Assembly: GCA_017631955.1 (NCBI GenBank) | Contig: JAGBSJ010000013.1 | Location: forward strand, 1 to 56,668 | Source of the DNA: Clostridia bacterium | GTDB taxonomy: Bacteria; Bacillota; Clostridia; Oscillospirales; Acutalibacteraceae | Direction: 5' to 3' | DNA: 56,668 bases | In this document: piece by piece, positions 1 to 56,668 of the stretch | Layout: each line of letters begins with the position of its first letter | Position numbering within the stretch: position 1 is the first letter of the stretch | The notes under the pieces: model-generated | What the model was told of the DNA's origin: nothing | Seen by the model: the letters and a program-made list of their open reading frames with translations, nothing else | The model's database searches: none | Program-made: the position numbers and the translations under genes

Positions 1-56
1 ATGACTATAAGGTCTATACTATATTACAAACAATTGGCTTAAAAGGTCAATTCATA

Positions 57-172
<116 letters not shown>

Positions 173-179
173 TAAATAT

Positions 180-255
180 TCCTCTATAGCTCAGTCGGTA
201 GAGCATGCGGCTGTTAACCGCAGGGTCGTTGGTTCGAGTCCAACTGGGGGAGCCA
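180..255 (+). tRNA. tRNA-Asn (GTT anticodon)
   Basis: A 76-base cloverleaf. The acceptor strands TCCTCTA and TGGGGGA pair with two G-U wobbles, the D arm is present, the anticodon loop CTGTTAA carries GTT, and the T arm contains GGTTCGAGTCC. CCA is encoded. It lies 7 bases after 5S, so it is part of the same rRNA transcript. Confidence 0.96.
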
Positions 256-259
256 AACG

Positions 260-294
260 AAAATCCGTTCACGAAAGTGGACGGATTTTTGTTT
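260..294 (+). terminator. Intrinsic terminator of the rRNA/tRNA operon
   Basis: AATCCGTTCAC, a GAAA tetraloop and GTGGACGGATT form a strong stem followed by TTTTTGTTT, starting five bases after the tRNA CCA. It closes the rRNA-tRNA-Asn transcript. Confidence 0.9.
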
Positions 295-300
295 GTATTA

Positions 301-391
301 TTCACTATTCATTCTTCATCATTCATTAATGGGGAACGGAATTTCAATTGAATAATGAAAAAATGAAGACGCTTCGCTAATGAATAGTGAA
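301..391. repeat. Imperfect palindromic (MITE/REP-like) element
   Basis: The outer arms TTCACTATTCATT (301-313) and AATGAATAGTGAA (379-391) are perfect 13-base inverted repeats. Inside, CTTCATCATTCATT faces AATGAAAAAATGAAG imperfectly. No ORF lies in it. The stretch 256-565 otherwise holds only two terminators and a leader. It looks like a small non-coding dispersed palindrome, but copy number cannot be judged from one window. Confidence 0.55.
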
Positions 392-428
392 TGATGTTTC
401 TGACCGAATGGAGCGTTATATTTTTTAC

Positions 429-458
429 AGAAACTCTTGATTTTCAAGGGTTTCTTTT
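429..458 (+). terminator. Terminator-like hairpin
   Basis: AGAAACTCTTGA, a three-base loop and TCAAGGGTTTCT form a 12-pair stem with one G-U, followed by TTTTG. No gene lies directly upstream apart from the palindromic repeat, so it may be a remnant of a lost gene or a second stop for rRNA read-through. Confidence 0.55.
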
Positions 459-465
459 GTTATGA

Positions 466-493
466 CACGAAAAGTATCGTGATTGTTACGATA
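466..493. promoter_or_regulatory. Overlapping inverted repeats, possible operator
   Basis: CACGA/TCGTG and TATCGT/ACGATA are two overlapping short inverted repeats about 70 bases upstream of the PAP2 start. An operator for the XRE regulator encoded just downstream is possible. No good promoter boxes could be fixed around it, so this is a weak call. Confidence 0.25.
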
Positions 494-565
494 AAATACT
501 ATATACTCTTTTTGTTTTATGTTAGTGTTAAGTTGTAATTTTACAAAAGAAAGGACACAAATTAT

Positions 566-1234
566 ATGAAAACAAAAGGTATGAAAAATCTAATATCAGG
601 AATAGTGTTTATTATTTTCTTTGCATTCTGGACAATGTTAATACTAACAATAGATGTGCAACCCATAGGTGTAAAGGGCACAAATATAGGGTTTGCAACA
701 ATAAATGGCTGGTTTCACTCATTAACAGGTGTGAATATGACACTTTATACTGTTACGGATTGGTTAGGTCTTGTATCCATTTTCATTTGTATGATTTTCG
801 GCTTTTTGGGGTTTGTTCAATTAATCAAACGAAAAAATCTGCTAAAAGTTGACTTTGATATTATCATTTTAGGCGTATATTATGTTATAGTAATATTGTG
901 CTATCTAATTTTTGAAATGCACCCAATCAATTACAGACCAATTCTTATAAATGGTTTTATGGAGGCATCTTACCCATCGTCAACAACGCTACTTGTGTTG
1001 TGCGTTATGCCAACGCTTGTGTTTCAAGTTAATCAAAGATTAAAAAGTATCACATTAAAAAGATTTATAACAATATTTACAGTTGCATTTTCTGTATTTA
1101 TGGTAGTGGGAAGACTAATTTCAGGCGTCCATTGGTTAACCGATATTATCGGCTCTTGCCTTTTGAGTGCAGGTTTGTTTTATGCTTATAAGGGGATTGT
1201 GTTATGGAATTCAACGAAAAACTCCAAAATTTAA
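566..1234 (+). CDS. PAP2-superfamily membrane protein, motif C2 degenerate
   Basis: A 222-residue polytopic protein of the type-2 phosphatidic acid phosphatase fold (lipid phosphatase/phosphotransferase in the membrane). Hydrophobic helices fill about residues 8-30, 64-86, 95-115, 142-160, 168-185 and 190-212. Motif C3 is visible as R-x5-H-x3-D (GRLISGVHWLTD) and keeps the nucleophile His. The C2 region reads YPSSTT rather than PSGHT, so the usual His there is absent, and C1 is reduced to NYRP without the leading Lys. Activity is therefore uncertain. AAAGGA precedes the ATG. The end overlaps the next gene by 31 bases, implying translational coupling with the membrane-bound XRE protein. Confidence 0.75.
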   Translation: MKTKGMKNLISGIVFIIFFAFWTMLILTIDVQPIGVKGTNIGFATINGWFHSLTGVNMTLYTVTDWLGLVSIFICMIFGFLGFVQLIKRKNLLKVDFDIIILGVYYVIVILCYLIFEMHPINYRPILINGFMEASYPSSTTLLVLCVMPTLVFQVNQRLKSITLKRFITIFTVAFSVFMVVGRLISGVHWLTDIIGSCLLSAGLFYAYKGIVLWNSTKNSKI

Positions 1235-1818
1235 GAAAAAGTAAAGGTCTTACACAAGAAGAATTGGCAGATGCCTTATATGTGTCTCGTACTGCTATTT
1301 CAAAATGGGAATCAGGCAGAGGATACCCTAGTATTGATTCATTAAAAGACATATCAAAGTTCTTTTCAGTATCAATCGACGATTTGTTGTCGGGAGAAAA
1401 ACTTCTTTCACTTGCCGAAAAAGAAAATAAATCAAATATAAGAAATATGTGTGATTTGTTATTTGGGATTGTGGATTTATTATCATTTGTGCTTGTAGTT
1501 TTACCTTTATACCCCAATACAATTGACGGATTTGTTTACTCTGTGAATCTATTTAACTACACACAAACTACTGGGCTCAACAAAACAGTTTGTTGGATTA
1601 TGTTTGCTTTACTTGTAGCGTCAGGAGTTGTAAAGATAATACTAACAAAAATCAAGGTAGAAAAATGCGGTAAATCGTTTATGGAAATATCAATAGTAAT
1701 AAGTATTTTAACAGTGTTGTTTCTCACAATAACAAGAGAGGTTTACGCGGTAGTTGTTGTATTTGTGTTATTGATAATTAAGGGTATAATATTTTTAAAA
1801 AATATTCAGAATAAATAA
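1204..1818 (+). CDS. XRE-family regulator with C-terminal membrane domain
   Basis: Residues 5-60 form a classic Cro/C1-type helix-turn-helix (LRKSKGLTQEELAD, then VSRTAISKWESGRGYPS). After a short linker, three to four hydrophobic helices (about 80-105, 128-148, 155-175, 180-197) anchor the protein in the membrane. HTH proteins of this layout in Firmicutes often act as local repressors or sensors of neighbouring membrane genes. AAGGGG precedes the ATG, which lies inside the PAP2 gene. The ligand is unknown. Autoregulation of this two-gene unit is inferred from the overlap only. Confidence 0.82.
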   Translation: MEFNEKLQNLRKSKGLTQEELADALYVSRTAISKWESGRGYPSIDSLKDISKFFSVSIDDLLSGEKLLSLAEKENKSNIRNMCDLLFGIVDLLSFVLVVLPLYPNTIDGFVYSVNLFNYTQTTGLNKTVCWIMFALLVASGVVKIILTKIKVEKCGKSFMEISIVISILTVLFLTITREVYAVVVVFVLLIIKGIIFLKNIQNK

Positions 1819-1841
1819 TTTAACTGCTTATACTCTATTTA

Positions 1842-1870
1842 TTGCCATTTTTTAGTATTTGTGTTACAAT
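1842..1870 (+). promoter_or_regulatory. Sigma-A-like promoter for the hydrolase gene
   Basis: TTGCCA and TACAAT separated by 17 bases, ending 17 bases before the hydrolase ATG. The short leader leaves room only for a ribosome site (CAGGTG). Confidence 0.55.
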
Positions 1871-1887
1871 TTTTTCAGGTGATTTGA

Positions 1888-2820
1888 ATGGATAAAAAAG
1901 TATACAGACGAGGAAAAATCGGGCAATATTGGTATAATTTTACAGAATTGCTAGTTCATGTGCTTACAGCGCGCCCTTGCCCTGAAAATCTTGAGTATAA
2001 AATTACAAGTTATGATGAGGGCAAACTTAATAAAATCTATACATATTATCGCAAAGATTTGAAAGAAACTAAAAAACCGTTATTTGTTTATATTCATGGT
2101 GGTGGTTGGCTTTCAGGAATTACCCCTATGCGAAATCGTTATATTTCACAGTGGGCAGAAAAAAGATTTTATACGGCGTCAATCGGCTACACTTGGGCAC
2201 CTGACAAGGTATACCCTGCACAACTTCACGAAATTTTCAAAGCACTTGATAAGATTTTAGATACAGCTGACGAAAATAATTTTGACCCACAGAACATTGT
2301 AATCGCAGGGGAGAGTGCAGGGGGTTACTATATTACTTATGTAGCATCATGCCTTAATGATAAGTCAATTCTTGATGCACTCGGCATTAAATTCAAACAT
2401 TTTGATGATGTAAAAATCAAAGCACTTGTTTCAATAAGCGGCTGCTATGATTTGCAACGACTTACTGATGCAAATAAAGAACAGTCAAAATTTCCTGATA
2501 TGAAAGTTATGGTGCCAACATTTTTAGGAAAAACTCTTGAAGAAACAAGAGAATACCTAAAAACCGATGATGCAAAATACTGTTCACCAAAAATTACTGA
2601 TAAATTTCCACCAACCTACGCAGTATGGTCAACAAACGATAAGTTAAGATTCGAAACTTTTGATTTGTGTGCAGATTTAGATAATCTTGGTGTAGAGAAT
2701 AAACAATACAAAGCTGACGGAATTATCGGTAATCACGCTTGGGCAGTTATGCCTATATTCAAAAAGAGTAAAATCTGTTTTGAAGATGCTTATGAATTTG
2801 TAAAACAATATATTGATTAA
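1888..2820 (+). CDS. Alpha/beta hydrolase, HSL-type esterase/lipase family
   Basis: A 310-residue cytoplasmic hydrolase of the hormone-sensitive-lipase group. The oxyanion-hole motif HGGGW is near residues 70-74 and the nucleophile elbow GESAGG is near 141-146 (Ser 143). A probable catalytic Asp sits in WSTNDKL (about 250) and the His in GNHAW (about 287). It has no signal peptide. The substrate is unknown; short-chain acyl or acetyl esters are usual for the family, and many such proteins act on acylated carbohydrates. It stands alone between its own promoter and a strong terminator. Confidence 0.85.
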   Translation: MDKKVYRRGKIGQYWYNFTELLVHVLTARPCPENLEYKITSYDEGKLNKIYTYYRKDLKETKKPLFVYIHGGGWLSGITPMRNRYISQWAEKRFYTASIGYTWAPDKVYPAQLHEIFKALDKILDTADENNFDPQNIVIAGESAGGYYITYVASCLNDKSILDALGIKFKHFDDVKIKALVSISGCYDLQRLTDANKEQSKFPDMKVMVPTFLGKTLEETREYLKTDDAKYCSPKITDKFPPTYAVWSTNDKLRFETFDLCADLDNLGVENKQYKADGIIGNHAWAVMPIFKKSKICFEDAYEFVKQYID

Positions 2821-2824
2821 CAAC

Positions 2825-2857
2825 AAAAAAGGTAGGATTTATTTCCTACCTTTTTTG
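2825..2857 (+). terminator. Intrinsic terminator after the hydrolase
   Basis: AAAAAAGGTAGG and CCTACCTTTTTT form a 12-pair stem with an 8-base loop and a U tract. The A-rich 5' arm would let it work in both directions. Confidence 0.9.
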
Positions 2858-2891
2858 TGATATTTTTGTATGCGAAATTCACAAATAAATC

Positions 2892-2920
2892 TTGACTATA
2901 TTGTACAAAAGTGCTAATAT
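2892..2920 (+). promoter_or_regulatory. Sigma-A-like promoter for the SulP permease
   Basis: TTGACT and TAATAT with a 17-base spacer, 46 bases ahead of the chosen ATG. Confidence 0.65.
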
Positions 2921-2965
2921 TTTAACCGTTGTTTAATAATAAAACTTTAAGTGGATGAGGTATAT

Positions 2966-4624
2966 ATGAAGAAATTTTATCTTAAACCAAAACTTTTTTC
3001 AGTTCTTAAAAATTACAATAAAGACCAACTCGTTAAAGATATTGTTGCAGGTGTAATAGTTGCAATTATCGCTTTACCATTATCAATCGCGTTGGCGTTA
3101 GCGTCAGGAGTTGAGCCAGCTTGCGGTGTTTATACTGCTATTTTTGCGGGATTTATGGTATCGTTTCTTGGCGGTAGCCGAGTACAGATTGCCGGTCCTA
3201 CAGCGGCTTTCGCAACGGTAGTTGCAGGTGTAGTTGCCACTCAGGGTATGGAAGGACTTATTATTGCCACAATTCTTGCGGGTATCTTTCTTATCTTGAT
3301 GGGTGTTTTCAAACTTGGCGCCCTTATTAAATTTATTCCTTACACAATTACAACAGGATTTACTGCAGGCATTGCAGTTACAATCTTCATTGGTCAAATT
3401 AAAGATTTTCTTGGACTTCAATATGAAAACGGAATTAAACCAATTGAAACAATTGAAAAGATTGAAGCAAATATTGAAGCAATCGGCACATTCAGTTGGC
3501 AAGCACTTTTAGTTGGTGCCGTATCGCTTGCAATTCTTATTATATATCCAAAAATTGAGAAGAAAATTCCACCTTCACTTATCGCGGTAATTGTGGGTGC
3601 GCTTATGGTGAAGTTTATTCCGGGACTTGATAGCGGAGTTTTCACAATAGGTGACCTATATACAATTCCATCAGGATTTCCACAGTTTGTTTTGACTGGT
3701 ATGGAATTTAGCTTTGCAAAGGTATCAGCAGTATTGCCTGATGCATTCACAATTGCGATTTTAGCTGCAATTGAATCTTTACTTTCATGTGTTGTTGCTG
3801 ACAGTATGGTGCATTCTCGACATAATTCTAATGCGGAGTTAGTTGCTCAGGGCGTTGGTAATATTGCATCAGTATTATTCGGTGGAATCCCTGCTACAGG
3901 TGCTATCGCAAGAACCGCAGCAAACGCAAAAAATGGTGGTCGTACTCCTGTAGCGGGTATGGTTCACGCAGTGGTGCTTTTGCTCGTTTTGTTATTCCTT
4001 ATGCCTCTTGCGGGGCTTATTCCAATGCCAACAATTGCGGCAATTCTCTTTATGGTTGCTTATAATATGAGCGAATGGAAAAAGTTTGTGCACATATTAA
4101 AATCTGCCCCTAAAAACGATATTATCGTTATGGTAATAACATTCGGTCTTACAGTAATTTTCGACCTTGTAATTGCTATTGAAGTAGGTATGCTTCTTGC
4201 GGCGATGTTGTTTATGAAACGAATGAGCGAAGAAACATCTGTAACAGGTTGGAAATACGTTGATGCTGAAAACGATAAAGACAGTCTTGATTTGAAAGTT
4301 GTACCTCAGAATGTGCGCGTTTATGAAATCAGTGGACCACTCTTTTTCGGTGCGGCAGATAAAATACTTGATATTAAATACAATGAAGAAACACATTGTA
4401 TTGTGTTGAGAATGAGAGCGGTATCTGCAATAGATGCAACTGCCATGAATTCACTGGAAATGCTTCACAAGAAGTGTCAAAGCAAAGGCGTTGCTCTTGT
4501 GCTTTCTCACGTTAACGAACAACCATTACACGCTATGCAAAAGTCAGGATTTTACGATAAAATAGGCGCTGAAAATTTCTGCCCACACATTGATGATGCA
4601 TTGAAAAGAGCATCTCAATTTTAA
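2966..4624 (+). CDS. SulP-family anion permease with STAS domain
   Basis: Anion transporter of the SLC26/SulP family (sulfate, bicarbonate or another small anion) in the cytoplasmic membrane. The chosen start is the ATG five bases after GGATGAGG; the in-frame GTG at 2951 overlaps that ribosome site and is less likely. About 552 residues. Roughly the first 410 contain the hydrophobic transmembrane core, with the family's GPTAAFA stretch near 75-82 in the N-terminal half. The C-terminal part from about 450 (VRVYEISGPLFFG ... MRAVSAIDATAMNSLEML) is a STAS domain with the usual anti-sigma-antagonist-like fold. The substrate cannot be told from sequence; no carbonic anhydrase or sulfur gene is adjacent. 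Confidence 0.9.
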   Translation: MKKFYLKPKLFSVLKNYNKDQLVKDIVAGVIVAIIALPLSIALALASGVEPACGVYTAIFAGFMVSFLGGSRVQIAGPTAAFATVVAGVVATQGMEGLIIATILAGIFLILMGVFKLGALIKFIPYTITTGFTAGIAVTIFIGQIKDFLGLQYENGIKPIETIEKIEANIEAIGTFSWQALLVGAVSLAILIIYPKIEKKIPPSLIAVIVGALMVKFIPGLDSGVFTIGDLYTIPSGFPQFVLTGMEFSFAKVSAVLPDAFTIAILAAIESLLSCVVADSMVHSRHNSNAELVAQGVGNIASVLFGGIPATGAIARTAANAKNGGRTPVAGMVHAVVLLLVLLFLMPLAGLIPMPTIAAILFMVAYNMSEWKKFVHILKSAPKNDIIVMVITFGLTVIFDLVIAIEVGMLLAAMLFMKRMSEETSVTGWKYVDAENDKDSLDLKVVPQNVRVYEISGPLFFGAADKILDIKYNEETHCIVLRMRAVSAIDATAMNSLEMLHKKCQSKGVALVLSHVNEQPLHAMQKSGFYDKIGAENFCPHIDDALKRASQF

Positions 4625-4636
4625 AAAATAAATTTA

Positions 4637-4686
4637 TAATACTCCTTGTTTTTTGGTAAATACTATTAAAAAAGCAAAGGAGTATT
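4637..4686 (+). promoter_or_regulatory. Inverted repeat joining promoter spacer and ribosome site; sigma-G/F-like boxes
   Basis: AATACTCCTT (4638-4647) is a perfect complement of AAGGAGTATT (4677-4686), and the second arm contains the Shine-Dalgarno of the next gene. TAATA (4637-4641), 17 bases and AATACTA (4659-4665) resemble a forespore sigma-G/F promoter. Read as RNA, the hairpin plus ATTTTT could instead terminate the permease transcript. The layout matches the spoVT leaders in this window. Confidence 0.45.
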
Positions 4687-4689
4687 TTT

Positions 4690-5124
4690 ATGATTGAACA
4701 AGATACAATTAAACTTTTACGCGAGTGTGATGCGGGAATTAAAATGGGTATTTCATCAATTGATGATGTACTTGGGTATGTTAAATCCGAAAGATTAAAA
4801 AAAGACCTTGAAGATAACAAGGATGAGCACAAAAAACTTGATAGAGATTTACAAGAACTACTTGACCAATATCATGATGACGGCAAAGAGCCAAATCCAA
4901 TGGCAAAGGGTATGTCTTGGCTTAAAACAAATATGAAACTTGTTGTGAATGAGTCGGACAACACTATTGCAGACCTTATTACAGAAGGTTGCAATATGGG
5001 CGTGAAGTCCCTTAACAAATATCTTAATCAATATACCGCGGCGGATGAAAAGTCAAAAGATATCTGTAAACGACTTATTAATCTTGAAGAAGATTTAACA
5101 ATTCAGATGCGACAGTTTTTATAG
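4690..5124 (+). CDS. Ferritin-like four-helix protein (DUF2383-like)
   Basis: A 144-residue soluble, largely helical acidic protein. The pattern TIKLLRECDAGIKMGISSIDDVL, a charged D/K-rich second helix, then DLITEGCNMGVKSLNKYLNQY resembles the DUF2383/PA2169-type ferritin-like bundle in which helices pair antiparallel. No obvious diiron ExxH pair is seen, so a metal role is not claimed. AAGGAG sits seven bases before the ATG but lies within a perfect inverted repeat. Related small proteins are common in spore formers. The sigma-G/F-like boxes upstream suggest expression in sporulation, which is inference. Confidence 0.6.
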   Translation: MIEQDTIKLLRECDAGIKMGISSIDDVLGYVKSERLKKDLEDNKDEHKKLDRDLQELLDQYHDDGKEPNPMAKGMSWLKTNMKLVVNESDNTIADLITEGCNMGVKSLNKYLNQYTAADEKSKDICKRLINLEEDLTIQMRQFL

Positions 5125-5139
5125 TGGAATATGAAAAGT

Positions 5140-5166
5140 CCCCTCGGCATAAAATATGTCGGGGGG
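5140..5166 (+). promoter_or_regulatory. Hairpin covering the tspO ribosome-binding site
   Basis: CCCCTCGGCATA (5140-5151), a three-base loop and TATGTCGGGGGG (5155-5166) pair along 12 positions with two G-U wobbles. The 3' arm is the GGGGGG Shine-Dalgarno used by tspO. There is no U tract afterwards, so ribosome-site masking fits better than termination. Confidence 0.55.
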
Positions 5167-5173
5167 ATTGATT

Positions 5174-5641
5174 ATGATAATTATGTGGAAAAAGTTCTTG
5201 TTGTGTCTTGCAATACCGTTAGGTGTGGGTGGAGTTTCGGCACTTCTTACGTCGGGAAATATGCAGCTGTTTGAAGAAATTAACAAACCACCATTATCAC
5301 CACCGGGTTGGTTGTTCCCTGTGGTGTGGACAATTCTCTATATTTCAATGGGTGTTGCCTTGTATCTTGTGGTAATGGCGAAGGACACAAAAAGTAATTT
5401 GCCTGCTTATATTTCATTTGGTGTACAGTTGTTTTTCAATTTCTTCTGGTCTATAATTTTCTTTAATGCACGAGCGTTTTTATTCGCATTTATCTGGCTT
5501 GTTTTGTTGTGGGTTGCAATTGTTGTAAACATATATTTCTTTTATCAAGTTAACAAAACTGCAGGTAAAATTCTAATTCCATATCTTATATGGGTAACAT
5601 TCGCGGGGTATCTGAATTGCGGAATATTTCTTCTTAATTAA
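5174..5641 (+). CDS. tspO: TspO/MBR family tryptophan-rich sensory protein
   Basis: Five-helix membrane protein of the TspO/peripheral benzodiazepine receptor family, which binds porphyrins and is linked to tetrapyrrole and stress responses. The signature NKPPLSPPGWLFPVVWTILY (about residues 31-50) and the following conserved FFNFFWSIIFF segment are clear. The length of 155 residues is typical. The start was placed at the ATG seven bases after GGGGGG; the upstream in-frame ATG at 5156 lies inside the hairpin. A downstream terminator makes it monocistronic or co-transcribed only with the ferritin-like gene. Confidence 0.88.
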   Translation: MIIMWKKFLLCLAIPLGVGGVSALLTSGNMQLFEEINKPPLSPPGWLFPVVWTILYISMGVALYLVVMAKDTKSNLPAYISFGVQLFFNFFWSIIFFNARAFLFAFIWLVLLWVAIVVNIYFFYQVNKTAGKILIPYLIWVTFAGYLNCGIFLLN

Positions 5642-5645
5642 AGAT

Positions 5646-5672
5646 AAGGCAGACACTTGTCTGCCTTTTTTC
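5646..5672 (+). terminator. Intrinsic terminator after tspO
   Basis: AAGGCAGAC, ACTT, GTCTGCCTT and TTTT. A nine-pair stem followed by a U run. Confidence 0.92.
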
Positions 5673-5685
5673 GTTATGATATAAT
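5658..5685 (+). promoter_or_regulatory. Sigma-A-like promoter for comF
   Basis: TTGTCT and a perfect TATAAT with a 16-base spacer. The -35 box lies in the 3' arm of the tspO terminator, so promoter and terminator are overlaid. Confidence 0.55.
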
Positions 5686-5709
5686 AGTCGGGACTTGTGA
5701 GGGACGGCT

Positions 5710-6429
5710 ATGGATTTCAAAAACGTATTCAATTCAATAAAGAAAACATTTCTGTGGTTTGTATTTACAAATCATTGTAAATATTGCAATGCTCTTATAG
5801 GTGAAAACGAGGAAATGTGCGAAGATTGTGGTAAAAATCTTCCGTGTATTACTGGTGAAAAATGTGAATTTTGTGGTGCTTCAAAAGAGCGTTGCGGTTG
5901 TAAAAAACACAAGATGAATTTTGACGGAATAACGGCACCATTTTATTACGAAAAAGGTATTAAAGAGTGCTTAAAGTTATTTAAGTTTAATGGTAAAACT
6001 CATTTTGCACATATTTTGGCAGAAGAAATGTCAGCGTGTATTCAAAAAGATTTTGCAAATGTAAAATTCGATTTTGTATGTTATGTACCTTTTTCAAATG
6101 TGCAGAAAATTGAAAGAGATTACAACCAGAGCGAATTGCTTGCAGAAAGGATTTCAACAATTCTTGAAATACCGCTTAAAAATGCACTTGTAAAATTGTT
6201 TGATGTTAAAACTCAACACGATATGCCAATACAACAACGAAAAGGCAATATTTATGGTGTTTATGATGTGAGAAATGGTGTGAGTTTAAAAGGCAAAACA
6301 GTTCTTCTTGTTGACGACATTATGACAACGGGCGAAACCCTTAATAATTGCGCATTAATTATGAAAATCCGCGGTGCAGAAAAAGTATATTGTGCCACAT
6401 CCGCAGTTACAGTAAAAAAGAAGAAATAA
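5710..6429 (+). CDS. comF: ComF family phosphoribosyltransferase-like protein
   Basis: A 239-residue cytoplasmic protein. The N-terminal 70 residues carry a zinc-binding Cys cluster (CKYC, CEDC, CEFC, CGC). The C-terminal half is a type-I phosphoribosyltransferase fold with the PRPP loop VLLVDDIMTTGETL near 199-212 and the RDYNQSELLAE region typical of ComF. In Bacillus, ComF takes part in DNA uptake with the ComFA helicase; no comFA lies next to it here, so the competence role is by family only. It ends before a bidirectional terminator. Confidence 0.9.
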   Translation: MDFKNVFNSIKKTFLWFVFTNHCKYCNALIGENEEMCEDCGKNLPCITGEKCEFCGASKERCGCKKHKMNFDGITAPFYYEKGIKECLKLFKFNGKTHFAHILAEEMSACIQKDFANVKFDFVCYVPFSNVQKIERDYNQSELLAERISTILEIPLKNALVKLFDVKTQHDMPIQQRKGNIYGVYDVRNGVSLKGKTVLLVDDIMTTGETLNNCALIMKIRGAEKVYCATSAVTVKKKK

Positions 6430-6430
6430 A

Positions 6431-6471
6431 TCAAGGACTATTAGTGATTCCACCAATAGTCCTTGATTTTT
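6431..6471. terminator. Bidirectional terminator between convergent comF and GT2
   Basis: TCAAGGACTATT and AATAGTCCTTGA form a perfect 12-pair stem with TTTTT on the plus side and a T-rich run on the minus side, between two genes that end toward each other. Confidence 0.9.
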
Positions 6472-6479
6472 ATGTTCGT

Positions 6480-7535
6480 TTAACTGATTTTTTTGAAAAC
6501 TAAAGGAAGTAATTTTTTAACAATCGAAATCACTTTTGCAAGAGTCAGGCAAAGAAAACAGCTTTTCGTCCTGTAAACTTTTGCCATGATGCCTATAAAT
6601 CTGTCGCCGTATAAATACGGTTCAAAATTCTTGTATCTTTCGCTGTGAAATTCTTTTTTTAGAAATTCTTTTCTCTGCTTTGCCGTCATTCCTGAACGAT
6701 TATCAAAGTTGCGTTCAAGGGCTGAAAACATGTATCTTACATATCGCAATGCAATTATGTGAAGATTTTCATCAGTCAACATATCCCAGTATTTAAACTG
6801 GTCATATAACCGGTCAATTTTAACCATAATGTCATCAAAATATGTTGGAATAAAGCTACCAGTTGTGCTGCCTGAACGTTTAAGATAATGGTATGGTGCA
6901 ATGGGGAGGATGATACAACTGTCAACATCCATAAAAAAGTCAATATTAAAAATAATATCTTCATTAAACCTCATTTTTGGGAATTTGGCACCAGTTGACC
7001 TTAAATATTCAACTTCATACATTTTGTTACAAGGGGAACCATAGAAATCGATTTTTTCAAGCGGTAAAATTTCGTCTCTTACCTCTTGCTGAGTTTTAAG
7101 AACTTTGCTCTCATGATAACAAATCGCTTGTGCACTTAATGGGTCACCATCTTTTGTGAGATATTCCTCAATCAGTCCAAATACAACAACTTTTGCAGGA
7201 AATTCTGTAACAGCTTCTGCGAGTTTATAGAGCATATTGTCATCAATATAATCATCTGCATCAATAAAACAAAGATATTTACCTGCAACTACTTTCATAG
7301 CTTCATTTCTCGCATTGCCTGCGCCACCATTCTGTGCGAGATGCAAAACTTTTATTCTGTCGTCTTTTTTTGCGTATTCATCACAGATTGCACCGCTGTT
7401 ATCGGGTGAGCAATCGTCAACAAGCAAAAGTTCAAAGTCTGTAAACGTCTGCTGGAGTATAGACTCAACGCTTGTTTTAAGGTAATCTTCATTTTTATAT
7501 ACAGGCATAATTATACTGATATAAGGATTTGACAT
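6480..7535 (-). CDS. Family 2 glycosyltransferase (GT-A)
   Basis: A 351-residue GT2 enzyme, probably acting at the inner membrane face on a surface glycan. The N terminus is the canonical SIIMPVYKNEDYL, then LLVDDCSPDNSG with the nucleotide-binding Asp, and the DxD-type CFIDADDYID near residues 92-101. The C-terminal third is basic and hydrophobic and may be membrane-associated. AGGAGGCAC precedes the ATG strongly. It is divergent from the ABC-exporter operon 150 bases away and likely works on the same polymer, though donor and acceptor are unknown. Confidence 0.88.
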   Translation of the reverse strand: MSNPYISIIMPVYKNEDYLKTSVESILQQTFTDFELLLVDDCSPDNSGAICDEYAKKDDRIKVLHLAQNGGAGNARNEAMKVVAGKYLCFIDADDYIDDNMLYKLAEAVTEFPAKVVVFGLIEEYLTKDGDPLSAQAICYHESKVLKTQQEVRDEILPLEKIDFYGSPCNKMYEVEYLRSTGAKFPKMRFNEDIIFNIDFFMDVDSCIILPIAPYHYLKRSGSTTGSFIPTYFDDIMVKIDRLYDQFKYWDMLTDENLHIIALRYVRYMFSALERNFDNRSGMTAKQRKEFLKKEFHSERYKNFEPYLYGDRFIGIMAKVYRTKSCFLCLTLAKVISIVKKLLPLVFKKIS

Positions 7536-7619
7536 AGTTGTGCCTCCTATCGCTAAAATTATACTTTATAACAAGGCGCGTGTCAATAAAATTTAACTAT
7601 TACAAACCAGTTACAATAC

Positions 7620-7648
7620 TTGAAAAAGTTGTAATATAGTGATATAAT
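7620..7648 (+). promoter_or_regulatory. Strong sigma-A-type promoter of the surface-polymer operon
   Basis: TTGAAA and TATAAT with exactly 17 bases between them, 43 bases upstream of the exporter permease. It is the best housekeeping promoter in this part and would drive the whole 7.7-15.2 kb run. Confidence 0.8.
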
Positions 7649-7691
7649 AAATATCGTATATAACTATGCTCAAAGGAAGCGAGATTTTCTT

Positions 7692-8483
7692 ATGAAAAGA
7701 TTTATAAACGATATTAAAAAATTCAAAAGTTATACGCTTTATGCCGCAAAATCAGGAATGAAAGCTGAAGTTGCTGGTTCATTTTTAAGTTGGATGTGGT
7801 GGATTCTTGACCCATTGCTTTATATGCTTGTTTATTCTTTTGTGGCAGTTTATGTTTTCGGCAGTCGTGAACCATATTTTCCTGTATTTGTTTTTATAGG
7901 TCTTAACACATGGCAATTTTTCAGTAAAACTGTTAAAGCCGGGGTTAAACTTGTTCAAGACAAAAAAAGCATTGTAACAAAAGTGTATATTCCAAAGTTT
8001 ATATTCATTCTTGAAAAAGAAACTATCTTCGGCATTAAAATGTTTGTTTCTTGTGCGCTTACAGTTTTGTTTATGATTTTCTATCAGGTGCCTGTAAATT
8101 GGAAAGCGCTTTGGGTAATCCCTTTGTGGCTCTTGTTGTTTATGATAACTTTTGCAGTTACGACAATCGTTACTCATTTTGGCGTTTTCGTTGAAGACCT
8201 TATGAATGTGCTTACCGTTGCGCTTCAGTTAGGGTTCTACATATCAGGTATTTTCTATTCAATTGAAACAAGAATTTTACCTAAAAATGAGCTTATAGGT
8301 AATATACTCATACATTGTAATCCAATTGCACTTATTATGACAGATATGAGAAACGTGTTGCTTTATGATGGAGAACCTCATTATATTTCTCTTGCAATAT
8401 GGGCAGTAATTGCAATTGTAATTTCTGCTATTGGAATAAGAACAATTTATAAACACGAAAATACTTACGTTAAGGTTATATAA
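7692..8483 (+). CDS. ABC-2 type polysaccharide/teichoic-acid export permease
   Basis: A 263-residue integral membrane subunit of the TagG/Wzm group with about six hydrophobic helices. The early segment SFLSWMWWILDPLLYMLVYSF and the mid-protein GLNTWQFF stretch are typical of O-antigen/teichoic-acid exporters. It pairs with the ATPase that starts 16 bases later. It would flip a lipid-linked polymer made by the neighbouring transferases. AAAGGAAG lies upstream of the ATG. The name tagG/rgpC/wzm is not assigned because the polymer is unknown. Confidence 0.9.
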   Translation: MKRFINDIKKFKSYTLYAAKSGMKAEVAGSFLSWMWWILDPLLYMLVYSFVAVYVFGSREPYFPVFVFIGLNTWQFFSKTVKAGVKLVQDKKSIVTKVYIPKFIFILEKETIFGIKMFVSCALTVLFMIFYQVPVNWKALWVIPLWLLLFMITFAVTTIVTHFGVFVEDLMNVLTVALQLGFYISGIFYSIETRILPKNELIGNILIHCNPIALIMTDMRNVLLYDGEPHYISLAIWAVIAIVISAIGIRTIYKHENTYVKVI

Positions 8484-8499
8484 AAAGGAGGGACACAAA

Positions 8500-9231
8500 A
8501 TGAGCGAATCTGCAATTTCAGTAAAAGATGTTAAAATCAGATACCGTATGATGAACAAAGTTTCATTTTTCAGAGCATTGGTATCTCGTTCAACATATTC
8601 AAAAACAAAGTATTTTGAAGCAGTCAAAGGTGTGTCCTTCGAAGTTCCAAAAGGACAGATTTTAGGTATTGTTGGTAAAAACGGTAGTGGTAAATCAACA
8701 CTTCTTCGTGCTATCGCAGGTATTTTTTCACCTGACGAAGGCGAGATTGATTTGCACGGCAACACAATCTCACTTCTTTCAATTGGTGTAGGTTTTCAGA
8801 ATGCGCTTTCAGGGCGAGAAAATATTTACCTTTCAGGTATGCTTTTAGGATTTTCAAGAGATTTTATTGACGAAAAGCTTGAAGAAATTATTGAGTTTTC
8901 AGAGTTGGGCGATTTCATTGACCGTCCTGTAAAATCATATTCAAGTGGTATGTATTCAAAACTTGCATTTTCAATTACCGCAATTCTTGAAACTGATATT
9001 ATGCTTATTGACGAAGTTTTGTCAGTTGGTGACGCCAAATTCAAGAAAAAGAGTTATGCAAAAATGAAAGAACTCATTTCTAATGAAGACAGAACAGTTT
9101 TGATTGTTTCTCACAGTTCAGATACAATTAAAAATCTTTGTGACAATGTTCTCTGGATTCATGATGGCGAAATGAAAATGTATGGTACAACTGCGGAAGT
9201 CCTTCCAAAGTATGACGAATTTATGAAATAA
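8500..9231 (+). CDS. ABC exporter ATPase, TagH/Wzt type
   Basis: A 243-residue nucleotide-binding subunit. Walker A is GKNGSGKST (about 66-74), the Q-loop region is VGFQNALSGREN, the signature is SYSSGMYSKLAFS, Walker B is DIMLIDEVLSVGD and the switch His is in VSHSS. The N terminus IRYRMMNKVSF is the TagH/Wzt style extension. It lacks the C-terminal cargo-binding domain that Wzt proteins of many species have, so export probably does not depend on end-group recognition by this subunit. The strong AAGGAGGG ribosome site fits its place as exporter partner. Confidence 0.92.
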   Translation: MSESAISVKDVKIRYRMMNKVSFFRALVSRSTYSKTKYFEAVKGVSFEVPKGQILGIVGKNGSGKSTLLRAIAGIFSPDEGEIDLHGNTISLLSIGVGFQNALSGRENIYLSGMLLGFSRDFIDEKLEEIIEFSELGDFIDRPVKSYSSGMYSKLAFSITAILETDIMLIDEVLSVGDAKFKKKSYAKMKELISNEDRTVLIVSHSSDTIKNLCDNVLWIHDGEMKMYGTTAEVLPKYDEFMK

Positions 9232-9234
9232 ATT

Positions 9235-10236
9235 ATGAGTAATAAACCAATAGATTTTGTAATGATATGGGTTGATGGCGCCGACCCTGAGTGGCGCAAA
9301 GAAAAAGCCAAATATGACGGAAGTGTTGTGACAACTGCTAATAGTGAAGTACGATACAGAGATTGGAATAATCTTCAGTATTGGTTCAGAGCGGTTGAAA
9401 AATATGCACCTTGGGTTAATAAAATCCATTTTGTAACATGGGGTCATTTGCCCGAATGGCTTGACACAACTAACCCGAAACTTAATATAGTAAATCATAA
9501 GGATTATATTCCTGAAGAGTATCTTCCAACATTCAGTTCACATACTATTGAACTTAACTTGCACAGAATTGAAGGTCTTGCAGAGCAGTTTGTTTATTTC
9601 AATGACGACACATTTTTAAATAAACCTGTTTTACCCGAAGATTTTTTCAAAGAGGGACTTCCTTGTGACACTGCAGCAGTACATTGTATCTATTTTGCAG
9701 ACGATAGTGCAGGCCATTTTCATGGGTCAGATATTGAGGTTATAAATGATAATTTCAATAAGCATCAGTGTATGAAACAGGATTTCAAAAAATGGTTTAA
9801 TCTTAAAAACGGATTTAAGAATGTAATCCGTACAGCGCTTTTGTTCCCTTGGCCATGGTTCCCGGGAATGTATTGTCAACATACACCAAACAGTTTTTTG
9901 AAATCTACTTTTGAAACAGTTTGGGACAAAGCGTATAATACACTTCATGAAACTTGTCAGCACAAATTCCGCCAAAAAAGTGATGTTAATCAGTGGGTAA
10001 TGAAATACTGGCAGATGGCAGAAGGTAAGTTTGTGGTGCGTGATGCAAACTTTGCACAATGTTATCATATTGATAACGAAATGTTTAAGGATTTGTGCAA
10101 AGAACTTGAAGAAAAAAATCATTCTTTGATTTGTATAAATGACACAATAAATACAGAAGATTTTGAAAGCAAAAAACAAATCGTTATTGATGCTTTTGAG
10201 CGCAATTTCCCAGAAAAATCATCATTCGAGAAATGA
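9235..10236 (+). CDS. Stealth-family sugar-phosphotransferase, copy A
   Basis: A 333-residue cytoplasmic enzyme of the Stealth family, which transfers sugar-1-phosphate to build phosphodiester-linked capsular or wall glycans. Visible blocks are CR1 (IDFVMIWVDGADPEW, residues 5-19), the CR2 region (RYRDWNNLQYWFRAVEKYAPW, then FVYFNDDTF with its acidic pair near 120-128), a CR3-like CQHTPNSF and a CR4-like CQHKFRQKSDVNQW. It starts three bases after the ATPase stop with no clear ribosome site, which points to translational coupling. It is a close paralogue of the next gene. Confidence 0.88.
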   Translation: MSNKPIDFVMIWVDGADPEWRKEKAKYDGSVVTTANSEVRYRDWNNLQYWFRAVEKYAPWVNKIHFVTWGHLPEWLDTTNPKLNIVNHKDYIPEEYLPTFSSHTIELNLHRIEGLAEQFVYFNDDTFLNKPVLPEDFFKEGLPCDTAAVHCIYFADDSAGHFHGSDIEVINDNFNKHQCMKQDFKKWFNLKNGFKNVIRTALLFPWPWFPGMYCQHTPNSFLKSTFETVWDKAYNTLHETCQHKFRQKSDVNQWVMKYWQMAEGKFVVRDANFAQCYHIDNEMFKDLCKELEEKNHSLICINDTINTEDFESKKQIVIDAFERNFPEKSSFEK

Positions 10237-10249
10237 AAAGGGGATTTTA

Positions 10250-11260
10250 ATGAAACCTGATATGAATAAACCAATAGATTTTGTAATGATATGGGTTGAC
10301 GGTGCTGACCCTGAATGGCGCAAAGAAAAAGCACAGTATGACGGTAGCGTTGTTACAAGTTCAAATAGTGAAGTGCGATACAGAGACTGGGACAATCTTC
10401 AGTCCTGGTTCAGAGCAGTTGAAAAATATGCACCTTGGGTTAATAAAATCCATTTTGTAACCTGGGGGCACTTACCACCTTGGCTTGATACAACAAATCC
10501 GAAGCTCAATATTGTTAATCATAAGGACTATATTCCTGAAGAATATCTTCCAACATTCAGTTCACATACTATTGAACTTAACTTGCACAGAATTGAAGGT
10601 CTTGCAGAGCAGTTTGTGTATTTTAATGATGATAATTTCATTAACAGACCTGTAAACCCTGAGGATTTCTTCAAGAACGGATTGCCACTTGATGTAGGTG
10701 CAATTAACTGCACTTATTTTGGTAAAGACAGCGCAGGTTTTTTTCACGCAGCTGATTTGGTTGTTATTAATTCTCATTTCAAGAAAAAGCAGGTAATGAA
10801 GCAACATTGGAAAAAGTGGTATCATCCAAAGAACGGATATATGAATGTGCTTAAAAATGTGTTGCTTTATCCTTGGCTCTGGTTCCCAGGTTTTTATAAT
10901 CAACACGTTTCAAACAACTTCTTGAAATCTACATTTGAAAAAGTGTGGGAAGAAGAATTTGAGATACTTGATGAAACTTGTCAGCATAAATTCCGTAAAA
11001 ATGGTGATGTAAACCAGTGGGTAATGAAGTATTGGCAATTGGCAGACGGCAAATTCAATGTGCGCCGTGGTGATTTTGCGTTTTGCTATCACGTAAAAAG
11101 AAAGAATTTCAATCGTCTTTGTGAAGATTTGAAAAATCAAACACATGCACTTATCTGTATTAACGATAATGCAAAAACAGAAGATTTTGAAGAGAAGAAG
11201 CAACAGATAATTGATATTTTTGAACAGAAATTCCCTGAAAAATCATCATTTGAGAAGTAA
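10250..11260 (+). CDS. Stealth-family sugar-phosphotransferase, copy B
   Basis: A 336-residue paralogue of the preceding gene with the same block order (IDFVMIWVDGADPEW, FVYFNDDNF, CQHKFRKNGDVNQW). The start is the ATG after AAAAGGGGA; the open frame extends upstream inside copy A but that part has no ribosome site. Both proteins even end in the same FPEKSSFEK. The N-terminal ~130 residues are nearly identical, and divergence concentrates in the 130-180 and C-terminal parts, where acceptor choice would be expected to lie. Tandem duplication with specialisation for two linkages is the simplest reading. Confidence 0.88.
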   Translation: MKPDMNKPIDFVMIWVDGADPEWRKEKAQYDGSVVTSSNSEVRYRDWDNLQSWFRAVEKYAPWVNKIHFVTWGHLPPWLDTTNPKLNIVNHKDYIPEEYLPTFSSHTIELNLHRIEGLAEQFVYFNDDNFINRPVNPEDFFKNGLPLDVGAINCTYFGKDSAGFFHAADLVVINSHFKKKQVMKQHWKKWYHPKNGYMNVLKNVLLYPWLWFPGFYNQHVSNNFLKSTFEKVWEEEFEILDETCQHKFRKNGDVNQWVMKYWQLADGKFNVRRGDFAFCYHVKRKNFNRLCEDLKNQTHALICINDNAKTEDFEEKKQQIIDIFEQKFPEKSSFEK

Positions 11261-11278
11261 CTTTTGTAAAGAGGAAAG

Positions 11279-13957
11279 ATGGATATGGCAGAATATAAAT
11301 ATAAGTTTTCTATTGTAACCGCGGTTTACAATGTTGAATTGTTCGTTGCAGAAACAATAGAAAGTATTATTGCACAGGATATAGGATTTGAGAATGTTCA
11401 ACTTATTCTTGTTGATGACGGCTCACCTGATAATAGTGGCGCTATATGCGACGAATATGCTCAGAAATATCCTGATAACATTGTTGTTATTCATAAAGAA
11501 AATGGTGGTGTGTCCTCTGCAAGAAATGCAGGTTTGGAATTGGCTGAAGGAAAATATATCAATTTCATTGATTCGGACGATTATTTTGACACCAACACAT
11601 TTAGTGAAATTTGGAACTTCTTTGAGGCAAACTATGAAAAAACCGATGCAGTTGCTATTCCTTTGATGTATTTTGAAGGAAGAAGAGGCAAGCATTTGTT
11701 GAATTACAAATTCACAAATGAAAATCGTGTTGTAGATTTGGAAGCTGAGCCGGACAACGTCCAAATGCACATTGCAAGTGTGTTTATTAAGCGTGAAGCC
11801 ATATCTGGAACACGCTTTGAAACCAGATTGGCATACGCTGAAGATGCTCTTTTTGCACAGCAGATTATAATGGGTAAAAAGACATTGGGCTTGGTTTCAA
11901 GCTGTAACTATCGTTATCGTGTCCGAAAAGCAGGACCTGCTTCTGCAATTCAAAGTGGTGAACAAAAGACACAGTGGTATCTGCCAGTATTAAAGTATTT
12001 TCATCGCGACTTGGTAGAAAAAGCGCTAAATGAAGTGGGTTATGTGCCTCGTTACTTGCAGTATGTGCTTATGTACGACTTACAATGGAGAGTAAAAAAA
12101 ACAGAGCTTCCCTACGGTTTGTTATCGGACTCAGAGGTTGAAGAATACATTAACCTTGTAAAAAAGACGCTTCAATATATTGACGATGACATTCTTATGG
12201 CACAGAAAAAATTATATCGTGAACATAAAATTTTCGCATTGAAGCTTAAATACGAAAATGCTCCCGAAGTTGTTGAATTAGAAAAAGACATTATGTACAG
12301 TTTTTCAGATGACGCAAAATTCAAGGTTTCCAAGTGCCGTGCAAATTTGGAGTTTTTGAATGTTCGCAATAATTGTTTGGAGTTAGAAGGATTTGTGTCG
12401 ACCTACGCTTTTCTTTTTGACAAATTGGAATTGGTTGCGTTGGTAAATGACAAGGCATACCCCTGTCAATATGTTGAACGAGATAAGATTGTGTTGGCTT
12501 GGGGAGAAGAAATCTCGAAAGTACAGGGATTTTCTGTTAAAATACCCTTGTCAGATGAAACATATAGGGTGCGTATAGCAGCAAATATTAACGGCAAAAT
12601 TATTCCTTTAAGCAGATTGGTTTTAAAGAATTTCTTACCGCTAAGCGTTTCTTTTAAGTATTCTTATTGTTGTAAAGAAAATTGGGTTATCTCTGCAGAT
12701 AAGAATGTAATTCATTTGCGAAAAGCCACGCTGTTAAGAAAAATTGCTCGTGAAGTAAAATATCTTTTGGAATTATTTGTCTTTAACCATTACAGAGGCA
12801 GAAAAGCAGCAATAAACAGAATAGCCTATCGTATTTATAAAGCATTTAAACGTAAGCCAGTTTGGTTAATTTCTGACCGTGCTTCTATTGCGGGTGATAA
12901 TGGCGAAGCGCTATTCAGATATATGCGTGCAAATCACAAGGAAATTGATGCACGTTTTGTACTGCTTCCGTCCTCCGAGGATTTTGAACGCTTGAAGAAA
13001 ATTGGTCCTGTTGTAAAAAAAGGTTCTATCAAGCATAAGCGTTTGGCATTGATAAGCGAATATATTATTTCAAGTCACGCAGAAAATGAGATTTTTAATC
13101 CGAATGGAATATATAATTGCACGTATCGTGATATTTGGAATGAGTGTAAATTTGTATTTTTACAGCACGGTGTTACGCAAAACGACGTTTCAAAATGGTT
13201 AGGAAAATATAATAAAAACTTTTTTGGATTGGTTTCAGCAACAAAACCTGAATACAAAGCGTTTTTACAGAATGAGTATCATTACAATGAAGATAATATC
13301 TGGCTTACGGGCTTTGCTCGTTTTGACCGCTTGTATAATGACTCTAAAAAGCAAATTGTTGTTATGCCTACTTGGCGAAGATATCTGGCAGGTAGCTGGG
13401 ATGTAGAAACAGACAGATGGACACTTGTTCCCGATTTTCAAGAAAGTGCGTTTTTCCGTTTTTATAATAGTCTAATCAACGATGAAAAACTTTTGGAAGC
13501 AGCAAAAAAATATGGTTACACAATAGCTTTCTTCCCACATCCGACGCTTCAGCCATACTTGAATTTGTTCGACCAAAATGAAGCAATTGAGTTTTTGGAT
13601 TCAAAAACGGCATATAAGGACATATATGCACACAGCGATTTGGTTATTACTGATTATTCATCAGCAGTTTTTGACTTCGCATACTTGAAAAAACCTATTG
13701 TATATGCACATTTCGATGTGGAAGAATTTTTTGGCGGAAGTCATGTTTGTAAAACAGGCTATTTTGAGTATGAGCGTGATGGTTTCGGCGAGGTTGAGTA
13801 TGATTTGGAGTCAACTGTAAATCGCATAATTGAGTACATAGAAAATGGTTGTCAGTTGAAAGAAATGTATCGTGAAAGAATTGATGATTTCTTTATGTTC
13901 AGCGACCAAAATAACTGCCAGCGTATTTATGAAAAGTTGATTGAAGGCAGAAAGTAA
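11279..13957 (+). CDS. Bifunctional GT2 glycosyltransferase / TagF-like CDP-polyol phosphotransferase
   Basis: An 892-residue fusion. Residues 1-250 are a GT-A family 2 transferase (SIVTAVYNVE, LILVDDGSPDNSG, NFIDSDDYFD). A middle part of beta-rich sequence (about 330-460) links to a C-terminal GT-B-like CDP-glycerol glycerophosphotransferase domain (TagB/TagF family) recognisable by WLISDRASIAGDNGEALF near 533, FLQHGVTQND, a short TWRR, HPTLQPY and ITDYSSAVFDFAYLKKPI near 790. It likely adds a sugar and a polyol-phosphate to the same polymer, as in teichoic-acid-like chains. The ATG at 11285 has better spacing to GAGGAA than the ATG at 11279; only two residues differ. Confidence 0.87.
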   Translation: MDMAEYKYKFSIVTAVYNVELFVAETIESIIAQDIGFENVQLILVDDGSPDNSGAICDEYAQKYPDNIVVIHKENGGVSSARNAGLELAEGKYINFIDSDDYFDTNTFSEIWNFFEANYEKTDAVAIPLMYFEGRRGKHLLNYKFTNENRVVDLEAEPDNVQMHIASVFIKREAISGTRFETRLAYAEDALFAQQIIMGKKTLGLVSSCNYRYRVRKAGPASAIQSGEQKTQWYLPVLKYFHRDLVEKALNEVGYVPRYLQYVLMYDLQWRVKKTELPYGLLSDSEVEEYINLVKKTLQYIDDDILMAQKKLYREHKIFALKLKYENAPEVVELEKDIMYSFSDDAKFKVSKCRANLEFLNVRNNCLELEGFVSTYAFLFDKLELVALVNDKAYPCQYVERDKIVLAWGEEISKVQGFSVKIPLSDETYRVRIAANINGKIIPLSRLVLKNFLPLSVSFKYSYCCKENWVISADKNVIHLRKATLLRKIAREVKYLLELFVFNHYRGRKAAINRIAYRIYKAFKRKPVWLISDRASIAGDNGEALFRYMRANHKEIDARFVLLPSSEDFERLKKIGPVVKKGSIKHKRLALISEYIISSHAENEIFNPNGIYNCTYRDIWNECKFVFLQHGVTQNDVSKWLGKYNKNFFGLVSATKPEYKAFLQNEYHYNEDNIWLTGFARFDRLYNDSKKQIVVMPTWRRYLAGSWDVETDRWTLVPDFQESAFFRFYNSLINDEKLLEAAKKYGYTIAFFPHPTLQPYLNLFDQNEAIEFLDSKTAYKDIYAHSDLVITDYSSAVFDFAYLKKPIVYAHFDVEEFFGGSHVCKTGYFEYERDGFGEVEYDLESTVNRIIEYIENGCQLKEMYRERIDDFFMFSDQNNCQRIYEKLIEGRK

Positions 13958-13980
13958 AGAAAATTCAAGAGGGTTCGTTT

Positions 13981-15216
13981 ATGACAAACGATATTTATTC
14001 AAAAAAGGAAATGAATGGAATGGAGTCTCTTAATCAACTCTACAGAATTGGTTGTGGTCCGTCAAGTTCACATACAATGGGGCCTGAAAAAGCGTGTGTA
14101 ATCTTTAAAGAAAAGAATGAAGATGCAGACAGTTTTAAGGTGATTTTATATGGCTCACTTGCAAAAACAGGTAAAGGACACTGTACTGACTCTGTTATTG
14201 AAAATACTTTAGCTCCAATTCCTACAACAGTTGAGTTCGATTACGACAAAACTGATATTGGACATCCTAATACAATGGAATTGTTCGCATATAAAAATGG
14301 TGAACAGGTTGATTTTGCAAGAGTATTCAGTGTTGGTGGCGGCAGAATTGAGTTTGAGGGTTCATCATCTGCAAAAGAGCCAATTGTATATGAATTAAGT
14401 ACTTTTTCTGATATTAAAGCATATTGCAGAGAGAAAAAATATCGTCTTTGGCAGTATGTTGATGAAGTTGAGGGTGAATATATCTGGGAATACTTAGCAA
14501 AAGTATGGCGGACAATGAAAGATGCTATTGAGCGTGGTATTGAAGATGAGGGTATTCTCCCTGGCGGACTTGAAGTGCAGAAAAAAGCAAAATATTTATA
14601 TAATATGGAACACATTGGCGAGAGCGCCGAAACTCGTGAAAACCGTGAAGTTTGTTCATACGCTTTTGCGGTAAGTGAGCAAAATGCCTCAGGTCATACA
14701 ATCGTAACTGCACCAACTTGCGGTGCATCAGGTGTTTTACCTGCGGTACTTTATTATATGCAACTTAAACACGGATTTACTGACCGTCAAGTTTTGCAAG
14801 CTCTTGCAACAGGCGGACTTATTGGCAACCTTGTTAAAACAAATGCATCAATTTCGGGTGCAGAGTGTGGTTGTCAGGCGGAAATTGGTACTGCTTGTGC
14901 TATGGCGTCGGCAGCATTAGGCGAGTTGTTTGGTCTTAAAAGGGGTAAGATTGAATATGCAGCCGAGATTGCTATTGAGCATCATTTGGGGCTTACTTGC
15001 GACCCGATTTGTGGTCTTGTACAGATTCCTTGTATTGAGCGAAATGCGGTTGCGGCAATGCGCGCAATTAATGCGGTAAACTTGGCAAGCTTTTTAAGCG
15101 AAACAAGAAAAATTTCTCTTGATAATGTTATTGAAACAATGAGAAAAACAGGCCTTGACATTCACGCGGCTTATCGTGAAACAAGTGAAGGCGGTCTTGC
15201 AACACTAAATATATAG
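13981..15216 (+). CDS. sdaA: L-serine dehydratase (iron-sulfur, single chain)
   Basis: A 411-residue L-serine ammonia-lyase converting serine to pyruvate and ammonia in the cytoplasm with a [4Fe-4S] cluster. The N-terminal SLNQLYRIGCGPSSSHTMGP is the beta-domain signature and TAPTCGASGVLPAVLYY the alpha-domain one. Likely cluster cysteines are in CGASG, CGCQAE and CDPICGLVQIPC. The single fused chain differs from the split SdaAA/SdaAB of Bacillus. It follows the GT2-TagF gene by 23 bases with no promoter, so it probably rides on the surface-polymer transcript although its chemistry is unrelated. Confidence 0.92.
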   Translation: MTNDIYSKKEMNGMESLNQLYRIGCGPSSSHTMGPEKACVIFKEKNEDADSFKVILYGSLAKTGKGHCTDSVIENTLAPIPTTVEFDYDKTDIGHPNTMELFAYKNGEQVDFARVFSVGGGRIEFEGSSSAKEPIVYELSTFSDIKAYCREKKYRLWQYVDEVEGEYIWEYLAKVWRTMKDAIERGIEDEGILPGGLEVQKKAKYLYNMEHIGESAETRENREVCSYAFAVSEQNASGHTIVTAPTCGASGVLPAVLYYMQLKHGFTDRQVLQALATGGLIGNLVKTNASISGAECGCQAEIGTACAMASAALGELFGLKRGKIEYAAEIAIEHHLGLTCDPICGLVQIPCIERNAVAAMRAINAVNLASFLSETRKISLDNVIETMRKTGLDIHAAYRETSEGGLATLNI

Positions 15217-15235
15217 TTTAAAGGGGTATGGGGAT

Positions 15236-16207
15236 ATGATTTGTCCAAATTGTAAAAAAGAAAATATGAATGAATATGCAACCGTGTGTGCATATTGTGG
15301 TCAGCCACTTTATAGTAGCGACGTAGCAGAGGCAAAAGCAGTTGAATTATCTGCAAAACAGAAAAAAGATAAAGTCAAATCAACAATTATTGCGGTAATT
15401 TCTGTTATTCTTGTTATTGTTGTTGTAATTGTTGCTTTGCTTATTCCAAAGCCGGATAAAGGTGATGATTCAACTACAACAACAGAAGGAACTACTGAAA
15501 GCACAACAATTGCAGATTCAGAAGAAAGCACAACAAAAGCAGATGCAAACATAAAAGATGAGCCAACTAAAAAGGATGAATCAACTACAAAAGCTAAGTC
15601 AGATAAACCTGAAACAGTTGCAGAAATTGTTGCCTATTTCAATAAGAATGCTGACAGAGTTAAAACTGAAGCAACAAAAGTAGTCAAGAATTACGAAGAT
15701 CGTGAAGTTGGTGAGATTGTAGCACCACAAGCAGTTATGGGCTTGGCTGGATTGGTAGATACAGCTATGGCAGACGATACTGAACCAATAGAATTTGCAA
15801 CCCGTGAAGAGATTATTGAAAATTTCCAGGTGCCAAAACAGAGTTATGTAAGTTGTGTTACAGTTAACGATGTTGAAGAAGCAACTTGCAAAGAAGAAGG
15901 TAATTATTACATAATTACTATTAAAGTTAAAGACCAGAATAATCCTGTTATCGGCAAAGGTACTGGCTCAATGTTTGATGTGGTTGAAGCAGAAGAAGTA
16001 GAGGCAAAAGCAAAAGGTATTGTTAAATCTTTCACAACTGAATATACGGATTGTAGAGTGATTGCGAAATTTGAAAAATCAACTAACAGAATGGTACACG
16101 CTAACTACTTTACACCAATGAAACTTAATGTAACAGTTAATTTCCTTGGCACACATGATGCTTCTATGGAAACATCGTTCGAAAAAGATTACACAATTAC
16201 ATATTAA
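15236..16207 (+). CDS. Zinc-ribbon, single-pass membrane protein with Thr-rich stalk
   Basis: A 323-residue protein of unknown function. Residues 3-22 are a zinc ribbon (CPNCKKENMNEYATVCAYC), 48-70 a single hydrophobic helix, and 77-125 a low-complexity T/E/K/D-rich stalk. The rest is a beta-rich extracellular domain with no motif I recognise. Topology would be ribbon inside, domain outside. GGGG precedes the ATG, and it ends before a bidirectional terminator as last gene of the surface-polymer run. Similar ribbon-helix-domain proteins are frequent in clostridial envelopes, but the role is not known. Confidence 0.75.
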   Translation: MICPNCKKENMNEYATVCAYCGQPLYSSDVAEAKAVELSAKQKKDKVKSTIIAVISVILVIVVVIVALLIPKPDKGDDSTTTTEGTTESTTIADSEESTTKADANIKDEPTKKDESTTKAKSDKPETVAEIVAYFNKNADRVKTEATKVVKNYEDREVGEIVAPQAVMGLAGLVDTAMADDTEPIEFATREEIIENFQVPKQSYVSCVTVNDVEEATCKEEGNYYIITIKVKDQNNPVIGKGTGSMFDVVEAEEVEAKAKGIVKSFTTEYTDCRVIAKFEKSTNRMVHANYFTPMKLNVTVNFLGTHDASMETSFEKDYTITY

Positions 16208-16212
16208 AAACA

Positions 16213-16243
16213 AAAAAGCCGCTCAATTGAGCGGCTTTAATTT
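16213..16243. terminator. Bidirectional terminator
   Basis: AAAGCCGCTCAATTGAGCGGCTTT is a perfect palindromic stem with T-rich tails on both strands, between two convergent genes. Confidence 0.92.
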
Positions 16244-16250
16244 TATGTAT

Positions 16251-17357
16251 TTAGCAATATTTCTTTGTTATCTCAAGCATTTCATCCATTTTCTTTTCCA
16301 TATCTGCAACTAATGCGAACTGTGTGCGGGCACGGACTAAATTATGGTCGTCATAGTCTGTATGGAAATAAACATCTCCGTTAAGATAATCCATAAGAAA
16401 ACGTATTCCGCATTCATAAGTCATAAGCTTTGCGCCAAATGGGAGTAACTCTTTTTCAAGGTCGGTAAGTGCATCTTTTGCACTGCTTAAATAGCCTTTA
16501 ACGTACGCCTCATAAAGTTCAATAGACAAACTTACCTTGCTCACGTCTTTTTCATCTTCCGCCGCAGTGTTTGCACCGAAACGAATACTGTCACCAAAAT
16601 CATAAAGTGAAAGCCCTGGCATAACAGTATCAAGGTCAATAATGCAGATACCTTTGTTTGTTGTATTATCAAAAAGAATGTTATTAAGCTTTGTGTCGTT
16701 ATGTGTAACGCGGAGTGGCAATTTGCCTTCTGTAATCAAATCAACAAGAATGTGGGTATCTTTTTCTCTTGCTATTGCAAACTCCACTTCTTCTTTTGCG
16801 TTTTCGAGGCGACCTGACTTGTTTTCGTCAACAGCCCTTTTGAAATCTGCAAATCGTGAAACTGTATTGTGAAAATTTGGGATTGTTTCAACAAGTGAAG
16901 TACTGTCGTAATCTGCTAAAAGATTTTGAAATTCGCCGAATGCTACACCTGCATTATAGAAATCGTTTGAATTCTCAATTGCATTACAAGTGTAAACGTC
17001 ATCAATGAATTCATAAAGACGCCAACAGTTGTTTTCTTCGTCAAGATAGAAATATTTACCATTGATTGTTGGCAAGAATGTGAGTGTGCAACGGTCAGCC
17101 CATGGTGTATTCATATCTTCATTCTTTTTGCGGATATGCTTTGTAACACCAACAATGTTATTCATAAGACCTTCAGGGTTCTTGAATATTTCAGTACTGA
17201 TTTTCTGAAGAACATATTTTTTTGTATTTCCATCTTCGTTGAAAGTCAGAATGAAAGTACTGTTAATGTGACCGTTTGTGTTCTGCTTGTATCCTACAAA
17301 ATCTCCTGGAAGATTAAAAAGGTTACGGATTATATCAATGTTGAAATCTGTTGCCAT
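16251..17357 (-). CDS. APH-superfamily kinase, NahK-like
   Basis: A 368-residue cytoplasmic kinase-like protein of the aminoglycoside phosphotransferase (APH/choline kinase) superfamily. The catalytic loop reads THNDTKLNN (about 218-226) with the HxD and following Asn, and the metal-binding IDLDTVMPGL follows at about 238-247. The neighbouring YDFGDSIR and the N-terminal NGHINSTF loop are as I recall them in N-acetylhexosamine 1-kinases, so sugar-1-phosphate production is likely, but a different alcohol substrate remains possible. It has its own promoter and GGAG ribosome site, and is transcribed away from pyrH. Confidence 0.75.
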   Translation of the reverse strand: MATDFNIDIIRNLFNLPGDFVGYKQNTNGHINSTFILTFNEDGNTKKYVLQKISTEIFKNPEGLMNNIVGVTKHIRKKNEDMNTPWADRCTLTFLPTINGKYFYLDEENNCWRLYEFIDDVYTCNAIENSNDFYNAGVAFGEFQNLLADYDSTSLVETIPNFHNTVSRFADFKRAVDENKSGRLENAKEEVEFAIAREKDTHILVDLITEGKLPLRVTHNDTKLNNILFDNTTNKGICIIDLDTVMPGLSLYDFGDSIRFGANTAAEDEKDVSKVSLSIELYEAYVKGYLSSAKDALTDLEKELLPFGAKLMTYECGIRFLMDYLNGDVYFHTDYDDHNLVRARTQFALVADMEKKMDEMLEITKKYC

Positions 17358-17402
17358 TTTTCACACTCCAAATATGATTGTTAAACAAAATTATACCATT
17401 TA

Positions 17403-17431
17403 ATTATATATTGTATAATTATTTTAGTCAA
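17403..17431 (-). promoter_or_regulatory. Sigma-A-like promoter for the APH-type kinase
   Basis: On the minus strand TTGACT and TATAAT with a 17-base spacer, 46 bases before the kinase ATG. Confidence 0.7.
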
Positions 17432-17479
17432 TGCTTAATTTGTAGAATAATTTGCTTGGTAATTGTTGAAAAAGCCCCT

Positions 17480-17507
17480 TTACAGAATGAGGATTTTAGG
17501 GTAAAAT
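17480..17507 (+). promoter_or_regulatory. Probable promoter of the pyrH operon
   Basis: TTACAG and TAAAAT with 16 bases between, 48 bases ahead of the pyrH ATG. The -35 match is modest. Confidence 0.45.
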
Positions 17508-17555
17508 ATACTAAATATGGTAACAGATTAATTTGTTGCCGCGGAGGTGTTTTTT

Positions 17556-18269
17556 ATGGAACCTAAATATAAGAGAGTCCTTTTGAAAATCAGTGGTGAA
17601 GTTCTTGCTGGCGAGAACAAACACGGCTTTGATTTTAACACAGTAAACAGCGTTTGTGCCGCAGTTAAAGAAATGGCAGAAATGGGCGTTGAAATCGGTA
17701 TTGTTGTTGGTGGTGGTAACTTCTGGCGTGGTCGCAGCAGTGGCGATATGGACAGAACAAGAGCCGACCATATCGGTATGCTTGCAACTGTTATGAATTC
17801 ATTGGCACTTGCAGATTCACTTGAACAGATGGGCGTAATTGTCCGTGTTCAGACTGCTATTGAAATGAATAAGATTGCAGAGCCATATATTAGCCATAGA
17901 GCAAAACGTCATCTTGAAAAAGGTAGAGTTGTAATTTTTGGTTGCGGTACAGGTAACCCATTCTTCTCAACTGATACAGCGGCAGCTCTTCGTGCGGCAG
18001 AAATCGGCGCAGATATTATCTTCAAAGCAACAAATGTCGATGGTGTTTATGATAAAGACCCTAATCGCTTCGAAGATGCTATTAAATATGACGTAATTAC
18101 ACATCAAGATATTTTAAGTAAGGGTCTTGCAGTTATGGATAGTACTGCAGCTTCTCTTTGCCGTGATAACAACATTCCACTTCTCGTATTTAACCTTCAG
18201 CAACCTGAAAATATGGTTAAAGCGGTTAAAGGCGAAAATGTTGGTACAGTTGTTGTAAGCGAAAAATAA
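17556..18269 (+). CDS. pyrH: UMP kinase
   Basis: A 237-residue hexameric bacterial UMP kinase making UDP from UMP in pyrimidine synthesis, a member of the amino-acid-kinase fold. The signature [14 protein letters not shown] opens the protein, with [13 protein letters not shown] near 47-59, and [16 protein letters not shown] and [12 protein letters not shown] further on. The ATG was chosen because GCGGAGG lies eight bases before it; the in-frame GTG at 17547 is inside that site. It is followed by frr, the usual partner in Firmicutes. Confidence 0.96.
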
Positions 18270-18302
18270 TCTGTGAATCAAACACAAAAAGGAGATAGAT
18301 TT

Positions 18303-18857
18303 ATGAATACAGTTTTTGATACAATGAAAGAAAAAATGACTAAAACCGTAGGTGCTCTTGAAAAAGAGTATGCAGGAATGAGAGCAGGCAGAGCAACTCC
18401 TGCAGTTCTTGATAAAATTCAGGTTGACTATTACGGAGTGCCAACACCAATTCAACAGATGGCTGCTGTTTCAGTAAGCGAAGGCAGAATTCTTATTATT
18501 CAGCCATGGGATGTAAGCACAATCAACCCAATCTCAAAAGCAATTCAGGCCTCAGATATCGGTATTACACCAATGAATGACGGTAAAGTTATCCGTCTCA
18601 CATTCCCTCCTCTTACAGAAGAGCGCAGAAAGTCACTCTGCAAAGATGTTAGTCGTATTGCAGAAGATTCAAAGGTTGCAATCCGTTCAATCCGTCGCGA
18701 TGCAATGGATAAAATCAAGAATATGAAGAAAAACAGTGAAATTACTGAAGATGACCAGAAAAATGCGGAAACAAAAATTCAGAAAATCACTGACGAATTC
18801 ATTAAAGAAATCGACACAGTTTCTGATAAAAAAGAAAAAGAGATTATGGAGATATAA
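18303..18857 (+). CDS. frr: Ribosome recycling factor
   Basis: A 184-residue three-helix-bundle protein that, with EF-G, splits post-termination ribosomes. YAGMRAGRATPAVLDKIQVDYYG (positions 22-44) and the C-terminal KKNSEITEDDQ / IQKITDEFIKEID are diagnostic. The length matches the family when the ATG after AAAGGAGA is used rather than the GTG at 18273. An 11-pair hairpin separates it from uppS. Confidence 0.97.
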   Translation: MNTVFDTMKEKMTKTVGALEKEYAGMRAGRATPAVLDKIQVDYYGVPTPIQQMAAVSVSEGRILIIQPWDVSTINPISKAIQASDIGITPMNDGKVIRLTFPPLTEERRKSLCKDVSRIAEDSKVAIRSIRRDAMDKIKNMKKNSEITEDDQKNAETKIQKITDEFIKEIDTVSDKKEKEIMEI

Positions 18858-18863
18858 TTGATT

Positions 18864-18889
18864 TTATGGGCGAGGCGACTCGCCCATAA
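18864..18889 (+). other. Stable GNRA-capped hairpin between frr and uppS
   Basis: TTATGGGCGAG, the tetraloop GCGA and CTCGCCCATAA form a perfect 11-pair stem. It is followed only by TTTG, so it is a poor terminator. It could be an RNA-stability or processing element, or partial attenuation, within the operon. Confidence 0.55.
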
Positions 18890-18907
18890 TTTGCTATTTG
18901 TGATATT

Positions 18908-19642
18908 ATGGAAAAGAAAAATATACCGCAATTTTCCGTTTTGCCAAAGCATATAGGCATTATTATGGATGGTAACGGAAGATGGGCAAAACAAAGAAAT
19001 TTACCAAGATATAAAGGTCATATTGAGGGTGCAAAAACGTTTCGTAAAATCGGCGAATTTGCTGCTGATGTAGGTGTTAAATGTATGACTTTCTATGCCT
19101 TTTCAACTGAAAACTGGAAAAGACCACAAGAAGAAGTTGACGCTATTATGCAACTTTTCCGCGAGTATCTTCGTGAGGCAGAAGAGCGTCAGGCAGAAAA
19201 TGAAGAAAAAGGTATCAAACTTTGCTTTTTAGGTGACCGTAAAGGTATTCCGGAAGATATTCTTTCTCTTATGGACCAGATTGAAAATGGCACACAGTAT
19301 GAAACTAAAGTTATATTGAATCTTGCAATCAATTATGGTGGTCGTCATGAAATTACAGACGGTGTTAAAAAGATTGCAGAAAAAGTAAAGTCTGGCGAAA
19401 TAAGTGTTGATGATATTACTGAAGATATGATTTCAGATTCGTTATACACAGCGGGCTCACCCGACCCTGACCTTATTATAAGACCAAGTGGGGAATATCG
19501 ACTTTCAAATTTCCTTACTTGGCAATCTGCATATTCTGAATTCTGGTTTTCAGATGTGCTTTGGCCTGATTTTACAGAAGAAAATCTTATTGAGGCATTA
19601 AAAGAATTTGAAAAGCGTAACAGACGCTTTGGTGGGGTATAA
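18908..19642 (+). CDS. uppS: Isoprenyl transferase (undecaprenyl diphosphate synthase)
   Basis: A 244-residue cis-prenyltransferase that makes the C55 carrier lipid for cell-wall and polymer synthesis. HIGIIMDGNGRWAKQR (residues 16-31) carries the catalytic Asp and pyrophosphate-binding Arg; FSTENWKRP and the DLIIRPSGEYRLSNFLTWQ block near 200 complete the fold. No good ribosome site is seen (GTGATATT), so coupling to upstream translation or slow initiation is possible. It begins the uppS-cdsA-dxr-rseP-ispG-polC run. Confidence 0.96.
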   Translation: MEKKNIPQFSVLPKHIGIIMDGNGRWAKQRNLPRYKGHIEGAKTFRKIGEFAADVGVKCMTFYAFSTENWKRPQEEVDAIMQLFREYLREAEERQAENEEKGIKLCFLGDRKGIPEDILSLMDQIENGTQYETKVILNLAINYGGRHEITDGVKKIAEKVKSGEISVDDITEDMISDSLYTAGSPDPDLIIRPSGEYRLSNFLTWQSAYSEFWFSDVLWPDFTEENLIEALKEFEKRNRRFGGV

Positions 19643-19667
19643 TAACTTATAAAAAGGAACAAAAATT

Positions 19668-20534
19668 ATGAAACAAAGAATAATTTTCGGACTTTTATGC
19701 ACGGTTGCAGGCGTTTTTGCCCTTTGCATTCGCAACACACCGCTTTTTGTGGTAATTGGTGCAATTGTCTGTGTAATGGTTTCTTTAGAAATCAATAATG
19801 CAATCAAACTTAAGAACAAACCAATGCTTGTTTTAAGTGCAGTTGTTGCGGCACTAGTGCCTGTGTATTATGAATACGGTTACTTCCTTGATAAGTTACC
19901 GCTTAATTTAAGCCCTGTGTATCTTATTTGCATATACATTCTTGCATTATTCATTTTAATGCTTGTAGGGTATGAAAAAACTAAATTTTCTGATGTGGGA
20001 ATGGTGCTTCTCGGTTCTTTGGGATTACCACTTGCAGTAACAGTACTTTTATTCTTGAGAGATATTGATAAATTCTTTCCAACACAGAATTACACAAAAG
20101 AACATGGCTTGTTTTTGATTTTATTCGCTATGTTTTGTGCATGGATGAGTGATGCGTGTGCCTATTTCGGTGGAAGATTTTTTGGCAAGCATAAATTAGC
20201 ACCAAAAATCAGTCCTAAAAAAACTATTGAAGGTGTAATAAGTGGTGCACTCGGTTGTATTCTTGCAAATGTAATTCTTTATGCAGTTTTTGACAATCTT
20301 GTTTTTGCAGAGCCACATAACAATTACCTTGCAATTGTTTTAATGACTATTCCATTGTCACTTATAGGTGTCTGCGGGGATTTGACTTTCTCTGCACTAA
20401 AACGTAATTATGAAATCAAAGACTTCAGTAATCTCGTGCCAGGTCATGGTGGCGTTATGGACAGATTTGATAGTGAAGTATTTGTACTCGTATCGCTTTA
20501 TGCGATTATAAACATTTTCGGAGTTGTTATCTAA
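19668..20534 (+). CDS. cdsA: Phosphatidate cytidylyltransferase
   Basis: A 288-residue polytopic enzyme forming CDP-diacylglycerol. It has several transmembrane helices from the N terminus and the family signature near the C terminus: SDACAYFGGRFFGKHKLAPKISPKKT and then LVPGHGGVMDRFDS, with the DR and terminal acidic residues of the S-x27-K-x3-DRxD style motif. AAAGGAAC precedes the ATG. It shares one base with dxr. Confidence 0.95.
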   Translation: MKQRIIFGLLCTVAGVFALCIRNTPLFVVIGAIVCVMVSLEINNAIKLKNKPMLVLSAVVAALVPVYYEYGYFLDKLPLNLSPVYLICIYILALFILMLVGYEKTKFSDVGMVLLGSLGLPLAVTVLLFLRDIDKFFPTQNYTKEHGLFLILFAMFCAWMSDACAYFGGRFFGKHKLAPKISPKKTIEGVISGALGCILANVILYAVFDNLVFAEPHNNYLAIVLMTIPLSLIGVCGDLTFSALKRNYEIKDFSNLVPGHGGVMDRFDSEVFVLVSLYAIINIFGVVI

Positions 20535-21688
20535 TGACTACTAAAAATTTAAGCATATTGGGCTCAACTGGCTCAATTGGTACACAAAGTATAGAAACAG
20601 CAAGAAAGTGCGGTTACTCAGTTTCCGCGCTTTCGGCATATTCTAATGTAGATTTAATTGAAGAACAAATACGCGAATTCAAGCCAAAAGTTGCCGCATT
20701 GGTTGATGAAACAGCGGCAAAAGAGCTTAAAAACCGCGTAAGTGATTTAGATGTAAAAGTACTTTCAGGCATCCAAGGCGTGTGCGAATGTGCAAGAGTA
20801 GAAAGTGCTGATACAGTAATAAACTCAGTTGTAGGTATGGCGGGGTTAAAGCCCACACTTGCCGCAATTGAAACAAACAAAAAAATAGCACTCGCCAACA
20901 AAGAAACGCTTGTTGCGGGTGGACTTTTAGTTACTACCAATGCAAAGGAAAAAGGTGTTGATATTTTACCTGTTGATTCAGAACATTCTGCAATCTTTCA
21001 GTGTTTACAAGGTCAACCTACAAATCGCGCATTAAAAAGAATTATTTTAACTGCAAGTGGCGGTCCATTCTTCGGGAAAACAAAAGAAGAACTTGCAAAG
21101 GTAACAGTTGCCGATGCACTTAAACATCCAAACTGGAGTATGGGACAAAAAATAACCATTGACTCTGCTACAATGATGAATAAAGGGCTTGAATTGATTG
21201 AGGCGGTTTGGCTTTTCGATGTTCATCCATCAAAAATTGAAATTGTAGTTCATAGAGAAAGTATAATTCATTCTGCAGTTGAATATACCGATAATGCGGT
21301 TATTGCGCAGTTGGGGCTTCCTGATATGAAAATTCCAATTCAGTATGCACTTACATACCCTGAAAGAATAGAATCTCTTACAGGGGAGTTGGATTTAACA
21401 AAGTTGGGAACATTAACATTCTACAAACCCGATTATGAAACTTTTAAGTGTATGAATATCTGTCGTGAGGCAATCGCTCGTGGCGGACTTTACCCTGCGT
21501 TTGCAAACAGTGCTAACGAACAGGCAAACCTTATGTTTAGAAAAGGTGAAATCGGTTTCTTAGAAATCGGCGAACTTGTTGAGCGTGTTATGAATGATGC
21601 CCCAAAAGTAGAAACATACACAGTTGACGATGTTTATAATGCCGATATTGAGGCAAGAAATTTAGTAATCAAGTATTCAGGAAAGTAG
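20534..21688 (+). CDS. dxr: 1-deoxy-D-xylulose 5-phosphate reductoisomerase
   Basis: A 384-residue NADPH-dependent enzyme of the MEP isoprenoid route (DXP to MEP). The N-terminal LGSTGSIGTQSIE is the dinucleotide loop, NKETLVAGG and LPVDSEHSAIFQ contain the metal ligands (DSE), and IDSATMMNKGLE the substrate region. It starts within the cdsA stop (TAATG). With ispG two genes later, this shows the MEP pathway feeding the uppS product. Confidence 0.97.
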   Translation: MTTKNLSILGSTGSIGTQSIETARKCGYSVSALSAYSNVDLIEEQIREFKPKVAALVDETAAKELKNRVSDLDVKVLSGIQGVCECARVESADTVINSVVGMAGLKPTLAAIETNKKIALANKETLVAGGLLVTTNAKEKGVDILPVDSEHSAIFQCLQGQPTNRALKRIILTASGGPFFGKTKEELAKVTVADALKHPNWSMGQKITIDSATMMNKGLELIEAVWLFDVHPSKIEIVVHRESIIHSAVEYTDNAVIAQLGLPDMKIPIQYALTYPERIESLTGELDLTKLGTLTFYKPDYETFKCMNICREAIARGGLYPAFANSANEQANLMFRKGEIGFLEIGELVERVMNDAPKVETYTVDDVYNADIEARNLVIKYSGK

Positions 21689-21695
21689 TGATTTT

Positions 21696-22754
21696 TTGGA
21701 AATCTGGTCTAAAATATGGCCGTTTTTAGTGGCAATCTTATTTTTCGGACTTTTAATTTCAATCCACGAGTTAGGGCATTTTACTTTTGCGAAACTTTTT
21801 AAGGTGAAAGTAAATGAGTTTGCTCTTGGTATGGGGCCTGCAATCTTCAAAAAGAAAAAGGGTGAAACTCTTTATGCACTCCGCCTTTTGCCAATCGGTG
21901 GTTATGTAAGTATGGAGGGCGAAGATGCTGAAAGTCAGGATGAAAACGCCTTTAACCGTAAAAAAGTGTGGCAACGAATAATCATAGTTGCTGCAGGTGC
22001 TATTATGAATTTAATACTTGGCGTTGTGATTGTTGCAACTGTACTTTCAATGGAAGATTTAATCGGTACAAACCAGATTTTAGAATTTCACGAAGGTGCA
22101 ATAAGTCAACAGACAGGGCTTGAAGTTGGCGACGAATTTCTTGAAATTGACGGTCATCGCGTTTTTTCTGATACTGATATTTCTTTCCTTATGGGACGAA
22201 GTGATGATGGCGTTTTTGATATGACCGTACTTCGTGATGGAGAGAAAGTTGAACTTAAAGATGTAACTTTCAAAACAGAAAAAGACGGTAAATACACATT
22301 TATCACTTATGATTTTGTAATTTTAGGTGAAGAAACAAATTTCTTTAATGTGATTGAAAACTCGTTTAAACGCTCCGCATCAATTGCCCGACTTGTATGG
22401 CTCAGTTTCTTTGATTTGATAACAGGCAGATATGGACTTACAGATTTGTCTGGTCCTGTAGGCACTGTAAATGTTATTGCAGATGCGGCGGCAGGTGCGG
22501 TGGAAAGTAAAGATGGTCTTATAACTGCCCTTACAATGATGGCATTTATTTCAATCAACATAGGTATATTCAATCTTATTCCTTTGCCAGCCCTTGATGG
22601 CGGAAGATTGTTCTTTTTAATCATAGAGGGAATTCGTAGAAAACCAATTAATCCAAAATATGAGGGTTATGTGCATGGTGCAGGACTTGCATTGTTGCTT
22701 TTGTTGATGTTAGTTGTAACTTTTAATGATATTGTAACTTTAATTAAGAATTAA
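21696..22754 (+). CDS. rseP: Site-2 metalloprotease RseP
   Basis: A 352-residue intramembrane zinc protease (M50). HELGH at about 26-30 carries the zinc-binding His and catalytic Glu, and LIPLPALDGGRL near 310 the third ligand. A PDZ domain lies between (about 130-205). The start is TTG: AGGAAAG lies ten bases upstream and no ATG fits. It cleaves membrane anti-sigma factors or signal-peptide remnants. The neighbour order is that of many Firmicutes. Confidence 0.94.
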   Translation: MEIWSKIWPFLVAILFFGLLISIHELGHFTFAKLFKVKVNEFALGMGPAIFKKKKGETLYALRLLPIGGYVSMEGEDAESQDENAFNRKKVWQRIIIVAAGAIMNLILGVVIVATVLSMEDLIGTNQILEFHEGAISQQTGLEVGDEFLEIDGHRVFSDTDISFLMGRSDDGVFDMTVLRDGEKVELKDVTFKTEKDGKYTFITYDFVILGEETNFFNVIENSFKRSASIARLVWLSFFDLITGRYGLTDLSGPVGTVNVIADAAAGAVESKDGLITALTMMAFISINIGIFNLIPLPALDGGRLFFLIIEGIRRKPINPKYEGYVHGAGLALLLLLMLVVTFNDIVTLIKN

Positions 22755-22767
22755 AGACGGTGAAATT

Positions 22768-23820
22768 ATGATAGAACGTAGAAAAAGTCGTGTCGTAACG
22801 GCGGGTAATGTAAAAATCGGTGGTAATAACCCAATTTCTGTACAGTCAATGCTTAATGTAGTGGCGGAAGATGCAGAAGGTAATGTTAGACAAGCCGTTG
22901 AATTAGAAAAAGCTGGTTGTCAGATAATCCGCCTTACTGTGCCAAATAAAGAGGCGGTAAAAACTCTTTATGCGGTGAAAAATGCGGTTAGTATTCCTGT
23001 GGTTGCAGATATTCACTTTGATTACCGTTGTGCACTTGAAAGTGTAATGGCAGGTGTTGATAAAATCAGAATTAATCCCGGTAATATTGGTGATGATGAC
23101 AAAGTGCGTGCGGTTGCAGATGCTTGTCGTCTTCATAATGTGCCAATTCGTATTGGTGTGAATTCTGGCTCTCTTGAAAAGAACTTACTTGTAAAATACG
23201 GTTCGCCAACACCTGAAGCAATGGCGGAAAGTGCCATGTATCATATCGGACTTTTAGAAAAATTTGATTTTAATGACATTGTTGTTTCAATCAAATCGTC
23301 AGATGTTCAGAAAATGGTTAAAGCATATCGTATTGTGGCAGATATGTGTGATTACCCATTGCATTTAGGCGTAACTGAAGCAGGTACTCATAATATGGCA
23401 CTTGTAAAATCGAGTATCGGTATCGGCTCACTTCTTCTTGACGGTATTGGCGATACAATCCGAGTTTCTATGACCGCTGACCCTGTTAATGAAGTAAAAG
23501 CGGGTTATGATATACTTAAAGGTGCAGGTATTAAAACGGACTGTGCACAAATCGTATCTTGTCCAACTTGTGGCAGAACAAAAATTGATTTAATTGGTCT
23601 TGCTGAAAAAGTTGAGAAAGCACTTGCAAACTACAATAAGCCAATCAAAGTTGCGGTTATGGGTTGTGTAGTAAACGGCCCGGGTGAAGCAAAAGAAGCA
23701 GATATTGGTGTAGCAGGTGGCGACGGTTGCGGTGTTATTTTCAAAAATGGTGAAGTACTTAAAAAAGTAAATGAAAACGAAATAGTAGAAGAATTGTTAA
23801 AAGAAATAGAAAAATTATAA
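22768..23820 (+). CDS. ispG: 4-hydroxy-3-methylbut-2-enyl diphosphate synthase (flavodoxin/ferredoxin)
   Basis: A 350-residue [4Fe-4S] enzyme of the MEP route. ISVQSMLN replaces the more usual VQSMTNT, then VADIHFDYRCAL and RINPGNIG; cluster cysteines lie in SCPTCGRT (about 265) and MGCVVNGPGEAK (about 297). The length is normal for the short bacterial form. The GGTG ribosome site is weak and the distance to rseP is 13 bases. Confidence 0.96.
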   Translation: MIERRKSRVVTAGNVKIGGNNPISVQSMLNVVAEDAEGNVRQAVELEKAGCQIIRLTVPNKEAVKTLYAVKNAVSIPVVADIHFDYRCALESVMAGVDKIRINPGNIGDDDKVRAVADACRLHNVPIRIGVNSGSLEKNLLVKYGSPTPEAMAESAMYHIGLLEKFDFNDIVVSIKSSDVQKMVKAYRIVADMCDYPLHLGVTEAGTHNMALVKSSIGIGSLLLDGIGDTIRVSMTADPVNEVKAGYDILKGAGIKTDCAQIVSCPTCGRTKIDLIGLAEKVEKALANYNKPIKVAVMGCVVNGPGEAKEADIGVAGGDGCGVIFKNGEVLKKVNENEIVEELLKEIEKL

Positions 23821-23831
23821 TGGTGTAATAT

Positions 23832-26800
23832 ATGACAACAGTTAAAATGCTTTTTGGTGAGTTGTTCAAGTGGGACCACTATCTTGATTTTGCAGTTGCA
23901 GAAGTTGTAAGATTTGCAGTTTCAAGAGAAAAAAATTCCGCTACCCTCACTATAAAACCATACAGAAAAATTGATGAAAACAGAATAAAAGAACTTGAAA
24001 CTTCTCTTTCACAGTTAACAAATGTTAAGCTAAATATTGTTTGCGATGAATCTCGAAGCGGATTTACCACAGAATATGCAAATTTAGTTATCAATATTTT
24101 AAGAGAACGTGTAGCAGTAGCAAACGGTTATTTTAATAACGCTGATTATAAAGTTGAAAATGGCGAATTCAAAATTCTTCTTAAAAAAGGCGGAAAAGAC
24201 ATTCTTTGCGCATCAAATGTTGATGATGAAATCGCAAAAATTATAAGAGAAATTTTTGGCGTAAATCTCACGGTAACATTCCATCAATACGATTTTGATG
24301 TTGAAATTGCTCTTGACTCAATGCAAAAACAGATGGAAGAATTACATAATCGTCAGATGGTGGAAGAAAATCCTCATGCGGTAGTCCCTAAAAGCGAGAA
24401 GCAAGCACATATTGTAAAAGACGGTATTCCTCTTTACCTTGAAACACAAAAAGCGATTTATGGAAATATTATTAGAACATCAAAGTTGCAGAAACTTTGT
24501 GATATTTCAATCGAAAGTGGCGCGGTAGCAGTATGGGGCGAGATTTTCTCACTTGAAGTCCGTACAACTCGTGATGGTAGAAATAATATTATTAATTTCA
24601 ATATTACAGATAAAACTTACTCTTATACAGTTAAGATTTTTGAAACAGTAGCAAATGCAAAATCCCTGCTTGGTGCGTTAAAAGAGGGTGAAACTGTAAT
24701 TGTTTACGGTAAAGTTAGTTATGATAAATATTCAGGTGAGAATATTATCTCTGCAACTTCTGTAAATACAGTAAAACCAATTAAAAAGCAAGATAATGCA
24801 GAAGTTAAGCGTGTTGAACTTCACCTGCATACTAATATGTCTGATATGGACGGTATGACTTCTGCCGACAAACTTGTAAAACGAGCAATTAGTTGGGGGC
24901 ACCCCGCTATTGCAATTACGGACCACGGTAATGCACAGGGTTACCCTGATGCTATGAAGGGCAAGGGCAAAGACGATATAAAACTTATCTATGGTGTTGA
25001 GGGTTATCTTATTGATGATATAGGGGAGCCCGAAACCCCTTGGGAAAAACTTCCCCGTTACCATATTATTTTGCTTGTGCAGAATAAAGTTGGTCTTAAA
25101 AATCTTTATAAACTTATTTCACTTTCTCATACAACATATTTCCACACAAGACCTTGTATTCCACGCTCAAAACTCAATGAGTTGCGAGAGGGTATTATTC
25201 TCGGCTCTGCTTGTGAAGCGGGCGAGTTAATCAAAGCAATCCTTTTTGAGAAAAGTGATGAAGAAATTCTTAAAATTGCAGATTATTATGACTATCTTGA
25301 AATTCAGCCAGATGGTAATAATATGTTTATGATTGACTCTCATTCTGACCCGAATGCTAAAAATCCTGACAGAAATAAAGAGTACAACAGAATTAAAACA
25401 CTTGAAGATATTCGTAACATCAACCGCAAGATTATACATATAGGCGATAAGCTCGGTAAACTTGTGTGCGCAACAGGTGACGTTCACTTTATGGACCCTG
25501 AAGATGCCGCATTCCGTGCAATTCTTATGGCAGGTAAGGGCTTTGATGATGCAGATAATCAAGCACCACTCTATTTTAAAACTACCGAAGAAATGCTTAA
25601 CGAGTTTGCATATTTAGGTGAAGATACTGCATACGAAGTTGTTGTTACAAACACAAACAAGATTGCAGATATGATTGAGCAGGTAAGACCTATTCCTGAG
25701 GGCACATTCCAACCATCAATTCCAGGTGCCGAAGAAGAACTTCGTCAGATTTGCTGGGACAAAGCAAAAGATTGGTATGGTGACCCTGTTCCAGAATATG
25801 TTGAAACACGACTTAATCGAGAACTTGATTCAATTATTGCAAATGGATTCGCAGTTCTTTATATTATCGCACAAAAACTTGTGTGGGACTCAGAAGCACA
25901 CGGTTATCACGTTGGTTCTCGTGGTTCAGTTGGTTCATCTTTCGTTGCAACAATGGCAGGTATTTCCGAAGTTAATCCGTTAGCACCTCACTATCGTTGT
26001 CCAGAATGTAAACACAGTGAATTCTTCTTGCATGGTGAATACGGTTCTGGTTTTGATATGCCACCAAAGAACTGCCCACATTGTGATATTCCAATGGTGC
26101 GTGACGGCCACGAAATTCCTTTCGAAACTTTCCTTGGTTTCCACGGCGATAAGGCACCCGATATCGACCTTAACTTCTCAGGTGATTATCAGGGTAATGC
26201 TCACAGATACACTGAAGAATTGTTCGGTCGTGACCATGTGTTCAAGGCGGGTACAATTGCAACAGTTGCTGACAAAACCGCTTATGGTTATGTTAAAAAA
26301 TACCTTGAAGAGCGTGGCAAAATTGTAACCCGCGCCGAAGAAGACCGACTTACAAAAGGTTGTACAGGCATTAAGCGTACAACAGGTCAGCATCCGGGCG
26401 GCATGGTTGTTGTTCCTAATGAATTTGATGTTTATGATTTTACTGCAGTTCAATTCCCTGCAAACGATACAACATCAGATATGGAAACAACTCACTTTGA
26501 CTTCCACTTTTTGCACGATACAATCTTAAAACTTGATATTCTCGGCCATGATGTGCCTACGCTTTATAAACATCTTGAAGATATGACAGGAATTCCTGTT
26601 ATGGATGTTGATGTGTGTGACCCGAAAATCGTTAGTTTGTGTACAAGTACAGAGGCGCTAGGAATTACACCTGACGATATTGGCGTACAGACAGGTACTC
26701 TCTCAATTCCTGAAATGGGTACAGACTTTGTTCGTGGTATGCTTATGGAAGCACAACCAAAATGTTTCTCTGACCTTTTACAGATTTCAGGACTTTCACA

Positions 26801-27623
26801 TGGTACTGACGTTTGGCTTGGTAATGCGCAGGAACTCATTAAAGACGGTACTTGCACAATTTCAGAGGTTATCGGTACTCGTGACAGTATTATGACATAT
26901 CTTATGCATAAGGGACTTGATTCAGGTCTTGCATTCAATATTATGGAAAAAACACGTAAAGGTATTGTTGCAAAAGTGGGCTTCCCTGAAGGTGCAGAGG
27001 ATGCAATGAAAGCGTGTAATGTCCCACAATGGTATATGGACTCTTGTCGTAAAATCAAGTATATGTTCCCTAAAGCACATGCGGCGGCTTATGTTATTGC
27101 GGCACTTCGTCTTGGTTGGTACAAAATCTACAGACCAACTGAATATTACACCGCATTCTTAACTGTCCGTGGCGGTGACCTTGACGCCGTTACAGTTTGT
27201 CAGGGCAGAGATGCAGTAAGACGCAAGATGGTTGAACTCCATGGTCCACTTAATGCGGAGCCAAAGGATAGAAAGCCAATGACCGCAAAAGAAAAAGACC
27301 AGTTTACAGCACTTCAGGTTGTAAACGAAATGATGGCGCGCGGTGTTGAACTTATGCCGGTTGATATTTATAAATCACGCGCATCTGAATATTACATAGA
27401 AGACGGAAAAATCAGAATGCCATTCTCAGCACTTTCAGGTGTTGGTGAAAATGCTGCAAAATCTATTGTGGCAGGCAGAGAAGAATGTGGTGCGGATTTC
27501 GTGTCAATTGATGATTTCCAAGCAAAAACAGGCGCATCAAGTGCCGTTGTAACTGCACTTAAAGAAATAGGTGCATTAAACGACCTTCCTGAAACCGCGC
27601 AGATTTCATTCTTTGGTTTTTAG
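23832..27623 (+). CDS. polC: DNA polymerase III PolC-type alpha subunit without the 3'-5' exonuclease domain
   Basis: The replicative polymerase of Firmicutes, here 1,263 residues against roughly 1,440 in Bacillus. An N-terminal domain (1-200) and an OB domain (about 215-320, AVWGEIFSLEVR) precede the PHP domain, which keeps HLHT (about 331) and ITDHGNAQG. In Bacillus PolC the DEDD exonuclease is inserted in PHP after the YGMEAYLVDD segment. Here YGVEGYLIDD runs straight into EPETPWEKLPRYHIILLV, with no DVETTG motif anywhere. The zinc finger (CPECKHSEF ... NCPHCD), the palm PDIDLNFSG (about 777) and the C-terminal active-site blocks are intact, so polymerase activity is expected while proofreading must come from PHP or another protein. 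It closes the uppS-polC operon. Confidence 0.95.
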   Translation: MTTVKMLFGELFKWDHYLDFAVAEVVRFAVSREKNSATLTIKPYRKIDENRIKELETSLSQLTNVKLNIVCDESRSGFTTEYANLVINILRERVAVANGYFNNADYKVENGEFKILLKKGGKDILCASNVDDEIAKIIREIFGVNLTVTFHQYDFDVEIALDSMQKQMEELHNRQMVEENPHAVVPKSEKQAHIVKDGIPLYLETQKAIYGNIIRTSKLQKLCDISIESGAVAVWGEIFSLEVRTTRDGRNNIINFNITDKTYSYTVKIFETVANAKSLLGALKEGETVIVYGKVSYDKYSGENIISATSVNTVKPIKKQDNAEVKRVELHLHTNMSDMDGMTSADKLVKRAISWGHPAIAITDHGNAQGYPDAMKGKGKDDIKLIYGVEGYLIDDIGEPETPWEKLPRYHIILLVQNKVGLKNLYKLISLSHTTYFHTRPCIPRSKLNELREGIILGSACEAGELIKAILFEKSDEEILKIADYYDYLEIQPDGNNMFMIDSHSDPNAKNPDRNKEYNRIKTLEDIRNINRKIIHIGDKLGKLVCATGDVHFMDPEDAAFRAILMAGKGFDDADNQAPLYFKTTEEMLNEFAYLGEDTAYEVVVTNTNKIADMIEQVRPIPEGTFQPSIPGAEEELRQICWDKAKDWYGDPVPEYVETRLNRELDSIIANGFAVLYIIAQKLVWDSEAHGYHVGSRGSVGSSFVATMAGISEVNPLAPHYRCPECKHSEFFLHGEYGSGFDMPPKNCPHCDIPMVRDGHEIPFETFLGFHGDKAPDIDLNFSGDYQGNAHRYTEELFGRDHVFKAGTIATVADKTAYGYVKKYLEERGKIVTRAEEDRLTKGCTGIKRTTGQHPGGMVVVPNEFDVYDFTAVQFPANDTTSDMETTHFDFHFLHDTILKLDILGHDVPTLYKHLEDMTGIPVMDVDVCDPKIVSLCTSTEALGITPDDIGVQTGTLSIPEMGTDFVRGMLMEAQPKCFSDLLQISGLSHGTDVWLGNAQELIKDGTCTISEVIGTRDSIMTYLMHKGLDSGLAFNIMEKTRKGIVAKVGFPEGAEDAMKACNVPQWYMDSCRKIKYMFPKAHAAAYVIAALRLGWYKIYRPTEYYTAFLTVRGGDLDAVTVCQGRDAVRRKMVELHGPLNAEPKDRKPMTAKEKDQFTALQVVNEMMARGVELMPVDIYKSRASEYYIEDGKIRMPFSALSGVGENAAKSIVAGREECGADFVSIDDFQAKTGASSAVVTALKEIGALNDLPETAQISFFGF

Positions 27624-27639
27624 TCAACTTAACAAATAA

Positions 27640-27679
27640 AATGTGCAGAATTGCAGCTACTTTTGCTTTTCTGCACATT
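27640..27679. other. Stem-loop between polC and the his promoter
   Basis: AATGTGCAGAA and TTCTGCACATT form an 11-pair stem around an 18-base loop. No U tract follows on the plus strand, so it is a weak terminator for polC. The -35 box of the his promoter overlaps its 3' end (ATTGACA), so it could equally be an operator. Confidence 0.4.
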
Positions 27680-27706
27680 GACATGTATACTTTATTGTGT
27701 TATCAT
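27678..27706 (+). promoter_or_regulatory. Promoter of the his operon
   Basis: A perfect TTGACA and TATCAT with a 17-base spacer, 44 bases before hisZ. The leader is too short for a T-box or His-rich leader peptide, so any control acts on the DNA or elsewhere. Confidence 0.75.
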
Positions 27707-27750
27707 ATTAGCACGCTAAAGCGCAAAAACAAAACGAAAAAGGTTTTTTT

Positions 27751-28950
27751 ATGAAGAATTATGCAAAAATCACCCCCGAGGGCACAAAAGACTATTTAGC
27801 AAATGAAAGCCGTGCTATCCGTTGTGCAGAGAAAAGACTTTCATCAGTTTTTAAGTCCAAGGGTTACGAAAAAGTAATGACACCTACAATTGAATTCTTT
27901 GATGTGTTCAATCGTGACAGCTCAGGTTATAATCCGGAAGATTTATACAGTTTGACTGACTCTTACGGCCGACTTTTAGTGTTGCGACCTGACTCAACAC
28001 TTCCAATTGCACGTCTTGTATCAACACGTTTTCAAAATGCTCGTTTGCCACTTCGTCTTTATTATAATCAGAATGTTTTTGTAAGACAGAAAAATCTTAC
28101 AGGCAGAAGTGACGAGGCGGTACAAAGCGGTATTGAACTTATGGGCATTTCAGGACTTCGTGCAGATTTAGAAGTTATTACAACTGCAGTTGAGGCCATT
28201 GAAAATTGCACATCAGCCGACTTCAAACTTGAAATCGGTCATGCAGGATTCTTCAAAGAGCTTTGTAAAAAACTTAATGTAAACGATGAAACAATCAGTG
28301 AAATATATGATTGTGTTGAAAGCAGAAACTTTGTTTCTCTTAACAATATTCTCGATAAAATCGGTAAAACACCAATAACTGACTCAATCCGTAATCTTCC
28401 AAGATTTTTTGGCGGACTTGAAGTTATTGAAAAAGCGAAAGAAATCGGTTTAGGTGATGAAGGCGAAAAGGCGCTTAATTACTTAAAAGAGTTATATGAA
28501 CTTTTATGTGATGCAGGGCTTTCACAAAAAATCGTTATTGATTTAAGTCTTGTTAACCGCACAAATTATTATACAGGTATCATCTTTAAGGGCTACTTAC
28601 AGGGTAGTGGTATTTCTGTTGTTTCGGGTGGTCGCTACGATTCGCTCGGTGCAGAATTCGGTCGCGATATGCCATCAACTGGCTTTGGTATTGAAACAGG
28701 TGCGTTAGCTGCGGTAATGCTTTCAAGAAACGAGATTGATGATGAAAAAATGCCTGAAGTTATAGTTTTTGGTGAAAATGAAAATATAGTAAAAGCACTT
28801 GAATACTCTAAAAAACTTCGTGCAGATGGTACATATTGCGAAAACAGTGCATTTGACACTCTTGAAGAAACAAAAGAGTATGCAAAATCAAAAGGAATAA
28901 AGAAAATCTGCATAGTAGAAGCAGAAAGCGTAAGGGAGGAAATAGTATGA
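27751..28950 (+). CDS. hisZ: ATP phosphoribosyltransferase regulatory subunit
   Basis: A 399-residue protein with the fold of histidyl-tRNA synthetase that activates short HisG. Class-II synthetase motif 2 is FVRQKNLTGRSDEAVQSGIELMG (about 111-133), with TPEGTKDYL at the N terminus and VVSGGRYDSLGAEFG (motif-3-like region) later. HisZ rather than HisS is called because it is the first gene of a his operon, overlaps the short-form hisG by four bases and reads SGGRYDSLG in place of the synthetase's R-Y-D pattern with aminoacylation loops. A real tRNA synthetase role cannot be excluded without alignment. Confidence 0.87.
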   Translation: MKNYAKITPEGTKDYLANESRAIRCAEKRLSSVFKSKGYEKVMTPTIEFFDVFNRDSSGYNPEDLYSLTDSYGRLLVLRPDSTLPIARLVSTRFQNARLPLRLYYNQNVFVRQKNLTGRSDEAVQSGIELMGISGLRADLEVITTAVEAIENCTSADFKLEIGHAGFFKELCKKLNVNDETISEIYDCVESRNFVSLNNILDKIGKTPITDSIRNLPRFFGGLEVIEKAKEIGLGDEGEKALNYLKELYELLCDAGLSQKIVIDLSLVNRTNYYTGIIFKGYLQGSGISVVSGGRYDSLGAEFGRDMPSTGFGIETGALAAVMLSRNEIDDEKMPEVIVFGENENIVKALEYSKKLRADGTYCENSAFDTLEETKEYAKSKGIKKICIVEAESVREEIV

Positions 28951-29576
28951 GAAAATTACGAATAGCCCTTACAAAAGGTCGTCTTGAAAAGAAAAGTGTT
29001 GAACTTTTCGAAAAAATGGGTATCGATTGTGATGAACTTATAAACAAAGGCAGACGCTTAATTCTTAATGCAGGGGACTACGAAGTGGTGCTTGCAAAAG
29101 CGGCAGACGTAATCACTTATGTTGAACACGGAGTTTGTGATATAGGTATTGTAGGCAAAGATACAATTGTAGAAAACGGTAAAAGCTTCTACGAAATGAC
29201 CGACCTTAATCTTGGCAAATGCGATTTTGCGCTTGCAACACAAAAGGGTGTTGATTTCTATGACGGATTCAACACAAAACGAATTGCAACAAAATACCCG
29301 AATATTACAAAGGCATATTTTGAAGGCAAGGGTATGGATATAAAGATTATCAAAATTGAGGGTTCTGTTGAGTTAGCCCCACTTCTTAACCTTGCCGACG
29401 GTATTGTCGATATTGTTGAAACAGGAACAACACTTAAAGAGAACGGACTCGAAGTAAAAGAAAAGATTATGCCTGTTTCTGCGCGAGTAATTGTTAATAT
29501 GGCGAGTATGAAGCTCCGCCGTGAAGAAATTGACAGTTTTCTTGAAAAAATTGAAAATGTAATTCCAAAGGATTGA
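28947..29576 (+). CDS. hisG: ATP phosphoribosyltransferase, short form
   Basis: A 209-residue catalytic subunit for the first step of histidine synthesis. It is the short type without the C-terminal regulatory domain, so it needs HisZ. LRIALTKGRLEKK opens it, DIGIVGKDTIVE and IVDIVETGTTLKENGL are the family signatures, and the latter binds PRPP. It overlaps hisZ by the ATGA four-base junction. Confidence 0.96.
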   Translation: MRKLRIALTKGRLEKKSVELFEKMGIDCDELINKGRRLILNAGDYEVVLAKAADVITYVEHGVCDIGIVGKDTIVENGKSFYEMTDLNLGKCDFALATQKGVDFYDGFNTKRIATKYPNITKAYFEGKGMDIKIIKIEGSVELAPLLNLADGIVDIVETGTTLKENGLEVKEKIMPVSARVIVNMASMKLRREEIDSFLEKIENVIPKD

Positions 29577-29580
29577 TATT

Positions 29581-30870
29581 ATGATTAACACAGTTTTTGC
29601 AGACGGTAAGGCAGACGAAGCTCTTATCGCACAACTTAAAGAAAGAAGTGGCGAGGTTGACAAAAAAGTTACTCTTGCCGTTACAGATATTCTTGAAAAT
29701 GTTAAGGCGAATGGAGATAAAGCTGTTTTAGAATACACAATTAAATTTGATGGTAAAGCACCTGAAAAAGCAGAAATCTCAAAGGAAGAAATCGACAAAG
29801 CAATCGAAAAGTGCGACCCATTTTTCGTAAAAGCACTCCATGATGCCGCAGAAAATATTCGTGATTTCCACGCTCGTCAGTTAGGACAAAGTTGGCTTAC
29901 AACCAAAGAAAACGGCGTAATTATGGGTCAGCGTGTCCGTGGTCTTGAGCGTGTAGGTCTTTATGTGCCAGGTGGTACAGCCGCATACCCATCAAGCGTT
30001 CTTATGAATGCAATTCCTGCAAAAATCGCAGGTGTTAAAGAACTTGTTATGGTAACTCCACCATCAAAAGATGGTACACCAAACCCTGATATTCTTGCAG
30101 CTGCAAAAATTGCAGGTGTTGATAAAGTTTTCTTAATGGGTGGTGCACAGGCAGTTGCGGCACTTGCTTATGGTACAGAAACTGTGCCAAAAGTTGATAA
30201 AATCGTTGGTCCTGGTAACATTTTCGTTGCTACTGCAAAGAAACTTCTTTATGGTACAGTTGATATTGATATGGTTGCAGGTCCAAGTGAAATTTTAATA
30301 GTTGCTGACGATACTGCAAATCCGAAATTCCTTGCGGCTGACCTTATGAGTCAGGCAGAACACGATGTTTTGGCATCTGCAATCCTTATTACAACAAGTG
30401 AAAAAATTGCAGAAGAAACAAAGAAAGAACTTGCTCGTCAGTGTGCAACCCTTTCAAGAAAAGATATTATCGAAAAATCACTTAAAGATTACAGTGCAAT
30501 TATCATTTGCGATAATATGGACAAAGCGGTGGATTTCGCAAATCGTCTTGCTCCTGAACACCTTGAAATGTGTGTGGAAAATCCACTTGAATATATTGGC
30601 AGAATGGACAATGCAGGCAGCGTGTTCCTCGGCAATTACTCGCCTGAGCCGTTGGGAGACTATTTCGCAGGCCCTAACCATGTTCTTCCTACAAGTGGTA
30701 CTGCAAGATTTTTCTCACCATTGTCAGTTGACAGTTTTATTAAAAAATCAAGCTTTATTTACTATACAGAAGATGCACTTCGAGAGTGCAAAGATAAGGT
30801 TGTTTCTCTTGCGGAAACAGAGGGCTTAACAGCTCACGCAAATTCAATCAAAGTCAGATTTGAGGACTAA
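29581..30870 (+). CDS. hisD: Histidinol dehydrogenase
   Basis: A 429-residue zinc- and NAD-dependent enzyme for the last two oxidation steps to histidine. GQRVRGLERVGLYVPGGTAAYPSS near 117 and VDKIVGPGNIFVATAKK near 204 are diagnostic, followed by DMVAGPSEI. The zinc ligands are the Gln and His of MSQAEHD near 256-262 together with the Asp and His of the LGDYFAGPNHVLPT region near 363. AAAGGATT serves as ribosome site. Confidence 0.97.
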   Translation: MINTVFADGKADEALIAQLKERSGEVDKKVTLAVTDILENVKANGDKAVLEYTIKFDGKAPEKAEISKEEIDKAIEKCDPFFVKALHDAAENIRDFHARQLGQSWLTTKENGVIMGQRVRGLERVGLYVPGGTAAYPSSVLMNAIPAKIAGVKELVMVTPPSKDGTPNPDILAAAKIAGVDKVFLMGGAQAVAALAYGTETVPKVDKIVGPGNIFVATAKKLLYGTVDIDMVAGPSEILIVADDTANPKFLAADLMSQAEHDVLASAILITTSEKIAEETKKELARQCATLSRKDIIEKSLKDYSAIIICDNMDKAVDFANRLAPEHLEMCVENPLEYIGRMDNAGSVFLGNYSPEPLGDYFAGPNHVLPTSGTARFFSPLSVDSFIKKSSFIYYTEDALRECKDKVVSLAETEGLTAHANSIKVRFED

Positions 30871-30872
30871 TA

Positions 30873-31925
30873 ATGTTTCAGTTAAACGAAAAAGTAAAAA
30901 ACTTAACACCATATGAGCCAATTAGTGGTACATACGAAATCCGCCTTGATGCTAATGAGTCATTTTTAACCGTTCCAGAAGAAATCGAGAACGAAATGGT
31001 TGAAGCGCTTAAGAATTCTGCATTAAACCGTTACCCTGACCCAAATGCAACAAAGTTAGTTGAAGGTTTTTCAAAGTATTTTGGCGTTAATCCCGAATGT
31101 GTAACTGCGGGCAACGGCTCTGACGAAATCATTTCAGTTATAATGAATGCATTTTTGCAGAAAGGCGACAAAATATTAACTTTAGAGCCAGATTTCTCAA
31201 TGTATCGTTTTTATGCAGAAATCGCAGAGTGCGATTGTGTTAAGTATCAGAAAGACGGCAATTTAGATGTTAATATTGATGATGTAATTGCACTTGCAAA
31301 CAAGGAAAATGTGCGAATTGTAATTTTTTCAAATCCTTGTAATCCCACATCAAGAATTGTTACAAAAGACGATATAAGAAAACTTATAAACAGTACAGAC
31401 GCACTTTTAGTACTTGACGAAGCGTATATGGACTTTGCGGAGGACGAAAGTCTTTTAGGTCAATTCCAAAGTTACGATAATCTTATAATTCTTAAAACTT
31501 GCTCAAAAGCATTGGGTAGTGCGGCTTTAAGATTAGGCTTTGCAGTTGCAAACAAAACGCTTACAAATGTAATTCGTGCTGTAAAGTCCCCATATAATGT
31601 GAATTCTGTATCACAAGCGTTAGGCGAAGTCCTTTTTTCTCATCCTGATTATATTGATAAATGCATCGAAACAGTTATAAATTCAAGAAAAGAACTTTAC
31701 TCACGAATTCTTGAAATCAAAAGCGATAAAATTGAAAAAATATACGAAACTCATACAAACTTTGTATTTATGAAAGTGAAAAATGCAAAGAGTGTATTCG
31801 AAAAAATGAAAGAAAACAGCATTATTATTCGTAATATGGGCGACTATCTTAGAATTACCGCAGGCACAAAAAACGAGAATGAAAAAATGCTTGAAACTTT
31901 CAAAAAAGTGTTGGAGGAAGTATAA
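30873..31925 (+). CDS. hisC: Histidinol-phosphate aminotransferase
   Basis: A 350-residue PLP-dependent class-I/II aminotransferase. IRLDANES is the N-terminal signature, TAGNGSDEII the cofactor-phosphate region, SNPCNPTSR and LDEAYMDFA the substrate and ring contacts, and LKTCSKALGSAALRLGF contains the Schiff-base Lys (about 213). It starts two bases after hisD and shares a base with hisB. Confidence 0.96.
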   Translation: MFQLNEKVKNLTPYEPISGTYEIRLDANESFLTVPEEIENEMVEALKNSALNRYPDPNATKLVEGFSKYFGVNPECVTAGNGSDEIISVIMNAFLQKGDKILTLEPDFSMYRFYAEIAECDCVKYQKDGNLDVNIDDVIALANKENVRIVIFSNPCNPTSRIVTKDDIRKLINSTDALLVLDEAYMDFAEDESLLGQFQSYDNLIILKTCSKALGSAALRLGFAVANKTLTNVIRAVKSPYNVNSVSQALGEVLFSHPDYIDKCIETVINSRKELYSRILEIKSDKIEKIYETHTNFVFMKVKNAKSVFEKMKENSIIIRNMGDYLRITAGTKNENEKMLETFKKVLEEV

Positions 31926-32497
31926 TGAGAACTGCAACAATTAACAGAAAAACAAAAGAAACTGATATTAACTTAACTCTCTGCCTTGAAGGCGGCGAAG
32001 TGAGTATCAATACAGGTGTTGGCTTTTTTGACCACATGCTTACTGCTTTTGCTGCTCACGCGGGCTATGGACTCACAGTAACTTGCAAAGGCGATACAGA
32101 GGTTGATTGTCACCATACAGTTGAAGATATCGGTATTGTACTCGGTCAGGCACTTTATGAATGCTTAGGAGACAAATCAAATCTTGTTCGTTATGGTAGC
32201 TTTTTTGTGCCAATGGATGAGGCGCTTGGTTTTTGTGCCGTTGATATCTGTAATCGTGCATACACAGTTTTTGAAGCAGAATTTCCACAAGAAAAATGTG
32301 GCGATTTTGATGCTTGTATGTGTGTTGAGTTTTTCCGTGCAGTAGCAGATAATGCGAAGATTACTTTACATCTTCGCGCTCCTTATGGTGATAATTCCCA
32401 CCATATTGCAGAGGCGATTTTCAAAGCATTCGGCCACGCAATGAGTATTGCCACAGAAAAAACCGACAAAACACTCTCTACAAAGGGGACTCTTTAA
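31925..32497 (+). CDS. hisB: Imidazoleglycerol-phosphate dehydratase
   Basis: A 190-residue Mn2+-dependent dehydratase. The duplicated His motifs are visible: GFFDHMLTAFAAHAG and CHHTVEDIGIVLGQA in the first half, SHHIAEAIFKAFGHA in the second. It is monofunctional (no histidinol phosphatase domain). It overlaps the hisC stop by one base. The next gene in most clostridial operons would be hisH, which is missing. Confidence 0.97.
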   Translation: MRTATINRKTKETDINLTLCLEGGEVSINTGVGFFDHMLTAFAAHAGYGLTVTCKGDTEVDCHHTVEDIGIVLGQALYECLGDKSNLVRYGSFFVPMDEALGFCAVDICNRAYTVFEAEFPQEKCGDFDACMCVEFFRAVADNAKITLHLRAPYGDNSHHIAEAIFKAFGHAMSIATEKTDKTLSTKGTL

Positions 32498-32500
32498 TAA

Positions 32501-33217
32501 ATGATTATTTTTCCTGCAATAGATATTAAAGACAAAGAATGTGTGCGACTTTACAAAGGGGATTTTTCCACCGCAGGTAAAGTTGCAGACTCATATATGG
32601 AAACTGCACTTAATTTCCGCAAAGCAGGTGCCGAGTGGATTCATATGGTTGACCTTAACGGTGCGCTTGATGGTGTTCGCATAAATAGTGAAATCTTCCT
32701 TGATGTTGCAAAAAATAGTGGTCTTAAAGTTGAGGTCGGTGGCGGAATCCGTACAATGAAGGATGTGGATTTTTATATTCAAAATGGAATTGAAAGAGTA
32801 ATAATTGGCTCTGCTGCACTAAAAAATCCACAGTTAGTAAAAGAAGCATGTAAGGAATTCGGTGACAAAATCGCAGTTGGAATCGATGCTAAAAACGAAA
32901 TGGTTGCAACTGAGGGCTGGACAGAAAAAAGTGACACTCACTATATAGACCTTGCAAAGAGAATGGAAGACTTTGGTGTAAAGTATATTATCTTTACAGA
33001 TATTGACTGTGACGGTATGCTTTCGGGTCCAAATCTTAAACAGTTAGTTAAACTTAATGATGCAGTTTCTTGCAACATTACTGCAAGTGGCGGCATTAAG
33101 GATTTAAGCAATATCATTGACCTTAAAAATGCAAATATGTATGGTGCAATCTGTGGCAGAAGTATTTATAGTGGTACATTAAATCTTGCAGAAGCAATCA
33201 AGGAGTGTGAGAAATAA
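32501..33217 (+). CDS. hisA: ProFAR isomerase
   Basis: A 238-residue TIM barrel. [19 protein letters not shown] with the first catalytic Asp (about 8), [26 protein letters not shown] and [13 protein letters not shown] with the second catalytic Asp mark HisA and not the homologous HisF. GGGG in CAAAGGGGAC is the ribosome site. It abuts hisI directly with one shared base, leaving no room for hisF. Confidence 0.95.
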
Positions 33218-33531
33218 TGAACCTTGATAAATATTTTGTAAAATCAGACCTTATTCCTGCAATTATTCAAGAAGAAAGCACAGGCGAAGTACTTATGCTT
33301 GCCTATATGAATAAAGAATCAATGGCAAAAACACTTGAAACTGGTTACACTTGGTTTTGGAGCCGTTCTCGTCAGGAACTTTGGAACAAAGGTGCAACAT
33401 CGGGACATTTGCAAAAAGTTGTTTCAATTCATGGCGATTGTGATGACGATACATTACTTATAAAAGTTATTCAGACAGGCCCTGCTTGTCATACAGGCAG
33501 TAAATCTTGTTTCTTTAAGGAGATTAAATAA
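33217..33531 (+). CDS. hisI: Phosphoribosyl-AMP cyclohydrolase
   Basis: A 104-residue enzyme of step three. [36 protein letters not shown] and the zinc/magnesium motif [12 protein letters not shown] ... [12 protein letters not shown] are present. It is separate from hisE, which is fused to hisI in many bacteria. Confidence 0.97.
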
Positions 33532-33532
33532 T

Positions 33533-33859
33533 ATGAATGATACATTAGTAAATCTTTATAATACAATACTCGAAAGAAAAGAAAATCAGCAAGAGGGTTC
33601 ATACACTTGCTATCTTTTTGAAAAGGGTCTTGATAAGATTCTCAAAAAAGTTGGCGAAGAGTGTTCTGAAACAATTATTGCTGCAAAAAATGGCAACAAG
33701 GAAGAAACTGTTGGAGAAATTAGTGATTTGATTTTCCATTTGTTTGTTATGATGGCAAACGAGGGTATTGCAGTAGAAGACGTTATGGCAGAACTCGATA
33801 AGCGTAGTAACAAGACCGGCAATCTCAAGGTTTTTCATCAAGTAGATAAAAATTCATAA
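33533..33859 (+). CDS. hisE: Phosphoribosyl-ATP diphosphatase
   Basis: A 108-residue MazG-like all-helical pyrophosphatase of step two. SYTCYLFEKGLDKILKKVGEECSETIIAAKNG carries the E-x2-E metal motif, and VGEISDLIFHLFVMM the second acidic pair. It starts one base after hisI and ends the his run; the peptidase gene follows after 13 bases. Confidence 0.95.
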   Translation: MNDTLVNLYNTILERKENQQEGSYTCYLFEKGLDKILKKVGEECSETIIAAKNGNKEETVGEISDLIFHLFVMMANEGIAVEDVMAELDKRSNKTGNLKVFHQVDKNS

Positions 33860-33872
33860 GGGGAGAAAAGAT

Positions 33873-35339
33873 ATGGAAATTTTGTGGGCAATTCTTGGAC
33901 TTTTAGGTCTCTTTATTGTAGTAACACTTGTTCGTGCTGTGTTCTTTAAAGAAAAGAAAAAAGAGAATGTAAAACTTTCACCAGAAATGGTAAATATGGA
34001 AAAGTATTGTCAGGATTTAAGTGATGCAATCAAAATCAAGACAATTTCTAACTATGACCGTGAGCTTGTTGATTGGAACGAATTCGATAAGTTCCACGCA
34101 TTTTTGGAAGAAAGATTCCCCTTGGTTCATAAAACAATGACCAAAACAAAGGTTGCAGATGCGAGCTTAGTTTTCAAGTGGGAGGGTACAGACCCTACTC
34201 TTGATGGTATCGCAATGCTTGCTCATCAGGACGTTGTTCCAATTACAGCAGGAACAGAACAAGATTGGGAACACGAGCCATTCAGTGGTTATAACGACGG
34301 TGAGTTTATCTGGGGCCGTGGCGCTATGGATATGAAAAACCATCTGATTGCTGTTATGGAGTGTATGGAAGAACTTATCAACGAGGGTTATCAACCAAAG
34401 CGTTCAATTTATATATGCCTTGGTCATAACGAAGAAGTTGTTGCTGCGCCTGATAACGGTGCAAAACAGATTGCCGCATATCTTAAAGAACAGGGCGTGC
34501 ACCTTGAAGCAGTACTTGACGAAGGTGGCGCAATTCTTCCTGTTAAACTTGGCAAACTTCTTGACATTAACCTTACAGGTGTTGGTATTGCAGAAAAAGG
34601 TAGCGTAAACTATAAAGTTAGCGTAAATGCAAAGGGTGGCCATTCATCACAACCACCAAAGCATACTGCAGTTGGCAAACTTGCAGATGTTATTAAAGAT
34701 ATCGAAAATCATCAGTTCAAGGCAACAATGCCTGATTACCTTAAACAACTTATCAAGCGCGTTGGTATGAATGCAGGGTACCCATTAAGAGTTGTGCTTG
34801 TAAATGCACCAATTTTACAACCAATTATTCTTGCTATCTGTAAAAATATTCCTGCAGCGGCATCACTTATTCGCACTTGTACTGCAGTTACAATGGCAGA
34901 AGGTAGTCCACAGTTTAATGTGCTTCCACAAAAGGCAAGCGTAACCGTTAACTTCCGCACAATGCCGGGTGTTTCAATTGCAGATGTTGAAAAGCATATT
35001 CGCGATAGTGTTAAGAATAAAGATATTGATGTTGAATTCCTTGTTGGTAAAGAATCTTCAAAAGTTTCTCCAACAGATTCAAAAGCATTCCAGACAATTA
35101 AAGAACTTGCAGAAGCACAGAACAGTAAAAACCTTGTTACACCATTCCTTGTAATGGGTGGCACAGATGCTTATAACTATGAGCCGGTTTGCGAAAATAT
35201 TTACCGTTTTGCACCATTCGTAGCAGATACAAAACTTCTTCTCTGCACACACGGTACAAACGAAAGAATTCCAATTGCTTGCTGTGAAGATGCAATCGCA
35301 TTTTTCAAACGTTATACTCGCAAAATGACACAAGAATAA
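33873..35339 (+). CDS. M20-family metallopeptidase (CPS1/DapE-like) with N-terminal anchor
   Basis: A 488-residue zinc peptidase or deacylase. Residues 2-24 form a hydrophobic helix, so it is probably membrane-anchored or secreted with an uncleaved signal. The metal motifs of M20 are seen: AHQDVVP (about 110), WGRGAMDMKN (about 148), GHNEEV (about 188) and a terminal CTHGTNERI. The dimerisation domain starts near NAKGGHSSQPP (about 251). Closest in style to carboxypeptidase S/Gly-X carboxypeptidases. The AGGGGAG ribosome site is strong. It may be read from the his promoter, but its substrate need not relate to histidine. Confidence 0.85.
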   Translation: MEILWAILGLLGLFIVVTLVRAVFFKEKKKENVKLSPEMVNMEKYCQDLSDAIKIKTISNYDRELVDWNEFDKFHAFLEERFPLVHKTMTKTKVADASLVFKWEGTDPTLDGIAMLAHQDVVPITAGTEQDWEHEPFSGYNDGEFIWGRGAMDMKNHLIAVMECMEELINEGYQPKRSIYICLGHNEEVVAAPDNGAKQIAAYLKEQGVHLEAVLDEGGAILPVKLGKLLDINLTGVGIAEKGSVNYKVSVNAKGGHSSQPPKHTAVGKLADVIKDIENHQFKATMPDYLKQLIKRVGMNAGYPLRVVLVNAPILQPIILAICKNIPAAASLIRTCTAVTMAEGSPQFNVLPQKASVTVNFRTMPGVSIADVEKHIRDSVKNKDIDVEFLVGKESSKVSPTDSKAFQTIKELAEAQNSKNLVTPFLVMGGTDAYNYEPVCENIYRFAPFVADTKLLLCTHGTNERIPIACCEDAIAFFKRYTRKMTQE

Positions 35340-35422
35340 TTTTTGGTATATTTCTCGCAATACTGCCTTGCAAAAAATCTACTCAAAAATACTGCATAAA
35401 TAAAACTTCTATAAAATAAAGA

Positions 35423-35455
35423 AAAAAGCCAGTCCGTTAGGACTGGCTTTCGTTT
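35423..35455. terminator. Bidirectional terminator between M20 peptidase and spoVT
   Basis: AAAAAAGCCAGTCC, GTTA, GGACTGGCTTTCGTTTT. A nine-plus-pair stem with U-rich tails on both strands; the two genes converge here. Confidence 0.9.
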
Positions 35456-35487
35456 TCCGCTTTCCGTTTTCAATTTTGCACTTAAAC

Positions 35488-36027
35488 TTATTCTTCCGTC
35501 TGTTTACCTAAAAATGATGCGGCAACTGACACTAACTTAATTTCTGTCTGGTTTGGCATAATTCCGTTAGTGTTAAGCATAAGCACTACGGCACCTGCAA
35601 CATCGCCACCGCCAATAATAGGGTAAGCAATTCCTGCTTCGCGGTCGCTGTCTTTTAATGGGTAAAGCGCCTTGGTGTCAGGGGATGCCACATAATTTTC
35701 ACGATTTTCAATAAGGTCTTCCAAATCAGTTGAAATACGCTTGTCAATAGCATCTTTTTTTGACATTCCTGATGCAGCAATAACATGGTCACGGTCTGTA
35801 ATAATTACAGGTAAGTTTGTAGCACGATTCAGCACATCTGTATATTGACTTGCAAATTCCGACAATTCGCCAATAGGGGAGTATTTCTTAAAAATAACCT
35901 CTCCATCAGATGCGGTATAAATCTCCAATGGGTCTCCTTCACGTATCCTCATAGTCCTACGAATTTCTTTCGGAATAACAACCCTTCCCAAATCGTCAAT
36001 TCTTCTCACAATCCCAGTTGCTTTCAT
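35488..36027 (-). CDS. spoVT: Stage V sporulation protein T
   Basis: A 179-residue AbrB-family forespore regulator. The N-terminal swapped-hairpin DNA-binding domain is MKATGIVRRIDDLGRVVIPK with IRRTMRIREGDPLEIY. Residues about 56-178 form the GAF-like C-terminal domain (LPVIITDRDHVIAASG). The length equals Bacillus SpoVT. In Bacillus it is made by sigma-G and both activates and represses forespore genes including itself. The leader carries a sigma-G-like promoter and an inverted repeat that includes the AAAGGAG ribosome site. Two decayed partial copies lie 2.4 and 3.8 kb away. Its presence indicates a spore-forming lineage. Confidence 0.95.
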   Translation of the reverse strand: MKATGIVRRIDDLGRVVIPKEIRRTMRIREGDPLEIYTASDGEVIFKKYSPIGELSEFASQYTDVLNRATNLPVIITDRDHVIAASGMSKKDAIDKRISTDLEDLIENRENYVASPDTKALYPLKDSDREAGIAYPIIGGGDVAGAVVLMLNTNGIMPNQTEIKLVSVAASFLGKQTEE

Positions 36028-36036
36028 ATATGCAAA

Positions 36037-36094
36037 AACTCCTTTGTTTATTTTGATAACATTTCTAGTATCTGTAAATAAAGGAGTTTTATTC
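36037..36094 (-). promoter_or_regulatory. spoVT leader: sigma-G-like promoter with nested inverted repeat
   Basis: On the minus strand GAATA (36090-36094), 17 bases, GATACTA (36066-36072) fits the forespore sigma-G pattern GHATR/CATNHTA well. AACTCCTTT between the two boxes is the complement of AAAGGAGTT, which is the ribosome site. If transcription starts from this promoter the first arm is not in the RNA, so the repeat would act as DNA (perhaps a SpoVT operator). Confidence 0.6.
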
Positions 36095-36148
36095 GTTATA
36101 AAAGATTAACGTTAGTTACTTTTGTTAGTTTTTTCAATCATATAAATT

Positions 36149-37963
36149 TTAATGATTGACGGTTAAAAGGATTCCATTTGATAAATCTTCGCGTTCACAA
36201 TTGAAAAGTTGCATAATTTCTTTTGCAAAATCTTCGGCACGGGTTTGATTAATTTTGTGACCCGCAGAAACGCTTGTAGGTATAAATACATTTCCTATAT
36301 AAACATATTTTGGTGTTTTTTGAGGATTTTCTCTGTAATAAGTTCTTAACCTTCCAAGCTCTACAAATGGTTGCCATGCTGAATAGGTCGCAAAAGGACG
36401 GTCTATGTATAAGTACATCCAACTAAATTCGGAAATAATTAATACAGGGTCATTAGGATTGGTTCGTGATTTAATTATATCTAAGTCATCCATGATAGAA
36501 TTATTCCTATTGTAATTCTCTTCTTTTAATAGAAGTCCTGCATATGGTCCTCTTTGCAATTCGATATATTTATTTACATCTACTGTTCTTCCAATTAAAT
36601 ATATACAGCATTGAAAAACAAGTTGCAGGCATATTCCTACACAAAGCAAACCTTGACAAACTTTGCGTAGATTTTTAGTGCTTTTTTCATTAAGTTTAAT
36701 TTCAGTGATAAAATCTTTCAAGAAAAATACACCGGCAATATTACTGATTGTAAGCACCCACATAGTTGACAGATGCAAGTCGGATGCTAAATATTGAATT
36801 ACGTTAGCAATAAGTCCAGGAAGCCACATGCAATAGAAAAGCTTTTTATTCTTATTTTCAGTTAATATGTAACATACAGTTGATATTATTGCAAAAGGCA
36901 AAGAAATTGCGAGACATCGTGAATTTCCTAAAGCACCAATCAAAACACCAACTGTATAAAAAATTGCAAGGGAAAATGAGATGATTACGTAGCAAAGTTT
37001 ATGGCTAAGATTTTTTCTTTTTTTATCATTGAGTAAAACAAAGAAAAAAATAGGCAACAAAAACGGTAGATTCAAACTAATGGTATTGAAGTGTTTTATA
37101 GTTAGCCCAATTTTTTCAACAAATGCCTCTATAGGTGAATTGAAAATATCGTGTCCCTTATCCTCCAAAAGGTATGGAATGTTTTCTAGCAGTTCGATTA
37201 ATGTTCCGCCTGTTACAAAGAAAAACGCAATACTTATTGTTGCAGCAACACAAAGACCTATAAAGAATTTAAAAAATGCTTTTGTACCAAAGAATTTTTC
37301 ACAAAGACTAATTCTTTCTGTAATTTCAAGTGCATCTTCCTGTGAAAGTGTAGAAAGCTTCCTTTTATATTTAACTAATTTTGTGTGCCAGATAATACAT
37401 ACAATAATATATACGCCAAAAAGCATACATTCAAATGGGTTACAAACACAACAACATCCATAGAAAAATCCTGCAACAATATATAGTAATATATTGTTCT
37501 TTTTATAAAGTGTTAACAGTGCGATTGTTAAGAATAATAAAAATAAAGCAAGTAACGAATGATAGTTGGCACTTAAAAATCGAAGAGGTACTTGTGTATA
37601 GAACATCATAGCACCCACAACAGCCCAAAGCTTATTTTTTCTGAAAAAAGCGTATATGCCAATCGAAACAGAAGTATGAATCACAAGATAAAAATATCTT
37701 AAAAACAGAATAATACCTTCAGTTGTGCCTTTTAGTTGCATCCAAACACGAACGGGAATATATAAAAACAAAGAAACAAATTGAGTTAAATGCCACTCGT
37801 CACTAACAAGACTGTCACTATTTATCAATCTGAGAGGAACTGTGGGATAGAGCGATTCGTCGGCAAAGTGGTCGGCACTATAAAGGCATGCAAGGTGCAT
37901 TAGAAGTCCTGCAATCATTGTAGCAATAAAAATCAAATCATATTTATTTAGTTTTTTTCGCAT
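36149..37963 (-). CDS. Polytopic GT-C-like membrane protein, unknown function
   Basis: A 604-residue protein with about 11-12 hydrophobic helices across residues 8-470 and a soluble C-terminal part of about 130 residues. The first extracytoplasmic loop is acidic (DHFADESLYP) and a second has SDEWHLTQ, recalling the Asp/Glu loop of GT-C lipid-sugar transferases. The C-terminal domain (DPVLIISEFSWMYLYIDRPF) is like the tail of such predicted mannosyltransferase-type proteins. No family is certain. GGGGA precedes the ATG. It sits between spoVT and a partial spoVT copy and could be an insertion there; its K/N/I-rich codons look slightly more AT-rich than its neighbours. Confidence 0.6.
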   Translation of the reverse strand: MRKKLNKYDLIFIATMIAGLLMHLACLYSADHFADESLYPTVPLRLINSDSLVSDEWHLTQFVSLFLYIPVRVWMQLKGTTEGIILFLRYFYLVIHTSVSIGIYAFFRKNKLWAVVGAMMFYTQVPLRFLSANYHSLLALFLLFLTIALLTLYKKNNILLYIVAGFFYGCCCVCNPFECMLFGVYIIVCIIWHTKLVKYKRKLSTLSQEDALEITERISLCEKFFGTKAFFKFFIGLCVAATISIAFFFVTGGTLIELLENIPYLLEDKGHDIFNSPIEAFVEKIGLTIKHFNTISLNLPFLLPIFFFVLLNDKKRKNLSHKLCYVIISFSLAIFYTVGVLIGALGNSRCLAISLPFAIISTVCYILTENKNKKLFYCMWLPGLIANVIQYLASDLHLSTMWVLTISNIAGVFFLKDFITEIKLNEKSTKNLRKVCQGLLCVGICLQLVFQCCIYLIGRTVDVNKYIELQRGPYAGLLLKEENYNRNNSIMDDLDIIKSRTNPNDPVLIISEFSWMYLYIDRPFATYSAWQPFVELGRLRTYYRENPQKTPKYVYIGNVFIPTSVSAGHKINQTRAEDFAKEIMQLFNCEREDLSNGILLTVNH

Positions 37964-38059
37964 ATTCAGATTCCCCAGTCTTTACACATATAAAATTTTT
38001 AAAATTGTATTGGATTGTTCACAGAGTTGGGTTCGATTCTGAAATGATTTCGTATAAAA

Positions 38060-38092
38060 TAAAAAGGTGCGCAGCAAATACTACGCACTTTA
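38060..38092 (-). terminator. Terminator-like hairpin on the minus strand
   Basis: Read on the minus strand AAAGTGCG, a 12-base loop, CGCACCTTT and more T follow each other, with one bulge. It would stop transcripts coming from the relict spoVT leader before they reach the GT-C-like gene. Confidence 0.5.
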
Positions 38093-38112
38093 AAAACGCA
38101 CCGCTCTGCTGA

Positions 38113-38219
38113 CGCGAATCAGTATTACACCTATTTCAAGTATGCAAAAAAGATCATGCATTTTTAACATAATAAAAATGCCTACTTAAAATAGGTTAAA
38201 AATATTCAACTGAGTCGCG
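38113..38219. repeat. Nested palindromic element (MITE-like)
   Basis: Three nested inverted repeats: CGCGAATCAG (38113-38122) with CTGAGTCGCG (38210-38219); CCTATTTCAAGTA (38130-38142) with TACTTAAAATAGG (38183-38195); GCATTTTTA (38158-38166) with TAAAAATGC (38173-38181). The element has no ORF and fills most of the 344-base gap between genes. It could be a mobile palindrome or a structured RNA. Confidence 0.5.
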
Positions 38220-38307
38220 ATTTAAGTTTAACATTATATAGTGAGAAAATCAAGGCGTTATAACTGAAAAGTGTAATTTTATTTAATATAGTATTTGATT
38301 ATTTGTC

Positions 38308-38475
38308 TTATATCTGTATGTAAACACTTTTTATCACACTACAAAATCTCATGAAAAGTGTCAATGTTGTCAGTGAGGGGTCTCCTTCTCTTATTCTCAT
38401 TGTTCTTCTAATCTCTTTCGGAATAACAACCCTTCCCAAATCGTCAATTCTTCTCACAATCCCAGTTGCTTTCAT
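38308..38475 (-). pseudogene. Relict 2 of spoVT (DNA-binding domain only)
   Basis: The frame begins MKATGIVRRIDDLGRVVIPK and continues through IRRTMRIREGDP exactly as SpoVT does, then leaves homology (SLTTLTLFMRF) and stops after 56 codons. The GAF-like domain is missing. Sixty-six bases (38414-38479) are identical to 35966-36031 of intact spoVT, while synonymous changes appear just beyond (AGAAGAACA against CGTAGGACT). That pattern suggests gene conversion or a recent patch. A free AbrB-type DNA-binding domain could still be made and compete with SpoVT. Confidence 0.85.
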
Positions 38476-38485
38476 ATATACATTT

Positions 38486-38539
38486 CTCCTTAAATTACAA
38501 ATTGTGTTGTTATTATCTGTAATTTGAGGAGATTTATAC
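38486..38539 (-). promoter_or_regulatory. Leader of spoVT relict 2
   Basis: On the minus strand GTATA (38535-38539), 17 bases, GATAATA (38511-38517): again sigma-G-like. TCTCCTCAAATTACA faces TGTAATTTAAGGAGA (14 of 15 pairs), the latter holding the ribosome site. The leader keeps its form even though the gene body is lost. Confidence 0.55.
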
Positions 38540-38547
38540 TGCGTGAA

Positions 38548-38576
38548 TTTACTTTTTGACTTGAATATGCTATAAT
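38548..38576 (+). promoter_or_regulatory. Promoter for the DUF4259-like gene
   Basis: TTTACT and a perfect TATAAT with 17 bases between, 28 bases ahead of the ATG; it abuts the divergent leader of relict 2. Confidence 0.55.
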
Positions 38577-38604
38577 AATAAAAATACAAAAATGAGGTGA
38601 GTAA

Positions 38605-39681
38605 ATGGGCTCTTGGGGCACCGCTTTATATTCTAACGATACATCAAGTGATGTACGTGATATGTGTAATGAGGTATATCCGTTAGTAGGTATTGAAAAA
38701 GGGACTCAACTGATTTTAGAAGAATATGCGGATATTGTAAATAGCGATATTATAGACAATGACTACGCAGATTTTTGGTTCGCTCTTGCGGATTGGCAAT
38801 GGAAACATGGCATTTTAACCGATGTGATAAAAAGCAAAGCAATCTCTTTGCTTGAATCACACACTGGCATTGATGAATGGGAAGGTGCTGATGTAAAAAA
38901 GCGACTGGCGGTAATGGATAAATTGCTTGACCAGTTAAAAACACCTCAACCTGAAATCAAAATTCCCAAAGCCAAAATCGTAAAACCCAAACACAAACCC
39001 GGTGACATTATTATTGTTCTCACAGGACCGAAAGAAAACGACCCCGAAAATTGGATTTGGAATATCGAAGATTGTGCATATAACTTTATTTATTCACCAG
39101 AAATAGCCGACAAAATTTGCGAAACACTAAATCCCCCTTATGATGCTCATGATAAATATATTGCAATTCTTTGTGTAGGGACAGAAAAAACACCCCATTC
39201 GCAATATGTTGAGGGCATTTATGATGAACATAGTGTTTACGTATTTTATGATTATATTGGCGAACAAAAGCCAACGCTTGATACGCTCCAAACCTGCGGT
39301 TTTGTTCCCAAATATCTACAATATGCAAGTGAAACAGGAACGACCATAGAAACAAGTGGTTGGTGTTATAAACTCCACTTATTCACATATAGTTTTAGAT
39401 TGCCGAAAGATGGTAGTGAACAACTCATAGAGAAAGTCTTTAACAAAGAAGAAGCAAGCCGTTTTTGTGAACTATTCGACAGCAAAAATTATCTTCCCGA
39501 CATTTCTTGGAATATGGAACTGTTCGATGCGTTTGGAGAATTTTTTGAGGAAAAAGCCCGATTGGAAAAAGCAAATATACCATACGATAATCTGCTTGAC
39601 CCCTTAGCTTCAAATCCCGACTTACGACCCAAAAATGAAATTTCTGCAATAATAAAAAAGCAGATTGAAGCTCTTGATTAA
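38605..39681 (+). CDS. DUF4259-like protein
   Basis: A 358-residue soluble protein. The start MGSWGTALYSNDTSSDVRD and the following acidic helix with DYADFWFALADWQWKHG are the DUF4259 pattern (usual form W-G-T-x4-NDT-A-D). The middle (KHKPGDIIIVLTG) begins a second beta-rich domain with no family I know, ending in a charged helical tail. DUF4259 proteins are scattered in accessory DNA and some genomes carry them near toxin-immunity genes, but no toxin lies here. GAGGTGAG is a good ribosome site. It has its own promoter and terminator and sits between two spoVT relicts. Confidence 0.7.
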   Translation: MGSWGTALYSNDTSSDVRDMCNEVYPLVGIEKGTQLILEEYADIVNSDIIDNDYADFWFALADWQWKHGILTDVIKSKAISLLESHTGIDEWEGADVKKRLAVMDKLLDQLKTPQPEIKIPKAKIVKPKHKPGDIIIVLTGPKENDPENWIWNIEDCAYNFIYSPEIADKICETLNPPYDAHDKYIAILCVGTEKTPHSQYVEGIYDEHSVYVFYDYIGEQKPTLDTLQTCGFVPKYLQYASETGTTIETSGWCYKLHLFTYSFRLPKDGSEQLIEKVFNKEEASRFCELFDSKNYLPDISWNMELFDAFGEFFEEKARLEKANIPYDNLLDPLASNPDLRPKNEISAIIKKQIEALD

Positions 39682-39685
39682 CCAC

Positions 39686-39718
39686 AAAAGCGGAGTGAAA
39701 ATTCACTCCGCTTTTGCT
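39686..39718 (+). terminator. Intrinsic terminator after the DUF4259-like gene
   Basis: AAAAGCGGAGTGA and TCACTCCGCTTTT form a 13-pair stem with a four-base loop and a U run. Confidence 0.93.
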
Positions 39719-39768
39719 ATGTATAAAAACCACCAAAAAACCCGTTTTTGACACCAATGCGTTCAGTG

Positions 39769-39820
39769 GGGCAAACCAGCGAAAAGCATAGTGTTTATGC
39801 GGGCTTCAAGCGGTTTGCCC
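39769..39820. repeat. Cruciform-type palindrome beside spoVT relict 3
   Basis: GGGCAAACC (39769-39777) and GGTTTGCCC (39812-39820) enclose a second inverted repeat GCATA/TATGC. It begins 17 bases from where the spoVT homology of relict 3 ends, so it may have caused that truncation. It lies within the 509-base gap that also holds relict 3 and the Mn2+ riboswitch. Confidence 0.5.
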
Positions 39821-39868
39821 TATTATAACACAAGCCTCGATTCTTCTAACTATTCCAGTTGCTTTCAT
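39806..39868 (-). pseudogene. Relict 3 of spoVT (first ten codons)
   Basis: The minus-strand frame reads MKATGIVRRIE and then unrelated residues to a stop after 20 codons. Only about 31 bases of coding homology remain, with several synonymous changes from copies 1 and 2, so it is the oldest copy. AAGGAGA still precedes the ATG. Confidence 0.7.
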
Positions 39869-39878
39869 ATATAAAATC

Positions 39879-39931
39879 TCCTTCAAATTCAAATGTTGAT
39901 ACTATTATTTGTGATTAAAGGGAATTTATAC
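39879..39931 (-). promoter_or_regulatory. Leader of spoVT relict 3
   Basis: On the minus strand GTATA (39927-39931), 17 bases, AATAATA (39903-39909). TTCCCTTT and AAGGAGA are the weakened inverted-repeat arms. Spacing is identical to the leaders of copies 1 and 2. Confidence 0.45.
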
Positions 39932-39990
39932 TGCAATAAAAATTTAAAATTAACAAACAATAAATATTATGTTAAGCACTTTCTTTTTCG

Positions 39991-40019
39991 TTGACACTTT
40001 TCTCAAAATATGGTAAAAT
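39991..40019 (+). promoter_or_regulatory. Promoter of the Mn2+ riboswitch transcript
   Basis: TTGACA and TAAAAT with a 17-base spacer, directly upstream of the riboswitch. Confidence 0.8.
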
Positions 40020-40025
40020 CATTTT

Positions 40026-40139
40026 AATCCCAAGGGGAGTAGCTTTCTACGATAATCAACATAACGCCTTTTGGCTGGTTATCGTGCCTGAATTCAGGTG
40101 GCAAGACCTTCGGCAGTAGTGACTGTGGAAGGTCTTTTT
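40026..40139 (+). ncRNA. yybP-ykoY manganese riboswitch with terminator
   Basis: The conserved 5' core AAGGGGAGTAGC (40032-40043) and the 3' segment GGCAAGACCTTCGG (40100-40113) are the yybP-ykoY motif, with the variable helices GATAATCA...TGGTTATC between. CCCAAGG can close P1 with CCTTCGG. The same AAGACCTTC can instead pair with GAAGGTCTT plus TTTT, an intrinsic terminator. Mn2+ stabilising P1 would thus prevent termination and switch the downstream ATPase on. Known members of the class control Mn2+ exporters in this manner. Confidence 0.92.
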
Positions 40140-40190
40140 AGTATGTATAATTTTATTGCGAAAGCAAAGAAATAAAAAGAGGTGTTTTCT

Positions 40191-42875
40191 ATGAAACATT
40201 ATCTTCATGATGTAAACGAAGTTTTTGCAGAAGTAAAAAGTTCTGAACAGGGCTTAACATCTGCTGAGGCGACTGCACGTCTTGAGGCAAACGGAAAAAA
40301 CAAGTTGGCAGAGGCAAAGAAAGTTTCAATGTTCTCACGCTTTATGGACCAACTTAAAGACCCTATGATTATCATTTTGCTTGTTGCGGCTGTAATTTCT
40401 GCTGTAACAGAAATGATTGAAGCAGGCGGATTTGTAACTCCAACTGACTCAATAATCATTCTTGTTGTTGTTCTTATCAACGCTATTCTCGGTGTTGTTC
40501 AGGAAAGTAAGGCCGAAAAAGCGGTTGAAGCATTACAGAAGATGTCTGCGGCAACTACAAAAGTTCTTCGCGATGGTAAAATCGAAATCGTTAAGAGCGA
40601 AGATTTGGTTGTAGGCGACGTTATTTTGCTTGATGCTGGCGACGCTATTCCTGCTGATTGCCGTATTTTTGAGTGTGCAAGTATGAAAATTGAAGAAGCA
40701 GCACTCACAGGTGAGTCTGTTCCTGTAACAAAGCTTGTTAATGCTCTTATGGGTAAAAACGATAGCGACGAAGTAGCTCTTGGCGACCGTAAGAATATGG
40801 CGTATATGGGTTCAACTCTTGTTTACGGACGCGGTAAAGCAGTTGTAGTTGCTACTGGCATGGACACTGAAATGGGTAAAATTGCAAACGCTATTACCCT
40901 TGCAGAAGAAGGCAAAACTCCACTTGAAATCAAACTTGAACAGCTTTCAAAAGTTCTTACAAAGCTTGTTATTGGCGTTTGTGTAATTATTTTCGCATAC
41001 AATATTATTACACAGATTTTTATTGGCGGAAGTACAGATTATTTCAATGTTGCACTTCATTCGTTTATCACCGCAATCGCACTTGCAGTTGCTGCAATTC
41101 CTGAAGGTCTTGTTGCGGTTATGACAATCGTTCTTTCTATCGGCGTTACAAATATGTCAAAGAAGAATGCTATTATTCGTAAAATGACAGCCGTTGAAAC
41201 TCTCGGTTGTACTCAGATTATCTGTTCAGATAAAACAGGTACTCTCACACAGAATGTTATGACAGTTGTTGACCACTATGCTCCAAATGAAGAGCAGTTG
41301 GCAACAGCAATGGCTCTTTGCACAAATGCAGATGTTGATGAAAACGGTAAGGGTACAGGCGAGCCAGACGAAGTAGCTCTTATTAACTATGCCGCAACTC
41401 TTACTCTTCCAAAAGCATCACTTGTTGAAAAATACCCACGCGTTGGCGAAGTTCCATTCGACTCAGGTCGTAAGATGATGTCAACAGTTCATCAACAGGG
41501 TAAAAACTTTGTTCAGTTCACAAAGGGTGCTCCTGACGAAATTCTTAAGAAGTGCACACACGCTGATATCAACGGCGAAATCTTTGAAATGAACGACGAA
41601 ATTCGTGCAAAGATTATGGAAGAAAATACAAGAATGGGTAACAAAGCTCTTCGTGTATTTGCGGTTGCATACAAAACTTATGATGCAGAGCCATCAGCAT
41701 ATGATTCAGAATCACTTGAATTTGATATGACATTTATCGGTCTTACAGGTATGATTGACCCTGTTCGTCCTGAAGTTAAAGATGCTATTGTTGAGTGCCG
41801 TGGCGCAGGTATCAAACCAATTATGATTACAGGCGACCACATTAATACTGCAAAGGCAATCGCACGTGAACTTGGTATTCTTACTGATGATAGTCAGGCA
41901 ATGATGGGCGCAGATATTGATAAGTATTCAGATGAAGAGTTTGAAGCAATCGTTGAAAATATCTGTGTTTACGCTCGTGTTCAGCCAGAACACAAAACTA
42001 GAATTGTTAACGCTTGGAGAAGCAAGGGTTACGTTACTGCTATGACAGGCGACGGTGTTAACGATGCTCCATCTATCAAGAGCGCAGACATCGGCGTTGG
42101 TATGGGTATTACAGGTACTGACGTTACAAAGAACGTTGCAGATATGGTTCTTGCAGACGATAACTTTGCAACAATCGTTTCTGCAGTTGGTGAAGGCAGA
42201 AGAATTTACGATAACATCCGTAAAGCAATTCAATTCCTTCTCGGTTCAAACCTTTCAGAAGTTGTTTCAATCTTCTTTGCAACCATTATGAACTTTACAA
42301 TTCTCCGTGCGCCACATCTTCTTTTCATTAACCTTGTAACAGACTGCTTCCCAGCACTTGCTCTTGGTCTTGAAAAACCAGAAGAAAACATTATGAGAAG
42401 AAAGCCAAGAAGTAAAAATGACGGCATCTTCGCAGGCGGACTTGGTTTTGACTGTTTCTATCAAGGCGTAATCGTATCAATCCTTACAGTTATTGCATTC
42501 TATATTGGTGAATATATTGAAACAGGCCACCTTGTTCTTCGTAATATTGCAGATAGTGAAGACGGTATGACAATGGCATTCTTTACAATGGCTATGTGCG
42601 AAATCTTCCACTCATTCAATATGCGTTCACAGCGTGGTTCAGCAGTTGCAATGCTCTTTAAGGGTCATCACAACATCGCTCTTTATGGCGCTATGATTGG
42701 TTCATTCCTTCTTACAACAGCAGTTGTTGAAGTTAAGTTCCTTGCAGATATGTTCGAGTTCACACAGCTTTCAGCACTTGAATATGCAATCTCTCTCGGC
42801 CTTGCATTCCTTATCATTCCAATCGTTGAATGTGTTAAAGCAATTCAAAGAGCAGTAGATAAAAACAAAGAATAA
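40191..42875 (+). CDS. P2-type cation-transporting ATPase, probable Mn2+ (or Ca2+) exporter
   Basis: An 894-residue P-type ATPase of the calcium-pump type in the cytoplasmic membrane. The N-terminal domain is cation-ATPase-N like. The actuator motif is TGES (AALTGESVPVTK), M4 has AVAAIPEGLVAVM with the ion-binding Glu, the phosphorylation site is CSDKTGTLTQNVM, and the hinge is MTGDGVNDAPSIKSADIGVGMG. M5-M6 keep NLSEVV and N-L-V-T-D. The start is the ATG eight bases after AGAGGTG. The riboswitch upstream argues for Mn2+ export, as reported for the riboswitch-controlled P-type ATPase of Lactococcus; Ca2+ transport is also possible. Confidence 0.93.
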   Translation: MKHYLHDVNEVFAEVKSSEQGLTSAEATARLEANGKNKLAEAKKVSMFSRFMDQLKDPMIIILLVAAVISAVTEMIEAGGFVTPTDSIIILVVVLINAILGVVQESKAEKAVEALQKMSAATTKVLRDGKIEIVKSEDLVVGDVILLDAGDAIPADCRIFECASMKIEEAALTGESVPVTKLVNALMGKNDSDEVALGDRKNMAYMGSTLVYGRGKAVVVATGMDTEMGKIANAITLAEEGKTPLEIKLEQLSKVLTKLVIGVCVIIFAYNIITQIFIGGSTDYFNVALHSFITAIALAVAAIPEGLVAVMTIVLSIGVTNMSKKNAIIRKMTAVETLGCTQIICSDKTGTLTQNVMTVVDHYAPNEEQLATAMALCTNADVDENGKGTGEPDEVALINYAATLTLPKASLVEKYPRVGEVPFDSGRKMMSTVHQQGKNFVQFTKGAPDEILKKCTHADINGEIFEMNDEIRAKIMEENTRMGNKALRVFAVAYKTYDAEPSAYDSESLEFDMTFIGLTGMIDPVRPEVKDAIVECRGAGIKPIMITGDHINTAKAIARELGILTDDSQAMMGADIDKYSDEEFEAIVENICVYARVQPEHKTRIVNAWRSKGYVTAMTGDGVNDAPSIKSADIGVGMGITGTDVTKNVADMVLADDNFATIVSAVGEGRRIYDNIRKAIQFLLGSNLSEVVSIFFATIMNFTILRAPHLLFINLVTDCFPALALGLEKPEENIMRRKPRSKNDGIFAGGLGFDCFYQGVIVSILTVIAFYIGEYIETGHLVLRNIADSEDGMTMAFFTMAMCEIFHSFNMRSQRGSAVAMLFKGHHNIALYGAMIGSFLLTTAVVEVKFLADMFEFTQLSALEYAISLGLAFLIIPIVECVKAIQRAVDKNKE

Positions 42876-42888
42876 AGATAATTAAAAT

Positions 42889-42921
42889 AAAAGACCACCA
42901 ATTCGACTTGGTGGTCTTTTT
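42889..42921 (+). terminator. Intrinsic terminator after the cation ATPase
   Basis: AAAAGACCACCA, an eight-base loop, TGGTGGTCTTTTT. Strong stem and U run. Confidence 0.93.
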
Positions 42922-42939
42922 GCATTTTGCACTTTTTTG

Positions 42940-42968
42940 TTGACTTTGACACCTATAAATTCTATAAT
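42940..42968 (+). promoter_or_regulatory. Promoter for the RING-like / murT operon
   Basis: TTGACT and a perfect TATAAT with a 17-base spacer, 25 bases before the chosen ATG. Confidence 0.75.
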
Positions 42969-42993
42969 TATTTTATAGAAAGGTGAGATGTTT

Positions 42994-43533
42994 ATGGCAG
43001 ACCTTATATGTGCAAAATGCAAGCAACCTATAGAAGAATCAAATGCGGTTGAATGTCCATTCTGTTGGGAAGTTTATCATAAAGAATGTTGGGAAGATAC
43101 TGAAATCTGTGAAACCTGCAGAAAGTATAATCCTATTTATGAGATGGTGCAGAAACAAAAAGAAATCGAAATTCAGGATTCACAGAATGAAAAAACTGAA
43201 ACTGAGTATAATGAAATTGAGTCCCAAGAAGAAATAGCGGCAGAAATTAATGGAAAAGAAATGCCATCTTCGCTTGTTGCAAATTCAGTGCTTTTGGCGT
43301 CAATTGTGGCACTTGCATCAGGAATTGCAGGGGGAATTGCCTTTGCAATTTATATGATGTGGCCGTCAACAGGCAGAGATACTGCAGGTATAATCGGCGG
43401 TATTGCAATAGCGGGGTTAGGTTTTGCATTAATGCTTGCAATTAAGGGGTTTGCCGAACTTATAAATAACTCACAGAAAAATGCCTATTACTTATCAAAA
43501 TTAGTTGAAAAGCAGAAAGAAAAGGACGAATAA
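42994..43533 (+). CDS. RING-like zinc-finger membrane protein
   Basis: A 179-residue protein. Residues 5-42 show C-x2-C, C-x2-C-x4-H-x2-C and C-x2-C (CAKC ... CPFC ... YHKEC ... CETC), spaced like a prokaryotic RING/LIM-type zinc finger. A Glu/Gln-rich linker follows (50-85), then two hydrophobic helices (about 90-115 and 125-150) and a charged tail. Bacterial RING-like proteins of this form have no proven ubiquitin role and I do not suggest one. The ATG at 42994 is spaced properly from AAAGGTG; the one at 42988 is too close. One base separates it from murT. Confidence 0.65.
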   Translation: MADLICAKCKQPIEESNAVECPFCWEVYHKECWEDTEICETCRKYNPIYEMVQKQKEIEIQDSQNEKTETEYNEIESQEEIAAEINGKEMPSSLVANSVLLASIVALASGIAGGIAFAIYMMWPSTGRDTAGIIGGIAIAGLGFALMLAIKGFAELINNSQKNAYYLSKLVEKQKEKDE

Positions 43534-43534
43534 A

Positions 43535-44911
43535 ATGGGTAAATTAAGATTTTTAATTGCATTGATTGTAGGCAAGGTGTCAATATTCTTGCTTGATAAA
43601 ATCTTTAAGAGAGGTACAAATCTTCCGGGCGAAATTATGCTTAAAATCTGCCCGGATGCACTCGCTCGTTTTGCTATGCCTGAAACTACTGTGTGTGTAA
43701 CAGGAACAAACGGTAAAACAGGTACATCAAATTTGCTTACTCACATAATCCGTAATAGCGGAAAAACTGTTGTTAACAACTCAAAGGGCTCAAATATGGC
43801 GCCAGGTCTTGTAACTGCATTGGCGTCAGATTGTACATTAGGTGGCAAAGTGAAATCGGATGTGGCTGTTTTAGAGGTGGATGAGCGTTCATCACAGTTC
43901 ATCTATACAAAATTTGTGCCTGATTATATTCTTTGTACAAACCTTTTCCGCGACTCAATTATGCGAAATGGTCATAGCGGATTTATTTTCGATAAAATCA
44001 ACGACTATTTAGACGAAAAAACTACACTTGTTCTTAATGGTAACGATGGTATTTCAGGTCTTTTAGGTGAAGACAAATGTAATCGCGTATTTTTCTCTGT
44101 AAACAAAACAGAAAGAAGCACAGAAACTTGTGAAGACACAGTCTGCGATTTGATTGCATGTCCAAAATGCAATCAAAAACTCCAATATGAGTTTTTCCAT
44201 TACAATCATATCGGCGTGCCAAAATGCAATTCTTGCGGATTTTCTATGCCACAAAGCACATATTTTGCCAGTGATGTCGATTTTGAGAATGGCACATTTG
44301 TGTTTAACGGAGATAAAGGCGAACAACTTGTTTTACCATATCAAAAGGGCAATTTCTTCAATGTTTTCAACATTACAGGGGCTTGTGCTATCTGTCGTCT
44401 TATGGGGATTGACATTGACATAATCGCAAACAGCATTGAAGATTTGTCATCAAAAACAGGTCGATTCCAAGAAAACAAATTCGGCGGAGTTGAGGTTGTT
44501 TCAATGCTCTCAAAAAACCAGAATCCAATTTCTTGTTCACAGAGTTTAAAATACCTTGACAGTACTGAAAACGACAAAGATGTTGTGTTGCTTATTACTG
44601 ACAGTAACGACAAAGTCCACGGCCACGAAGATATCTCATGGATTTATGATACTGACTTCGCACCTTTAGAAAGTGATAAAATCAAGAATATTTACATTGG
44701 TGGCTCCCGTTGCTATGATGTGGCTCAGTGCCTTGAAATCAAAGGGCTTGATACTGAGAATTTCATTCTTTTTGAGAACTACGATGAACTTGCAAATGCG
44801 GTAAGTAATAATGCAAGTAGTGAAAGAAATATCGTAATTTATTTTGAACTTTATGCCACAAGTGTTGTTTCAAGAATTAAAAATGCATTGAAAGAAAAGG
44901 GGGAGAACTGA
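43535..44911 (+). CDS. murT: Lipid II isoglutaminyl synthase, MurT subunit
   Basis: A 458-residue Mur-ligase-family protein that activates the D-Glu carboxylate of lipid II for amidation with GatD. The P-loop is VTGTNGKTGTSNL (about 50-62). A four-Cys zinc ribbon (CPKC ... CNSC, about 208-235) is the insertion typical of MurT, and the C-terminal DUF1727 domain includes LLITDSNDKVHGHEDISWIYD with the catalytic Asp region. The start is the ATG after AAAAGGAC. gatD follows within two bases, as usual. Confidence 0.93.
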   Translation: MGKLRFLIALIVGKVSIFLLDKIFKRGTNLPGEIMLKICPDALARFAMPETTVCVTGTNGKTGTSNLLTHIIRNSGKTVVNNSKGSNMAPGLVTALASDCTLGGKVKSDVAVLEVDERSSQFIYTKFVPDYILCTNLFRDSIMRNGHSGFIFDKINDYLDEKTTLVLNGNDGISGLLGEDKCNRVFFSVNKTERSTETCEDTVCDLIACPKCNQKLQYEFFHYNHIGVPKCNSCGFSMPQSTYFASDVDFENGTFVFNGDKGEQLVLPYQKGNFFNVFNITGACAICRLMGIDIDIIANSIEDLSSKTGRFQENKFGGVEVVSMLSKNQNPISCSQSLKYLDSTENDKDVVLLITDSNDKVHGHEDISWIYDTDFAPLESDKIKNIYIGGSRCYDVAQCLEIKGLDTENFILFENYDELANAVSNNASSERNIVIYFELYATSVVSRIKNALKEKGEN

Positions 44912-44913
44912 TT

Positions 44914-45621
44914 ATGAAAAAAATTGTAATTGAAGTGCTTTACCCCGAATACAACAACCTTTACGGTGACCGCGGAAACGCAGAATATCTTAAAAAGAAA
45001 CTGACTTTGGCGGGTTATGATGTGGAAATAGTTGAAACTTCCCTTTTCGACGAGCCAAAATTCGCAAGTGAAAAGGTTGATATTTTACTTATTGGACCTT
45101 GTCAAGAAAAGCATCAACTTATAGAAATCGAAACTCTTAAAAAGTATCGTGAAGCAATTGATGCTCGCATTGAAAAAGGCGGAGTAATACTTGCAACTGG
45201 CAATGCTTTTGAGATTTTCGGCGATTATATTGAAGATGCTAAAGGCGAAAAACACGACTGTCTTAAATTCTTCCCATACTATGCAAAACAGTTTTCACGA
45301 CTTCGTTATAATGATTGTAGCGTAGGCGAGTTTGATGGTATGCAAATTACTGGCTTTAAGAATCTTTTAAGCCATTCTTACGGTGAAAACCCTTGCCCAT
45401 TTTTAACAATGAAGACAGGTGCGGGTATGAATAAAGAAACCAGAATAGAGGGCGTTCATAAAAACAACCTTTTTGCAACATATCACACGGGACCAATTCT
45501 CCTACTTAACCCACAATTTACAGATTATTTAATTAAACTTGTAGATAGTGAGTATGTAGGAGTAGAACTTAAATATGAAACACAAGCATACGAAAATCGT
45601 ATAAAAGAGTTGGCGAAATAA
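44914..45621 (+). CDS. GatD-like amidotransferase subunit lacking the nucleophile Cys
   Basis: A 235-residue class-I glutamine-amidotransferase-like protein, partner of MurT by position. The N terminus VLYPEYNNLYGDRGN matches GatD/CobQ-type starts. Where GatD has A-x-CGGYQ-x-LG, this protein reads LATGNAFEIFG, with Gly in place of the catalytic Cys. The GTYLHGP region is ATYHTGP, so the His is displaced. Glutaminase activity is therefore doubtful; it may use free ammonia, take nitrogen from another protein, or be structural. It has the ribosome site GGGGGAG and is followed by a terminator. Confidence 0.8.
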   Translation: MKKIVIEVLYPEYNNLYGDRGNAEYLKKKLTLAGYDVEIVETSLFDEPKFASEKVDILLIGPCQEKHQLIEIETLKKYREAIDARIEKGGVILATGNAFEIFGDYIEDAKGEKHDCLKFFPYYAKQFSRLRYNDCSVGEFDGMQITGFKNLLSHSYGENPCPFLTMKTGAGMNKETRIEGVHKNNLFATYHTGPILLLNPQFTDYLIKLVDSEYVGVELKYETQAYENRIKELAK

Positions 45622-45630
45622 CAATAAATA

Positions 45631-45661
45631 TAAGGTGGGGGCTTGCTCCCACCATTTTTTA
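45631..45661 (+). terminator. Intrinsic terminator after the gatD-like gene
   Basis: AAGGTGGG, GGCTTGC, TCCCACC and TTTTTT. Confidence 0.88.
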
Positions 45662-45699
45662 TGTTTTAAATACAAAATATATAAAAAATCTCATGAAAT

Positions 45700-45745
45700 A
45701 CACAAGATATTGTAATTTTTATATTGTAATATCTTGTGTTTTTTG
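45700..45745 (+). terminator. Second terminator/palindrome overlapping the rlmB promoter
   Basis: ACACAAGATATT (45700-45711) and AATATCTTGTGT (45728-45739) form a perfect 12-pair stem followed by TTTTTG. The -35 box of the rlmB promoter overlaps the 3' arm. It is either a backup terminator or an operator-type palindrome. Confidence 0.7.
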
Positions 45746-45752
45746 TTATAAT
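45724..45752 (+). promoter_or_regulatory. Promoter for rlmB
   Basis: TTGTAA and a perfect TATAAT with 17 bases between, 48 bases before the ATG. Confidence 0.6.
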
Positions 45753-45800
45753 AAATTATTAAAAATATTATGTGTAACTATGCCCGAACGGAGTAGGAAA

Positions 45801-46562
45801 ATGGACAATAAAATTGATAAATTTCAAGAAGAAAGACAAAAGGATTTAATAATCGGCAGAAACGCCGTAACCGAACTTATCAAGTCAGGTCGTGAGATTG
45901 ATACTCTCTTTGTTCTACGCGGAGAAAAGAACGGCTCGGTTGGCAAAATCATTGGTCAATGTCGTGATAAAGGTGCAGTAATAAAAGAAGTTGACAAGAA
46001 AAAACTTGATTTTATGTGTGGCCATGCTAACCATCAGGGGGTTGTGGCAATCTGTGCCGCTCACGATTACTCAACTGTTGAAGAAATTTTAGCAGTTGCC
46101 GAAGAGCGTGGCGAAGCACCATTCATCGTGGTTTGCGACGGTATTGAAGACCCACACAATTTAGGTGCAATAATCCGTACTGCCGAGGCGGCGGGTGTGC
46201 ACGGAATTATCATTCCAAAACGAAGAAGTGCATCACTTAACTACACAGTAGGTAAAACAAGTGCAGGCGCTCTTGAATATATGAAAGTTGCCCGCGTTTC
46301 AAATCTTGCATCAACTCTTGATGAGTTAAAAGAAAAGGGCTTGTGGGTATATGGTGCCGATATGGACGGCGAAGATGTGAGAAAAGTTAACCTTGACGGT
46401 GCGGCGGTGCTTGTAATCGGTTCAGAGGGTGACGGTATGAGCAGAATAATCCGTGAAAAGTGCGATTTTATTGTGTCTCTTAAAATGAAAGGGCAAATCA
46501 ACTCACTCAACGCATCAGTAGCAGGTGGAATACTGATGTATGAGTTTGCTAACCAACGCTAA
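45801..46562 (+). CDS. rlmB: 23S rRNA (guanosine-2'-O-)-methyltransferase, TrmH/RlmB family
   Basis: A 253-residue SPOUT methyltransferase using SAM. The N-terminal substrate-binding domain (IIGRNAVTELIKSGREID) precedes the knot domain with motif 1 DGIEDPHNLGAIIRTAEAAG, motif 2 VLVIGSEGDGMSR and motif 3 IVSLKMKGQINSLNASVAGGI. The frame is open to 45693 but GGAGTAGG lies just before the ATG used here, and the promoter lies within the longer version. It could also modify tRNA; family and position favour rRNA. Confidence 0.92.
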   Translation: MDNKIDKFQEERQKDLIIGRNAVTELIKSGREIDTLFVLRGEKNGSVGKIIGQCRDKGAVIKEVDKKKLDFMCGHANHQGVVAICAAHDYSTVEEILAVAEERGEAPFIVVCDGIEDPHNLGAIIRTAEAAGVHGIIIPKRRSASLNYTVGKTSAGALEYMKVARVSNLASTLDELKEKGLWVYGADMDGEDVRKVNLDGAAVLVIGSEGDGMSRIIREKCDFIVSLKMKGQINSLNASVAGGILMYEFANQR

Positions 46563-46597
46563 AATATTAACTATAATAATTTTCGGGGGAATTTATT

Positions 46598-49324
46598 ATG
46601 GCAGAAAGAATACCTGATTCATTGATTGATGAAATTCTTGCGTCAGCAAAGAATTATATCAATGAAGAAACTTATGTGGATTATTCCGCAGAGAAAATTG
46701 ACTCTCTTATAGCAGAGATTTCAGAAGACAAAAAAGAAACAGCTACAACTGAAAAAACAGTTGTAATGCCTGTGTTTAAGAAAGAGAAGAAAGAATTCTC
46801 ACTCAATATGAACGCGGTATCACTTGCAGAAGAGTCAGATGAAGATGTGAAAATTGCACCTGAAAAAACAGGTAATGTAGGTGTGCTTGTAACTGATGAC
46901 GGACAAATAGGTCTTATGTCAGACGGCGTTGAAATTAGCAACGAAACTGACGAAGAAGTGCATGAAGAAATACCGGAAAAAGAAGAACTTAAATCTGTAA
47001 GCGGTCAGATTTCAATAGAAAAAACAAGAATGTTCAACGAAGTAGAAATTCGTGGGGCATATAATCCTAACATCTCTCATAATTTAGGAAATAAGGTTAC
47101 TCGTACAACAACAGGTGAGGCACAACCTTTGTCAACTCCTGTTATGGCAGATGAAAAATACAGAAATCACTTTATGAACAAACCGGTGCAGAATATTGAA
47201 AAAACTCAAGAGCACCGTAAACTCGTTGAATCTTTACCACAGAAAACCATTGAAACCCCCGGCGTTGTTGTAAAGAAAAACAGAGAAATAACAAGCAATA
47301 CTGACGGTATTGAGCCAATGCCGACTATTGTTCCTGCCGAGTACGAATTAGAACAAGAAAAAACACGACTTGATTTGCCTCAAGCAGAGAAAGCACCTGA
47401 TAACCAGATGATGTTTGAGGGCTTTAATGAAGATGATGAGCCAGTTGTAATTCAAAGTGAAGAACAGGCAGAAGAAGAACTTCGTAAAACAAGAAAAGAA
47501 AAAGTTGAGCAGTTTATGGCGGGCGAAGTTCTTTTTAAGCAAGAAGTTGCTGAAGAAACCCCTAAAAAACGCTTTGACCGTCAGAAAAATCATATTGCTC
47601 ACGAGTATTTAGGGCCAAAAGAAAAAGCCCATGTTGAAGAAGATTTAGAAAAAGAAAAGCATTCACTTACAGTAAAAACTGTTGTGCTTTCAATAATCTG
47701 CTTTGTAATGAGCGTGCTCGCAGCGGTAGCAGGTGCCGAAAATGGCAACTTTGAAATTTATGGCAATAACGAATTTGTATATGTTGCAATTCAGTTAATT
47801 TTACTCTTTGTTGCAATCTTTATGAATTTCTCGAGCTTTACAAATGCAATAAAAAATCTTAAATGCAAAATTGTTGATATGGATACAGTAATTGCGTTGT
47901 CTTCAGTTGCCGCAGTTCTACAGACAGTTATTGCATTTGCATTTACAGATAATGTTGAGTCAACAGCCCGACTTTTAGCGGGTGCGGCGGTTATTCCTAT
48001 GATTATGAAAACCGCAGGTGAACTTGTTCGTTGTAAGAACGATATTGAAAATTTCACTATTGTGGCCGACGAAGAGCATGAGTGCTTCTGTGTTCAGAAC
48101 ATTGAAAATGAAGATGTTGCAAATGAAATTGCCCGCGGACTCATGCTTGGTGACCCTGATATAAAATACTCTGCAAAAACAGATTTCCCTGCAAACTTTG
48201 TACGTCTTTCACGCTCTGCAGAAATCACAGGTCCGCTTTTCAAAATGGTAATCCCTGTGGTTGGCGCGTTAGCGTTGCTTATTGGTATTATTTACGGATT
48301 TGTTGAGAAAAACATATTCTCAGGTATCAGTACATTTGCGGGAATAATTCTTATGGGACTTCCCGTTGCTGCAACTCTTTTATCTGCAGTAAATTTAAGT
48401 GCGGCAAACAAAAAACTCAATGTTGAAGGCACAGTAATTAACGGTTACAGTGCGGTTGAAGATGCAGTTAATTCAAATGGTGTTATGATTGACGCTTGTG
48501 ATGCTTTTGTAAGTGGCGGTTGTAACATTGAGGGCATGAAACTTTACCATAAAATGCGAATTGACGAAGCAATCCTTTATACCGCATCAGTTATTATCGA
48601 GTCAGGCGGAGTGCTTTCTGATGTTTTCGAAAATGTTATTATCGGCAAAAAAGAATTGCTTTTCCCTGTCGAATCGTTGGCTTATGAAGAAAAACTTGGT
48701 TGTTCTTGCTGGATTCACAACCACAGAGTGCTTGTAGGTAACCGTGAACTTTTAGTTCATCACAATGTTGAAACTCCCGACAAAGATTTAGAAGAAAAAT
48801 ATAAATCAAATGGCAAAAATGTAATTTACCTTGCTATTGAGGGTAAAATAGCTGCAATGTTCGTTGTAGTTTATAAGGCAAACGAAGAAACCGCAAGATA
48901 TATGCGTGAACTTGAAAAAGACGGTCTTACAATTTTCTTCAGAACATCTGATGCTAACATTACAGAAAGTTTTATTGAAAGGGAATTTGGACTTCCGTCA
49001 AATGTTGTTAAAATTATTAACCCTGTTGCGGGCGAAATGTTCAATAAAGTTAAAAATGGAGAAAAAGAAGAAACGGATGCTAAAATCATTCATGATGGTA
49101 CTGTCCGAACAATGCTTTCTGCACTTCACAGTGCATTCCAGATTAGTTCTTATGTTACCGCATCAAGAATAGTTCAGTTTGTTGCAGCAGCAATTGGTGT
49201 GTTTATGGTAACATTCCTTGCATTCCTTTCAGGACTTGCACAGATTGGCGTATGGCAGATAATTGTATATCACGCTATCTGGACTGCAATACTCGCAATT
49301 TTACCACATTTCAGAAAAATATAA
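46598..49324 (+). CDS. Degenerate P-type-ATPase-like membrane protein with long disordered N tail
   Basis: A 908-residue protein. Residues 1-360 are acidic, low-complexity and probably disordered, with three EKT-hydrophobic repeats (EKTVVMP, EKTRMF, EKTRLDLP). Then come membrane helices near 360-480 and 545-605, a cytoplasmic domain and two helices at 845-905. The segment GLPVAATLLSAVNLSAANKKLNVEGTVINGYSAVEDA aligns by eye with M4 and the start of the P domain of P1B pumps, but CPC is LPV and DKTGTLT is replaced by IDACDAFVSGG. VLVGNRELLVHH is like the nucleotide domain, TGD is TSD, and GDGxND is absent. It is thus a pseudo-ATPase candidate. The actuator domain seems lost too. GGGGGAA precedes the ATG; mgtC follows closely. 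Confidence 0.7.
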   Translation: MAERIPDSLIDEILASAKNYINEETYVDYSAEKIDSLIAEISEDKKETATTEKTVVMPVFKKEKKEFSLNMNAVSLAEESDEDVKIAPEKTGNVGVLVTDDGQIGLMSDGVEISNETDEEVHEEIPEKEELKSVSGQISIEKTRMFNEVEIRGAYNPNISHNLGNKVTRTTTGEAQPLSTPVMADEKYRNHFMNKPVQNIEKTQEHRKLVESLPQKTIETPGVVVKKNREITSNTDGIEPMPTIVPAEYELEQEKTRLDLPQAEKAPDNQMMFEGFNEDDEPVVIQSEEQAEEELRKTRKEKVEQFMAGEVLFKQEVAEETPKKRFDRQKNHIAHEYLGPKEKAHVEEDLEKEKHSLTVKTVVLSIICFVMSVLAAVAGAENGNFEIYGNNEFVYVAIQLILLFVAIFMNFSSFTNAIKNLKCKIVDMDTVIALSSVAAVLQTVIAFAFTDNVESTARLLAGAAVIPMIMKTAGELVRCKNDIENFTIVADEEHECFCVQNIENEDVANEIARGLMLGDPDIKYSAKTDFPANFVRLSRSAEITGPLFKMVIPVVGALALLIGIIYGFVEKNIFSGISTFAGIILMGLPVAATLLSAVNLSAANKKLNVEGTVINGYSAVEDAVNSNGVMIDACDAFVSGGCNIEGMKLYHKMRIDEAILYTASVIIESGGVLSDVFENVIIGKKELLFPVESLAYEEKLGCSCWIHNHRVLVGNRELLVHHNVETPDKDLEEKYKSNGKNVIYLAIEGKIAAMFVVVYKANEETARYMRELEKDGLTIFFRTSDANITESFIEREFGLPSNVVKIINPVAGEMFNKVKNGEKEETDAKIIHDGTVRTMLSALHSAFQISSYVTASRIVQFVAAAIGVFMVTFLAFLSGLAQIGVWQIIVYHAIWTAILAILPHFRKI

Positions 49325-49342
49325 ATTTAGGAGATGAGTCAG

Positions 49343-50077
49343 TTGACAGAATTTTTAGAAACTGTAAAAAATGCGGCTTTATGGGTATGGGATTTTGACC
49401 AAGTGCGATTTTTTGTTGATGCTTTGGTGAAAATCGGCTTTGCTGCACTTCTTAGCGGTATTATCGGTTACGAGCGTGAACACTCACACCGTCCCGCTGG
49501 TTTCAGAACACATATTCTTGTGTCAGTTGGCTCGGCTCTTGTTATGCTTACCTCTGTGTATATTGCAAAAGAGGAAGGACTCACAGCGGATGTGACACGA
49601 ATGAGCGCACAAGTACTTAGCGGTATCGGTTTCTTGGGTGCAGGTACAATTCTTCGTGAGGGATTCTCAGTTAAAGGTCTTACAACTGCCGCATCACTCT
49701 GGGCAGTTTCTTGTATTGGCATTGCGGTGGGCTCGGGATTTTACGCGGGTGCATTCGTTGCAACATTTGTAATTTATCTTACACTTAACTCTCTTAAAAG
49801 AATTATTGTTCACGGCTCCGCAGGTAAACTTCTTTTTATTGAGATTGTAGATGTTGGTACACAGATTCCTCTCATTACAAAGACAATCAAACAGTGTGGC
49901 GGTACAATTCATTCAATGGAAGTTGTTTATACAGAAACAAAAGATTTGAAATTCAAGCGTCGTAAAGATACTTCAGTAATCAAAGTGCTTGTATTCCCTA
50001 AAAATGACGATGCTTTAGCACTTATGCTTACAACTGTTCGTAGTATGGAAGATGTAGAAGATGTGTATGTTGACTGA
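49343..50077 (+). CDS. MgtC/SapB family membrane protein
   Basis: About 244 residues. The N-terminal part has four to five helices with the family signature GIIGYEREHSHRPAGFRTHILVSVGSAL and RMSAQVLSGIGFLGAGTILREG. The C-terminal 80 residues form a small ACT-like cytoplasmic domain. MgtC proteins are linked to Mg2+ limitation, F-ATPase inhibition and virulence. TTG is chosen as start, nine bases after TTAGGAG; the ATG at 49334 touches the ribosome site. In Salmonella, mgtC is co-transcribed with the P-type pump mgtB; here a pump-like pseudoenzyme takes that place. Confidence 0.88.
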   Translation: MTEFLETVKNAALWVWDFDQVRFFVDALVKIGFAALLSGIIGYEREHSHRPAGFRTHILVSVGSALVMLTSVYIAKEEGLTADVTRMSAQVLSGIGFLGAGTILREGFSVKGLTTAASLWAVSCIGIAVGSGFYAGAFVATFVIYLTLNSLKRIIVHGSAGKLLFIEIVDVGTQIPLITKTIKQCGGTIHSMEVVYTETKDLKFKRRKDTSVIKVLVFPKNDDALALMLTTVRSMEDVEDVYVD

Positions 50078-50816
50078 TAGTATTTCTCTTTTAGAAAATG
50101 AACATATTGAGGATTTGGGCGAGGGTGTAGGCGTTGTTGTGTCAAAGCAACACACATTCGGTACAGATGCTATGCTTTTAGCAGATTTTGCAAATCCAAA
50201 ATTCAGTGATAACGCTTGCGATTTTGGTACAGGTTGCGGTATTATTCCGTTTCTTTGGCTTCGCGATGGCAAATGCAAAAGCATTTCTGCCGTTGAAATT
50301 CAAGAAAATGCCTGTAATCAGGTTGAGCGCTCAATTATTATCAACAAAACTGAAAAAATTAAAATTTATAACAGAGATTTGAAAGATATAGGGGATTTTG
50401 CGGCTGGTAGTTTTGATGTTGTTACAATGAATCCCCCCTACAAAATCGAAAATGGCGGAATCAAGAATGAGGACGAGAGTTCTACTATTGCCCGTCACGA
50501 AACATTCTGCAATATGGAAGATATTGCAAAAAGTGCATCACGGCTTTTAAGGTTTGGCGGAAAGTTTTGTATCTGCCACCGCCCTGAAAGAGTGTTTGAC
50601 GCTATGACAGCTATGCGTAACAACGGCATTGAGCCGAAACGACTTCGCTTTGTGTCTAAAAAAGGTGACACTCAACCATGGCTTGTGCTTATTGAAGGTA
50701 AACGCGGTGCGAAAAATGGATTAAAAGTTGAAGCACCACTTGTTGCATATAACAATGATGGAAGTCTGAGCGAAGAAATGCTCAGTATAACTGAAAAATA
50801 CAGAAAGGAGAATTAA
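50061..50816 (+). CDS. tRNA1(Val) A37 N6-methyltransferase-like (TrmN6 family)
   Basis: A 251-residue SAM-dependent methyltransferase. EDLGEGVGVVVSKQHTFGTDAMLLADF is the family start, DFGTGCGIIPF the SAM loop (about 53-63), and VTMNPPYK the catalytic NPPY motif (about 123-130) for adenine N6. The start overlaps mgtC by 17 bases; two ATGs at 50061 and 50067 are possible. It is next to rsmI, a common pairing in Firmicutes. Confidence 0.88.
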   Translation: MCMLTDSISLLENEHIEDLGEGVGVVVSKQHTFGTDAMLLADFANPKFSDNACDFGTGCGIIPFLWLRDGKCKSISAVEIQENACNQVERSIIINKTEKIKIYNRDLKDIGDFAAGSFDVVTMNPPYKIENGGIKNEDESSTIARHETFCNMEDIAKSASRLLRFGGKFCICHRPERVFDAMTAMRNNGIEPKRLRFVSKKGDTQPWLVLIEGKRGAKNGLKVEAPLVAYNNDGSLSEEMLSITEKYRKEN

Positions 50817-50817
50817 A

Positions 50818-51642
50818 ATGTCAGGTAAACTTTATGTAGTAGGCACACCAATAGGTAACCTTTCAGATTTTTCTCCAAGAGCAAAAGAAACTTTGGCTTC
50901 TGTTGATTTTATAGCGGCAGAAGATACAAGAGTAACACAGAAATTACTTAACTTTTTTGATATAAAAAAGCCCCTTGTAAGTTATTATGAGCATAACCGA
51001 CGCGAGCGTGGCGAAATGATTATTTCAAGAATTATGGGTGGCGAGGTTTGTGCCATTGTAACAGATGCGGGTATGCCTTGCATCTCTGACCCGGGACAAG
51101 ACCTTGTGTATTTGTGCCATCAGAATAATATTCCTGTTGAGTCAGTGCCGGGACCAACTGCATTTGCAACCGCACTTGCAATAAGTGGAATGGAAAGTGG
51201 CAGATTTACTTTCGAGGGCTTTTTAAGTACAAATAAACCAAGCCGAAAAGAGCATTTGGAAGAACTTAAGAACGAAACCCGCACAATGATTTTCTACGAA
51301 GCACCTCACAAACTTAAAGCAACCCTTAAAGATATGTATTCATATTTCGGTGACCGTCAGATTGCCATCGTGAAAGAGCTTACAAAAATTCACGAATCAG
51401 TAATGCGGACAACCCTTAAAGGTGCAATAGATTATTTCGAAGTTGAAAATCCAAGAGGGGAATATGTACTTATTCTTGCGGGGGCAGAAAAGGCAAAAGA
51501 AAAACAGCCCGTTACATTAGAACAGGCCGTTATGATAGCAAAAGATTTAGTTAATAAAGGTGTCAGCGTAAATGAGGCGTCAAAAACTGTTGCCGCCGAC
51601 ACAGGTATCAAAAAGAGCTTAATCTATAAAGAATTACTTTGA
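50818..51642 (+). CDS. rsmI: 16S rRNA C1402 2'-O-methyltransferase
   Basis: A 274-residue tetrapyrrole-methylase-fold enzyme. LYVVGTPIGNLSDFSPRAKETL, AAEDTRVTQKLL, IVTDAGMPCISDPG and VESVPGPTAFATALAISG are all diagnostic. AAGGAGA precedes the ATG, one base after the previous stop. Its last nine bases overlap the end of the convergent XRE gene and no terminator is seen. Confidence 0.96.
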   Translation: MSGKLYVVGTPIGNLSDFSPRAKETLASVDFIAAEDTRVTQKLLNFFDIKKPLVSYYEHNRRERGEMIISRIMGGEVCAIVTDAGMPCISDPGQDLVYLCHQNNIPVESVPGPTAFATALAISGMESGRFTFEGFLSTNKPSRKEHLEELKNETRTMIFYEAPHKLKATLKDMYSYFGDRQIAIVKELTKIHESVMRTTLKGAIDYFEVENPRGEYVLILAGAEKAKEKQPVTLEQAVMIAKDLVNKGVSVNEASKTVAADTGIKKSLIYKELL

Positions 51643-52257
51643 TTCTTTTGATGTGTATTTATACATTCTTGCAATTTCTCTCTCAATAATTCGTGTTGCT
51701 TCATTAATGATTGTGTCCATAGATTTCGGTAACTGTTCACTTCGTTTCGGTTTACCATCGCCTTCAAAAACAAGAGAGTCAATAATATGGTCAATCATAT
51801 TTGTGGTAACAAAAGGTGCCAATTCTTTTTTTGCGTTTTCGTGGTTTGGAATTGCACCTTTTAGTAATGCAGAAAGATAAACTTTATAAAGTGTAAGTAT
51901 ATAAATACTTCTTATTTTTGAAGAATGATTTCTTCCGTAAACGCCGAGTCGCTCTTGCATATAAACAGATGAACGGAAAACAGTACTCATTCTCACTTCA
52001 CTATCTTGTGGGATTTCATGCTCAACAAAAAGCGCGTCAGACATCATTTTGTTGTCGGTAAGCCCCAAAAGGTAGTCAGTACTTACATCATAAAAGGTTG
52101 AAACACGGCAGAGAAAATCGAGTCCACACTCGCGAATTCCTTTTTCATAGTGTGAAAGAAGTGCCTGTGAAACACCAAGATTTTCTGCGGCTTCTTTCTG
52201 ACTTAAATTCTTCTCTTTTCTGAGTGACACTAAACGTGTTGAAATTGAAGTGCTCAT
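51634..52257 (-). CDS. XRE-family transcriptional regulator
   Basis: A 207-residue soluble protein. Residues 7-62 are a Cro/C1-type HTH (LRKEKNLSQKEAAENLGVSQALLSHYEKG) with the typical extension DVSTDYLLG. The remaining 140 residues are helical and charged without a family I can name; they probably form a dimerisation or sensing domain. AAAGGA precedes the ATG. A 17-base palindrome lies 13 bases upstream of the start, a likely self-operator. It ends against rsmI with a nine-base overlap. Confidence 0.82.
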   Translation of the reverse strand: MSTSISTRLVSLRKEKNLSQKEAAENLGVSQALLSHYEKGIRECGLDFLCRVSTFYDVSTDYLLGLTDNKMMSDALFVEHEIPQDSEVRMSTVFRSSVYMQERLGVYGRNHSSKIRSIYILTLYKVYLSALLKGAIPNHENAKKELAPFVTTNMIDHIIDSLVFEGDGKPKRSEQLPKSMDTIINEATRIIEREIARMYKYTSKESK

Positions 52258-52269
52258 TCAAAACATCCT

Positions 52270-52286
52270 TTATACTTAAAGTATAA
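52270..52286. promoter_or_regulatory. Perfect palindrome, probable XRE operator
   Basis: TTATACTT-A-AAGTATAA, 8-1-8, in the divergent gap between the XRE gene and the phosphatase gene. On the minus strand it follows a TATAAT (52289-52294) by two bases, a position fit for repression of the regulator itself. Confidence 0.55.
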
Positions 52287-52351
52287 GAATTATACAACAG
52301 ATTAAACAATTTGTATATTGTAGTAAATTACAAATTTTCAGGAGATTAAAT

Positions 52352-53074
52352 ATGAAAACTTACCAAATTCACTTAATACGTCATGCGGTTACAAAAGGTA
52401 ACCTTGAAGGCAAATATATCGGTCATACTGACGAATCTGTTTGCGAAGAGGGTATGGCGCAACTTAAAGATATTATGAAAAACTACGGCGAATACCCAGA
52501 GGTTGACGCGGTTTTTTCAAGCCCATTAAAGCGTTGTATTGAAACTGCAAAAGAAATTTACCCTGATAAAAATCCTATTGTGCTTGACGATTTAAGAGAA
52601 TACGACTTTGGCGAGTTTGAAGGCAAAACTGCAGAAGTATTGCAAGATGACGAAGATTTTGCAGAATGGCTTTCAGGTAGTAATCCAAACAAAGCCGCAC
52701 CATTTGGTGATAGTCAAGTGCGTTTCAATTATAGAATTTGTGACTGTTTTGAAAAAATTGTTGAGGGTGTAATTAAAGCAGGAGTTCAGAATACTGCGGT
52801 ATTTACTCACGGCGGTGTTATTATGTCTCTTATGCAAACTTATGCACTACCCGAAGCACCAATGCACGAATGGTTAACACCGTCTTGTTGTGGTTATACA
52901 GTAAGAATTGACCCTTCAATCTGGTCAAGGGGAATGAAAGTTGAAGCAATTGCAGAATGTCCTGCTCCACCAAAAGATTTTGAACACGAATTATGGGATG
53001 TTTACGACCCTGACAAAGACCCATATGACGTTGCATATTGGGAAGATGACTCGAATTTTACTGATGAGCAATAA
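52352..53074 (+). CDS. Histidine phosphatase (phosphoglycerate-mutase superfamily)
   Basis: A 240-residue cytoplasmic protein. IHLIRHAVTKGN (residues 4-15) holds the phospho-accepting His, FSSPLKRCIETA the second Arg, DLREYDFGEFEGKT the acid Glu and VFTHGGVIMSLMQ the second His. The general family includes CobC-like phosphatases; the substrate is not predictable. CAGGAGA precedes the ATG. It has no operon partner and no visible terminator before uxuA. Confidence 0.88.
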   Translation: MKTYQIHLIRHAVTKGNLEGKYIGHTDESVCEEGMAQLKDIMKNYGEYPEVDAVFSSPLKRCIETAKEIYPDKNPIVLDDLREYDFGEFEGKTAEVLQDDEDFAEWLSGSNPNKAAPFGDSQVRFNYRICDCFEKIVEGVIKAGVQNTAVFTHGGVIMSLMQTYALPEAPMHEWLTPSCCGYTVRIDPSIWSRGMKVEAIAECPAPPKDFEHELWDVYDPDKDPYDVAYWEDDSNFTDEQ

Positions 53075-53104
53075 AATATTCCTAAAACAACAATAAATAA
53101 TACA

Positions 53105-53133
53105 TTGAAATAGAAAAAATATAGTGATAAAAT
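53105..53133 (+). promoter_or_regulatory. Promoter of the uronate operon
   Basis: TTGAAA and TAAAAT with a 17-base spacer, 34 bases upstream of uxuA. Confidence 0.65.
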
Positions 53134-53167
53134 TATTTTGTAATATTGGTAACTTGGAGGGAAAATT

Positions 53168-54214
53168 ATGAAAATGTCATTCCGTTGGTATGGCGAAAGC
53201 GACCCAATTTCGTTGCAATACATTCGTCAGATTCCAAATATGAAAAGCATAGTTAGTGCTGTTTATGATGTGAAACCAGGTGAGGTTTGGCCAGAAGAGT
53301 CAATCGAAAAAATGGTAAAACAGTGCGAAGAAAACGGTCTTATTTTTGATGTTGTTGAATCAATTCCTGTGCACGAAAACATTAAACTTGGCAGAGATAA
53401 TGTGGACGAGCTTTTAGAGGTTTATTGTGAAAACATTCGTCGTTGTGCAAAATATGGTATTAAATGTGTAACATATAACTTTATGCCTGTCTTTGACTGG
53501 ACTCGTACACAACTTGATAAAGAGGCAGAAGATGGCTCAACAAGTCTTGTTATGTATTGGGAACAGATGAAAGGCCTTGACCCACTTAAGGATGATATTC
53601 ATCTTCCAGGTTGGGATTCAAGCTATAGCCAAGAAGAGGTTAGAGAGTTAATTTCAGCTTACGGCGAGTTAGGCGAAGAAGGACTCTGGAAAAATCTTGA
53701 AAAATTCCTTAAAAAAGTTATTCCTGTTGCCGAAGAATGTGGCGTTAAAATGGCAATTCATCCTGACGACCCACCATACCCAATCTTTGGTATTCCAAGA
53801 ATTATCACTTGCGAAGAAAACATTGACAGAATGTTAAAACTTGTTGATAGTGAAGCAAACTGCCTTTGCCTTTGCACCGGCTCATTAGGTTGCGCAAAAT
53901 CAAATGATGTAGTAAAAATGATTAGAAAATATAGTGCAATGAACAGAATTGCATTTATGCATATCAGAAATATTTTGATTAAGGAAGACGGAAGCTTTGA
54001 AGAAAGCGGACATCTTTCAGATTGTGGTAGTCTTGATATGTATGAAGTAGTTAAAGCACTTGTAGATACCGGTTTTGATGGCTATGTTCGTCCTGACCAT
54101 GGTAGAATGATTTGGGGCGAAACAGGTAAACCTGGTTATGGTCTTTTTGACAGAGCACTTGGTGCTACATATATAAACGGCTTGTTTGAAGCAGTTGAGA
54201 AAGGAAGCAAATAA
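53168..54214 (+). CDS. uxuA: D-mannonate dehydratase
   Basis: A 348-residue TIM-barrel enzyme that dehydrates D-mannonate to 2-keto-3-deoxygluconate. MKMSFRWYGESDPISLQYIRQIP is the diagnostic start. YNFMPVFDWTRT, KMAIHPDDPPYPIFGIPRI with its metal-binding His, and CLCTGSLG and MHIRN follow in order. GGAGGG is the ribosome site. First gene of uxuA-SDR-kdgK-eda. Confidence 0.96.
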   Translation: MKMSFRWYGESDPISLQYIRQIPNMKSIVSAVYDVKPGEVWPEESIEKMVKQCEENGLIFDVVESIPVHENIKLGRDNVDELLEVYCENIRRCAKYGIKCVTYNFMPVFDWTRTQLDKEAEDGSTSLVMYWEQMKGLDPLKDDIHLPGWDSSYSQEEVRELISAYGELGEEGLWKNLEKFLKKVIPVAEECGVKMAIHPDDPPYPIFGIPRIITCEENIDRMLKLVDSEANCLCLCTGSLGCAKSNDVVKMIRKYSAMNRIAFMHIRNILIKEDGSFEESGHLSDCGSLDMYEVVKALVDTGFDGYVRPDHGRMIWGETGKPGYGLFDRALGATYINGLFEAVEKGSK

Positions 54215-54215
54215 T

Positions 54216-55064
54216 ATGGTACACGAAAACTTAAAAGGTAGAGTAGCCGTTGTAACAGGCGGTGGCGGAGTCCTTTGTGGTGATTTCGCAAAAACACTTG
54301 CAAAACAAGGCGTTAAGGTTGCAGTCCTTGACTTAAATGAAGCAGCAGCACAGAAAGTTGCTGACGAAATCGTTGCAGACGGCGGTGTAGCAATCGCAGT
54401 TGGTTGTAATGTACTTGAAAAAGAGAGTATGGAAAATGCTCGTGCAATTATCAACGAAAAGCTCGGTACTTGCGATATTCTTCTCAATGGTGCAGGTGGT
54501 AACAACCCTAAAGGCACAACTACAAAAGAAACTCTTGAAAAAATTGACTTAGTCGAGAAAAATGACGATATTAAAACATTCTTTGACCTTGATGCAAATG
54601 GCATTTCATTCGTATTCAACCTTAACTTCTTAGGTACTCTTATTCCTACACAGGTTTTTGCTCGTGATATGGCAGAAAAAGAGAATACTTGTATCGTTAT
54701 GGTAACATCAATGAATGCTTACCGTCCTCTTACAAAAATCCCTGCATATTCTGCAGCAAAAGCGGCAGTTAAGAACTTTACAGAATTTATGGCAGTTCAC
54801 TTTGCAGATGTTGGTATTCGTGTAAATGCTATTGCACCGGGCTTCTTCTCAACAAACCAGAACAAAGCACTTCTTTGGAATGAAGATGGTACACCAACAG
54901 ACAGAACAAAGAAAATTCTTAATGCAACACCAATGAAGAGATTCGGTGAATCAGAAGAACTTACAGGTGCATTGTTATTCCTTTGCGATGAAGCATATTC
55001 AAGTTTCATCACAGGTACAAGCATCTGCGTAGATGGTGGTTTCTCAGCATATAGTGGCGTTTAA
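54216..55064 (+). CDS. uxuB: SDR-family mannonate oxidoreductase (fructuronate reductase)
   Basis: A 282-residue NAD(P)H-dependent short-chain dehydrogenase. The cofactor loop is VTGGGGVLCGDFA (about 14-26), NGAGGNNP follows near 91, catalytic Ser is in MVTSMNA, and Tyr/Lys are in YSAAK (about 174-178). The C-terminal GTSICVDGGFSAYSG is typical. By position it interconverts fructuronate and mannonate, the role of the Bacillus SDR-type UxuB, unlike the long-chain UxuB of E. coli. The ATG follows AAGGA by ten bases, one base after uxuA. Confidence 0.87.
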   Translation: MVHENLKGRVAVVTGGGGVLCGDFAKTLAKQGVKVAVLDLNEAAAQKVADEIVADGGVAIAVGCNVLEKESMENARAIINEKLGTCDILLNGAGGNNPKGTTTKETLEKIDLVEKNDDIKTFFDLDANGISFVFNLNFLGTLIPTQVFARDMAEKENTCIVMVTSMNAYRPLTKIPAYSAAKAAVKNFTEFMAVHFADVGIRVNAIAPGFFSTNQNKALLWNEDGTPTDRTKKILNATPMKRFGESEELTGALLFLCDEAYSSFITGTSICVDGGFSAYSGV

Positions 55065-55078
55065 TCGGAGGTATAAAT

Positions 55079-56176
55079 ATGAACTTAAATCTTAGAAAAA
55101 AAGAAGATTGTATGTTTGATATGATTTCACTTGGTGAAATTATGCTTCGTCTTGACCCAGGCGAGGGCAGAATTAAAACTGCTCGTTCATTTAGAGCTTG
55201 GGAAGGCGGCGGTGAATACAACGTTGCTCGTGGTCTTCGTCGTTGTTTCGGTATGAAAACTGCAGTTGTAACTGCATTTGCAGATAACGAAGTTGGTCGT
55301 CTTTTAGAAGACTTTATTCTTCAGGGTGGCGTTGATACATCACTTATCAAGTGGGTAAAATATGACGGTATCGGCAGAACTGTTCGTAATGGTCTTAATT
55401 TCACAGAACGCGGCTACGGTATTCGTGGCGCAGTTGGTGTTTCTGACCGTGGTAATACAGCAGTTGCACAACTTAAAGCAGGCGATATTGATTGGGATTA
55501 CATTTTCGGTACTCTCGGCGTTCGTTGGCTTCACACAGGCGGTATTTTTGCAGCACTTTCAGAGTCAACTGCAGAAGTTGCAATCGAAGCTGTTAAAACT
55601 GCAAAAAAATACGGCACAATCGTTTCTTATGACCTTAACTATCGTCCATCGCTCTGGAATGATATCGGTGGTAAAGCAAAGGCACAAGAAATTAATAAAG
55701 AAATTGCAAAATATATTGACGTTATGATTGGTAACGAAGAAGATTTCACAGCTTGCCTTGGTTTTGAAATTGAAGGTAACGATGAAAATCTTAAAGAACT
55801 CAACATTGAGGGCTACTACAAAATGCTCGAAGAAGTTGTGAAAGTTTACCCTAACTTCAAGGTTATTGCAACAACACTTCGTACAGTAAAAACTGCAACA
55901 GTTAACGACTGGTCAGCAATCTGCTATGCAGACGGTAAAGTTCATAAAGGTCTTGAACTTCCAGGTCTTGAAATTCTTGACCGTGTTGGCGGCGGCGACT
56001 CATTCGCATCAGGTCTTATCTACGGTCTTATGACAACAGAAGATGCACAGACAGCAGTTAACTACGGCGTTGCTCACGGCGCACTTGCAATGACAACTCC
56101 GGGAGATACATCAATGGCATCACTTAAAGAAGTTGAAAACATTGTTAAGGGCTCAGGCGCTCGCGTACAAAGATAA
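55079..56176 (+). CDS. kdgK: 2-keto-3-deoxygluconate kinase (PfkB/ribokinase family)
   Basis: A 365-residue sugar kinase phosphorylating KDG to KDPG. DMISLGEIMLRLDPGEGRI and AWEGGGEYNVARGLRRCFG near 40 are the N-terminal substrate region. The C-terminal DRVGGGDSFASGLIYG carries the catalytic Asp and anion hole (about 303-318). The first 12 residues before FDMISLGE are extra, but CGGAGG lies seven bases before this ATG. KDG kinase rather than fructokinase is called from the operon. It ends 12 bases before the aldolase. Confidence 0.88.
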   Translation: MNLNLRKKEDCMFDMISLGEIMLRLDPGEGRIKTARSFRAWEGGGEYNVARGLRRCFGMKTAVVTAFADNEVGRLLEDFILQGGVDTSLIKWVKYDGIGRTVRNGLNFTERGYGIRGAVGVSDRGNTAVAQLKAGDIDWDYIFGTLGVRWLHTGGIFAALSESTAEVAIEAVKTAKKYGTIVSYDLNYRPSLWNDIGGKAKAQEINKEIAKYIDVMIGNEEDFTACLGFEIEGNDENLKELNIEGYYKMLEEVVKVYPNFKVIATTLRTVKTATVNDWSAICYADGKVHKGLELPGLEILDRVGGGDSFASGLIYGLMTTEDAQTAVNYGVAHGALAMTTPGDTSMASLKEVENIVKGSGARVQR

Positions 56177-56188
56177 GGAGAATTAATT

Positions 56189-56668
56189 ATGGATAAAGAA
56201 AAGATTATTACCCGAATTCAGGACTGTGGAATCGTAGCAGTTGTTCGTGCAGAAACAGTTGACCAGGCAATCAGAATTACTGATGCTTGTATTGAAGGTG
56301 GCGTTGCTGCAATCGAGCTTACATTCACAGTTCCACACGCTGACAAGGTTATTGAAGAACTTGCAAAAAGATATACAACAGAAGAAATCATTCTTGGTGC
56401 AGGTACAGTTCTTGATGCTGCAACTGCAAGAATCGCTATGCTTTCAGGTGCAGAATATATCGTTAGCCCTGCTCTTGATATTGAAACTCTTAAACTTTGT
56501 AACCGTTACAGAGTTCCAATGATGCCAGGTATTATGACAGTTCGTGAAGGACTTCTTGCTATGGAAAATGGTGCAGACATTCTTAAAGTTTTCCCTGCTG
56601 ACCTTTTCGGACCAAAGATTAACAAAGACATTAAAGTCCCAATACCTGATGCAAAAATTATGCCAACA
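56189..56668 (+). CDS. eda: KDPG/KHG aldolase, 3' end outside window
   Basis: The first 160 codons of a class-I aldolase splitting KDPG into pyruvate and glyceraldehyde-3-phosphate. CGIVAVVRAETVDQA is the usual start with the catalytic-site Arg, GVAAIELTFTVPHAD the Glu region, LGAGTVLDA the next strand, and DILKVFPADLFG contains the Schiff-base Lys. AAGGAGA precedes the ATG. The reading frame is open at the window edge, so it is partial by position, not broken. It completes the mannonate-to-pyruvate route. Confidence 0.93.
   Translation, partial: MDKEKIITRIQDCGIVAVVRAETVDQAIRITDACIEGGVAAIELTFTVPHADKVIEELAKRYTTEEIILGAGTVLDAATARIAMLSGAEYIVSPALDIETLKLCNRYRVPMMPGIMTVREGLLAMENGADILKVFPADLFGPKINKDIKVPIPDAKIMPT

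Follow-up and report, generated by a model that had tools for sequence, protein, structure and literature searches.

A PolC without its exonuclease domain

The 56,668-nucleotide stretch of DNA from a gut-type clostridial bacterium analyzed here (the window) carries a full-length open reading frame on its forward strand, at 23832..27623, that encodes a PolC-type replicase of 1263 aa without an exonuclease domain; the coordinates and the PolC identity given in a first-pass annotation were exact. The PolC models PRK00448.1 (1482.3 bits, cut-off 873) and TIGR01405.1 (1337.6 bits, cut-off 1043.45) each match the protein in two stretches, the better of which begins directly after the exonuclease site. 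Ahead of the PHP domain, Pfam recognizes PolC N-terminal domain II (PF11490, 28.9 bits against a cut-off of 26.3) and an OB fold (27.5 bits against 27), both barely above threshold, and it also finds the palm, the fingers, and a helix-hairpin-helix motif. Specifically, the palm region (PF07733), with the catalytic residues D777, D779, and D902, lies at 25737..26546 and the helix-hairpin-helix motif (HHH_6) at 27342..27590, and at the C-terminus the string QISFF (27600..27614; all features on the forward strand) is a motif of the sliding-clamp-binding type. These attributes, by which we judged a protein to be of the PolC type, are all present; the attribute of the canonical exonuclease-bearing PolC, a DEDDh domain inserted in PHP, is absent.

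The PHP domain forms a single uninterrupted Pfam stretch (residues 329-492, 111.9 bits). Its first part (24816..24998) holds the ligands H331, H333, D340, and H365, with E390 next at 24999, and its second part (25062..25487) holds H411, C461, D550, and H552, of which D550 corresponds to an Asn (N743) in Geobacillus PolC. Between the two parts, the 11-residue bridge IGEPETPWEKL (25020..25052) takes the place of the exonuclease of other PolCs: YGVEGYLIDD, from residue 387 (nt 24990) on, is separated by 11 residues from PRYHIILLV, which begins at residue 408. The first-pass annotation had placed this jump and its start correctly, while miscounting the bridge as ten residues, and its figure of about 170 residues for the missing stretch was too small, as positions 391-409 comprise 19 residues in the window PolC versus 195-218 in exonuclease-bearing (exo-bearing) clostridial PolCs.

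The absence of the domain was confirmed in several ways. In addition to the unbroken PHP domain, no match to PF00929 (RNase_T) was found in the window PolC at E<=1, and a profile of the exonuclease stretches of 75 clostridial PolCs scored -1.0 bits on it, versus 325.6 and 266.3 bits on two exo-bearing controls. Across all window frames of at least 30 aa, the best profile hit had E=0.29. An exonuclease displaced to elsewhere in the protein or the window, as could have been the case, is rejected on these profile and Pfam results. The earlier statement that no D-x-E-T-T string occurs anywhere in the protein was incorrect, since DMETT stands at residues 883-887; this string falls within the polymerase part and is taken here as a chance occurrence.

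Directly upstream of polC lies an ispG-like gene at 22768..23820 (forward strand). The locus order is dxr-like, rseP-like, ispG-like, polC, and his-gene-like products. Within reach of the flanks, a tblastn comparison of the window neighbors against 15 named loci recovered the same order in three exo-less and 12 exo-bearing loci. Because the gene order is common to exo-bearing relatives, the window polC represents the usual chromosomal polC locus.

Distribution and repeated change of exonuclease state

The exo-less architecture is widespread among relatives. PolC matches were obtained in all 39 genomes of the genus, counting that of the window, and the match is unbroken across the exonuclease site in 38; in the remaining genome, contigs break at that site. 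The family sample of 150 genomes (149 at >=90% completeness plus the window's own) contained 48 exo-less and 88 exo-bearing genomes, two with matches too short to tell, and 12 without a PolC-scale match. In the order sample, PolC was exo-less in 8/8 genomes of family f2 and 3/5 of family f17, and for the class, at least 33 exo-less genomes were counted among the 200 matched in the sample, including 5/5 of f23 and 10/10 of f27 among the matches listed. These states were read from match tables, according to whether a match spans residue ~405 unbroken or starts there; the few that start somewhat earlier in frames >1350 aa, such as that of G411 (first matched residue 356), do not enter the exo-less count. 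Both states occur within family f17 and within a single genus, g12 (G150 and G049), whose rows, L075 and L201, are sisters in a 73-row tree.

This distribution settles whether an assembly or binning error could have produced the exo-less PolC. The window contig does come from an incomplete and fragmented genome (77.65% complete, 42 contigs). However, the polC frame is intact, and the recurrence of the architecture across the genus and in all listed genomes of f2, f23, and f27 excludes the assembly deletion at ~25.0 kb that the first-pass annotation had named as a possible pitfall; an artefact is thus refuted, with next to no probability left to it. The named records L035-L042 overlap genus genomes already counted and are not independent of them.

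We aligned the window protein with 204 fetched frames. Two pieces of the window (L003, L004) and five partial records (L047, L055, L061, L064, L066) were removed beforehand, L005 is the window itself, and L001, L002, and L057 yielded no PolC frame, L057 perhaps through its code. The trees further exclude two paralogs (L115, L127) as well as rows whose tree columns duplicate those of another row, among the latter several named loci that are the same contigs as genus loci. Among 194 distinct canonical PolCs, the stretch at 391-409 was sharply bimodal, with 9-39 residues in 120 proteins, 195-218 in 74, and no value between. D-x-E-T-T was found inside the insert in 75/75 exo-bearing rows. In a side observation, the PolC matches of two genomes (G008:C182 and G021:C40) are split at query residue 828/829 by ~28 extra polymerase-region residues, in a frame of 1511 aa.

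The exonuclease state has changed many times on the PolC trees. With FastTree, 17 changes were counted on the uncollapsed tree, and 15, 14, and 9 when branches with support under 90, 95, and 99, respectively, were collapsed. Labels shuffled on the uncollapsed tree gave a mean of 59 changes and a minimum of 50, far above the real count, and the state is thus both heritable and labile. IQ-TREE, applied to 73 chosen representatives, also gave 17 changes, of which starred branches force 14, although these stars are less reliable under the quick search used (LG+G4, SH-aLRT only). A single ancient loss passed down vertically is incompatible with the trees, in which the starred branches require 14 changes or more. 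Among the rows printed, the bridges vary by lineage in both length and letters and some flanking linker residues persist, as expected from separate excisions. The PolC tree itself is blind to gain versus loss; we infer that the changes were losses, since exo-bearing rows share a homologous insert at one and the same position.

The PHP site of clostridial PolCs

The first-pass annotation had reported metal-type PHP residues in the window PolC, and the site turned out to be complete, with all nine ligands intact. The same nine ligands (HHDHEHCDH) were read in 120/120 distinct exo-less PolCs and in 74/74 exo-bearing ones; further, the three palm aspartates were present in 120/120 exo-less PolCs and a clamp-type motif in 112/120. 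The window protein thereby carries the nine-ligand pattern HHDHEH[C/H]DH given for PHP-proofreading replicases (PMC12926913), the test used here for replicases of the Mycobacterium tuberculosis and Thermus DnaE1 type. Position 8 is Asp in the clostridial PolCs aligned and Asn in the solved PolC sequences 3f2b and 9qpc. In Geobacillus PolC, where this position is N743, no PHP exonuclease was detected (PMC3666897), and in M. tuberculosis DnaE1 the same kind of substitution, D226N, abolishes exonuclease activity (PMC5636811). The latter paper describes the PolC exonuclease as inserted in a loop lining the PHP site. From ligand 5 to ligand 6, the window PolC has 20 residues versus 22 in Thermus DnaE, the latter computed from the published residue numbers E72 and H95 (PMC3666897).

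Loss of the exonuclease might be expected to tighten constraint on PHP, and this was not found: across seven identity bins, at matched polymerase identity, PHP was equally or slightly less conserved in exo-less than in exo-bearing PolCs in 7/7. Exo-bearing PolCs have their ligands no less intact, such that this intactness is not a response to exonuclease loss; from these alignments it looks like a precondition for it. Both results weigh against the PHP-proofreading explanation proposed below.

Some genomes also carry accessory PolC paralogs (L115:1972-4500, L127:1757-4243, L231:446-3049, L232:1649-4228, and L233:3248-5677), in frames of 810-868 aa that are without the N-terminal, OB, and exonuclease parts and have a shortened C-terminal end. 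All five have lost 4-6 of the nine PHP ligands, position 8 included, while keeping the three palm aspartates. Neighbors of some of them include PD-(D/E)XK, WYL-regulator, DUF2779/Cas4-like, and PDC-S02-like genes, and similar proteins also appear in phage and plasmid listings, some of which are perhaps host contamination or ordinary PolC.

DnaE1, mismatch repair, and genomes without PolC

The window genome encodes a second alpha subunit, a DnaE whose PHP site has all nine ligands and which carries the clamp-type motif QIGFF; by these two features, rather than by a tree, we assign it to the DnaE1 group. A search with its first 394 residues found a match in 27 of 28 relatives (G047 had no DnaE match at E<=1e-60), and nine ligands were read in 25 of the 27 matches; the frame of G074 is without the part holding the first six positions, and that of G055 is degenerate. 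Specifically, the sole DnaE match found in G055 (L260) reads HHNDERYNY, and the exo-less PolC of the same genome (L107) keeps HHDHEHCDH. The mismatch repair gene mutS scored above its cut-off in 38/38 genomes examined, the window's included, and the lack of any difference among them leads us to reject its gain or loss as compensation for the missing exonuclease.

The 12 family genomes without a PolC-scale match (G046, G068, G073, G074, G084, G097, G100, G107, G123, G165, G166, and G184) appear to replicate with DnaE alone. Eleven have a single alpha-subunit match, and G100 has a second, weaker one; counting eight further genomes from the order and class, DnaE was present in 20/20 PolC-free genomes examined. 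This speaks for a reading in which DnaE1 is the main replicase and PolC serves special situations with little proofreading, such that its exonuclease became dispensable and some relatives then lost PolC. The complete PHP site and clamp-type motif of the window genome's DnaE1 are consistent with that role, which was already raised for DnaE1 in PMC3919608. However, the palm aspartates and PHP ligands of exo-less PolCs are invariant and their clamp-type motif is nearly always kept, unlike the accessory copies, in which ligand loss is the rule, and in G055 it is DnaE, not PolC, whose PHP site is broken. We therefore regard a subordinate PolC with little proofreading as unlikely.

Free DEDDh proteins as possible substitutes

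A further reading places proofreading in trans, on a separate DEDDh exonuclease such as the KapD-like protein of the window genome or a DnaE1-binding DnaQ-like one. Our survey of free exonucleases covered the RNase_T family. At E<=1, the window genome has one such match, a protein of 288 aa that is nearest to the KapD model and below its cut-off; a free DnaQ could also lie in the missing part of the genome, given its completeness. Within the genus, RNase_T matches are present in 38/39 genomes, and 20 of the 27 good ones have a single match. Against a substitute of this kind, RNase_T frames of 280-330 aa in family f1, classed by frame length with sequences inspected for the fetched ones only, are similarly common in exo-less (18/20) and exo-bearing genomes (15/20, with four more having one longer frame). 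Further free RNase_T matches in f1 are likewise spread over 6/20 exo-less genomes (seven with the only match of G041, which is of another type) and 5/20 exo-bearing ones. No RNase_T protein was matched at E<=0.001 in G127, an exo-less genome that is 99% complete and in which both polymerases retain nine ligands. G055 does have one RNase_T protein, in a frame of 283 aa, which counts against proofreading by PHP there.

In favor of action in trans, a free DEDDh protein was found in f17 in 2/2 exo-less genomes examined and in 0/2 exo-bearing ones. These proteins (L216:4707-5327, 177 aa, in G257; L217:4181-4798) adjoin a gene that we presume to be ispF-like. Their best matches among PolC exonuclease domains are to those of other families (42-44% identity), compared with 35-37% for f17 PolC, and an origin as a fission product of the f17 PolC is thus not supported. 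Also in favor, a conserved putative epsilon-binding surface is described on Firmicutes DnaE1 (PMC3919608). Across the genus, f1, and f17 surveys, no DnaQ-like protein consistently stands in for the lost domain. Replacement in trans may have occurred in places, for example in f17; as the explanation for the window PolC, we consider it decidedly improbable.

Relation to known systems and proposed explanation

The window PolC is a typical example of an exo-less variant that is known but uncharacterized. Timinskas et al. reported that 6% of PolCs, and 16% of PolC plus DnaE1 systems, are without Exo and that, except for one extra copy in Thermotogae, these occur only in Clostridia and Negativicutes; by the same account, PolC plus DnaE1 systems are apparently not experimentally characterized (PMC3919608). 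The architecture, the conserved PHP site, and the pairing with DnaE1 are the same in both, and no difference emerged among the features tested. Geobacillus kaustophilus PolC (3f2b, a 1041-aa chain matching without the exonuclease stretch) aligns over residues 222-1261 through OB, PHP, palm, and fingers. The native enzyme differs in that its PHP loop carries a DEDD exonuclease and its ligand 8 is Asn, with no PHP exonuclease detected (PMC3666897 and PMC5636811). The DnaE1 proteins of M. tuberculosis and Thermus share the nine-ligand PHP pattern, and the same mode of action is proposed here; they are of the DnaE type with another domain order, and it is for them that activity was demonstrated (PMC5636811 and PMC3666897).

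The first-pass annotation had listed the PHP domain, a separate DnaQ-like protein, or reduced proofreading as the ways in which this organism might manage. These were the right options, and the genomic evidence favors the PHP site, given the intact ligands in both PolC and DnaE1, the presence of mutS, a lone KapD-like RNase_T protein, and the similar frequency of that protein's size class in exo-bearing genomes. The ligand losses in the accessory PolC copies and the cases of G127 and G055 also speak for it. We therefore rate as modestly probable an explanation in which DEDDh was cleanly lost and proofreading is done by the PHP site of PolC together with DnaE1 and mismatch repair. The inserted exonuclease would have been cleanly lost from an ordinary chromosomal PolC, in one of many such clostridial losses, leaving one continuous PHP domain with a loop about as long as that of Thermus DnaE. 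Excision of misincorporated 3' ends would then fall to the metal-dependent nuclease in the PHP domain of PolC, in the manner of Mycobacterium and Thermus DnaE1, and a PHP-intact DnaE1 and MutS-dependent mismatch repair would assist it. We infer both this nuclease activity of exo-less PolC and its role in proofreading.

For clostridia at large, we give about even chances to the broader proposal that DEDDh is a dispensable module, excised at least nine and probably 14 or more times because clostridial PolC had kept a complete PHP site. In G127, the only proofreader candidates found would be PHP sites, and in G055 that of PolC would be the only intact replicase-borne one.

A count of independent exonuclease losses and a biochemical test of an exo-less PolC were both absent from the literature searched, which left subscription journals mostly outside. 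Further, a 2025 survey treated the RNase_T insertion as a defining feature of PolC, retaining only sequences with it (PMC11963600); under such a criterion, exo-less PolCs are left out and easily missed. Our results add the recurrence of the change, the exo-bearing sister rows, the survey of free RNase_T proteins, and the cases of G127 and G055. Exo-less PolCs can be paired with exo-bearing sisters from their own genus or family, and such pairs could be used to ask whether the PHP site of PolC has a proofreading role and what the DEDD exonuclease contributes. If the proposed explanation is true, exo-less clostridia would be natural exonuclease-deletion strains for a PHP-proofreading replicase.
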